Source: a virus. From it: DNA of 34,506 nucleotides. Position numbers and translations under genes: made by a program. The notes beneath the pieces are model-generated. The model made no database searches. It saw only the letters and a program-made list of their open reading frames with translations, and was not told the origin of the DNA. The DNA lies in the IMG/VR virus record IMGVR_UViG_3300048833_000108, positions 1 through 34,506 of that record. One strand, given 5' to 3'. Below, piece after piece: positions 1 to 34,506 of the stretch (the stretch's first letter is position 1; every line of letters starts with the position of its first letter).

Positions 1-1
1 C

Positions 2-247
2 CGCGTGGCCAGCCGAGCATGGCGCGACCGTGCACACCAACGGCGGTGGGTGGAACAGCTGGTGTGGGCAGTGGATGAGCTGAAGCAATACATGCAGACA
101 GCCAAGCTGCTGCATGCCTTCACCAGCTTCCGGCAGTTCGAAGAGTTGGCGCGGCAGGCCCACGGTCTATGCGCGCCGTCGGCACTGGAAGAAGTTGCAA
201 AGCAAATACGAACACTCGCTGCGGCGGATGGGGGTATCAGTGAATGA
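2..247 (+). CDS. hypothetical phage protein, 5' partial
   Basis: The frame is open from the first bases of the window to a TGA at 245-247, giving 81 visible residues. The first in-frame start-type codon is a GTG at 5, but the frame continues upstream, so the true start probably lies outside the window. The visible product is charged and Trp/Gln/Arg-rich near the front (RRWVEQLVWAVDEL), then helical, with no cysteines arranged for metal binding and no motif I recognise. Its stop overlaps the ATG at 244 as ATGA, the same coupling used by the following genes, which argues that it is a real member of the accessory operon. Function unknown. Confidence 0.55.
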   Translation, partial: RVASRAWRDRAHQRRWVEQLVWAVDELKQYMQTAKLLHAFTSFRQFEELARQAHGLCAPSALEEVAKQIRTLAAADGGISE

Positions 248-1049
248 GCTGGCTCTTTTCGCGGGCGCTGGTGGAGGAATACTCGGCGGGCAAGCGCTGG
301 GGTGGACTACGGTCTGTGCCGTGGAATGGGAGCCTTACGCCGCAAGCGTACTCATCGCACGACAGAACGATCGACTCCTTCCTCAATTTCCCGTCTGGGA
401 CGACATTAGGAGTTTTGACGGAAAAAGGTGGAGAGGACTTGTTGATGTCGTTTCTGGCGGCTTCCCTTGCCAGGACATCAGCATCGCCGGAAAGGGAGAG
501 GGAATTACAGGAGGACGGAGTGGCCTTTGGTCAGAAATGGCAAGGGTCATTGGCGAAGTACGACCAAGATTTGTATTCGTGGAAAACAGCTCAATGCTCG
601 TTACTCGGGGAATCGGAACGGTCGTCGGCGATCTTTCCTCGATGGGGTACGACAGTCGGTGGGGAGTTATATCCGCTGCCGATGCGGGGGCGCAGCATTT
701 CCGTGAGCGCGTCTGGATCGTGGCCTACTCCAACGGTATGCGGGAATTACAACCGGAAGGGAGTGAGCAAGACGAGTGGCGACGGGCTGGCAACGGCAGT
801 GGCGAAACGCCCTTGGCCGACTCCATCAGCAGGGAACAGCAAGTGGAACGGAACACTTCAGGAGTGGGGCGTGTCATGGAACTGGGTGAGAGCCGAAGAC
901 CCAGCCTTAGCTCGTTCGCCTTTGAACCCGACGTGGGTCGAGTGGCTCATGGGGTGGCCGCTCGGATGGACAGACTTAGATGCCTCGGCAACGGACAAGT
1001 ACCGCAATGTGCAGCCCTTGCCTGGCGAATCCTCACCGACCGAAATTAA
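240..1049 (+). CDS. C5-cytosine DNA methyltransferase (orphan, phage type)
   Basis: Transfers a methyl group from S-adenosylmethionine to C5 of cytosine in a target DNA sequence. Motif I (LALFAGAGGG) is at the extreme N-terminus, motif IV (GGFPCQDIS) carries the catalytic Cys at about residue 77, motif VI is the variant FVENS at about 113-117, motif VIII is HFRERVWIVA, and the C-terminal motif X region reads LGNGQVP...ALAWRIL. The length of about 269 residues is short, leaving only a small target-recognition region. I prefer GTG 240, which has GGGGG at 230-234 five bases upstream; ATG 228 is an in-frame alternative. No restriction endonuclease is visible nearby, so protection of phage DNA from host restriction is the likely role (inference). 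The ORF at 244-1062 overlaps it in the +1 frame for nearly its whole length. Confidence 0.9.
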   Translation: MNELALFAGAGGGILGGQALGWTTVCAVEWEPYAASVLIARQNDRLLPQFPVWDDIRSFDGKRWRGLVDVVSGGFPCQDISIAGKGEGITGGRSGLWSEMARVIGEVRPRFVFVENSSMLVTRGIGTVVGDLSSMGYDSRWGVISAADAGAQHFRERVWIVAYSNGMRELQPEGSEQDEWRRAGNGSGETPLADSISREQQVERNTSGVGRVMELGESRRPSLSSFAFEPDVGRVAHGVAARMDRLRCLGNGQVPQCAALAWRILTDRN

Positions 1050-1062
1050 GGAATCAGCATGA
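244..1062 (+). CDS. overlapping-frame WPTP-motif protein (double-coded with methyltransferase)
   Basis: An intact 272-codon ORF in the +1 frame relative to the methyltransferase, covering almost all of it. It begins MSWLFSRALVEEYSAG, has two WPTP motifs (WPTPTVCGN, WPTPSAGNS) and ends near NPTWVEWLMGWPLGWTDL. From memory, proteins with this start, these WPTP repeats and this ending are common in phage genomes, usually named hypothetical or methyltransferase; that is recollection, not a search. Its ATG forms ATGA with the upstream stop (244-247), and its own stop forms ATGA with the next start (1059-1062). It therefore fits the operon junctions better than the methyltransferase does. The SD-like GGGGG at 230-234 is nine bases upstream. 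Function unknown. The main alternative is a non-translated frame kept open because it shadows conserved methyltransferase motifs. Confidence 0.5.
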   Translation: MSWLFSRALVEEYSAGKRWGGLRSVPWNGSLTPQAYSSHDRTIDSFLNFPSGTTLGVLTEKGGEDLLMSFLAASLARTSASPERERELQEDGVAFGQKWQGSLAKYDQDLYSWKTAQCSLLGESERSSAIFPRWGTTVGGELYPLPMRGRSISVSASGSWPTPTVCGNYNRKGVSKTSGDGLATAVAKRPWPTPSAGNSKWNGTLQEWGVSWNWVRAEDPALARSPLNPTWVEWLMGWPLGWTDLDASATDKYRNVQPLPGESSPTEIKESA

Positions 1063-1841
1063 CCACCACCCAAAACCCCGCGCAGGATGTGAGCGATGCG
1101 GCTATCGGAGCAGCCTTCCGCCTGACTGACTCAATCAACCGGGACGCTGATAAGTTCGTTGATGATGTGCTTACTCGCGCCAAGGGTATAGACGCCAACA
1201 ATACGAAGACCACGAAGCGACCGTCTGTTGAGTCGCTCTGGCAAGCGTTTTGGGCAACTCCGCACGATGAGCGCAAGTGGAATCGGCCAACTGGAACGAA
1301 TGGCAAGCCCATGCCGATGACGCTTGTCAGCTTCAAGTACGAAGTAGTGCGGGCCGCGTTTGAGTTGGACGCCGCCCGCGAACTACAGCAAGCGCAGGAT
1401 GAGGCCGGCACCTTCAATTTCCCTATTTGCGGGAGAGGTACACCGCACCAGCACACAAGCGAAGAAGTTGCGCGTCATCGTGGCGCCATAGATCGCGGTG
1501 ATCCAATTAGCCTTGAAGCCTACGGACAGGCGTTCAGCGATGCTGTGAGGGGCGAGATTGATTTCCGGTTCTCCGGGCAAATGATCGGCGCCATAAGAGC
1601 GCGGGCCGTTGAGATTCAATGCAGGATCAACCGAAGCCAGCCCGCCCGCGAACTACAGCATCATCCGTCGCACACCACACCCCAATCATCCGCGCCCGCG
1701 GTGGGTGGAATGTCAGCAAGCGTTAGGGCCGCACTGTACGACGTGAAGTCATTGTGCGGATTCGCCTACGAGCAGGGTTATCACGAAATGGGATATGACC
1801 CGGTAGCGGTCGTCGAATCCGCGCTTACGGGGAGGTGGTGA
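1059..1841 (+). CDS. hypothetical phage protein (260 aa)
   Basis: A 260-residue soluble protein with an AAGGA ribosome site about seven bases upstream and an ATGA junction with the preceding ORF. I see no recognisable domain. The N-terminal half is helical and acidic, a central part is His/Gln-rich, and the C-terminal part (SASVRAALYDVKSLCGFAYEQGYHEMGYDPVAVV described loosely as helical) could form a small helical unit. A 19-bp exact direct repeat (1372-1390 and 1642-1660) encodes ARELQ in frame twice, hinting at internal duplication or assembly from phage modules. The ARELQ word also occurs in mosaic Ea22-type phage proteins, so a fast-evolving accessory protein is plausible (inference). Function unknown. 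Confidence 0.7.
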   Translation: MTTTQNPAQDVSDAAIGAAFRLTDSINRDADKFVDDVLTRAKGIDANNTKTTKRPSVESLWQAFWATPHDERKWNRPTGTNGKPMPMTLVSFKYEVVRAAFELDAARELQQAQDEAGTFNFPICGRGTPHQHTSEEVARHRGAIDRGDPISLEAYGQAFSDAVRGEIDFRFSGQMIGAIRARAVEIQCRINRSQPARELQHHPSHTTPQSSAPAVGGMSASVRAALYDVKSLCGFAYEQGYHEMGYDPVAVVESALTGRW

Positions 1842-1843
1842 CC

Positions 1844-2119
1844 GTGTGCAACTATCAAGGCTACGAGTTTGGCGCAGGACGCTACCCGGATTCCTACTGC
1901 GTGGACGGAACGCTGCACGACGCTGACAGCTATTACCTGAATGACGAAAACCGTCCTTGCCCAATCTGTAGGCGAGCCGATGCGATCCAGTGGTGGGCTG
2001 ATTACAACTCCGGCGAAGTGACTGAAGCCGAAGACCTCGCAAACGCAACATCACTGGTTGACGACATTCGACTGAATCGCGGCATCACCGACCCTAACGC
2101 AACTGAGGCTCCCCAATGA
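1844..2119 (+). CDS. small Cys-rich phage protein (possible zinc-binding)
   Basis: About 91 residues from GTG 1844, chosen because GGAGG at 1831-1835 lies eight bases upstream. GTG 1835 and GTG 1838 are also in frame but too close to that site. The product carries CNYQGYEFG near the start, a Cys at SYCVDG and a CPIC motif followed by RRADAIQWW. The two Cys of CPIC plus the upstream Cys residues could bind zinc, although a full four-ligand set is not certain. It is acidic toward the C-terminus. It sits in an unbroken chain of overlapping starts and stops. No named family recognised; probably a small host-takeover or accessory protein (inference). Confidence 0.65.
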   Translation: MCNYQGYEFGAGRYPDSYCVDGTLHDADSYYLNDENRPCPICRRADAIQWWADYNSGEVTEAEDLANATSLVDDIRLNRGITDPNATEAPQ

Positions 2120-2517
2120 CCAACTCCCTGAAATCCCATATCGAAACGTTGCGCGAAATGTTTGCGCTGGCTGCGAACGAACGGCGCATGAAAGAGGCCG
2201 ACGCCCTAACAGCCGCCATCGAATCCCTCTCCCGGCAGGGTGGGGAGGCAGTAGCCGAATTGATCCATAGCGCGGATGCCTTGACGCGGATGGTAGTGCT
2301 GCCGGAAGGAATGCAGCTTGGCTACGGCACGCACAAACTCTACGCCAGTCCTACCCGTGCGAGTGAGGCGGGGGATTCCGACCTGTTGAATGTGATTGAC
2401 CTGATCCGCACGGGCAAGGACGGCAGGAAGTACGACTACGCCATATCCCGTGCCGATACGATGGTTCACGTCGCGCCACTCTTTGCCGCCGCGCCTGCGC
2501 CTGGGGGTGAACTGTGA
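2116..2517 (+). CDS. hypothetical phage accessory protein (133 aa)
   Basis: A 133-residue protein whose ATG overlaps the previous stop as ATGA. The N-terminal 40 residues are a predicted helix rich in Ala/Arg/Glu. The middle segment (EAVAELIHSADALTRMVVLPEG, then KLYASPT) resembles the short modules that recur in Ea22-like and similar mosaic phage proteins, in which a leading helix is followed by a beta unit ending in LY.P. The Ala/Pro-rich end (AAAPAPGGEL) is a low-complexity tail. No catalytic motif is visible. It lies in the small-gene string between the methyltransferase and integrase. Function unknown; resemblance is by eye only. Confidence 0.65.
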   Translation: MTNSLKSHIETLREMFALAANERRMKEADALTAAIESLSRQGGEAVAELIHSADALTRMVVLPEGMQLGYGTHKLYASPTRASEAGDSDLLNVIDLIRTGKDGRKYDYAISRADTMVHVAPLFAAAPAPGGEL

Positions 2518-2720
2518 GCGTCCTATGCCGGATCGGGCTGCACAAGTGGCGCTATGGCTGGCCTTTCAGCTTGGTCATTCCGTCCAACTATGAATACTGT
2601 TCGCGATGCATGCGTGGGCGCGTAAGGGATTGGAATGCAACGTGGTACTACACGCCGGAACAGACCCGTAAATTCCTCACTGACGACATGCGTGCACGCG
2701 GCGCGGAGATAGTCCCATGA
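2514..2720 (+). CDS. small zinc-ribbon-like phage protein
   Basis: A 68-residue protein starting with GTG that overlaps the upstream stop as GTGA. The pattern LCRIGLHKW, followed some 20 residues later by CSRC, gives C-x6-H and C-x2-C, a plausible single zinc site. Small phage and bacterial proteins with the same C..GLHKW start and later C..C pair are common, usually annotated hypothetical. The rest is aromatic (WYYTPEQTRKF). It is the second Cys-motif protein in this operon. It probably binds DNA, RNA or a protein partner (inference); I cannot assign a function. Confidence 0.65.
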   Translation: MSVLCRIGLHKWRYGWPFSLVIPSNYEYCSRCMRGRVRDWNATWYYTPEQTRKFLTDDMRARGAEIVP

Positions 2721-3052
2721 CCCTCCCCGCAGAGCTTAGGCAGGAGGCGGATAGGACGATTCAGGTCAGCCACGACGGCGGCGGCATGTACGTGTATCGC
2801 TACTACCACGACGAAGCCACACGCGCCCTACTCCACCGGGCGGCGGATGCGTTGGAGTGGCGTGATATTGCGAGTGCGCCGATGGATGGGACGCATGTGC
2901 TTGGCGCGAATATTTACCGAGGCGAATACAACAGCATCGGTGAATACTGGATGCCGCCAGCGCGCAAAGAGTTCTGGACTGACGGCGAGTGGCGCGTGTA
3001 CCCTACCCACTGGCTCCCACTCCCCGCGACGCCGGAGGGGGATCATGGCTGA
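2717..3052 (+). CDS. DUF551-like phage protein
   Basis: A 111-residue protein, ATGA-coupled to the gene before it. The second half has the hallmarks of the DUF551 family: W-R-D-I-A-S-A-P-M-D-G-T, then a spaced W (TDGEWR) and a closing THWLPLP. Members are common in phage accessory operons and have no established function. The N-terminal 45 residues form a separate helical part ending in ALLHRAADALEWR, similar to leaders fused to DUF551 in other phages. Its stop overlaps the next gene by eight bases. The family call is by pattern and fairly sure; the role is unknown. Confidence 0.75.
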   Translation: MTLPAELRQEADRTIQVSHDGGGMYVYRYYHDEATRALLHRAADALEWRDIASAPMDGTHVLGANIYRGEYNSIGEYWMPPARKEFWTDGEWRVYPTHWLPLPATPEGDHG

Positions 3053-3257
3053 GCACTCGACGTTCTGGCTGCTGTACGGTAAGTACGGGCCTCACATGAC
3101 GCTTGATCTATTTCACCGCGAATACTTTGGCGGCATCACGAAACGAACCCTGCAAAACTACATCTGCAACGGGGACGTTCCGAAGCCGACGATCAATGGG
3201 CTTATCGACGTGCGCGACGTGGCCGCATGGTGGGACGGGAAGCGCAAGGCCGCGTGA
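3045..3257 (+). CDS. PrtN-like (pyocin activator family) DNA-binding protein, possible excisionase
   Basis: A 70-residue protein from ATG 3045, preceded by GGAGGGGG at 3033-3040. A longer in-frame extension from 2847 exists but lies over the preceding gene and lacks its own ribosome site. The product begins FWLLYGKYG, continues with a REYFGG....T helix, a GD.PKPT turn and ends VRDVAAWWDGKRKAA. This matches the layout of the small pyocin-activator PrtN family: a winged helix-turn-helix-like fold with the YF and V.DVA.W.D positions. Small proteins of this kind next to integrase often act as excisionase or control integrase expression. That role is inferred from position; the family match is by eye. 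Confidence 0.65.
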   Translation: MAEHSTFWLLYGKYGPHMTLDLFHREYFGGITKRTLQNYICNGDVPKPTINGLIDVRDVAAWWDGKRKAA

Positions 3258-3259
3258 CT

Positions 3260-3281
3260 GGTGTACCGCCACCGCACCAAG
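3260..3281 (+). repeat. direct repeat copy 1 in integrase leader
   Basis: GGTGTACCG, five variable bases, then GCACCAAG. It is repeated at 3446-3467 with the same outer blocks, so 17 of 22 positions are fixed. It starts just after the stop codon of the PrtN-like gene. Likely a protein-binding site for integrase arm, excisionase or an autoregulator (inference). Confidence 0.6.
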
Positions 3282-3342
3282 CCCCGTCTAACCTATTGAC
3301 TGATAACGGTAGCCGTCCAATCCATCATGGGCGCTACCGATA

Positions 3343-3375
3343 GCCTGAAACCCTTGCTGCATATAGGTTTCGGGC
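3343..3375. other. stem-loop in integrase leader
   Basis: A 10-bp stem (GCCTGAAACC pairing with GGTTTCGGGC, one G-U pair) around a 13-base loop, followed by TGTTTCCCGTCTTTCC. The tract after it is pyrimidine-rich but not a clean run of T. It could be a weak terminator separating the accessory operon from integrase, or a recombination or regulatory element. A nearby 7-bp inverted repeat, CGGTAGC (3307-3313) with GCTACCG (3333-3339), adds to the structure of this 229-bp gene-free stretch. Confidence 0.45.
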
Positions 3376-3445
3376 TGTTTCCCGTCTTTCCGCTATCACA
3401 AATATTCACAGAATAACCCTTGGATTTCACATATCCTCCCGCCCC

Positions 3446-3467
3446 GGTGTACCGTAGCTGCACCAAG
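3446..3467 (+). repeat. direct repeat copy 2 in integrase leader
   Basis: Second copy of the GGTGTACCG...GCACCAAG element, ending 19 bases before the integrase ATG. A shortened related sequence, GGTGCTGTACCAAG, follows at 3473-3486 directly against the start codon. A protein bound here would cover the integrase ribosome-binding region. Confidence 0.6.
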
Positions 3468-3486
3468 GGGAAGGTGCTGTACCAAG

Positions 3487-4476
3487 ATGGCGGTGATCGA
3501 ACGAAGGGGGAAGAAGTGGCGGGCGCTCGTGCGCCTCAAGGGCCATCCTACCGCGTCCAGGAGCTTCAACGGGCGCAAGGCGGCAGAGGACTGGGGCAAG
3601 GCCACGGAGGACGCGCTGCGGGCTGGGCTTGGCCTTCCCGGCGAATCCCCTACCCTGTCCGCGCTGATCGACAAGTACACGAAGGAAATGGCGCGGTTCA
3701 AGCCGCTGTCAGCCACCAAGCGCGGCAACCTGAAACGCTGGGAGGAATCCTTGGGCGGTCGCGAGGTCGGCAGCTTGACCGGGCAGGATGTGCTGGATCA
3801 TGTCGCGGGTCGGGGCGTGTCACCGGCGACGATGGCAATGGAGGTGGGGTTTCTTGCAGAGGTGCTGGCAGCGGGCCGGTCGTTGTGGGGCATGACCATT
3901 CCGGACGTGGTGACAGCTGCGCGTCCGACGTTGCATCGGACGGGGGCGGTAGGCAAGCCGCAGGAACGCGACCGACGGCCTACGCCGGAGGAACTGGAAT
4001 TGTTGGCGGGGTTCTACCGCTACAACTTCGGCAAGGTGCCGATGCGAGAGCTGATCCCGTTTGCCGTGGATACAGCCATGCGCCTGAGCGAAATCACGGC
4101 GCTGCGCTGGGAGGATTACCGCCCCGGCGAGAAACCGACGATCCAGATACGCGACCGCAAAGACCCGAAAAACAAGTCAGGCAACAACCAATGGGTGCCG
4201 CTGCTGGGCGAGTCTGCCGCCATCATTGAGCGCCAGCCGCGCAAGGGGTCGCTGATCTTCCCGTGCAAGGGCGACAGCGTGAGTGCGTCATTCCGCCGTG
4301 CGTGCGTGCGGCTGGAAATTGCAGACCTGCACTTCCACGACCTGCGCCACCACGGCATCAGCCTGCTATTTGAAGCGGGCTATTCCATCCCGGAGGTCGC
4401 TATAGTCAGCGGCCACCGGGATTGGAAGTCACTCAGGCGCTACACGAACCTGAAAGCCGCGAACCTGCATCGGTGA
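3487..4476 (+). CDS. int: tyrosine recombinase / phage integrase
   Basis: Site-specific recombinase that inserts and, with an excisionase, excises the phage. It has 329 residues. The N-terminal arm-binding part (MAVIERRGKKWRALVRLKG) is followed by a SAM-like core-binding domain (about 55-150) and the catalytic domain. Active-site residues visible are Arg199 (TAMRLSEI), His284 and Arg287 (HDLRHHG), His310 (SGHRDW) and the nucleophile Tyr319 (RRYTNL). Lys in the beta-hairpin is probably in DRKDPKNKSG. The start at ATG 3487 has a purine-rich GGGGAAGG about 12 bases upstream. The gene converges on the late operon with only 21 bp between stop codons, leaving little room for an attP downstream. The 229-bp leader with repeats is the other candidate for att or arm sites. 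Confidence 0.95.
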   Translation: MAVIERRGKKWRALVRLKGHPTASRSFNGRKAAEDWGKATEDALRAGLGLPGESPTLSALIDKYTKEMARFKPLSATKRGNLKRWEESLGGREVGSLTGQDVLDHVAGRGVSPATMAMEVGFLAEVLAAGRSLWGMTIPDVVTAARPTLHRTGAVGKPQERDRRPTPEELELLAGFYRYNFGKVPMRELIPFAVDTAMRLSEITALRWEDYRPGEKPTIQIRDRKDPKNKSGNNQWVPLLGESAAIIERQPRKGSLIFPCKGDSVSASFRRACVRLEIADLHFHDLRHHGISLLFEAGYSIPEVAIVSGHRDWKSLRRYTNLKAANLHR

Positions 4477-4497
4477 CGACCTGGCCGACCGGCTGGG

Positions 4498-4998
4498 TTA
4501 GACGTTGAACACCCGCCGCTCTGGCGGACTCGTGCCCCAACCTGTTTGACCGGTCACGACGAGCGCATCCGTCCACGAAACGCCATCGTCACTCCATTGC
4601 AGCCGGAAGTCCTTGGGCGATCCGGTGGGCACGTTCCACGACGCCGTGATCGCGAACTGCACAATGGCGACGGGCGGCGCACCGAATAATGTGAAGTGGA
4701 AGCCGAGGAACTCATTTGATGTGCCACCCGAGGAGAGCCAGCCCGTGCCTGTGAAATTTCCATCGAAGGCTTGGTAACTCTCATTCTCTGAATTGACAGC
4801 GCTGGAACGGAATATGCGACCGTCGTTGGCGGTAACGTCAGACCCGCCCACGCTGGTCATCATCTCCAATTCAGTCATGCCGCAATACGTGCCTGCACCA
4901 TCGTTAGCGTCGATGTAAATCCGCCACGCGTTACGAGGCGTGCCGCCACTGGTGACAGCGGGTCGAACCAACCCGATTGCAGATGGCAATGCAATCAT
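4498..4998 (-). CDS. F5/8C-like (galactose-binding fold) tail tip or receptor-binding protein
   Basis: A 166-residue protein, the last gene of the late operon. ATG 4998 overlaps the previous stop as ATGA; an upstream in-frame extension to 5067 lies over the preceding gene. From about residue 30 the sequence follows a discoidin (F5/8 type C) pattern: Y-I-D-A-N-D-G, an S-S-A-V-N-S-E-N-E-S-Y acid strand, AFDGNFTGTGWLSSG, then FRLQWSDDGVSWTDALVV near the end. Such folds bind carbohydrates. Placed at the end of the tail genes, it is probably a tail-tip decoration or receptor-binding protein that recognises host surface sugars (inference). Confidence 0.65.
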   Translation of the reverse strand: MIALPSAIGLVRPAVTSGGTPRNAWRIYIDANDGAGTYCGMTELEMMTSVGGSDVTANDGRIFRSSAVNSENESYQAFDGNFTGTGWLSSGGTSNEFLGFHFTLFGAPPVAIVQFAITASWNVPTGSPKDFRLQWSDDGVSWTDALVVTGQTGWGTSPPERRVFNV

Positions 4999-5810
4999 GT
5001 CGCCGTGTCTCCGCCGAACACGAACACCGCGTCGCTGCCAGAATTGGTGCGGACGTAGACGGAACACATTGCATTGGCACCAGCGGTCTTGAATTGAGAC
5101 TGGCGATTGACGACGGAGCCTGAGCCGCTTGACGCTATCGTGGCCACGCCAGCGCCCCCTTGCACGATCGTGCAGCAGAACCCTTTGGGTAACGTGGGGT
5201 CTGCCGTCAGGGCGATCGATGCGGCATTGGTGAGTTCCACGATCTTTCCGCTATCCGCCGCGACCAGGGTGTATGACGTGCCGGTTTGCGTGTTGATGTT
5301 GCCTTTGTAGCCGCTGATTTCATTGAGGTCGGACACAGCGATGCCCGAGCCCTTCAACTGCTTACCGCTCGTGCCATCGAAACGGGGCAGTGTCAGGTCC
5401 ACCGCGCTTGACGGCCCTTCCACATCACCCCCACCGCTGCCACCCGATGCGACCACAGCCGTCTGGAATCCGCGGCCGTCTACGTATTCCAGCCGCTCAC
5501 CAGGCTCAAGCTCCTGGGTGATCAGCTTCCTGTGCGTGCCGCCATTGGATACACGAGCGGTGACCGTCATCGCAACGGTGTCGGCGTTGTAGACCGATAG
5601 GTACTTTAGTTGCCGGAAGATCGAGCTGGCCGGCGATCCTGCGATCGTGACAGCGGTGGTGCCGTTGGTCGTGTTGTCCGCACAGCCCGGTGCGAACGAT
5701 GAGCCGTCGTCTGCAATATCAGCCCAACTGGCGAGGATGTCGCCCGGCGTGGTGGTGGTCGCACCACCGAGCAGTATCTGCAGGGTGTGGCTACTGTCGA
5801 GGAGAATCAT
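4995..5810 (-). CDS. putative tail fibre / virion structural protein
   Basis: A 271-residue protein between a short fibre-module gene and the F5/8C-like gene. The N-terminal 120 residues are beta-rich (SIFRQLKYLSVYNADTVAMTV, then a strand set near THRKLITQELEPGERLEYVDG). A Gly/Ser linker (VVASGGSGGGDVEG) follows, and then a segment typical of fibre proteins (LPRFDGTSGKQLKGSGIAVSD). The C-terminal third (TLVAADSGKIVELTN...) resembles the beta-rich caps placed after such segments. No enzyme motif is seen. Likely part of the side or central tail fibre; the assignment rests on position and composition. Confidence 0.6.
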   Translation of the reverse strand: MILLDSSHTLQILLGGATTTTPGDILASWADIADDGSSFAPGCADNTTNGTTAVTIAGSPASSIFRQLKYLSVYNADTVAMTVTARVSNGGTHRKLITQELEPGERLEYVDGRGFQTAVVASGGSGGGDVEGPSSAVDLTLPRFDGTSGKQLKGSGIAVSDLNEISGYKGNINTQTGTSYTLVAADSGKIVELTNAASIALTADPTLPKGFCCTIVQGGAGVATIASSGSGSVVNRQSQFKTAGANAMCSVYVRTNSGSDAVFVFGGDTAT

Positions 5811-6017
5811 TTAGCACCTCATGGAAATGCGCGCCATCAAAGCGCCGGCGGGAGTTCCGCCGAGGTATGGCAGGTCGTTGTAGTGGGTGACGCCATCACC
5901 AAGCTTCGACTTGCCGGTATCGGTTTCGAAGATCAGCTCACGCGCCAGCGGGATCTCGTTGAGGGCCGCAATCGCAGCAGCGGTACCGCCGCGCACCAGG
6001 AATCGATACAGGGCCAT
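5811..6017 (-). CDS. Mtd_N-like tail fibre module protein
   Basis: A 68-residue protein whose ATG overlaps the stop of the large tail-tip gene as TGATG. The motif ARELIFETDTGKSKLGDGVTHYNDLPYL is characteristic of the major tropism determinant N-terminal (Mtd_N) domain: an E.D/TG.K.GDG...W/YNDLPY beta module that caps trimeric fibres and receptor-binding proteins. Here it stands as a tiny separate protein. It may join the tail tip to the downstream fibre proteins (inference). Confidence 0.75.
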   Translation of the reverse strand: MALYRFLVRGGTAAAIAALNEIPLARELIFETDTGKSKLGDGVTHYNDLPYLGGTPAGALMARISMRC

Positions 6018-9000
6018 CAGGTGATCTCCCCGCCGTCGATGATTTCATCGGTGGGCGTGTAGGTAGCCGCGGTGATGGCCGTCGTTACGGTTCCTGCGGG
6101 CGGCGTGTACGCGAACGTGCGCTCGTGTCGCTGCAGACTTTCCCCAGCCTCGTTGATGGAGTAGAGCTGCACAGTCACATCGCCGGTGTAGTCCAGCACG
6201 ATGGCCGCGACGGCCCCAGCAATATCCAGCTTTTCCACCAGCAACGCATCGGCGTCGTCCAGTACGCGCACCGCGTAGCGCGTCTCGGTATCCGGACCCA
6301 CGTTGCCCACCATCGTGTCCACCAGCTGGTCCGCCTGCAGGACGCGATCGCGATGAGCCCACGTGAGGTTGAACGTCTCTGAGACCGCCGGAGGGTATGG
6401 GTCGCCATCGATCTGGACATTGCCGGGCGGATAAGGAAGCGCTGCCCGCCCAGCCATCACCGTAGAAACAGAAAACGCCAACGACTCAGCGAGTTTGCTG
6501 GACGACGTGCGCGACAGATATTTGGCGCGCACCGTCTCGCCCAGCACGTACTCACGGCTGTCCGTTCCACGCCACTCGTCATAGAACCAGATGCGTTCAC
6601 CGGCGGCATGCGACCAGGGGATGGTGTCAGCACAACCTCGGCCGAGGCTGATCGTCCCTGCTTCTTTGTCAAGCGCGTCGACGCGGGTGATTTCGTCGCC
6701 CCACAGTGCGGCCGTACCTACCGACACCCGCGACAGATCCACGCCATCGCTAAGCGTGAATTCCGTGTCCAGCGGATCCGCTGCCTCCACCACCAGCGCG
6801 TGCGGGCACCACTCGGCTAGGCCGTGGCTGTCGTACTCTTCGCCGGCGGCCGCCGTCAGCAGCTCGTAGTTGCGCCCGCTGGTAGGCCGTGCCGCCAGAC
6901 TGAGGATGTAGCCTGCATCATCGGCCATCGCGGAGAGCTCAGTCGTTGGCATCAACGCCGCCAGCTCCACATAGGGCGCTTCGATCAATAGCTGATACGG
7001 CGATCCGGTGGGCGGTGTCGCGGTTGATTCACTCGGCTGGCCAACCACATAACTGGTGCTTGGCATGCTGAAAACATCCTGCACGGCCACCAGCGGTATC
7101 GCCCCCGATCGCAGCGTGCCGGTGTCGATATCGCCGACCATGCAAACCATGTCCGCAATGCCGCGCTTGGGTGCCTGCAGGCGGAAGTAGGTGCCGATGC
7201 GCCACGCGTGCGGGGTGCGGTTGCAGACTTCTTTGTAGCGCTTGAGCGGCGTGGCTTTTTTGCGCAGCTCGCGTTCGGCAACACGCAGAGCCAAGGTCTC
7301 GTAAGGAATCTCGGGGAACTTGATCGTCTCGGAAATGATAGTGCCCGTTGCCTGGATGGCACCAAGGGCATGCACCGGTGCCGTGCTGCGGACTTCCTTG
7401 GCGACGGGGTCGAACCACTCCACCACCACCTGGTTGACGGCGTCATCGATGAGCGTGGGCTCTTCCTGGAATTCCAGGATGTCAGAGTCCGCGAGGATCG
7501 GCAGATCCTCCAGCACGTATTCGCCGCGGATAAGGTCCAGGTACCACTGCCCATTGACGCGGCTACGGCTGCACGAAGCAGCGATCACCGTGCAAATGCG
7601 CTGGCGGAACTCCTCGACAGTCTCTGCATCGGGGTCGTACTCGGTGCACACGGCAAAGCTTTCGCTGTGCAGCGTATCGGCCGCGCCGCGGAAGCTGGCA
7701 TCGTTGATCAGCTCGACCGGTTCGCCTTGCATGAACTGCGAAGCCAGGGAGTCATAAACGATGTGCGCCGGGTTGATTCCACGGGTTTGGAAAGTGCGGT
7801 TGTCGAACGTCAGCCCACCCGCCACTTGGCCAGAGCCTACGGCCAACGTCGATTCCACCCAGTTGACACCGTCAAAGCTTTCCCACGTCGCATCGGTGGT
7901 GCGGAAATAGAATCGATCAGTGGCGAACTGCAAGGCGTTGGTCACCGGCAGGCCGCTCATCACAACACCAGAGGCCAAATTCCACGTCGTGCTGGTTCGG
8001 TAGATCAGAAGGCCGTTGTCGGTCGAGGCAACATATCGCTTGACGCCGTTTACCACCGCGTACGCAAGACCGTTGATGTAATCCGCACCAGGCAGGCTGG
8101 GTAATGTTTCCGGAAGAGAGAATTCAACGCCGTCCGTGGTAGTCACGATCTTCGGCGTGTTGAACACCGTAGTGTCCGACCCGGCCAGCATGAAGGTTCG
8201 GTCACCCCACACCATCATGATTCCGTAGCCCCCGTAGATCCCACAGTCGGGCCCAGGAGTCCACGGCCCGGCGGCCTTGCTGGCATGCCAGATCGTGTTG
8301 TCGGAATGGCAGCTTGCCAACACCAGGTCTTGGCTGCACGCGAAGCCAGCCGCCGCAGGGGCCTCTGGCTCCGGGTCGAGAATAATGTTCTCGCCTTCAT
8401 CTATCGATCGGTAAACCCCGTAAAGACCGCCGGGGAACATGATCGTGTCGTCGAAATAGACCAGGTTCCCTGGACCACCCACATGACCAAGCGAACCAAC
8501 GCTCGATGTCCAATTCAGATCGGCACTGTCTGCCCATTCGGCACCGCCCGAGTTCGCCCGGATGTAGCGCCGCGGTGTGGCGATCATCTTATGGAATCCG
8601 TCGCCACCGAGGCCGATCCATTCGCCTGTGTGATCGACATACTGTCCGGCCGCGCTGACAGCAGTAACCAACGTGCCGCTATCCACGCCCGCTACACCGA
8701 TGGTCGCCTTCTCCGGATACCAGCACTCGTCCTCATCCCACCCTTTGAGGATCCGTTCCAGCTTGAAAGACGCCGGCTTCGGGTACGGGTTCATCGCGCC
8801 ATAGCGACCGCGCTTGAACACGCCGCTGGCCTTGGCACGGAACGCTGACGTCTCCGCCATGTGCGTGGCCAGGTACGCATTCACGTCCTGGTCCTGCTCG
8901 CCGAACATCACATCGAAGTCGCCCTGGATGCCGCCCTCTGAATCGGTACCGCCCCACAAATCCGGCGCATCGATGAGGATCGTGCCGCTCTCGGTCAGCC

Positions 9001-9127
9001 GACCTTCCCACGCCGGCCGATCGCCGCCACGGAACTGCAGGAACGCATCGATGGGGGCCTGGCACCAGCCGAAATGGATCAGCGGGCGATACCAGTAACC
9101 GACGGTCTGCTTCTTGCTACTTCCCAC
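6017..9127 (-). CDS. tail tip / host-specificity protein (J-like) with beta-propeller-like insertion
   Basis: A 1036-residue central tail tip protein. I start it at GTG 9127, with GGGGG five bases upstream and an 11-base overlap with the preceding gene. The N-terminus (SKKQTVGYWYRPLIHFGWCQ... to NPYPKPASFKLERILKGW) and the part after residue 450 (INPAHIVYDSL, later DAVNQVVVEWFDP) match a family of phage tail-tip proteins known to me from lambdoid siphophages. Between about residues 145 and 445 lies an extra block with several Asp-box-like or repeat turns (RSIDEG, TTTDGVEF, ASTDNGLL, SFDGVNW), suggesting a beta-propeller. The C-terminus (about 930-1030) is fibronectin-like. The protein probably contacts the receptor and starts DNA ejection. 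Confidence 0.88.
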   Translation of the reverse strand: MGSSKKQTVGYWYRPLIHFGWCQAPIDAFLQFRGGDRPAWEGRLTESGTILIDAPDLWGGTDSEGGIQGDFDVMFGEQDQDVNAYLATHMAETSAFRAKASGVFKRGRYGAMNPYPKPASFKLERILKGWDEDECWYPEKATIGVAGVDSGTLVTAVSAAGQYVDHTGEWIGLGGDGFHKMIATPRRYIRANSGGAEWADSADLNWTSSVGSLGHVGGPGNLVYFDDTIMFPGGLYGVYRSIDEGENIILDPEPEAPAAAGFACSQDLVLASCHSDNTIWHASKAAGPWTPGPDCGIYGGYGIMMVWGDRTFMLAGSDTTVFNTPKIVTTTDGVEFSLPETLPSLPGADYINGLAYAVVNGVKRYVASTDNGLLIYRTSTTWNLASGVVMSGLPVTNALQFATDRFYFRTTDATWESFDGVNWVESTLAVGSGQVAGGLTFDNRTFQTRGINPAHIVYDSLASQFMQGEPVELINDASFRGAADTLHSESFAVCTEYDPDAETVEEFRQRICTVIAASCSRSRVNGQWYLDLIRGEYVLEDLPILADSDILEFQEEPTLIDDAVNQVVVEWFDPVAKEVRSTAPVHALGAIQATGTIISETIKFPEIPYETLALRVAERELRKKATPLKRYKEVCNRTPHAWRIGTYFRLQAPKRGIADMVCMVGDIDTGTLRSGAIPLVAVQDVFSMPSTSYVVGQPSESTATPPTGSPYQLLIEAPYVELAALMPTTELSAMADDAGYILSLAARPTSGRNYELLTAAAGEEYDSHGLAEWCPHALVVEAADPLDTEFTLSDGVDLSRVSVGTAALWGDEITRVDALDKEAGTISLGRGCADTIPWSHAAGERIWFYDEWRGTDSREYVLGETVRAKYLSRTSSSKLAESLAFSVSTVMAGRAALPYPPGNVQIDGDPYPPAVSETFNLTWAHRDRVLQADQLVDTMVGNVGPDTETRYAVRVLDDADALLVEKLDIAGAVAAIVLDYTGDVTVQLYSINEAGESLQRHERTFAYTPPAGTVTTAITAATYTPTDEIIDGGEIT

Positions 9128-9317
9128 GGTCAGCCCCCATGCGTTTCGCGTGCGCGACCAGCTCGACCATGCGGCCGTCGCCCGTGGCCAGCAACACTTC
9201 AGCATCGAGGCCGTTACGCAGGAATTCCGACCAGTCCAAGTTGTGACGCGCCGCGAAGGCGCGGCCGCCTTTGGCGCACCAACCCAAGCTGCGGGCATGC
9301 TCCATCCGCACGATCAT
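9117..9317 (-). CDS. small conserved tail-region protein (66 aa)
   Basis: ATG 9317 overlaps the upstream stop as ATGA. A longer frame reaching 9539 covers the upstream gene and is not used. The product (MEHARSLGWCAKGGRAF, then HNLDWSEFLRNGLDAEVLLATGD) has the pattern of a small protein that, in many siphophages, sits just before the J-like tip gene: C..G.R.F..R...DW..FL..G......L...GD. I know no experimental function; tail assembly is inferred from its fixed position. Confidence 0.75.
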   Translation of the reverse strand: MIVRMEHARSLGWCAKGGRAFAARHNLDWSEFLRNGLDAEVLLATGDGRMVELVAHAKRMGADRGK

Positions 9318-9775
9318 TTCTTGCCGCCTTTCTTCTTGATGGGTTCCGGCGGCTCGTCGGTGTTCCAGCCCAGGATGATCGAGTCGTCCACCCACACCGT
9401 GCCGTAGATGCGGATGACAGACTTGCCGTCCTGCACTACCGGCACACTGCCCTTCTGCGGCTTGGGCCCTTCCACCTTCGGGCGCATTGCGTAGCTGATC
9501 AGTGCGGCCACGATCATGATGATCAGCTGCACCCACCACACGAACGCCTTGACTACTGGCACCTTGTCCGTTGGCATATCAGGCGCGCTGGCGAGGACGT
9601 AGCTTTCCACCAGGCTGAAGTGCATGGACAGCATCACGGCCACCGTGATCAGGATGGCCAGGCCGAAGGCGACCAGGCGCAGCTGCTCGTGGTACTTGTC
9701 CTGCATCCAATAGCGCAGCGTCCAGCCCGCCCATTGATAGCGCTTGACGGCACGTTGCAGGAGGCTCGTGATCAC
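9314..9775 (-). CDS. tail assembly protein with two membrane segments (I-like position)
   Basis: A 153-residue protein from GTG 9775, which overlaps the previous stop as GTGA. Two hydrophobic stretches are visible, RLVAFGLAILITVAVML at about residues 33-50 and FVWWVQLIIMIVAALISYAM at about 78-97. A soluble tail follows (VRIYGTVWVDDSIILGW) and a Lys-rich end (IKKKGGKK). It sits between the BR0599-type protein and the tip protein, the place of lambda K/I. Membrane-like segments in proteins at this position have been noted in lambdoid phages. It may act at the membrane during assembly or during DNA entry (inference). Confidence 0.7.
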   Translation of the reverse strand: MITSLLQRAVKRYQWAGWTLRYWMQDKYHEQLRLVAFGLAILITVAVMLSMHFSLVESYVLASAPDMPTDKVPVVKAFVWWVQLIIMIVAALISYAMRPKVEGPKPQKGSVPVVQDGKSVIRIYGTVWVDDSIILGWNTDEPPEPIKKKGGKK

Positions 9776-10623
9776 CAAACTGGCACCCCGGACATGACGT
9801 CCTTGTTCGGCAGGTTCTTGGCGCCGCCGTAGTTGGGACTGTTGTCGAACTCGGCGCACGCCGCTTCGTTGTGTGCACAGCCGGGATAGGCGGTGACATC
9901 GAGCGCTTCCAGCAGATCGCTCGCACCGTAGTTGACGACGATCACGTCACCCGTGTGGGCCATGATGGTGCGGAAGTCTTTCAGGCCGTCAGCGCGTGTC
10001 CACTCGATGAAGCCGCCAGATAGCCGGCCGGTGGGCAACGTGGCAAATGCCGCCGCCGTCACCATCAACCCAGACACGTCCTCTACCGTGGCAGGCACCG
10101 CATGCAACGCCTTGTCCACGTTGCACATGCCGTGGCCCTGTGAGTACACCGGCACGTCGCAGCCGCGCTGCCACTTGCGCTGCATGCCGCTGCGCTTGGC
10201 CGAGCGGTGCGAGGGATGGCAGGTGAGCGTGCACTTGGTGTCGGTGAAGCTGGGCGACAGCACGCGGCCGGTCCACTCGATCGCCGCCTCATCGTCGCCG
10301 TAGTGCAGGGCCATGCAAGTCACGGTGATGCGATCGCTCGGCGGGAATGGACGCCAGTTGTCGCCCAATGGTTGGGTGGACGGCACGTCCACGGCCAGCG
10401 GGTTGAGCTGGTACGGGAACGTGATGGTCAGGTTGTTCTTGGCCGCTTCCATGCTCTCGCGGATCGCCCCACGTGCGATCGCAGCAGGCAGGAAGGTTTC
10501 ATCGCCGAGCACGATCTCGCGATCGGCGCTGGTGTAGCGCCACACCAGCGTGCCGCGAGTGAAGCGGAACAGGTGCACGGGCTTGCCGCCCCAGCGGCTC
10601 AGCTCGAAAATGCTAAAGCTCAT
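9772..10623 (-). CDS. phage BR0599 / DUF2163-type tail hub protein
   Basis: A 283-residue protein. The first part (ELSRWGGKPVHLFRFTRG, then VWRYTSADREIVLGDETF and IRESMEAAKNNLTITFPY) matches the N-terminal DUF2163 region. The end, CAHNEAACAEFDNSPNYGG, matches the C-terminal BR0599 region with its conserved Cys-rich, NYGG-containing signature. The mid region has further Cys residues (CDVPVYSQGHGMCNVD), usual in this family. In siphophages of this type the protein follows the distal tail protein and forms part of the tail hub. The start at 10623 lies within the end of the upstream gene, an 11-base overlap. Good family confidence; the exact hub role is inferred. Confidence 0.82.
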   Translation of the reverse strand: MSFSIFELSRWGGKPVHLFRFTRGTLVWRYTSADREIVLGDETFLPAAIARGAIRESMEAAKNNLTITFPYQLNPLAVDVPSTQPLGDNWRPFPPSDRITVTCMALHYGDDEAAIEWTGRVLSPSFTDTKCTLTCHPSHRSAKRSGMQRKWQRGCDVPVYSQGHGMCNVDKALHAVPATVEDVSGLMVTAAAFATLPTGRLSGGFIEWTRADGLKDFRTIMAHTGDVIVVNYGASDLLEALDVTAYPGCAHNEAACAEFDNSPNYGGAKNLPNKDVMSGVPVW

Positions 10624-11788
10624 GCGACACCGCCCGGAACGTCAGCTCGGTTTGCACCGTGTCGTGGTTCCACCAGGTCAACTTGTTGACGTCGGTGTCC
10701 TGCCGGCATAGCGCCATGAAGGACACCACGGCCACGTCGGCCGCCGCGAAGCCGGTGGCAATGGAGCTGTCCAAGGTAAGTCGCTCAACACTGCTGCTCA
10801 GCTCTTCGGCATCCGTGATGCGGCGGTACAGCACGGTGCCGTTGTGCAGTTTGATGCGCAGGTCGCGGCGGTTCACCGACAGCGGCCATCCGGAAAACCC
10901 GCAGTGCTCCACATCGAGCGAGGTGGCGCCGTTGGCTACCGTGGCCACGATGCGCATGTCCTGCGCCTGCGATGGCACCCAGATCGGCGACCAGCGCCCG
11001 CACAGTGCGAACAGCAAGCCGCGGAACGCGGCGATGGTGCTTCTCCCTACGAGGGTGAAGTTCATTGCCAGCTTGCCCAAGGGAATGCCGACCAGGTCGA
11101 ACATGGCCACGGGCCCAGTGCCTTCATCCTCAGTAAGCAACCGGCGCTCCGGTACGAACTCCGGGTCGCTGGACCAGGTGGGCGTCCACTCCAGCACCGG
11201 CGCGGTGCGGTACGTGGCGTCGCCGGCGTCGGGCGTTTCCTCGAGCGGCTCTTCCAAGCGGAACGCGACCTGGTAAGGCGCGGCGTCGCCGGTGAACCGG
11301 CTGAGGCTGGGCATGGTGTCCAGGCGTGCCACGCGCAACGGGATCACCCGCGTGCCTGCGCCCCATGCGTAGGTGGTCGGATCCACGAGGGTCAGCGCGG
11401 ATCCGCTCACTGCATCGAGTGCAACCACTTCGAAGTGCCGCAGGTCGGCTGCGATCAGCAGCGCCTGGCCACCAGCGACGAAGCGCAAGGTGGCGGTGTC
11501 GATCGGCACGCTGGTGCTGGCGGCGGAGAGCGGCGCGGAAAGACGCGTCACGTCCATCACCAGCGGTGCGAGCCACTGCCCTGCCCCGTTGGCGATGAGC
11601 AGGGTTTCCAGCCAGCGCCGGTTGCGTGCAGTTTCCAGCCCGCCGAAGGACACCACGGTGCGTGGCGCTTCACGCAGCTTGCGTGTCTGCTCCGGGCCCG
11701 TGGTGGCGGGCAGCACATCGGTGAGCCAGGTCAGCTGCTCGGCGACCGTGCCGCCGGCATTGAACGTCCAGGGAACGGGATCCGCCAT
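10613..11788 (-). CDS. distal tail / minor tail protein
   Basis: A 391-residue beta-rich protein directly after the tape measure gene (one-base junction at 11788). The sequence PWTFNAGGTVAEQLTWLTDVLPA...QTRKLREAPRTVVSFG, with an internal second copy of the strand pattern around YQVAFRLEEPLEE...YRTAPVLEWTPTWSSDP, resembles the distal tail proteins of lambdoid siphophages that follow the tape measure. The late block LRIKLHNGTVLYRRITDAEE is typical of the same class. It should form the ring joining the tail tube to the tip. I did not find a more exact family name. Confidence 0.75.
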   Translation of the reverse strand: MADPVPWTFNAGGTVAEQLTWLTDVLPATTGPEQTRKLREAPRTVVSFGGLETARNRRWLETLLIANGAGQWLAPLVMDVTRLSAPLSAASTSVPIDTATLRFVAGGQALLIAADLRHFEVVALDAVSGSALTLVDPTTYAWGAGTRVIPLRVARLDTMPSLSRFTGDAAPYQVAFRLEEPLEETPDAGDATYRTAPVLEWTPTWSSDPEFVPERRLLTEDEGTGPVAMFDLVGIPLGKLAMNFTLVGRSTIAAFRGLLFALCGRWSPIWVPSQAQDMRIVATVANGATSLDVEHCGFSGWPLSVNRRDLRIKLHNGTVLYRRITDAEELSSSVERLTLDSSIATGFAAADVAVVSFMALCRQDTDVNKLTWWNHDTVQTELTFRAVSHEL

Positions 11789-14388
11789 CAGCTTTCACCC
11801 TGGTTCAATCCGGCCCAGCCTTCACGAACATGGGTAAGAATTACGCGGCCGCCCGCAGCGCTGGCCATCGCGTCTGCAATCGCGGCCTCGCCGATCGCGA
11901 CTATGGGTGTGGTGACGAGACCATCGCTGCTGCCCGCTTTCAGCTGCGCCTGGAGAGCGGCTTCCTGTTGTTCGGTGCGGATGCGCTCGCCTTCCATCAG
12001 GATGGCCGGCACTTCGCCTGGGCGCAGGCCGGCGATGCCTCCGTCGTGGTAGCGGGGTGCAGCACCGAACACCATCGGATTAATGCCGTGACGTGTCATA
12101 GTCAACGCGCCCACGGTGCCGCCACCGTGCGCAGCGCCGAAGCTGCCCAGCGTGTTGGCGATCATCAGCGACGTGGCCGCTGCCTGCAGTTCCTTGGCGG
12201 CGCTGCTGAGGCTGGTGGCACCGAATGTAATGACGCCGCCGGCAAGGGCCGTGGCGGTGGCGGCACTGCTGAGCTTGGTGGCGCCGGCAGCGACGTCAGC
12301 CTCATCACCGCTGCCGCCCTTGTTGAACAAGCTACTGATCGCGCCGACGATCTTCTTCGACACGGCCGTGGCCGCCATCTGATACATGGCGTCGGCAAAG
12401 TTTGCGCCCAACGCAAGGACGGCTTCACCAGCGCTCATCGCTTCGTTCTTCAGGTCCGAGAAGAACGTCATCAGCGAGGACTGGCCCGCGGACTCGACGT
12501 CCTGCTTCCACTGGTTCTGCGACGCGACGATGTTGGCGATGTCAGTGTTGATGCCTTGCAGGGTCAGGCGTGCGGCGTCCGCCTCCATGCTGCCTGGCGC
12601 GAGCGTGGCAAGATATTCCAGCGTGGACTGGCGTGCGGCGGCCAGCGTGATGATTGCTTGCTTGCGTGCTGCCTCGAGCTGGCGCTCGCCTTCCAGGCTG
12701 CTGAGCATGCCAGCGGACACTTGGGCGGAGATGGATGTCTCCGTGCCCTGCAGCGAGCCGGTGGCTTCGCCCACCTTGCTTTCAATCTGGTCCAGCTGCG
12801 CTTTGGCGGCCAGGCGCTCGATGAGGTTGCGCACCATGGCGGCACCGGCCTCATCGCTGGCTTTTTCCAGACGGCGGAACAGGTCCAGGTACTCTTCTTC
12901 CAGCTGCGCACGTGCCGCGCGGCCGGTCTCGCCATCGAGCTCGAGCAGCTTGATCTTTACCTGGCCGAGGTCTTTGGCGAGATCCTCCTGTTCTTTCAGG
13001 CGCTCGGCTGCTGCCTTCTCTTCTTCCTTGCGCAGGCGCTCTGCCTCTTCGCGCAGCTTCTTCAGTTTGGCAGCGGCGTCGCTGTCTTTGCCACCTTTGT
13101 CGCCTCCGCCAGCCAGCAGTTCTCGAATGGCTTCTAACGCAGCCTGACTGGCTGGCTTCACGCCTTCGGCAGCGGCTGTCAGACCTTTGGTGTCGGCTGT
13201 GGCCTGTTGGGTTGCGTCGCTGAACATCTTGCCGACTTGCGCGATCTCGCCGGCGGCGTCACTCACGCCATCCTTCATCAAGCTGAAACCGCTACGGATG
13301 CCGGCCAGATTCGCCTTGGCATCGCCCGCCACATCCTTCAACGAACTCTGGAACGCGCTGAACACCGCCAGCGGGTTGGCGCCGGACAGCAGACTCTTGG
13401 CGGATGCAGCCACCGCGCCGAGCGTCTTGCCCAGCGTGCCAGCGACCACATTGGAAACACGAAGAGCCGTGTCACCCAGGAACGCCAACACGGTGGCCGC
13501 ACCTTCCACCACGTTCTTGACGATGATGGCACCAGCTGCCACCACCTTAAACACGCTCGCAAGGAACTTGCCGCCTTCCGCTGCGAAGTTTGATTGCTGC
13601 CCTGCGTTCGCGGCTTCGGCGGCATAGCCTGCCACCGCAGGGATGAGGTGCTTAGCCGTCTCGTTGGCCACCCCGGTCAATGTGCCTTTCAGAAGATCCA
13701 GGTTGTCATTGAACTCACCGGCCGATGCAGCAGCAGCCTCGCTAATGGTGTTTCCGGTGGCGTCGGCTTGCTTGCCGTATTCCTCCAGCTGCTTGCGGCC
13801 CTCGATCAAGACCGGTATCAGGTCGCCGCCAGACTTGCCGAACAGCTTGACCGCAAGTGCTGCGCGCTCCGGACCATCAGGCAGGCTGGCGAAGACGTCA
13901 GCCAGGTCCAAGATGATCTGTTCGGTGGGCCGGAAGTTCTTGGTGCCGGCTTCGAAAATCTCGACGCCTACCTTTCCTATCAATCCCGAGTTGGCCACCA
14001 GCTCTTTGTTGAACGTCTTGAATCCGGTCTGCAGGCCCTCAAGTTCCACGTCGCTGAACTTTGCTGCGAACGCCAGGCGTGACAATGCTTCGGTGCTGAC
14101 GCCCGCAATGCGCGCCACTTCGCCGATGCGATCAGCGCGATCGAACGCCGCGAACAGCGCCTGCACGCCAGTGGCGATACCTCGGATTCCAATGTATGCG
14201 CCCGCCAGATTCACCAGCTCCGCACGCACCTTGCCGATGCCGGCAGCCCATTTGGTCGTGTCCGGAGTGGTCTGTGCTGCTTCCTTCTTGACCTTCGCCA
14301 GCTCGCCGCGCAGCAAGCCGAGACCCTGCTTGATATCAGCAAGGTCTGCGGAAATGCGTACGCGGAGATTTGCAGCCGGTTGTGCCAT
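11788..14388 (-). CDS. tape measure protein
   Basis: Sets tail length and is ejected with the DNA. It has 866 residues. Alpha-helical, Ala-rich sequence runs throughout. A hydrophobic stretch is present near residues 255-320 (AGAIIVKNVVEGAATVLAFLGDTALRVSNVVAG). A strong coiled coil lies near 436-475 (LREEAERLRKEEEKAAAERL). The conserved end is HDGGIAGLRPGEVPAILMEGE, common at the C-terminus of siphophage tape measures. Its ATG (14388) lies one base beyond the stop of the frameshift product of the preceding gene, the usual arrangement for G/GT/tape-measure genes. At roughly 0.15 nm per residue the tail would be about 130 nm (family-based estimate). Confidence 0.93.
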   Translation of the reverse strand: MAQPAANLRVRISADLADIKQGLGLLRGELAKVKKEAAQTTPDTTKWAAGIGKVRAELVNLAGAYIGIRGIATGVQALFAAFDRADRIGEVARIAGVSTEALSRLAFAAKFSDVELEGLQTGFKTFNKELVANSGLIGKVGVEIFEAGTKNFRPTEQIILDLADVFASLPDGPERAALAVKLFGKSGGDLIPVLIEGRKQLEEYGKQADATGNTISEAAAASAGEFNDNLDLLKGTLTGVANETAKHLIPAVAGYAAEAANAGQQSNFAAEGGKFLASVFKVVAAGAIIVKNVVEGAATVLAFLGDTALRVSNVVAGTLGKTLGAVAASAKSLLSGANPLAVFSAFQSSLKDVAGDAKANLAGIRSGFSLMKDGVSDAAGEIAQVGKMFSDATQQATADTKGLTAAAEGVKPASQAALEAIRELLAGGGDKGGKDSDAAAKLKKLREEAERLRKEEEKAAAERLKEQEDLAKDLGQVKIKLLELDGETGRAARAQLEEEYLDLFRRLEKASDEAGAAMVRNLIERLAAKAQLDQIESKVGEATGSLQGTETSISAQVSAGMLSSLEGERQLEAARKQAIITLAAARQSTLEYLATLAPGSMEADAARLTLQGINTDIANIVASQNQWKQDVESAGQSSLMTFFSDLKNEAMSAGEAVLALGANFADAMYQMAATAVSKKIVGAISSLFNKGGSGDEADVAAGATKLSSAATATALAGGVITFGATSLSSAAKELQAAATSLMIANTLGSFGAAHGGGTVGALTMTRHGINPMVFGAAPRYHDGGIAGLRPGEVPAILMEGERIRTEQQEAALQAQLKAGSSDGLVTTPIVAIGEAAIADAMASAAGGRVILTHVREGWAGLNQGES

Positions 14389-14389
14389 G

Positions 14390-15000
14390 TCAGTCGCTCA
14401 AGCCCTTGAGGTATTTCGTGAACGGGTTTTTTTCGTATTGCGACGCACGCAGGTTGATCACGTCATCCAGCAACCGGCGCTTGCGTGCACGATCGGCTGC
14501 CACGGTGAACGCCCGAAACTGCGCGAGCGTGTAACCCTTGATCTCTGTCAGTGAATGGCCTGCGCCGATGAGGTGCTGGATGCTGTCGGACCAATCCCAG
14601 CGGATGACCTTGCCCGCGCCTCCAGCAGCACCGCGAGCTTCCGGGAAAAAAAATCCTTGTTGACCTTGATGATTGAATGCACCAGCTCCACGAACTTCGA
14701 CAGGTCTTCACCTGGCGCACCTTCAAGCCACGCACGCTCACGGCCCGTGGCCAGCGCAGCAGCTTCGAAGATGTTGTCCGCGTGGTCCGCCAATAGGTCG
14801 ACCAGGAACTCGAGCTCGCGCGTCTCGCTTTGGCTTGAACGCCCGGAGTTGAGCAACAGCTCCATCACCGGATTGATCAGCCTGGTGAACTGCGGCAGCT
14901 GCCCAATGGTGAGCGGCTTGATTTCAAGCCGCTCACCCCGGTAATTGACCGCCGTGCTGGCCGGGTCAATGACGTTCAGGTCATCCACACCTTGCATCAC
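14390..15000 (-). CDS. tail assembly chaperone GT, -1 frameshift product
   Basis: A -1 slip on the eight-T run at 14653-14646 (reading minus strand; heptamer T TTT TTT) moves ribosomes from the G frame into an open frame that continues to the TGA at 14392-14390. The extension adds 85 residues, including SLTEIKGYTLAQFRAFTVAADRAR and ending FTKYLKGLSD, giving a total near 203. It has no start or SD of its own and ends one base from the tape measure ATG. This matches the lambda gpG/gpGT scheme, in which the shifted product and the unshifted one together load the tape measure during tail assembly. Frameshifting itself is inferred. Confidence 0.8.
14548..15000 (-). CDS. tail assembly chaperone G
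   Basis: A 150-residue helical protein whose ATG overlaps the tail tube stop. The core (YRGERLEIKPLTIGQLPQFTRLINPVMELL) is a recognisable layout for siphophage tail assembly chaperones, and the position between tail tube and tape measure is the standard one. The last 33 residues, after KVNKDFFSRK, follow the eight-T slippery run; some ribosomes would leave this frame there to make the GT form. No cofactor or enzyme motif. The unshifted G should be the abundant product. Confidence 0.85.
   Translation of the reverse strand: MMQGVDDLNVIDPASTAVNYRGERLEIKPLTIGQLPQFTRLINPVMELLLNSGRSSQSETRELEFLVDLLADHADNIFEAAALATGRERAWLEGAPGEDLSKFVELVHSIIKVNKDFFSRKLAVLLEARARSSAGIGPTASSTSSAQAIH
14646..14655 (-). promoter_or_regulatory. 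-1 ribosomal frameshift site (slippery T run)
   Basis: On the minus strand GAT TTT TTT TCC carries T TTT TTT (14653-14647), a canonical X-XXY-YYZ heptamer for -1 slippage. The -1 frame is open from here to 14390 and abuts the tape measure start, while the zero frame stops at 14548. This layout is expected of a G/GT frameshift. Confidence 0.8.
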
Positions 15001-15752
15001 TCTTCCTGCTGCCAGTTGAAGTAGCCAGACACGGCGGAGCTGGTCGCCTTTGCGGCGTCGTACACAAGCGAACCGGAAACTTCACCTACGCCGTACTCTT
15101 CACCCAACAAGCCGAAGCTTGAAATCACGCCGCCGCTGACTTTGTGCGCACGCAGGTCCACTCGCTTACCGCTGCGCGCTTCATTTTCGCCGCGGAACTG
15201 CATCTCGTAGAACTTGCCGGAGGTGACGGCACCTTCCACATGTTTCGCGGCAGCACGCGTGTACTCGACTTCGAAGTTCGCAGCACCGGCAACCGGGTCA
15301 GGAATTGCAGACGTTGCCGGAACGTAGAGCATGCCGCGGTCAACCGTGTAATCGGTGCCGAGCACATACGGAGTACCGCCACCCACCGGCTCCACCGACG
15401 CGACAGCCGTTGCGATGTACTTCAACGGAACGTAGCCACCCTTGTAGCCCACGACCGCTTCAGCGGGGACGGAACCGGCAGCGATCGAACTGGCGATACC
15501 GCGAGTGCAGCGGGCAAAGTTCTCGGCGTTGAAGCTGTGAAAGCTGTAGTTCAGCTGCCAATCCGAGACGCGATCGATACGGTTCATGATGCCACCGCCC
15601 GGATTCTGGTAATCCGGAAGCTGTAGCGTGTTCGTTTGTGGGGCCAAGGCGAATGCCGAGCAGTTCCCGACGGGGAGCATCGGCGCGGCGGCGCCCCACT
15701 CACGGATCAGGATGATGCCGCTGCCCACATAGCTGTAATCAGGTGCGTCCAT
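14997..15752 (-). CDS. major tail (tube) protein
   Basis: A 251-residue protein, preceded by AGAGG eight bases before the ATG. It begins YSYVGSGIILIREWGAAAPMLPVGNCSAFAL, continues with NRIDRVSDWQLNYSFHSFNAENFARC and ends in a beta-rich domain (VDLRAHKVSGGVISSFGLLGEEYGVGEVSGSL). That pattern and the place immediately before the G/GT chaperones identify the tail tube subunit. It polymerises around the tape measure. The 48-base gap before it is one of the few non-overlapping junctions of this operon, consistent with an efficient separate ribosome site for an abundant protein. Confidence 0.88.
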   Translation of the reverse strand: MDAPDYSYVGSGIILIREWGAAAPMLPVGNCSAFALAPQTNTLQLPDYQNPGGGIMNRIDRVSDWQLNYSFHSFNAENFARCTRGIASSIAAGSVPAEAVVGYKGGYVPLKYIATAVASVEPVGGGTPYVLGTDYTVDRGMLYVPATSAIPDPVAGAANFEVEYTRAAAKHVEGAVTSGKFYEMQFRGENEARSGKRVDLRAHKVSGGVISSFGLLGEEYGVGEVSGSLVYDAAKATSSAVSGYFNWQQEE

Positions 15753-15800
15753 TGTTGCTTACCTCTGGTTGTGATGCCGCGGGGCGGCGGATTGAAACGG

Positions 15801-16232
15801 TTAGCGAATCGGGATGTGGCTGGTGTAGCGCAGCACCGCGCCCACCCAACCCTGGCCGGGCTCGGCGATGACGGGCTGCATGGACTGGTATTGCGGAAAG
15901 GTGATGCGCTCCGGATAGCGGAATTGCTGATCGGCCATGGCGCGCTCGACGTCATCCAGCACCAGGTCCAGGCGCGCCTGCGCATTGCCTTGCGCGGCCG
16001 GCACCTTGACGATCACAGCGACGGTGGTGAGGCGATGCGTCTTGATGGCGGCCGGATCCGTTGCGCGGGTCTGCGCTTCCACCATCACGCCGACACCTGC
16101 CAAGGCGTCCGCAGCGATCTGGCCAGGCTCACCCGTCACCGTGTTGCCGGCGTCGGTGTGGTAGCCGCCAGCCACGGTGATGCGCTCCAGGCAGGCGAGG
16201 ACGGCGGTCTTGAGGTCGGCGCGACTAGACAC
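15801..16232 (-). CDS. tail terminator (gpU-like) protein
   Basis: A 143-residue protein from GTG 16232, overlapping the upstream gene by eight bases. It begins with a short helix (MSSRADLKTAVLACLERI) and then shows an alpha/beta pattern ending in a strand set (ERITFPQYQSMQPVIAEPGQGWVGAVLRYTSHIP), like tail terminator proteins of siphophages. The place just before the tail tube gene agrees with lambda gpU. It should cap the finished tail tube and allow joining to the head. The identification rests on fold-like pattern plus order. Confidence 0.7.
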   Translation of the reverse strand: MSSRADLKTAVLACLERITVAGGYHTDAGNTVTGEPGQIAADALAGVGVMVEAQTRATDPAAIKTHRLTTVAVIVKVPAAQGNAQARLDLVLDDVERAMADQQFRYPERITFPQYQSMQPVIAEPGQGWVGAVLRYTSHIPIR

Positions 16233-16548
16233 GGGTCACCACCCATCGGCTGATGGATTCATCGCTGCGCACTTCCGCATCCAGCATGAAGGACTCGCCT
16301 TCCACCGCCACCGTGCCACCACGCGACGGCGACACCTGGGCACGCTGGAAGGTGACCAGCGTGTACAGCGTGCCCACCGGCGCCGCGTCGTCGCCGTAGT
16401 CGCGCACGTTACGGTCGACCAGCACATCGCACGCGGTGGTGCTGAGGCTGTCGGCCGTGGTGTACATGGCGGCATCCGCCATGCCGGCGTCGATGAAACT
16501 GGCAAAGGCGCCGGCGTCGAAGTCGCGCAGGAACTCTTTCTGGCTCAT
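16225..16548 (-). CDS. head-tail joining protein (gpFII-like)
   Basis: A 107-residue protein from ATG 16548 (ATGA junction). A longer frame to 16626 covers the upstream gene. It has an N-terminal helix (KEFLRDFDAGAFASFIDAG) and then a beta barrel-like set of strands ending in SFMLDAEVRSDESISRWVVTRV. This resembles the lambda FII class of head-tail connector, which carries a short helix then a compact beta-fold with EG..F/W...V near the end. It should sit at the head-tail junction. Moderate confidence; order relative to the Z-like gene differs from lambda. Confidence 0.6.
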   Translation of the reverse strand: MSQKEFLRDFDAGAFASFIDAGMADAAMYTTADSLSTTACDVLVDRNVRDYGDDAAPVGTLYTLVTFQRAQVSPSRGGTVAVEGESFMLDAEVRSDESISRWVVTRV

Positions 16549-17324
16549 GCCTTCCCCCTGAACTTGGAGGTCTGCACGGCTTTCTCCAGCTCGCGCTGGA
16601 AGTGAAACGGCATCAGCTTGTCCCAAGTGCGCTGGGCATACGCGAAGATGTTGTAGCGCGGCGTGTAGCTGGTGCGGTTGACGAAGATCAGCAGCGACCG
16701 CACGCCACTGCCGAAGCCGGTACGCAAGCGTTCGTAGATGCCGGGCAGCATGCGACCGCGGGGCTTCTGGATGGCGAAGAACTCGCCACCACGTTCGCCC
16801 TTCTTCGCGGCACGCTTGCGGCGACGGTCGCGGCTGTTGTCGGTTTCGTTCTGCAGCGCATCGTTGCGCGCACCCAGCTGCGATAGGACCTTGTTGATCT
16901 GGCCTTTCTGGATATTGCCGTTGGCATCCAGCTGCGCGCCTTTGCCTGGCACGGCGAACATTCCGGCAGGCATCACGCCCTTCGCCTGCAGCAACACCTC
17001 GAGGCCTTTCTTGCGACGCGTCCCGCCTTCCACTTGTGGCAGCAGGTACTTTGCCGGCGCGGTGCCGTTGGTCGCTTCATCGCGCAGGAAGACTTCGGCG
17101 TACAGCTTGTTCTTAGTGGCCTTGCGGTACTGCGCCGCGTTGACGGTCAACGACACCGGGTTATCGAACACCCGCGGCGCTTCCTTCTTCCAAGCCTCGC
17201 GCACGCCGAAGGCGGTCGCATTGACCGCCTGCATCACCGCGAACGGCAGGTTCTTCTGCTCGATCTCGGTGAAGTGCCGGTTGAGCATGTCATCGGCGTC
17301 GACTTGGATCTTGATCAGGCTCAC
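16545..17324 (-). CDS. putative tail completion / neck protein (Z-like)
   Basis: A 259-residue basic protein. GTG 17324 overlaps the previous stop as GTGA and has a G-rich SD upstream; ATG 17345 is an alternative adding seven residues. It reads IKIQVDADDMLNRHFTEIEQKNLPFAVMQAVNATAFGVREAWKKEAP at the front, with the helical KNLPFA...ALN.TA...K pattern of tail completion proteins. A central basic segment follows (RDRRRKRAAKKGERGG), then a beta-rich end. It probably joins tail to head. The lambda Z comparison is by position and helix pattern only. Confidence 0.65.
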   Translation of the reverse strand: MSLIKIQVDADDMLNRHFTEIEQKNLPFAVMQAVNATAFGVREAWKKEAPRVFDNPVSLTVNAAQYRKATKNKLYAEVFLRDEATNGTAPAKYLLPQVEGGTRRKKGLEVLLQAKGVMPAGMFAVPGKGAQLDANGNIQKGQINKVLSQLGARNDALQNETDNSRDRRRKRAAKKGERGGEFFAIQKPRGRMLPGIYERLRTGFGSGVRSLLIFVNRTSYTPRYNIFAYAQRTWDKLMPFHFQRELEKAVQTSKFRGKA

Positions 17325-17545
17325 GGGGATGCCCCCACTTGCCATGCGCTGCTGTTCCAGAACTTCAGCACTCCAGTCACCCAGGCACTGCCGCTCCACG
17401 CTTTCAGCGGCTTGGCCACAAAGGCGCTGCCGTTCCAGTGCTTCAACAGACCGCTACTCACCGCGGCCGGCTCGAAGTAAGCCGCCGGCAAAACCAGCGC
17501 ACCGCGCCAGCCGTAACGGGAACCATGGACAAGGGCAGCGCGCAT
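17321..17545 (-). CDS. small virion-associated protein with LKxW repeats
   Basis: A 74-residue protein with ATG 17545 overlapping the upstream stop as TGATG. After a hydrophobic N-terminal part (YGWRGALVLPAAY), three similar units occur: LKHWNGSAFV, LKAWSGSAWV, LKFWNSSAW. Such LK.W.G.AWV units are found in phage structural proteins, where each makes a short beta hairpin. No catalytic motif. The place between a virion protein and the neck proteins suggests a minor capsid or neck decoration (inference). Confidence 0.65.
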   Translation of the reverse strand: MRAALVHGSRYGWRGALVLPAAYFEPAAVSSGLLKHWNGSAFVAKPLKAWSGSAWVTGVLKFWNSSAWQVGASP

Positions 17546-18384
17546 CAGCCGTGCACCAACTTGCCGCCGCCACGGACTGTGCCGGTGGTCGTGGTGCTGG
17601 CAATCTGCACCGGGAACAGAGAGGAACTATTAGCAATCAGCGGGAAGCCAAGCGCTGCCCAGTCGAAGATCTCCATCTTGTTGGCCAAGGGGAGCGGCAT
17701 AGTCAGGCGAGGACGCGTTGCAGTGAACCCGAAGCTGCCGGCCGTGCCGGTGGTCGCAGACAGCGTGACCGAATCAATGTCGCGGATATAGAGTCCCGAC
17801 TTGGCAGCAGGTATCAGCGAGTTCAGAGGAATCATCAGCGAAGCGCGACGCGTGGCCGCGAGCGAAAGCGCCGTCAGATTGCCGCTGCTGCCATCGTTGT
17901 ACGTGACCGCGATCGTGGCCGTGACCGCCGTGCCACCCGTGTCGGTGTACCACTCCATGAACCATTGGATGTCGGAGTAGTTAGAGTCACCAATGCGCGC
18001 CGCAAGGTTACCCGTGCCGATGTTGGCGTGCACGTCCAGGTTGACAGTCTGTGCGGTGGCCAAAGTTCCGTTCAGGCCGCCCATATGCATGAGGCGGTCG
18101 TGAATTTCTATAGTGACGGCGCTGTTGCTGCACATCGCGTTCGACCACCCGCCGTACGTCGTAGCCGGTGCTGTCTGCTGTGCGAAGTTCATCGCTCCAA
18201 GTAGCGTGTTGTCGCACACCGCTGCCGCGGCCGGAATTGCACCCTGCCCCGGCTGACCTGTCGCACGGAAAAGGCTGTGGTACTGGCCAGCGGCTGTATT
18301 TGACAGCGAAGCCTTGTCCAGGATGAAGCGCGTGGCATTGTTGCCAAGCGCGCCGACCACTCCATCGAGCGTTGCAATGGTCAT
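17545..18384 (-). CDS. virion-associated protein of siphophage type (279 aa)
   Basis: A 279-residue beta-rich protein, start ATG 18384 touching the upstream stop (TGATG). The sequence HSLFRATGQPGQGAIP, then IEIHDRLMHMGGLNGTLATAQTVNL and LEWYTDTGGTAVTATIAVTYNDGSSG-type strands is familiar to me from siphophages, where similar genes stand between head and tail blocks and are named hypothetical or structural. No signal peptide or enzyme motif is visible. It is probably a decoration or adhesin-like virion protein (inference), perhaps acting with the collagen-like protein just upstream. Confidence 0.7.
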   Translation of the reverse strand: MTIATLDGVVGALGNNATRFILDKASLSNTAAGQYHSLFRATGQPGQGAIPAAAAVCDNTLLGAMNFAQQTAPATTYGGWSNAMCSNSAVTIEIHDRLMHMGGLNGTLATAQTVNLDVHANIGTGNLAARIGDSNYSDIQWFMEWYTDTGGTAVTATIAVTYNDGSSGNLTALSLAATRRASLMIPLNSLIPAAKSGLYIRDIDSVTLSATTGTAGSFGFTATRPRLTMPLPLANKMEIFDWAALGFPLIANSSSLFPVQIASTTTTGTVRGGGKLVHG

Positions 18385-19115
18385 CAGTTCGTGTCCAGCC
18401 AGAGTTGATTGACCACTGGCGATTCCGGCGGCGTAGTGCCGACCGTGATCACCGTGCCGGCAGCACCGGCTGGTCCAGTTGCACCAGCCGCGCCCGTAGC
18501 GCCTGCTGCACCGGCCGGACCCTGGATACCCTGAATCCCTTGGATGCCTTGCGGGCCTTGGTCGCCGGTGTCGCCCTTCGGGCCAACCTCACCCTGCGGC
18601 CCGGCCGCGCCGGTTGTCCCCGCCGGCCCGGTGTTGCCTGCAGGGCCCTGGATGCCCGTAGCGCCCGCCGGCCCCTGCGGGCCGACTTCGCCTTGCGGGC
18701 CTGCGGCCCCGGTAGCACCGGCAGGACCCGTGTTGCCTATCGGCCCTTGGCTACCTGTTGCCCCTGCCGGGCCTTGGGGACCCGCGTCGCCTTGGGGCCC
18801 GGCCGCGCCGGTGGCGCCCACTGGCCCAGTGTCGCCGACTGGTCCCTGGCTGCCCGTTGCACCTGCCGGTCCCTGCGGTCCAACGTCGCCCTGCGCACCG
18901 GCGGCCCCGGTAGCGCCGGCAGGACCAGCAGGGCCTTGTGCGCCCACCAGGCCGGACAGCAAACGGAGCACGACTGCCGGACCTGCCGTGCTGATCGTGG
19001 ACCCATCCTGCATGGCCACGAGCTCGCGACGGCTCACGACCTGCAGGGCTACGCTGTCCTGCTGCACTTGCAGTGCGATGTTTTCCTGATGCAGGCGAAT
19101 GCGAAGCGCGCTCAT
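18384..19115 (-). CDS. collagen-like (Gly-X-Y) phage fibre protein
   Basis: A 243-residue protein from ATG 19115 (ATGA junction). A short N-terminal beta-type part (LRIRLHQENIALQVQQDSVALQV) precedes about 50 consecutive Gly-X-Y triplets between roughly residues 57 and 222. Many are GPQGPAGATG or GPAGATGAAG units. The end is TPPESPVVNQLWLDTN, a short motif often placed after such repeats. Gly-X-Y stretches form trimeric triple helices, so this is probably a flexible virion fibre or spacer. Near-identical DNA repeats inside the stretch make it a likely site of length changes by slippage or recombination. Confidence 0.85.
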   Translation of the reverse strand: MSALRIRLHQENIALQVQQDSVALQVVSRRELVAMQDGSTISTAGPAVVLRLLSGLVGAQGPAGPAGATGAAGAQGDVGPQGPAGATGSQGPVGDTGPVGATGAAGPQGDAGPQGPAGATGSQGPIGNTGPAGATGAAGPQGEVGPQGPAGATGIQGPAGNTGPAGTTGAAGPQGEVGPKGDTGDQGPQGIQGIQGIQGPAGAAGATGAAGATGPAGAAGTVITVGTTPPESPVVNQLWLDTN

Positions 19116-19447
19116 GACGTCACGCCCCACACGATGTTGAAGACGAACTTGTCGGTGCGCTGCGGCACGCCATCGGGCCGCGTCAGCACGACGTCGGCCA
19201 CCGCCCGTGCCACCTCTGGCCACGCGGCCGTGGTCACGGCAGGCACCAGGATGCGCGCCATGCCCTGCGCGGCATCGATCCACTGCGCGACACCCGTGGC
19301 CAGCACGTCACCCACCACGGTGCCGTTGAACTGCTTGATGTCGCAGTCAATGGTCCAGCCGGTGAAATCCAGCGTGCCGTCCTGGTCAACCTCGAGGACC
19401 AGGGAGAGCGCATCACCAGGCGTGGCAGTGATATCGGTCTGGATCAC
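19112..19447 (-). CDS. small beta-rich phage structural protein (111 aa)
   Basis: GTG 19447 overlaps the Rz1-like stop as GTGA; a longer frame to 19543 lies over Rz1. The product begins IQTDITATPGDALSLVLEVDQDGTLDFTGWTIDCDIKQF and ends FVFNIVWGVTS, an Ig-like or baseplate-upper-type beta sandwich pattern with D.F/LTGW. Proteins of this kind often precede fibre genes and anchor them to the virion. It is ATGA-coupled to the collagen-like protein, so it may be the fibre's attachment partner (inference). Confidence 0.6.
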   Translation of the reverse strand: MIQTDITATPGDALSLVLEVDQDGTLDFTGWTIDCDIKQFNGTVVGDVLATGVAQWIDAAQGMARILVPAVTTAAWPEVARAVADVVLTRPDGVPQRTDKFVFNIVWGVTS

Positions 19448-19740
19448 GGCGTCGCCACCGTGCCTTGCTTTGCGCTTATCGCCTTGAGCTTGGCATTGCC
19501 ACGCTCGATCGCGGCGCGGCGCTGTGCGGCCACGTCGAAGCACATGGAGATCGGGCCTTCTGCTATTGGCTCCGGACGTGTGAGCACGGCGTCGATCGGC
19601 ACGTACACGCGCCGCTCAACCACCTGCACGACGGGCGTAACAGCGCCACCGGCAGGCGGCAGGTCTGGCTTCGCGTTGCGGCCACAGGCGGCCAGCAGTG
19701 CGATCGCCAAGAGGATCAGTAGTGCTCGAATGCCGGACAT
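19444..19740 (-). CDS. Rz1: Rz1-like outer-membrane spanin lipoprotein
   Basis: A 98-residue lipoprotein. The N-terminal signal (MSGIRALLILLAIALLAAC) ends in a lipobox LAAC-G with the lipidated Cys at 19. A Pro-rich mature start (PDLPPAGGAVTPV) is typical of o-spanins. The gene begins 25 bp inside the end of the Rz-like gene in another frame, the usual Rz/Rz1 overlap. With Rz it forms the complex that fuses inner and outer membranes in the last step of lysis, so the host is Gram-negative. It is larger than lambda Rz1 and has an additional C-terminal helix. Confidence 0.85.
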   Translation of the reverse strand: MSGIRALLILLAIALLAACGRNAKPDLPPAGGAVTPVVQVVERRVYVPIDAVLTRPEPIAEGPISMCFDVAAQRRAAIERGNAKLKAISAKQGTVATP

Positions 19741-20171
19741 ACCGCCTCCACCTGTTCAAGGGCGCGAGCGCAGTCCGCAACGCGGCTCTGCACCTGGTAG
19801 CGCGTGGTGAATTCCTTCAGCGTCCGCTCGGCCGCCGCGGTCTCACGCTCGGCGATGGCCTGCGCTTGGGCGGCCTGCGTGCGCACTTCCGTGGCCTGGT
19901 CCTGCGCCAGCTTCAATTCCGCCTGCAGCTGGCGGAAGCTGGTGCTATAGGCGGCGTTGGCGGCGGCCAATTCGTCAGCGCGAACCTTCCACGCCTCACG
20001 CTCGGTGACCGTGCTGCGCTGTGCTGCTTCCGCAGTGGCCCGCTCAGCGTTGGCCGTGTCGACCCGCGCACCCTGCACAAAAAGGGTGACGGACAACGCG
20101 ACCACGACCACCAGCAGTACGCCGATCGCGTACAGCAGTGGCTTGACGCTGAGCTTGGCCAGGATGCTCAT
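19716..20171 (-). CDS. Rz: Rz-like inner-membrane spanin
   Basis: A 151-residue protein with one N-terminal membrane segment (about residues 12-33, LLYAIGVLLVVVVALSVTLFV) followed by a long periplasmic coiled coil (about 38-125, rich in Ala/Glu/Gln/Arg). Near the C-terminus two Cys residues (VADCARAL and AVCPAF) may make a disulphide, as in other i-spanins. Paired with the overlapping Rz1-like lipoprotein, it spans the periplasm for final lysis. Confidence in the pair is high from architecture and overlap. Confidence 0.85.
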   Translation of the reverse strand: MSILAKLSVKPLLYAIGVLLVVVVALSVTLFVQGARVDTANAERATAEAAQRSTVTEREAWKVRADELAAANAAYSTSFRQLQAELKLAQDQATEVRTQAAQAQAIAERETAAAERTLKEFTTRYQVQSRVADCARALEQVEAVCPAFEHY

Positions 20172-20177
20172 GACGGA

Positions 20178-20534
20178 TCAGGCGCCCGCTTGACCGGCTT
20201 CGTCAGGCAGGTCCGGCAGTTTGATGCTGGGTAGCCCCTGCCCTTTCAATCGCAGCAGCAGATAGAACCAGCTCATCAGCTGCAACGCCTGGCCGGCTGA
20301 AGGATCCGCGAGCAGGCTACCGAAGCGCTCCTCGATAAAGTCCACCTGCGTAGCGGCCCAGCCCAAAAGAGTCACCAGGTAATCGCCCAGCACCATGCCG
20401 AGAGCAGCCAGCCACGCGGTGTAGGACTTCCATGCACGGGCCAATGGCACGGCACCCTTCTGGGTGAACTTGTCGTAGAAAAAATAGGCCGCTGCAACCA
20501 GCAGGACCAACAGCAGGGTGAAGAAGAGTTGCAT
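20178..20534 (-). CDS. small membrane protein, holin-like
   Basis: A 118-residue protein with an N-terminal hydrophobic segment (about 2-20, LFFTLLLVLLVAAAYFFYD), then a second hydrophobic region (about 40-63, AWLAALGMVLGDYLVTLLGWAA) and an amphipathic stretch. The tail is Pro/acidic (LPDLPDEAGQAGA). It lies between the endolysin and Rz, within the lysis cassette, where holins or their partners commonly occur. I see no known holin signature. It might be the holin, with the upstream single-TM protein as the antiholin, or the reverse. Confidence 0.65.
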   Translation of the reverse strand: MQLFFTLLLVLLVAAAYFFYDKFTQKGAVPLARAWKSYTAWLAALGMVLGDYLVTLLGWAATQVDFIEERFGSLLADPSAGQALQLMSWFYLLLRLKGQGLPSIKLPDLPDEAGQAGA

Positions 20535-20544
20535 GTGTGGATCC

Positions 20545-21066
20545 TCAGTTGTCTTCGGCGGCGAACCGCAGGTTGCTGGCGATGCGGCGCATCCAACCCG
20601 CGCCGTGCACTTTCCAGTTCTTCAGCCGCGTCATGAACTCGATACGGTCTGCGTTGAATCGATACGCGATGTCGTTTCCATCGGTGGCGCGGATGGCGGC
20701 CAGCGTCATGGCGCCGATCATTCCGTCATCGGCAACCTTCACGGCCCGCTGCAGCCAGCGCGTCGCCTGGGCGATGCCGCTGTTGACTGCACCGTCGAGC
20801 AACTGGAACGCAACCACTGGCGCCAACTTGTCGCACTTGGCGGCTGCCCAGAAATCGCGGCGGTAGATCGCAATGGCCTGATCGCGTGTCAGGTTCTTGA
20901 TATCCAGGTTCGGATACGTGTTGGCGGCAATGCCGAACTTCGTGCCCTTCAACTGGCCAACGCCCACACGCCCGCCCGTCCAGTTGCCTGGATCGCGAGC
21001 GTCATTGGTGTAGCCGCCTTCGTGCGAAAGCAGCCGGTCAATGAAGAGGGGGAAGCGGTCGGTCAT
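20545..21066 (-). CDS. endolysin, glycosyl hydrolase family 108
   Basis: Degrades peptidoglycan to lyse the host. It has 173 residues, with no signal peptide, so it needs a holin. The GH108 domain begins with LSHEGGYTND; the Glu of HEGG (Glu16) is the catalytic acid of the family. It continues with GWVG-like GGRVGVGQLKGTKFGIA..TYP and RDFWAAAKCDKLAPVVAFQLLDGAVNSG. The second half (AVKVADDGMIGAMTLAAI) matches the C-terminal peptidoglycan-binding part found with GH108. Its ATG overlaps the upstream gene's stop (ATGA). Confidence 0.92.
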   Translation of the reverse strand: MTDRFPLFIDRLLSHEGGYTNDARDPGNWTGGRVGVGQLKGTKFGIAANTYPNLDIKNLTRDQAIAIYRRDFWAAAKCDKLAPVVAFQLLDGAVNSGIAQATRWLQRAVKVADDGMIGAMTLAAIRATDGNDIAYRFNADRIEFMTRLKNWKVHGAGWMRRIASNLRFAAEDN

Positions 21067-21365
21067 GGAGTCTTCTGTGCCTGTTCGACGGTGTTGACGC
21101 GGCGTTCTATTTCGGTGATGCGCCAGACAAGTCCCGCGTTGACGGTCTCTTTCAGTACACGCACGTCCGCAGTCAGCTGCTGGACTTCGCGACTGATGTC
21201 GGCCTGTGCGTTGCCGTTCTCGCGTGTCTCGTTACGAATATCCAGCAGCACCATGCCGCCGAGAAAACTGATTGCTGACAGAAACAGAGGAACACCGAAG
21301 CGCGTGATCGCCTTGGCTAACGTGCTCTCTGTGGCCTGCTCGATGTTCATGTGTTGCTCGCTCAT
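21063..21365 (-). CDS. single-TM coiled-coil protein of the lysis cassette (possible holin or antiholin)
   Basis: A 100-residue protein from ATG 21365 (an upstream in-frame extension would run into the terminator). One membrane segment (about 22-42, FGVPLFLSAISFLGGMVLL) is followed by a heptad-like soluble region (ISREVQQLTADVRVLKETV, ITEIERRVNTVEQ). ATGA coupling to the endolysin puts it first in the lysis genes, where holins often are. It resembles small holin families with a TM and a coiled coil, but I cannot tell a holin from an antiholin. The SD-like AGGGG lies only two bases from ATG; ATG 21350 is another possible start. Confidence 0.65.
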   Translation of the reverse strand: MSEQHMNIEQATESTLAKAITRFGVPLFLSAISFLGGMVLLDIRNETRENGNAQADISREVQQLTADVRVLKETVNAGLVWRITEIERRVNTVEQAQKTP

Positions 21366-21387
21366 CGCCCCTGTCCGACTACTTGGT

Positions 21388-21440
21388 AAAAAAGGACCCA
21401 CCACCGCACGCGCCACCCGGGCATCTGCGTGCGGTGGTGG
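21388..21440 (-). terminator. strong intrinsic terminator inside the late operon
   Basis: On the minus strand, a 14-bp perfect stem (CCACCACCGCACGC pairing with GCGTGCGGTGGTGG) with a 15-base loop is followed by GTCC and six T. It begins ten bases after the stop of the cement gene and ends 22 bases before the start of the next gene. It is a textbook rho-independent terminator on the late strand. Confidence 0.88.
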
Positions 21441-21449
21441 CCTAGGCGG

Positions 21450-21836
21450 TTACGCGGTGACGGTCGAGTTGCCCGGAGTCAACTTGATCGTGCAGGCGGT
21501 CTCGGTATTCAGACCGGCCACCCATGCGATCGCACCGCCCATGACATCGCCGCTCGCGCCGACTGCAGCGCTGTCGTCGAACGCGCCTACGCCGCTGCCG
21601 GCGCTTACGTCGAACAACAGCTTCTCGCCCTGTGCGAATACGGCCGCCGAGACCTTAGGCACGCCACTGAAGACGCCTTCAATGGCCACGCTGCCGGTGG
21701 CACCATTTGCTAATGCCACCAGCGCTACACCAAGGGTGCCGGGACCGACTTTGACCACCTGGCCGGACGCGACTGCGACGCCGGTGCCGTTGGTCCATTG
21801 GATGACATCGCCATCCTGAACAAAGTTTTTAGCCAT
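21450..21836 (-). CDS. capsid cement / decoration protein (DUF2190-like)
   Basis: A 128-residue beta-rich protein with GGAG before its ATG. The line GDVIQWTNGTGVAVASGQVVKVG, then LGVALVALANGATGSVAIEGVF and LGG-like GGAIAWVAGLNTETACTIKL, matches the DUF2190 / capsid cement family: small capsid stabilisers, repeating G-rich strands. It follows the capsid gene directly, as expected of a decoration protein. Its transcript ends in the strong intrinsic terminator, so its abundance is probably set with that of the capsid. Confidence 0.82.
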   Translation of the reverse strand: MAKNFVQDGDVIQWTNGTGVAVASGQVVKVGPGTLGVALVALANGATGSVAIEGVFSGVPKVSAAVFAQGEKLLFDVSAGSGVGAFDDSAAVGASGDVMGGAIAWVAGLNTETACTIKLTPGNSTVTA

Positions 21837-21873
21837 GACTCTTGCTCCTAGAAATTCGAAAGGTTGGGATCAG

Positions 21874-21894
21874 CCGCCGCGATGGATGCGGCGG
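21874..21894. other. short hairpin between capsid and cement genes
   Basis: A 7-bp stem (CCGCCGC with GCGGCGG) around a 7-base loop in the 77-base gap between the capsid-fusion stop (21914) and the cement start (21836). No T run follows. It may mark mRNA processing or stabilise the capsid messenger (inference). Confidence 0.4.
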
Positions 21895-21913
21895 TGACCG
21901 GAGGGCGTGTGGA

Positions 21914-23890
21914 TCAACCGTTGCGCTGGGCGCCGCGGTAGTCGATGGCCGCCACGCCGTAGTCGAGGCGAGCCTTCCAGCGCGAACCGTCGACCGAGAA
22001 GCCTTCTTCCTGGTCCAGGAACGGAGCGTCGTTGCCTTCCAGGAACGCGACCTCGAGCACCGGCGCGTCGCCCGGATCCGCGAAGAGGTACCACTTGGTA
22101 TCGGCAATGCGAGGGCTGTCGACCACGTCGGTGAAAAGACCGCGGATGACGTTCGGCTTCTGCAGCTTGTTGGCCGTATCCGGGTCGTACTCCGCGCTGT
22201 TCAGCACGCGGGCGGTGCTGCCGTAACCCAGGCCGCTGAGGAACACGGAGGGGCGCAGGTCCAGGAAGTCGTTGCCGCTGACGTCCTTTTGCTGGGCCAG
22301 CTTTACGCGGGCTTCATCGACCGTGGTCACGGTGGGCGCGGCGCCTGCGTTGAGGTTGCCGTGCTCATTGGCAAACAGCGCGAAGCCATCGCCCATGACC
22401 GGGTTGCTCGCCAGCAAGGCGTACACGTCAGCTTCGACCGTACGGGACGCGGCACGGCCCAGCATGGTGGCGGCACCAATGAAGGCACCAAGGTCATCGT
22501 TGATGATGGCTTGGCGCGACAGGTTGATGATGTTGCCCTTGGTACCGGCCGTGATGCTGGCCTTCTCACCGTCCGGGATGGACTTGTTTTTGAACTCGCC
22601 CAGCTCGGTCAACGCGTCCAGGTTGCCGAGGCTACCAACGCGGTAGCGGTTGTGGGCGCGGAAGTCGCTCACCTGGCCACGTGCGCAGAAGCGCTGCCAC
22701 GTGTCAGGCGCTACGGCGTAGCCCGCCTGCAGTGCTTTGTGCATGGCGATCTCGAGCAGCACCGGGAAATCGCTGGTGCCCTGGGTGAAGGCACGGCCGA
22801 TCATCTCAAGCGCGGAGAGGCCATCAGTGCGCACACCGATGCGGGTCAGGCAGTGGCGGCCCAGTTCACGTAGCGACATGCCGCGTGCCGGGTTGGCACC
22901 GTCCACCGCATAGCGGCTGCGGGTGGTGGGATTGACCACCATGGCCCGTGCCAACAGCGACTCGGCGGCAGCATTGCGGAACTTGTCGGCTTCGTCTTCG
23001 CCGGCCTGCACGCGGTTGAGGTTGCCGCCGGCAGCCGCGTCACGCGTCGCCATGTCGTCCAGGATCAGGCCGCGCACGGTTTCCACCGAGTGTCCTGCAC
23101 GAATGAACTCGGCAGCACGCTCGGTGAAGCCATGGCGGGTGCAGAGCTCGACAATCTCTGCCGAACGCGTGGTCTGCTGGTTGCCGTCTTCAGCGCTGGC
23201 GGGAGCCGACGCAGCAGGGGTGGTTTGGGAATCCGCCTCGGCGGCGGCGCGGGTGGCAGCAGCTGCTGCAGTAGCGGATTGAGGCATGGTGGGCTCCACA
23301 GGGTTGTGCGCCGGAGTGGCGCGGGTAAACACGCACGGCGATCCGCCTTGCGTGGTATCTGGTGCGTTGCGCGTGCTGGCGGAGGCATCCGCTGGCACGG
23401 TGACAAAGCTGATTTCGTGCGGGCGCCACTCAACGGCGCGATAGATCGGAATGCCACCAGTGGGCTCGTCGATCTGGTAGCGCTGGACGGTGTAGCCAAC
23501 GCTGATGTTGCGGATGATGCCGTCGCGGATGTCGCCCACGATGCCGGCGATGTCTTCGCGCTCGCTCAGCCGAATGACCGCACGACCTTCGCCGTTTTCG
23601 ATCCAGGCGCGCTCAACCACGCCGATCTGGTTGCGGATGCTGTAGGTGTTGTGGTCTGCCAGGACGGCAGCGTTACCCGATTCAAGTCGCGAAAGGTCGA
23701 CGGCACCGTCTTCCAACGAAAGCTCTTCGTCGTAATAGCGGCCCTCCCACCAGTCATAGCGACGCACACGTGCGCCGATGCCCCACGTGACTTCGATGCT
23801 GCGCGTCTCCGCGTTGAAAGTGGAAGGCAGCAGACGCGCTTCGATCAGCTGCGGCGGCATCAGGCGCGTTACGTTGTTTGCTTGTGGCAT
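21914..23890 (-). CDS. prohead protease-major capsid fusion protein
   Basis: A single 658-residue protein joining two usual phage genes. The first 170 residues are an HK97-type prohead protease with catalytic His80 (VLADHNT) and Ser130 (IIRNISVGY), and the later WRPHEISFVTVPADA segment. A low-complexity Ala/Thr/Gln linker (about 200-240) and a helical, scaffold-like region (about 240-330) follow. The capsid protein then occupies about 330-658 (ending EGFSVDGSRWKARLDYGVAAIDYRG). The protease should cut the scaffold and itself off during maturation. Such fusions are known in several siphophages. No start signal for a separate capsid protein was evident. Confidence 0.9.
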   Translation of the reverse strand: MPQANNVTRLMPPQLIEARLLPSTFNAETRSIEVTWGIGARVRRYDWWEGRYYDEELSLEDGAVDLSRLESGNAAVLADHNTYSIRNQIGVVERAWIENGEGRAVIRLSEREDIAGIVGDIRDGIIRNISVGYTVQRYQIDEPTGGIPIYRAVEWRPHEISFVTVPADASASTRNAPDTTQGGSPCVFTRATPAHNPVEPTMPQSATAAAAATRAAAEADSQTTPAASAPASAEDGNQQTTRSAEIVELCTRHGFTERAAEFIRAGHSVETVRGLILDDMATRDAAAGGNLNRVQAGEDEADKFRNAAAESLLARAMVVNPTTRSRYAVDGANPARGMSLRELGRHCLTRIGVRTDGLSALEMIGRAFTQGTSDFPVLLEIAMHKALQAGYAVAPDTWQRFCARGQVSDFRAHNRYRVGSLGNLDALTELGEFKNKSIPDGEKASITAGTKGNIINLSRQAIINDDLGAFIGAATMLGRAASRTVEADVYALLASNPVMGDGFALFANEHGNLNAGAAPTVTTVDEARVKLAQQKDVSGNDFLDLRPSVFLSGLGYGSTARVLNSAEYDPDTANKLQKPNVIRGLFTDVVDSPRIADTKWYLFADPGDAPVLEVAFLEGNDAPFLDQEEGFSVDGSRWKARLDYGVAAIDYRGAQRNG

Positions 23891-23905
23891 GGGTCAGTCC
23901 TCGAA

Positions 23906-25396
23906 TTAGGTGTTGGCGGGATCGACTGGCTCGATCGCGGTCTTGGCCAGTAGGAAGCTCATGAGTTCCAGGGCCCCACTTGATTTCATTGCTTCAAAAT
24001 CGCGGCCCATTTCTGCAAACACCTGCTCTGGTTTGTAGCCGCGGCGGCGCAGCGCTTCCGAAGGACTGAGCAAGGCATTGCTGATCGCCGTCACATCCGC
24101 CTTCACGTCTTGCGCAGGATTGACGTAATCCCAACGTGGTGTGCTGTGGTCGACGCTGCGCTTGGCGCTGCGCTGCACTTTCCCGGCAAGCACTGCTGAC
24201 TCGATGAACCAGTCGCAGATGCGATCGCACAGACGCGGGATCACCACTAACCACTGGCGCTGTTCGGTATCGCGACGGAAGTCGATCTGGCGGATGCGAG
24301 CACTTGAGAAGTTCACTTCCACCATGTCACCGGTCATGGCTTCGTACGGAACACCAAGACCAGCTGCAATCAGATGCAAGCCGAACTTCATGTATTCCAC
24401 GTAGCCGCCCGCCGGCTTTGGTTCGATTGCCGTCAGGTTCACGCCTGGGCGAACCTCTGAAATGCCGCCGCTTGGCAGCTGACCGACGTCGCCGTAGGTG
24501 CTTGAGCTGCCATCGGATCCAGACGTGGATGGCGTGCCGAACTGGATGGGACCTTCCATGACGCTGGCGTCGCCCGAAACAATCATGCCCAGTCGCGTTT
24601 CAAGATTTTTGCGCTGCAGCTCAGCATCTTCGTACAGCATCATGTCGCGCACGCGAGCGATGATGGACGCCAACCGGGTGATGCCCCGGCCTTGCCCTGG
24701 ACGGGTGGGCGCAAACAGATGGATGATGTCTTTTGCCGATACCGGCGCACTGGTAACGCGGCTGCCGCGGCGCATGAGTTCGCCAGGGTGGCTGTCGAAC
24801 AGCCAATACGCGAACGGCTTGCCCAGGGAGTCGTACTCGATACCGCTGATGATGTCGTTGCCGGAAGGAGACTTGCCAGTTTTTGCGCTGTCCAGCCAGT
24901 CGATTTCCAGCAGCTGCACTTGCAGGGGCACCGGAAGATTGTCGTCTGGGCGCCTGGTGCGACGGCGAACCAGGACCTCACCGTCCTGCTCCATGGCGCG
25001 ATACGCCGCAGCCTGCAAGCCATACATATCGAAGATGGCGTCGGCATCCGCCACTTTTGCCCAACTTGTCCACAAGGGGTTGAGCACTTCAGCGCCATCG
25101 CCATCGAATCGCGGCTCGATGCCGGTGCCGATGGTTGCGCTGACCAGCGCCTGGATACCACTTGCGACGTAGGGAACGTTCTGCGCCAGGGAGCGTGCAC
25201 GGATACGCAGCTCCCGCCCATCGGCGGCATGATCGGCATTGGCGCTAGCCCCTGCGCGACGTGGGCGCCAGCCATCAGTGCGCATAGCGCCCTCATAGGC
25301 GCGGGCCAGCAGTGCGCGGGCGCGACTACGGCGGAGGCCGGAATCAGGGTTCCACCACCCGATCACGCGATCCAAGAATGTCACGGACGATCCCAC
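23906..25396 (-). CDS. portal protein (lambda family)
   Basis: Forms the dodecameric DNA gate of the capsid. It has 496 residues from GTG 25396, which shares one base with the gpW stop (TAGTG). The start resembles lambda-type portals (RSRARALLARAYEGA), then ADGRELRIRARSLAQNVPYVASGIQALVSATIGTGIEPRF, LLEIDWLD, IIHLFAPTRPGQGRGITRLA and GLGVPYEAMTGDMVEVNFSSARIRQIDF, all typical of the lambda portal family. No frameshift or truncation. It sits between gpW and the protease-capsid gene, the standard place. Confidence 0.93.
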   Translation of the reverse strand: MGSSVTFLDRVIGWWNPDSGLRRSRARALLARAYEGAMRTDGWRPRRAGASANADHAADGRELRIRARSLAQNVPYVASGIQALVSATIGTGIEPRFDGDGAEVLNPLWTSWAKVADADAIFDMYGLQAAAYRAMEQDGEVLVRRRTRRPDDNLPVPLQVQLLEIDWLDSAKTGKSPSGNDIISGIEYDSLGKPFAYWLFDSHPGELMRRGSRVTSAPVSAKDIIHLFAPTRPGQGRGITRLASIIARVRDMMLYEDAELQRKNLETRLGMIVSGDASVMEGPIQFGTPSTSGSDGSSSTYGDVGQLPSGGISEVRPGVNLTAIEPKPAGGYVEYMKFGLHLIAAGLGVPYEAMTGDMVEVNFSSARIRQIDFRRDTEQRQWLVVIPRLCDRICDWFIESAVLAGKVQRSAKRSVDHSTPRWDYVNPAQDVKADVTAISNALLSPSEALRRRGYKPEQVFAEMGRDFEAMKSSGALELMSFLLAKTAIEPVDPANT

Positions 25397-25602
25397 TAAT
25401 CGCCCCTCGCCGTTGAAAAGTTGTAGCGGCGGAAGCTGGTCCTACCCTGAACACTTGAGAGCTGCTCGGCCACGTGACGCCGCGCACTGAGCAGTTCGTC
25501 CATGGTCCGGTAGCGCACGCGACGATCGGCGTACTGCACCTCCAGCGTGCTGCTGGTGATGGCCCGGTCGAGCGCGTCCAGATCGGCTTGTGTGTAAGCC
25601 AT
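25396..25602 (-). CDS. gpW-like head-tail connector
   Basis: A 68-residue protein (MAYTQADLDALDRAITSSTL, YADRRVRYRTMDELLSARR) matching the gpW family: two helices flanking a short strand pair, with the characteristic Y-T..DLDALD start and V.Y/RT.DEL..A.. end. gpW seals the portal after packaging and allows tail joining. ATG 25602 is chosen because it gives the family's normal length; an in-frame start at 25644 adds 14 unusual residues. Neither start has a clear SD. The gene shares its last base with the portal start. Confidence 0.88.
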   Translation of the reverse strand: MAYTQADLDALDRAITSSTLEVQYADRRVRYRTMDELLSARRHVAEQLSSVQGRTSFRRYNFSTARGD

Positions 25603-25657
25603 GTCAGGAAGAGCAGATGGAAGGTGCGATGCGCATGAGCACATCGTTTCAGGTCGA

Positions 25658-25687
25658 GTGCGGGAGTTCTCGGGGAAACTCCCGCAC
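25658..25687. other. 11-bp perfect stem-loop between Mor-like gene and gpW
   Basis: GTGCGGGAGTT and AACTCCCGCAC form a perfect 11-bp stem around an 8-base loop, starting two bases after the stop of the Mor-like gene on the minus strand. No T run follows in either direction. Possible processing or translation-control element. Confidence 0.6.
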
Positions 25688-25689
25688 CC

Positions 25690-25986
25690 TCAACCCTCCC
25701 CGATCACCCGGTACAGGGTGCGCCGGTCGATTCGGTGTTTTTTGCAGATTGAACGGACGGACTTGCCCTGCTGGATCTCGGCACGCAGCTGCTCAATCGG
25801 GTACGCGACGTGCGCCGGGATGTAGAGCTCCTGGGCCGGGTACTCGTCCATCAGGTAGCTGACAACCGCCTGGACTATGGCGTGGATGTCATCGCTTTCG
25901 CAGCGCAACCGCATGGCTGCACCCACGGCCAGCTCATCTGTGAGCTCCTCGACGCGCACCTTGCGGCGGACGGTATTGCGGCTCAC
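25690..25986 (-). CDS. Mor-like HTH protein
   Basis: A 98-residue basic protein. ATG 25986 overlaps the terminase stop as ATGA. The end (SVRSICKKHRIDRRTLYRVIGE) is a helix-turn-helix, and the middle (AVVSYLMDEYPAQELYIPAHVAYPIEQLRAEIQQGKS) follows the layout of Mor/C activators of Mu-type phages: a dimerisation helix, the YIP strand, and a C-terminal HTH. Within terminase-capsid operons of lambda-like phages such small proteins also occur. It could activate late transcription or be a structural adaptor. The family match is by eye. Confidence 0.65.
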   Translation of the reverse strand: MSRNTVRRKVRVEELTDELAVGAAMRLRCESDDIHAIVQAVVSYLMDEYPAQELYIPAHVAYPIEQLRAEIQQGKSVRSICKKHRIDRRTLYRVIGEG

Positions 25987-27926
25987 CAGCGGCGTTTCCA
26001 GTTGGGCGATGCCGGTGCGGCTGGCTTCGCCTTCGGTGTTTCACGGGAATCCTCGGAGGCTGCCTTTTCTTGAACAGGCGCGGGTAATGTTTCACGGGAA
26101 TCCAATTGTCGCTTATCGACTGAGGCCAGCAACTGCAGCTCGCGTGCGTCCCAATTGGCCTTAGTCCAGCGGTTTAGGCGCAGCTCGGGATGCAGAGCGG
26201 CGGCATAGGCATACACCCACGTATCCAGTGGCTCGTTGCGAGGTGCGCCCCTGGACTTCTCGTAGCGGTTTTTCTTGGGGTTGTAGGTTTCTGAAGTCAA
26301 GCCGCCGAAGTAATCTCGGCCGAGCTCGTCACTGAAACGCACGCGCCTGGCATCAGGCTGCTTATCAGCGTCCGCCCCTAACAACGAATACAACATGTTT
26401 TTGATGGCCACCGTACCAACGGGATATGCATGCACCCCGCGCCTGTCTAGGTTTCCGCGCCAGTTGATTTCCTGCAGCTTGCCCTTGCCTAGGGGTGGGG
26501 CATTGTTCGCAGTCGCGCCGAAAATGGCTATGTGTCGGCGCAAGCGCTGGCTGCGCACGTAGGCCTTTACTGCTTCAGTGCGGTGACCAAACATGTCCTG
26601 CGCACTTCCATCGATGCGCAGCAAAGCGCCAGAGCTGTGCTCGATAGGCGTCGATAGCAACTCGGTCAATGCTGCCCATACCGGCTCGTCTGTTGGATCG
26701 CCTGGAAGCTCTACGTAGTCGATCGGCCAGCACGTCATGCCACGACCCCAGCCGAGGATCTGCACTGCCAAGCGGTTGTCCTGCGTGTCGACACCCGCGG
26801 TGGCGGCCAACACCCATGCCGGTGCCGGCCGAAGCGGGAACGGCTCGGCACGGTCAGCGATGATGTTGAACTTCACCGCTCGCATCGCCGGGTCTTCCCA
26901 TGGCTCAGCCAGGCGATCGTTGATGAACGTCTTGAGTTTGGCCGGATCGCCTTGCGCGGCCTGCCACATGTGCACCAGGTCGAGCCAGCGCGGGCCCAGA
27001 CCCATGGGGTAGTACAGCGCATTGGCGTGGTAGCCGCGTACTTTCGCCTCCGGGTTCTCCGCTATCCAGCGGCCCGCAGCGATCAGTTGGGTCTTTTGGT
27101 GTTCCTCGATTACCACGCCGCACTCGCGGCAGGCGTACCAGCAATGCGTCGCCTCTGGTGTCCAGTGCAGGCCACCCCACTCGAACGGCTGTTCGTGGCC
27201 ACAGTCTGGGCACGGGAAATGCCAGCGGCGCCGGTCGGAAAGCGCGTACAACTCCGACACGCGGCAGCGGCCCTGGATCTCCGGCGTGCCGACCTTCAGC
27301 CGCTTGTACGTGGACGGAAAGGCGGAACTGCGACCGTTGAGCAATTCGTCAGGATCGTCGCCCGACTTCAATTCCGACGCAAAGCTGGAGAATTCATCGA
27401 CCAGCACCAGCATTGCCGAGGTGCCCTTGAGGCGCACGGGATTACCGGCGTGCTCGATGTAGAGCTGGCCACCCTGGAAATCCTTGAACGATCGCCGGTT
27501 GGATGATTCGCGGCTGCTGGTGCTGGTGAGTACGCGCTGCAAGGCAGGCGTCTCTTCGATCAGCGGGTTGAGTTTCTGGTCGATCCACTTATTGGCCGAC
27601 ACTTCGCCAGGCAGCACGACCATGATCGGGCCCGGGTTTTCCTCCATGGAATAGCCGAGGATGTTGGCTTCCATTTCCGACTTGCCGAACTGGATGGGGA
27701 ACATGGCGACGACGTCGTGCACGGGGCTACGCGCACTGAAGCAGTCCATCGGCTCGACCAGGAGCGGGTTGCGGCTGTTGTCCCAATCACCGGGAATGGC
27801 GCTGCCTTTGCGTGACAGCTTGCGTCGCCGCGCTGCCCATTCGCTCACACGCATGGGCTTGCGTGGCGCGATGGCACGCGCAATGGTGCGTGCGATCTCG
27901 GTGCGTGCCGACGCGAAGGCCGTCAT
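25983..27926 (-). CDS. terminase large subunit (GpA family)
   Basis: The packaging motor and nuclease. It has 647 residues from ATG 27926 (ATGA overlap with the small subunit). The ATPase has FPIQFGKSEM at 76-85, a variant Walker A like other GpA proteins, and VLVDEFS at 174-180 as Walker B. A zinc-finger-like Cys set (CPDCGHEQPF...CRECG) lies near 237-265. The nuclease half contains AGVDTQDNRLAVQILGW at about 390-405 and later acidic residues. The C-terminal 60 residues are a Glu/Lys/Pro-rich tail. The GpA family cuts at cos, so the virion DNA probably has cohesive ends. Confidence 0.94.
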   Translation of the reverse strand: MTAFASARTEIARTIARAIAPRKPMRVSEWAARRRKLSRKGSAIPGDWDNSRNPLLVEPMDCFSARSPVHDVVAMFPIQFGKSEMEANILGYSMEENPGPIMVVLPGEVSANKWIDQKLNPLIEETPALQRVLTSTSSRESSNRRSFKDFQGGQLYIEHAGNPVRLKGTSAMLVLVDEFSSFASELKSGDDPDELLNGRSSAFPSTYKRLKVGTPEIQGRCRVSELYALSDRRRWHFPCPDCGHEQPFEWGGLHWTPEATHCWYACRECGVVIEEHQKTQLIAAGRWIAENPEAKVRGYHANALYYPMGLGPRWLDLVHMWQAAQGDPAKLKTFINDRLAEPWEDPAMRAVKFNIIADRAEPFPLRPAPAWVLAATAGVDTQDNRLAVQILGWGRGMTCWPIDYVELPGDPTDEPVWAALTELLSTPIEHSSGALLRIDGSAQDMFGHRTEAVKAYVRSQRLRRHIAIFGATANNAPPLGKGKLQEINWRGNLDRRGVHAYPVGTVAIKNMLYSLLGADADKQPDARRVRFSDELGRDYFGGLTSETYNPKKNRYEKSRGAPRNEPLDTWVYAYAAALHPELRLNRWTKANWDARELQLLASVDKRQLDSRETLPAPVQEKAASEDSRETPKAKPAAPASPNWKRRW

Positions 27927-28531
27927 GCCGCCACCCGTCCAATGTCACCGAACTTTCGAGCCAGCTCTTCCAGCGACACCTCGATGGCATCACGCAGCAG
28001 AACGCGGACCTTGTCCTCATCGGTCGTGGCAGCGAGCTGAGGGGCGAGCGTTGGCGACAGCAGCTCCAGCCGGCTGCGCAACTGCGTCACCGCGTCGGCC
28101 ACAAAGGCACGCACCTCATCTGCCAGGAACAGCTGGCCAAGCTCCAGCTGCTCTTCACGCAAAGCCTTGCGGGCCAGCGCCTCTTCCTTGTCGGCCAGGG
28201 CTTTTGCCCGGCGCGAGGAGTGCGGGTCGGATGGCAGGGTGAGTGGGGTATCCCCATCCTCTCCGCTGTCCGGCCCCTGCTGGCCTTCCGCCGCCGCATC
28301 CACGGCCGGTAGGGCGGCGGCGGCCCGCTTCGCGGCGTGGCGGCCGCTGACGCCGGTCTTGGAGGGGTCGCGGGTGTCGGCGATAAGGCGGATGGAATCA
28401 GCGACGCGGACGCGCTTGCCGTCGTCCGTCAACACCAGGCGCCCAGCCTGCTTGAGCTGGGTGATGTAGCCAGGCTGGACGCCCAAGTGTGCCGCGAACT
28501 CGCGCAGCCCTAGCGTGCCGCCCTCATCCAC
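27923..28531 (-). CDS. terminase small subunit (Nu1-like)
   Basis: A 202-residue protein. I start at GTG 28531, which has AAGGAG seven bases upstream and gives the normal start LGLREFAAHLGVQPGYITQLKQAGRLVL, a winged helix-turn-helix as in lambda Nu1. The longer in-frame extension to 28651 is a Pro/Arg/His-rich shadow. A Pro/Asp/Ala linker (about 55-110) precedes a long helix (RRAKALADKEEALARKALREEQLELGQLFLADEVRAFVADAV), the large-subunit contact region. It should recognise cos and hand DNA to the GpA-like subunit. Confidence 0.88.
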   Translation of the reverse strand: MDEGGTLGLREFAAHLGVQPGYITQLKQAGRLVLTDDGKRVRVADSIRLIADTRDPSKTGVSGRHAAKRAAAALPAVDAAAEGQQGPDSGEDGDTPLTLPSDPHSSRRAKALADKEEALARKALREEQLELGQLFLADEVRAFVADAVTQLRSRLELLSPTLAPQLAATTDEDKVRVLLRDAIEVSLEELARKFGDIGRVAA

Positions 28532-28613
28532 GAAGTTGCTCCTTCCCTGTTTTTTTCCAAGGCTTGAAACGAGAGAGAGGCGCGCACGCGTATGGATTCG
28601 CCCCTTGCGGGCA

Positions 28614-28868
28614 TGTCTGCGGCATCGTCGTGGGGATGACGGATGAGACAACCCGCGCCACGTCTAGCTGTCTGCGGCATTGCGGGGTCTGCGGGTTCGT
28701 CCCTACGCGGGCGCATGTGTGCACGCGCACCTGCGCTAGGGCGGAATTGGATTCTCTCGTGTGCGGGCGCACGATGACCCCGCAATGCCGCAGAGAGCGA
28801 GCAACGGCGGGATTTGACCCCGCAAACAATGCCGCAGTCCAGCCCGCAAACTCTCGCGATGCCGCAGA
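28614..28868. repeat. iteron-like inverted-repeat cluster, candidate replication origin
   Basis: A gene-free stretch with a repeated TCTGCGGCAT...TGCGGGGTC theme. TCTGCGGCATTGCGGGGTC at 28671-28689 is the exact inverse of 28776-28794. A related forward copy is at 28616-28625, and inverse relatives at 28816-28836 and 28843-28868. The cluster lies between the primase-helicase gene and the terminase operon. Short repeated units next to a replication protein gene suggest an origin; this is inference. ORFs crossing it on both strands are built from the repeats and are not accepted. Confidence 0.55.
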
Positions 28869-28873
28869 GACCG

Positions 28874-31243
28874 TCACGGAATACCCCCAAACCCGTCATC
28901 CGCTGACGTGTTGCCGCCCAGGTAGTCCTGCATGCCGTGGCGCATGGCCTGAATCTGATCGCCAAGCCAGTGGGATTCCACAGCTCCTTCAGGCGCGTGC
29001 TTACCGAACAGGTACATGGCCTGGGGATTGGTGATGCCCTGCCCTCGCAAATACCCCTTGCGCGTGCTGACCAACTTCCGTCGTCGCTTGAGCGTGTCCG
29101 AGAAGCGCTTCAGCGACGCCGGCTTGATGCCGACGTTGGAGCACCAGCGCTGATAGACCTTGAACCAGTCCAGCACCAGGCCAGGTTGGGCGCGTAAGGG
29201 AGGTAGGTCGTCGTCGAGCAGCGCCGTGAGGAAATCGATGGGACTGTCCTGCGCCAGCTCGATCAGCTCGCGCTTGGCTTCCGACGACGGTGGCTTGGTA
29301 TGTGGGTTGAAGTCACCCAGATCCAGGTGCAGCAGGAAGTCATGCAGCGCGGCAATGCCGCCGTCCTTCATTTGTTGCGCAACGGCCTTGTAGTACTCCT
29401 CTTCCTTCGGATCCGCCATCCACAGCACGCAGTGGCGCCGGTCGTCTTCCTCGAGCACGACCGGCATGGATTCATTCGACAAGAACACCAGGTTGCAGTG
29501 GTTGGCCTCATCGTAGGCCGCAATGTGCTTCGGGTTGATGCGTATCTGCGTGCCTGTGATCAGCGTTTTGAGCTTGTTCTTGTGCTCGAAACGGTGCGCG
29601 GATGCCACGACCTCATCGGCGATCAGGAACAGCTTGCGGCTGGCCCAGTCGTTGTGTTTGTCGACCAGGGCGTCTTGATCGAGGATGCGGCCGTACTGGC
29701 CATAGATGCCCATGATGCCTTCGAAGAACAGGTTCTTGCCTAACCCCTGGCCACCGTGCACGACGACGGTAGATTTCATCTTTGCGCCCGGGTGCTGGAT
29801 TGGATAGGCGCACCACTTGAGGATCCATTCGTACAGCTCACGGCTGTTGCGCTCGCCGCTGCACATGTAGCGCAGCAGGTCCAGGATCAATTCGCATTTG
29901 CCGCTCTTGGGCTCCGAAGGCCAGCCACCCCACAGATTGCAGGTGACAGCAGAGTCCTCTTCCGCCGGATCGAAGCCCACTTCAGTTTGCCGAACAATCT
30001 GGCGGTCGGAATGTTCCGCCCACGCCTTGTAGAGATCGGGGCGCACGCATGCGTTGCGCACGTCGGTCAGCGGAAGAAGCAGATGTTCCTGATGATCAAA
30101 TGCCGCGCCGTTGCCGGCATACACCAGCGCGTAGCGCTGCAGTAGATCGTCGACGTATTGCATCGGGCGCAACTTGCCGCCCTTGCCCCCGGGTGTGGAG
30201 GAAGAGACGGCGCGCAAGGCGGGGGGTCCCCAGCGCAACTCCAGGAGGCGGGCGGTCACCACGGCGCCGACCGCACCCAGCCCTTCGGCCGCGTGCAGGT
30301 CGTTGAAGTCGGTTAGCTTGCGGCCGGTCGCTTCGTGCTTGGCCTTACGACCGGCTTCGTCGGCGAATACTGGCTTGACCCACTCGCCGCCAACGGCCAT
30401 GGCCGCAGCGCTGGCCGATGAAACACCTGGGTTGCCCTCAGTGAAGCAGTCGTCGTCGGCGCATATCAGGATCTTCGCCTGCTTGTACCTGGCGCGCAGC
30501 GCTTCCGCGACGGGCTTCAGGTTGCCGGCATCGAACGCACACACGACGGGATACCCCGTGGCCGCGTGGATAGATGCCGCAGTCGCATAGCCTTCGGCCA
30601 CCAACACAATCCAGTGCGGCTGGTGGCCGAGCAAATGGAAGTGGCCCTTCTTGGCAACGCCTGCAGGCCAGAATTCTTTGGTCGGACGCCCGCCCTCTTT
30701 TGCCTGGGCAGCGGTGCGCAGGAACTGGAGGCCGTGGATCCGCCCGCCCGTGTCCGTCAGTGGCAGCACGGCGGTGTGGTGCTTGGTGAATTTTAGGCCG
30801 TAGCCCAATACTGCCTTGTCGCGCAGGTAGGGCGAATCACCCTCGGGCAGCAGTTGTCCCCAGGCCTTCGATGCGCGATCGGCCGCAACCTGCGCTTCCT
30901 TCTTGCGCTGCAGATCTGCGGCCTTGGCAGCATCTGCCCACACGCGCTTCATCGCATCGCGTTGCTCGGCAGTGACACGGCCGGTGTCATCCTTGGGAAG
31001 CGCAACCTTCTGCCCATTCTGGTCGTTACCACGCCACACGCCATAGGCGCCGACGATCAATAGACGGTCAGCGCTGGGTGACCATTCCTTGAGCAGGTAC
31101 CAGCCGCGCTTCTCGCGCCCACCGTCCTGCGTGAAAACACGCACTGGCTTGTGGCTGTTGATACGCAGGCCTTCGCCTGGAGGAATGATCAGCCCTGCAT
31201 CGACCAGCTGGCCAAGCACGTCGTCGTAGTTACTTGCCCCCAT
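28874..31243 (-). CDS. phage primase-helicase (Toprim + DUF5906-type helicase)
   Basis: Probably makes primers and opens the phage origin. It has 789 residues from ATG 31243; a GTG 21 bases upstream is in frame. The N-terminal 150 residues are a binding domain. Toprim motifs follow: EGYATAASIH with Glu near 217, then ILICADDD near 258-265. A D5/DUF5906-like helicase ends the protein, with VVVHGGQGLGKNLF (Walker A about 497-504), then FLIADEVV and NLVFLSNESMPVVL. The tail (LKRFSDTLKRRRKLVSTRKGYLRGQGI) is basic and may bind DNA. It is the last gene of the early right operon, beside the iteron-like cluster. Confidence 0.9.
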   Translation of the reverse strand: MGASNYDDVLGQLVDAGLIIPPGEGLRINSHKPVRVFTQDGGREKRGWYLLKEWSPSADRLLIVGAYGVWRGNDQNGQKVALPKDDTGRVTAEQRDAMKRVWADAAKAADLQRKKEAQVAADRASKAWGQLLPEGDSPYLRDKAVLGYGLKFTKHHTAVLPLTDTGGRIHGLQFLRTAAQAKEGGRPTKEFWPAGVAKKGHFHLLGHQPHWIVLVAEGYATAASIHAATGYPVVCAFDAGNLKPVAEALRARYKQAKILICADDDCFTEGNPGVSSASAAAMAVGGEWVKPVFADEAGRKAKHEATGRKLTDFNDLHAAEGLGAVGAVVTARLLELRWGPPALRAVSSSTPGGKGGKLRPMQYVDDLLQRYALVYAGNGAAFDHQEHLLLPLTDVRNACVRPDLYKAWAEHSDRQIVRQTEVGFDPAEEDSAVTCNLWGGWPSEPKSGKCELILDLLRYMCSGERNSRELYEWILKWCAYPIQHPGAKMKSTVVVHGGQGLGKNLFFEGIMGIYGQYGRILDQDALVDKHNDWASRKLFLIADEVVASAHRFEHKNKLKTLITGTQIRINPKHIAAYDEANHCNLVFLSNESMPVVLEEDDRRHCVLWMADPKEEEYYKAVAQQMKDGGIAALHDFLLHLDLGDFNPHTKPPSSEAKRELIELAQDSPIDFLTALLDDDLPPLRAQPGLVLDWFKVYQRWCSNVGIKPASLKRFSDTLKRRRKLVSTRKGYLRGQGITNPQAMYLFGKHAPEGAVESHWLGDQIQAMRHGMQDYLGGNTSADDGFGGIP

Positions 31244-31244
31244 T

Positions 31245-31433
31245 TCAGTAACTATTGACCCCACTGACTACACAGCGAGCAGGGTCCGAATTACCCGCGT
31301 AGGGGTTGCCCAGGGAGGACCCAAGCCCGGAACCTGAACAACCTGAACGACCCACACACCTCACCGTCGCGCTGCATTTCAGTTGCGCGATTGCGCTGCT
31401 TTCAATACCCATGGGGGGAAGGGGGCGGATCAT
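31245..31433 (-). CDS. possible small protein (62 aa), doubtful
   Basis: An ATG ORF overlapping the upstream stop as ATGA and ending one base before the primase-helicase ATG. The product is Ser/Gly/Cys-rich (CVGRSGCSGSGLGSSLG) and resembles nothing I recognise; its composition is unlike neighbouring proteins. The same 186 bases may instead be the leader of the primase gene. The perfect fit between two genes is the only support. Confidence 0.3.
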   Translation of the reverse strand: MIRPLPPMGIESSAIAQLKCSATVRCVGRSGCSGSGLGSSLGNPYAGNSDPARCVVSGVNSY

Positions 31434-31645
31434 GCCTTGACCTCGAGCATCAGCACGCCTTGACCTGCGCGCTTGGCGTCATCCTCGATGCGTATGCGCT
31501 CGCGCTCTGCGATGGCATCGTCACCAGTGAGACCAGGTGCGTCGCTGTATAGCTCAGCCATTGCACGCAGCAGGCCAGCGTTTGCTTGCACGTTGGGATG
31601 TGCGAGTGCGCTGCGGTTCCAGTGTGCTGGCCTCCCCATGGCCAT
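31430..31645 (-). CDS. small hypothetical phage protein (71 aa)
   Basis: From ATG 31645, with GAGG about ten bases upstream; a TTG at 31654 overlapping the previous stop and an ATG at 31639 are alternatives. The product (MAMGRPAHWNRSALAHPNVQANAGLLRAMAELYSDAPG, then AIAERERIRIEDDAKRAGQ) is helical and contains no known motif. It sits in the early right operon between a possible regulator and the replication protein. Function unknown. Confidence 0.55.
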   Translation of the reverse strand: MAMGRPAHWNRSALAHPNVQANAGLLRAMAELYSDAPGLTGDDAIAERERIRIEDDAKRAGQGVLMLEVKA

Positions 31646-31650
31646 GGCTG

Positions 31651-32229
31651 TCAAGCCTCGACACCAGGCAGTAGCGCGTGCACTCGACGCCTTACGGCTG
31701 TGATCGCGATGATCAGGTCATCGGACTCATCGAGGATCTTGCGTGCATGCGGCAGGTCGGCCGCATCGATGCGGCCATCACTCATCGCAGGCGATAGCGC
31801 TGCGACCAGATCACCGAACTCCGACATCAGGTTGGCAATACCCACCGCCTGCTCTGCCTCGGTATCGCTCACCAGCTTCACGGGTAACACACCACGCCTG
31901 CGCGCCAGATCGCGTTCGCAGTTGCTGCGATATGGCTCGGGCAGGCTCATCACCCACGCATCTTCCAGGTCAACAGGCAGGGTCTTTACCGTGCCGTCCA
32001 TGTAGCGACGAATGACCTGGGCGTTGTTGTCCATCGCCTTGATCAGATCCGCGCCCTCGCCCGTACGCAGCTTCACCTGGCGAACATCGGGTGCGGTCAT
32101 GCCGATGTAGTTCTCGGACACGGTCATTGCGAATGACGTGTAGTTGCACCCCGTGCTGTCCAGCATCTGGCGCGTGTGCGCGTATACAACCGACTGACGC
32201 GGCGGCAGAAATTGACGTGCGGCCTTCAT
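31651..32229 (-). CDS. putative early regulatory protein (192 aa)
   Basis: A 192-residue helical protein, ATGA-coupled to the gene before it. The first half (ARQFLPPRQSVVYAHTRQMLDSTGCNYTSFAMTVSENYIGM) and the charged centre (LEDAWVMSLPEPYRSNCERDLARRRG) recur in phages of similar type at the same position, downstream of Cro. I cannot name a family. The position corresponds to that of CII-type activators, and the N-terminal part could be a helix-turn-helix, but the helix pattern is not convincing. Described as regulator by context only. Confidence 0.55.
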   Translation of the reverse strand: MKAARQFLPPRQSVVYAHTRQMLDSTGCNYTSFAMTVSENYIGMTAPDVRQVKLRTGEGADLIKAMDNNAQVIRRYMDGTVKTLPVDLEDAWVMSLPEPYRSNCERDLARRRGVLPVKLVSDTEAEQAVGIANLMSEFGDLVAALSPAMSDGRIDAADLPHARKILDESDDLIIAITAVRRRVHALLPGVEA

Positions 32230-32546
32230 GCGCGCACCTCACCTGTGCCTGCAGACTTCAGGCCATGCACAACGTCCTGCCCTTCCCTACCCGCCTTCGC
32301 CTGCACGTCTTGCGGGCATTCAACATCCGCACCGGTCCTGGCGCGGTGGTCGCAGTGTTCTTCAGGCTTGGGATACAGCTGCACGATCACAGCCAGCGCG
32401 GCCAAGACCAGGGCAGCCAGAACAATCAGCCAGAGAAACCAAGCCGTGCCCCGTACTGACGGCCCAAAGCTGCCGGCGGGATATTCCTTCCGGTGCCAGT
32501 TGTTGAGCACCATCTCCAATACTTGCAGTTGGCTGAGCTTTCGCAT
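32226..32546 (-). CDS. small single-pass membrane protein (106 aa)
   Basis: From ATG 32546, with GAAGGTGG upstream; a longer in-frame start at 32588 covers the preceding gene. One clear membrane segment lies at about residues 37-57 (WFLWLIVLAALVLAALAVIVQLY), flanked by a charged N-terminal part (LSQLQVLEMVLNNWHRKEYPAG) and a Cys-containing tail (PEEHCDHRARTGADVECPQ). No signal peptidase site. Its stop overlaps the next gene's ATG. Early inner-membrane proteins of phages often change host physiology or exclude other phages (inference). Confidence 0.65.
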   Translation of the reverse strand: MRKLSQLQVLEMVLNNWHRKEYPAGSFGPSVRGTAWFLWLIVLAALVLAALAVIVQLYPKPEEHCDHRARTGADVECPQDVQAKAGREGQDVVHGLKSAGTGEVRA

Positions 32547-32547
32547 G

Positions 32548-32760
32548 TCAGGCCACCTTCGCCAGCCGGGTGTGCGGACCAAGCTCAACGGTGTGCAGCG
32601 GGCGGCCCTCGCGTTTGCGGCGGGCCAGCACGCGCACCCATTGATCAGCGGTCATGCACAGGTCGGTGTCGTCGTCGGAATCCAGCAGCGCCAGATCCAC
32701 CAGCACACCGGCCGGATCATTGGCCAGGCGGCCGTCCATCGGAATAATCTGGCGGCGCAT
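32548..32760 (-). CDS. small hypothetical phage protein (70 aa)
   Basis: Directly follows the Cro-like gene: its ATG (32760) abuts the Cro-like stop. The product (MRRQIIPMDGRLANDPAGVLVDLALLDSDDDTDLCMTADQWVRVLARRKREGRPLHTVELG) has an acidic middle and an alpha-beta pattern, with no motif I recognise. Position and lack of spacing imply it is made early from the right promoter. Function unknown. Confidence 0.55.
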   Translation of the reverse strand: MRRQIIPMDGRLANDPAGVLVDLALLDSDDDTDLCMTADQWVRVLARRKREGRPLHTVELGPHTRLAKVA

Positions 32761-32982
32761 TCAGCCCACCTTTGCCAGCGGTTCGCTGGTCTCGGCCGGA
32801 GGCAATGCCCCACTGGCGTACAGGGTGTGCAGGTGGACAGCAGCCATGCCGCCGGGGGCTTTGGTGCGCCCCTGCTTGATATCGCTTACGGCTTGGGGGG
32901 ATAGACCGATGGCCTTGCCCATGCCGGTTAGCGACCAGCCCCGCGCCTCAAGTTCGGAAATTTTGTCTGCCCATGTGCTCAT
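32761..32982 (-). CDS. cro: Cro-like repressor
   Basis: A 73-residue helix-turn-helix protein transcribed divergently from the CI-like gene. The HTH is LTGMGKAIGLSPQAVSDIKQGR (about residues 18-39), a xenogeneic-response-element type with Q-A-V in the recognition helix. The rest is a short tail (LYASGALPPAETSEP). It should bind the same 12-bp operators and switch off repressor synthesis during lytic growth. The right promoter's expected transcription start lies only about two bases before its ATG, and no SD is visible, so the messenger may be leaderless. Confidence 0.85.
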   Translation of the reverse strand: MSTWADKISELEARGWSLTGMGKAIGLSPQAVSDIKQGRTKAPGGMAAVHLHTLYASGALPPAETSEPLAKVG

Positions 32983-32990
32983 GGGTCGGC

Positions 32991-33020
32991 ATCCTACGGA
33001 ATACCGTTACGGATTGTCAA
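32991..33020 (-). promoter_or_regulatory. right early promoter (drives cro operon)
   Basis: On the minus strand TTGACA (33020-33015), an 18-base spacer and TAGGAT (32996-32991). It is almost identical in order and sequence to the promoter at 34284-34313. An operator overlaps the -10 side and another overlaps the -35 side. Expected start near 32984, about two bases from the cro ATG. Confidence 0.75.
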
Positions 33021-33044
33021 CGGCATTCCGTTACGGCGTTCCGT
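32996..33044. promoter_or_regulatory. right operator cluster (three sites)
   Basis: Three 12-bp near-palindromes: ACGGAATACCGT (32996-33007), ACGGCATTCCGT (33020-33031) and ACGGCGTTCCGT (33033-33044). Spacing between centres is 24 and 13 bases. They fill the gap between cro and the repressor gene and overlap both promoters, as lambda OR1-OR3 do. Likely bound by the CI-like and Cro-like proteins. Confidence 0.8.
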
Positions 33045-33050
33045 TCTAAT
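33045..33050 (+). promoter_or_regulatory. possible weak -10 for the repressor gene
   Basis: TCTAAT lies seven bases before the repressor ATG with no good -35 hexamer upstream, like an activator-dependent maintenance promoter. The transcript would begin at or next to ATG 33057, and no SD is visible, so the repressor mRNA may be leaderless as lambda cI is from its maintenance promoter. Confidence 0.45.
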
Positions 33051-33056
33051 CCGCCC

Positions 33057-33707
33057 ATGAAGACAATCGGGCAACGAATCCGCCAAGAACGTGAAGCACA
33101 AGGCATCACCAGGCCAGTGCTCGCGGCCTACGCCAAAATAGGGTCAACGACACTCAGCGACTTGGAGCTTGGGCGGTCCCGATCAACAACAGCACTCCAT
33201 AAAATAGCCGAGCGCCTTGGTTTGAACCCGAACTGGCTTGAGACCGGGAAGGGGCAAAAGCATGCCTCGCAATCAGCGACCGACCAGGACTGGGCAGACA
33301 TCACCGCATACTCGCAAGCCGCCGCACTAGGCGATGGTAGTGTCCCAGACGACTACGCCACAGCTCACAAATTGAAGTTCAAAGCTAGAAGCTTGCAGAA
33401 AAAAGGCTTGTTTGCGAACAACCTGTCGGTGTTCTACGGGAGCGGTGACTCTATGCTTCCACGCATCCACGACGGTGATGCGCTTCTGTTCGACATGGCG
33501 GACACGACACCCCGCGATGGTCAAATTTACATAGTGAGGTACGACGGCGGTTACTTCGCCAAACGTCTTCACCAATACGGCGACCAATGGTTCTTGGTCA
33601 GCGACAACACTTCTGATCCGAAGTGGAGGAAACCTGTGTTGGTCGACTTCAACAATGGTTTTGAGATTATTGGGCGAGTGCGCTGGATTGGTAGCTGGGA
33701 AGGATAA
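33057..33707 (+). CDS. cI: CI-like repressor with S24 (LexA-type) domain
   Basis: Keeps the prophage silent. It has 216 residues from ATG 33057; the longer in-frame extension to 32973 covers the operators and is not coding. The N-terminal HTH (TRPVLAAYAKIGSTTLSDLELGRS, about 19-42) is followed by a linker and a peptidase S24 domain. Catalytic Ser132 is in GDSMLP and Lys169 in YFAKRL. I found no Ala-Gly or Cys-Gly pair in the linker (QAAALGDGSVPDDYA), so RecA-stimulated self-cleavage at a canonical site is uncertain. Its stop shares one base with the next start (TAATG). Confidence 0.88.
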   Translation: MKTIGQRIRQEREAQGITRPVLAAYAKIGSTTLSDLELGRSRSTTALHKIAERLGLNPNWLETGKGQKHASQSATDQDWADITAYSQAAALGDGSVPDDYATAHKLKFKARSLQKKGLFANNLSVFYGSGDSMLPRIHDGDALLFDMADTTPRDGQIYIVRYDGGYFAKRLHQYGDQWFLVSDNTSDPKWRKPVLVDFNNGFEIIGRVRWIGSWEG

Positions 33708-34225
33708 TGAGCATCACAACAGCTACACGAAGCGGCTGTCTTTTCGTAGTCGTGCTGGTCTTCGGCATCATTGCAGTGCTTGCCGTCGCGGCTCAGCACG
33801 ACCCTCTGGACAAGCAAGGCATCGGCCTGTTCCTAGTCATCCTCGCGGCACTCTTACTGCTAGCCGGCCTAGTTGCAGGTCTCATTCTTTATGCAAATGC
33901 GAAGCGCAAGAACAGCCAAGCACCAGAAATAGGACCTGCGCCAGAGCCTTCCAGCCTTACTTCCGCCGCGCCCATAGATTTATCGTCGAAGCCGCTTACG
34001 GATAATCAGCTGGTGATGCTCAATTACGTAAAGCGTCGCGGTGGCGTTCAGTTTGCGCGCGGCGGGGAAGTCAAGATCGAAGGCCTGCCGGCCCTTGGAA
34101 CACCAGGCGAAGCAAGAACACTTCACAGTCTAGTGAAACGCGGCTTCGTATCGAAAGCTTCCAACGGCGCCTACTACATCACCAGCCAAGGCTCCCTTGC
34201 CCTGGTAAACAGCGGCAGATTCTAA
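33707..34225 (+). CDS. two-TM membrane protein co-expressed with repressor (candidate superinfection exclusion)
   Basis: A 172-residue protein, translationally coupled to cI (TAATG). Two membrane segments, about 10-29 (GCLFVVVLVFGIIAVLAVAA) and 39-62 (GLFLVILAALLLLAGLVAGLI), are separated by a short loop. The cytoplasmic part (about 96-172) starts with LTDNQLVMLNYVKRRGG and ends AYYITSQGSLAL, resembling a winged-helix fold. The gene would be made in the lysogen, as lambda rexAB are. Exclusion of other phages is a reasonable inference, but no known family was recognised. Confidence 0.75.
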   Translation: MSITTATRSGCLFVVVLVFGIIAVLAVAAQHDPLDKQGIGLFLVILAALLLLAGLVAGLILYANAKRKNSQAPEIGPAPEPSSLTSAAPIDLSSKPLTDNQLVMLNYVKRRGGVQFARGGEVKIEGLPALGTPGEARTLHSLVKRGFVSKASNGAYYITSQGSLALVNSGRF

Positions 34226-34272
34226 GGAACAACGGCCCACAACGGCCCGATTCGAAGCTTTAGGCCCCAATT

Positions 34273-34308
34273 ACGGAATACCGTTGACAACGGTAAACGG
34301 AATACCGT
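34273..34308. promoter_or_regulatory. left operator pair
   Basis: Two copies of ACGGAATACCGT (34273-34284 and 34297-34308), centres 24 bases apart, the same separation as the two outer right operators. They straddle a TTGACA. An extra half-site (ACGG) sits at 34290-34293. Probable CI/Cro binding sites for the left early promoter. Confidence 0.8.
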
Positions 34309-34313
34309 AGGCT
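34284..34313 (+). promoter_or_regulatory. left early promoter
   Basis: TTGACA (34284-34289), an 18-base spacer and TAGGCT (34308-34313). Operators overlap both hexamers, so repressor binding should block it. The transcript would start near 34320 and carry a leader of about 140 bases before the ATG at 34462. Confidence 0.75.
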
Positions 34314-34387
34314 GCGCTCGTCCGGTCACCCGACCAGACAGGGCACCACCGGAAACGCCGCATCCCCTCGGCCTTCCGGCGGCAAAA

Positions 34388-34433
34388 CCCGCAGGCTCGG
34401 CGCACCAGATCCCCTCTCCGCCCAGCCTGCGGG
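34388..34433 (+). other. 10-bp stem-loop in early left leader
   Basis: CCCGCAGGCT (34388-34397) and AGCCTGCGGG (34424-34433) form a perfect 10-bp stem around a 26-base loop, 16 bases before the SD GGAGAGG. The following tract, CCGCCCTTTCC, is not a clean terminator. It may control expression of the early left operon at the RNA level. Confidence 0.5.
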
Positions 34434-34461
34434 CCGCCCTTTCCACACCGGAGAGGCCGCC

Positions 34462-34506
34462 ATGTTCGACGCCATCGCTCACCTGGACAGCGACACCAGC
34501 ACCGCA
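34462..34506 (+). CDS. first gene of the early left operon, 3' partial
   Basis: ATG 34462 has GGAGAGG five bases upstream. Fifteen codons are visible (MFDAIAHLDSDTSTA) before the window ends. The start lies downstream of the left promoter/operators and structured leader, so it should be an early gene under repressor control. The fragment is too short to assign a function. Confidence 0.6.
   Translation, partial: MFDAIAHLDSDTSTA

Follow-up and report, generated by a model that had tools for sequence, protein, structure and literature searches.

Two overlapping reading frames of a temperate phage as a putative two-polypeptide cytosine-C5 DNA methyltransferase

The locus and its two reading frames

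The window, that is, the whole stretch of DNA that was analysed, is a 34.5-kb IMG/VR virus record and represents a temperate tailed phage. Two frames, A and B, share about 800 bp and are both open on the plus strand (240-1062), so that the two intact ORFs described in an earlier note on this DNA are indeed there (Table 1). The pair is located about 2.4 kb upstream of the integrase gene, which is followed by tail, tape-measure, capsid-protease and portal genes on the opposite strand. An ORF that enters from the left end (2-247), for which no family match was obtained, overlaps the ATG of B with its stop codon (245-247), and the stop of B overlaps the ATG of the next gene at 1059. The ATGA overlaps that had been taken to tie B to both neighbours are therefore present here, but the downstream coupling is not general, as 45 of 204 relatives overlap their next gene in this way. 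Within this next gene gcccgcgaactacagca is present twice, around 1376-1393 and 1647-1664.

The two start codons are arranged in tandem, and an in-frame TGA (241-243) directly precedes the ATG of B. The single GGGGG is separated from GTG240 by 5 nt and from ATG244 by 9 nt and, as proposed earlier, fits both starts. Among the 204 relatives, matches resembling a Shine-Dalgarno (SD) sequence peak 7-9 nt before the ATG of B, the start codon of A stands 4 nt before this ATG in 176 (ATG 94, GTG 58, TTG 24), and an in-frame stop directly precedes it in 184. Since the spacing of the SD and the tandem starts is conserved, one ribosome-binding site can serve both starts.

Table 1. Features of the overlapping frames and their surroundings in the window.
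Feature	Position	Strand	Support
Shine-Dalgarno-like GGGGG, for both starts	230..234	+	sequence; SD-like matches in relatives
Tandem start GTG-A-ATG-A, A at 240 and B at 244	240..247	+	sequence; 204 relatives
Frame A (alpha), cytosine-C5 DNA methyltransferase, 269 aa	GTG 240..1049	+	PF00145, phrog_363
Frame B (beta), +1-frame protein, 272 aa, putative recognition region and motif IX	ATG 244..1062	+	phrog_1008, openness, selection
Motif I, frame A, LALFAGAGGGILG	249..287	+	
Motif IV with catalytic PCQ, frame A, SGGFPCQDIS	453..482	+	
Conserved B core upstream of the WPTP repeats, KYDQDLYSWKTAQCSL ... IFPRWGTTVGGELY	556..672	+	selection, best-modelled strands
Motif VI, frame A, FVFVENS	570..590	+	
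Motif VIII, frame A, GAQHFRERVWIVA	687..725	+	
Putative recognition region, B constrained, A nearly free	720..920	+	omega_B 0.07, omega_A 1.30
WPTP repeats, frame B	721-738 and 814-831	+	
Putative motif IX, frame B, LNPTWVEWLMGWPLGWTDL	922..978	+	profile-profile match; B primary, 0.05 vs 0.28
Motif X, frame A, LRCLGNGQVPQCAALAWRIL	975..1034	+	A primary again, 0.08 vs 0.45
Next gene, ATG overlapping the stop of B (ATGA)	1059..1841	+	no family match
Integrase	3487..4476	+	phrog_1 E 1e-44

Frame A matched PF00145 (E 8e-34) over residues 4-178 only, as well as phrog_363 (E 9e-67), and its profile match to M.HhaI ended at M.HhaI residue 181; the Pfam and M.HhaI matches both stop right after motif VIII. 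Membership in PF00145 is supported by motifs I-VIII with the catalytic PCQ and ENV/ENS, but A departs from the usual single-chain form, the recognition domain and motif IX being absent from the same chain. Downstream of motif VIII a poorly conserved stretch is followed by motif X (LGNGQVPQ). Motif IX was not found in frame A, in which motifs I, IV, VI, VIII and X were located, and the statement of the earlier note that the methyltransferase frame carries every expected motif was wrong; judged by its sequence motifs, the METHYLTRANSFERASE frame (frame A) is incomplete.

Frame B matched no Pfam or NCBIfam model but did match phrog_1008 (E 7e-26, residues 67-201), which is catalogued as a phage 'DNA methyltransferase' family. 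B-type proteins (phrog_1008, BFVD A0A6J5S323) bear the name of methyltransferases, yet B has no catalytic motif. The WPTPT at 721-735, immediately downstream of motif VIII, corresponds to VAYSN read in the +1 frame, in agreement with the shifted reading pointed out previously. Motif IX has the general form R-x-L-T-x-R-E-x-A-R-x-x-G-F-P-D. The B block is read as motif IX on the basis of a profile-profile match of B residues 224-244 to the motif IX block of single-chain phage methyltransferases (prob 95, E 2e-8), a match that rests on 21 columns. In the single-chain actinophage methyltransferases the matched block stands just before their motif X, and their N-terminal parts align with A up to motif VIII (E 3e-39). 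A segment of frame A, GRVAHGVAARMDRL, was also considered as motif IX and was rejected as the main reading, given that constraint in this segment is weaker on A (0.28) than on B (0.05). The conserved core of B upstream of the repeats, where B-changing, A-silent substitutions occur at 0.19 of neutral (A101-140), may be part of the recognition domain or of an interface.

Structure prediction did not yield a usable fold for B: AlphaFold2 reached a pLDDT of 55.5 with 71 sequences and of 60.3 with 144 sequences (pTM 0.26). A Foldseek search with the B model retrieved no fold match in the PDB and, in BFVD, phage proteins only, with meaningless superposition (TM 0.2 or less). The B profile gave only chance hits against PDB sequences, and gp35 of Streptomyces phage RemusLoopin, a beta chain from a tandem-split relative, had no match in the PDB. 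Low-confidence models would fit an obligate subunit that needs its partner, which is weak evidence and no proof.

Openness of the +1 frame and selection along the gene

The openness of the +1 frame was compared with a null in which the protein and codon usage of A were kept fixed in 100,000 synonymous shuffles and the +1 stops were counted. On average, 7.5 stops fell in the +1 frame of the shuffled window, and no shuffle was free of them (P<1e-5). Counting stops in this frame across methyltransferase homologues had been put forward as a check in the earlier note; in the 204 distinct related loci, a set made up of the closest relatives, none carried an interior stop, against 4.6 expected. Amino-acid identity to the window in nearly all of these relatives is about 47-67% for A and 31-56% for B. 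The register is identical as well, with B at +1 of A in 80/80 viral loci fetched with B, in 80/80 viral loci fetched with A, all of which carry B, and in 80/80 bacterial loci, all with both frames. Of 61 loci in a more distant set, fetched only via the A frame of another phage, 36 had a motif-IX-like block in the +1 frame, 3 had one in the A frame and none had one in +2; the block escaped the simple pattern used in 12, and no A was found in 10.

Selection on each frame was examined by sorting the substitutions between 52 independent pairs of relatives (78-98.5% DNA identity) into those that change A, B, both or neither, with rates expressed relative to doubly silent changes. This neutral class is small (about 126 substitutions, and 98 in an earlier cut of 43 pairs) and absolute values are consequently rough, but the contrast between regions is large in spite of it. 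A-changing, B-silent substitutions occur at 0.04-0.11 of neutral over motifs I-VIII, 0.48-0.54 over the recognition region, 0.28 over motif IX of B and 0.08 over motif X of A, while B-changing, A-silent substitutions occur at 0.19-0.67, at 0.06 and 0.01, at 0.05 and at 0.45 over the same regions, respectively. The difference is widest in A191-227 (0.01 for B-changing vs 0.54 for A-changing), and in the earlier cut A161-222 gave an omega_A of 1.30 and an omega_B of 0.07. Because the rates alternate between frames at the borders between motifs, A is the primary frame for motifs I-VIII and X, whereas in the recognition region and motif IX the primary frame is B. Weaker selection on B is also seen where it overlaps the catalytic motifs I-VIII, and this holds from its first codons (0.40 of neutral in A1-20).

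Synonymous constraint, another check suggested for this locus, was thus found at A-synonymous sites where they change B, and overprinting with both frames under selection is supported by the openness and substitution tests, translation of both frames being inferred. The +2 frame was tried as a conservation control and dropped in favour of the substitution-class test because it is not clean: bases fixed by B also fix +2. A control of codon positions in flanking ORFs was noisy.

The same pieces in relatives and in known split enzymes

The pieces distributed over frames A and B were found in a single chain in other phages. Mycobacterium phage Madiba gp71 carries motifs I-VIII, LPTP repeats, EWMMGWPAGWVT and GNGVCP, with residues 1-469 matching phrog_363 (A-type) and 319-478 matching phrog_1008 (B-type), and some 20 viral relatives of it have motifs I-VIII, LPTP repeats, ...FPEWMMGWPAGWVT... 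and GNGVCP likewise in one chain. The motif IX of these single-chain actinophage enzymes (Madiba gp71, L254-L279) reads E-W-(L/M)-M-G-W-P-x-G-W and their motif X GNG. They are like the window in the order of the pieces (I-VIII, LPTP, IX, X) and differ from it in having one frame and one protein of about 360-580 aa. In Kampy gp78/gp77 and in RemusLoopin gp34/gp35 the enzyme is divided after motif VIII between tandem genes, the second of which carries motifs IX and X. In Llama, gp74 and gp75 hold the A-type pieces and the motif IX block is in another frame. Of these arrangements that of the window is the most extreme, with B spanning the full length of A.

Some contigs combine the frames differently: in L305 motif IX is in frame with motifs I-VIII and motif X is in another frame, and L339 and L340 have other frame combinations, with B fused to the N-terminus of A in L339. 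These odd joins could be real frame changes or sequencing indels. A longer version of the A/B overlap is present in four Pseudomonadota genomes (L361, L362, L363, L371), where the B frames contain four PTP repeats and measure 408-475 aa and the methyltransferase frame opposite them about 394-426 aa.

In M.HhaI and M.HaeIII every specific base contact comes from the small domain, which comprises the recognition region plus motif IX, and catalysis is carried out by the large domain (PMC3404938). Artificial splits of C5 methyltransferases after motif VIII are functional, and M.AquI and M.EcoHK31I are naturally split (PMC3404938). M.AquI (CYCGRG) is divided after motif VIII into two chains, the small subunit having both IX and X, whereas M.EcoHK31I (YGGCCR) has motifs I-VIII and X together with the predicted recognition domain on the large subunit and motif IX alone on the second polypeptide (PMC3404938). 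The window differs from M.AquI in that motif X stays in frame A; the AquI-like relatives are the tandem pairs of Kampy and RemusLoopin. With M.EcoHK31I it shares a large subunit with I-VIII and X but without IX, and a motif IX placed on a second polypeptide, here B (profile match E 2e-8). It departs from that enzyme in that the recognition region is under selection in B (omega_B 0.07) and not in A (1.30), and in that B extends over all of A, with the two starts offset by 4 nt. The small-subunit gene of M.EcoHK31I reportedly lies inside the large one in another frame, as Lee, Kam and Shaw are said to have described in 1995, and the beta subunit of EcoHK31I is shorter than the B of the window. 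M.EcoHK31I may be regarded as the closest known system by its motif split, an analogy made without sequence alignment and with activity inferred. The hidden HNH endonuclease of ShiLan is likewise a second protein in another frame of a phage methylase gene, but it is a mobile homing insertion and not part of the enzyme (PMC11855218).

A bipartite reading, its alternatives and its distribution

It is very probable that 240-1062 encodes a two-polypeptide cytosine-C5 DNA methyltransferase from two overlapping frames. Frame A would give rise to alpha, the catalytic large domain that binds AdoMet and cytosine and has motifs I-VIII plus X, and frame B to beta, with the DNA-recognition region (WPTP repeats) and motif IX, which would fulfil the small-domain function. 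With one ribosome-binding site and two starts 4 nt apart, both chains could be made from one message in similar amounts and may join to form a single enzyme for the methylation of phage or host DNA. The reading is built on observed ORFs, on their conservation, the selection on each frame, the split of the motifs and the one-chain and tandem-gene relatives; that both chains are translated, assembled and active and that the beta region contacts target bases is inferred. The earlier suggestion that B is a partner or regulator of the methyltransferase holds for the partner, not for an extra regulator; B apparently is the portion of the enzyme that A lacks, with the recognition region and motif IX.

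B might instead be a separate protein (a regulator, an anti-restriction protein or another) overprinted on a complete methyltransferase of which it is no subunit. This remains unlikely: the conserved N-terminal half of B overlaps motifs I-VIII and is not seen in single-chain enzymes, and there is no confident fold for B, both of which would suit such a protein, but A lacks motif IX and is unconstrained in its recognition region, and the motif IX block present in B belongs to the enzyme itself in single-chain and tandem relatives. That functional pieces alternate between frames in linear order, and that a few contigs (L305, L339) join them in other combinations, would also be compatible with programmed frameshifting, in which translation would leave A for B downstream of motif VIII and return to A ahead of motif X, yielding one long polypeptide. 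This would take two shifts, one in each direction, however, and B has its own start, with an in-frame stop immediately preceding the ATG in 184/204 loci and an SD 7-9 nt away, and is selected from its first codons (0.40 of neutral in A1-20), which makes this explanation very improbable.

Scarcely any credence is left for the possibility that A alone is translated and that the +1 frame is open merely as a consequence of base composition and the amino-acid sequence of A. High GC does make stops rarer and A partly fixes the +1 reading; nevertheless, synonymous shuffles never left the +1 frame of the window open, sites that are synonymous in A but alter B are conserved, and of the two frames it is A that varies freely in the recognition region. 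In our view this explanation is already refuted by the openness of B and the selection on it.

Natural selection maintains the A/B layout across phages and prophages numbering in the hundreds. In most of the records inspected a single frame is annotated, namely A for Acinetobacter phage ABMM1 and Salmonella phage S9-5 and B for Pseudomonas phage phPA-G, with B-only records stating 'hypothetical protein'. No report of a widespread A/B overlap was found in literature searches, and the near-complete overlap, the tandem start, the recognition region in beta and the breadth are new here. The bipartite reading can, with some confidence, be extended to a large class of C5 methyltransferases from phages and prophages, unannotated for the most part, that are bipartite by overprinting, in which many phrog_363-type 'single-chain' entries would be the catalytic subunit only, the specificity subunit being hidden in the +1 frame behind a shared ribosome-binding site, and the selected frame would switch twice, each frame predominating where the other is filler. 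Provided that both chains are produced, gene callers that do not allow long overlaps on the same strand report half an enzyme, and predictions of phage methylation, catalogues of enzymes and heterologous tests of such genes would lack the subunit that probably determines specificity. The locus offers an unusually clean old same-strand overlap of about 800 bp, and since a role can be assigned to each product, simple silent mutations allow overprinting to be tested.

In bacteria, a B match (E 1e-10) was obtained in 16 of 398 Pseudomonadota species genomes (about 4%); among the ones whose loci were read out, most have a methyltransferase in the paired frame, with open stretches of the B frame of up to 475 aa and up to four PTP repeats. 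The pair occurs in 4 of 5,426 complete E. coli genomes. In a prophage of E. coli PCP07014 (L348:3001-3762) the locus is annotated as a pseudogene, 'DNA cytosine methyltransferase, internal stop'; A and B are interrupted by a stop at one and the same position, and thus one lesion seems to disable both chains.
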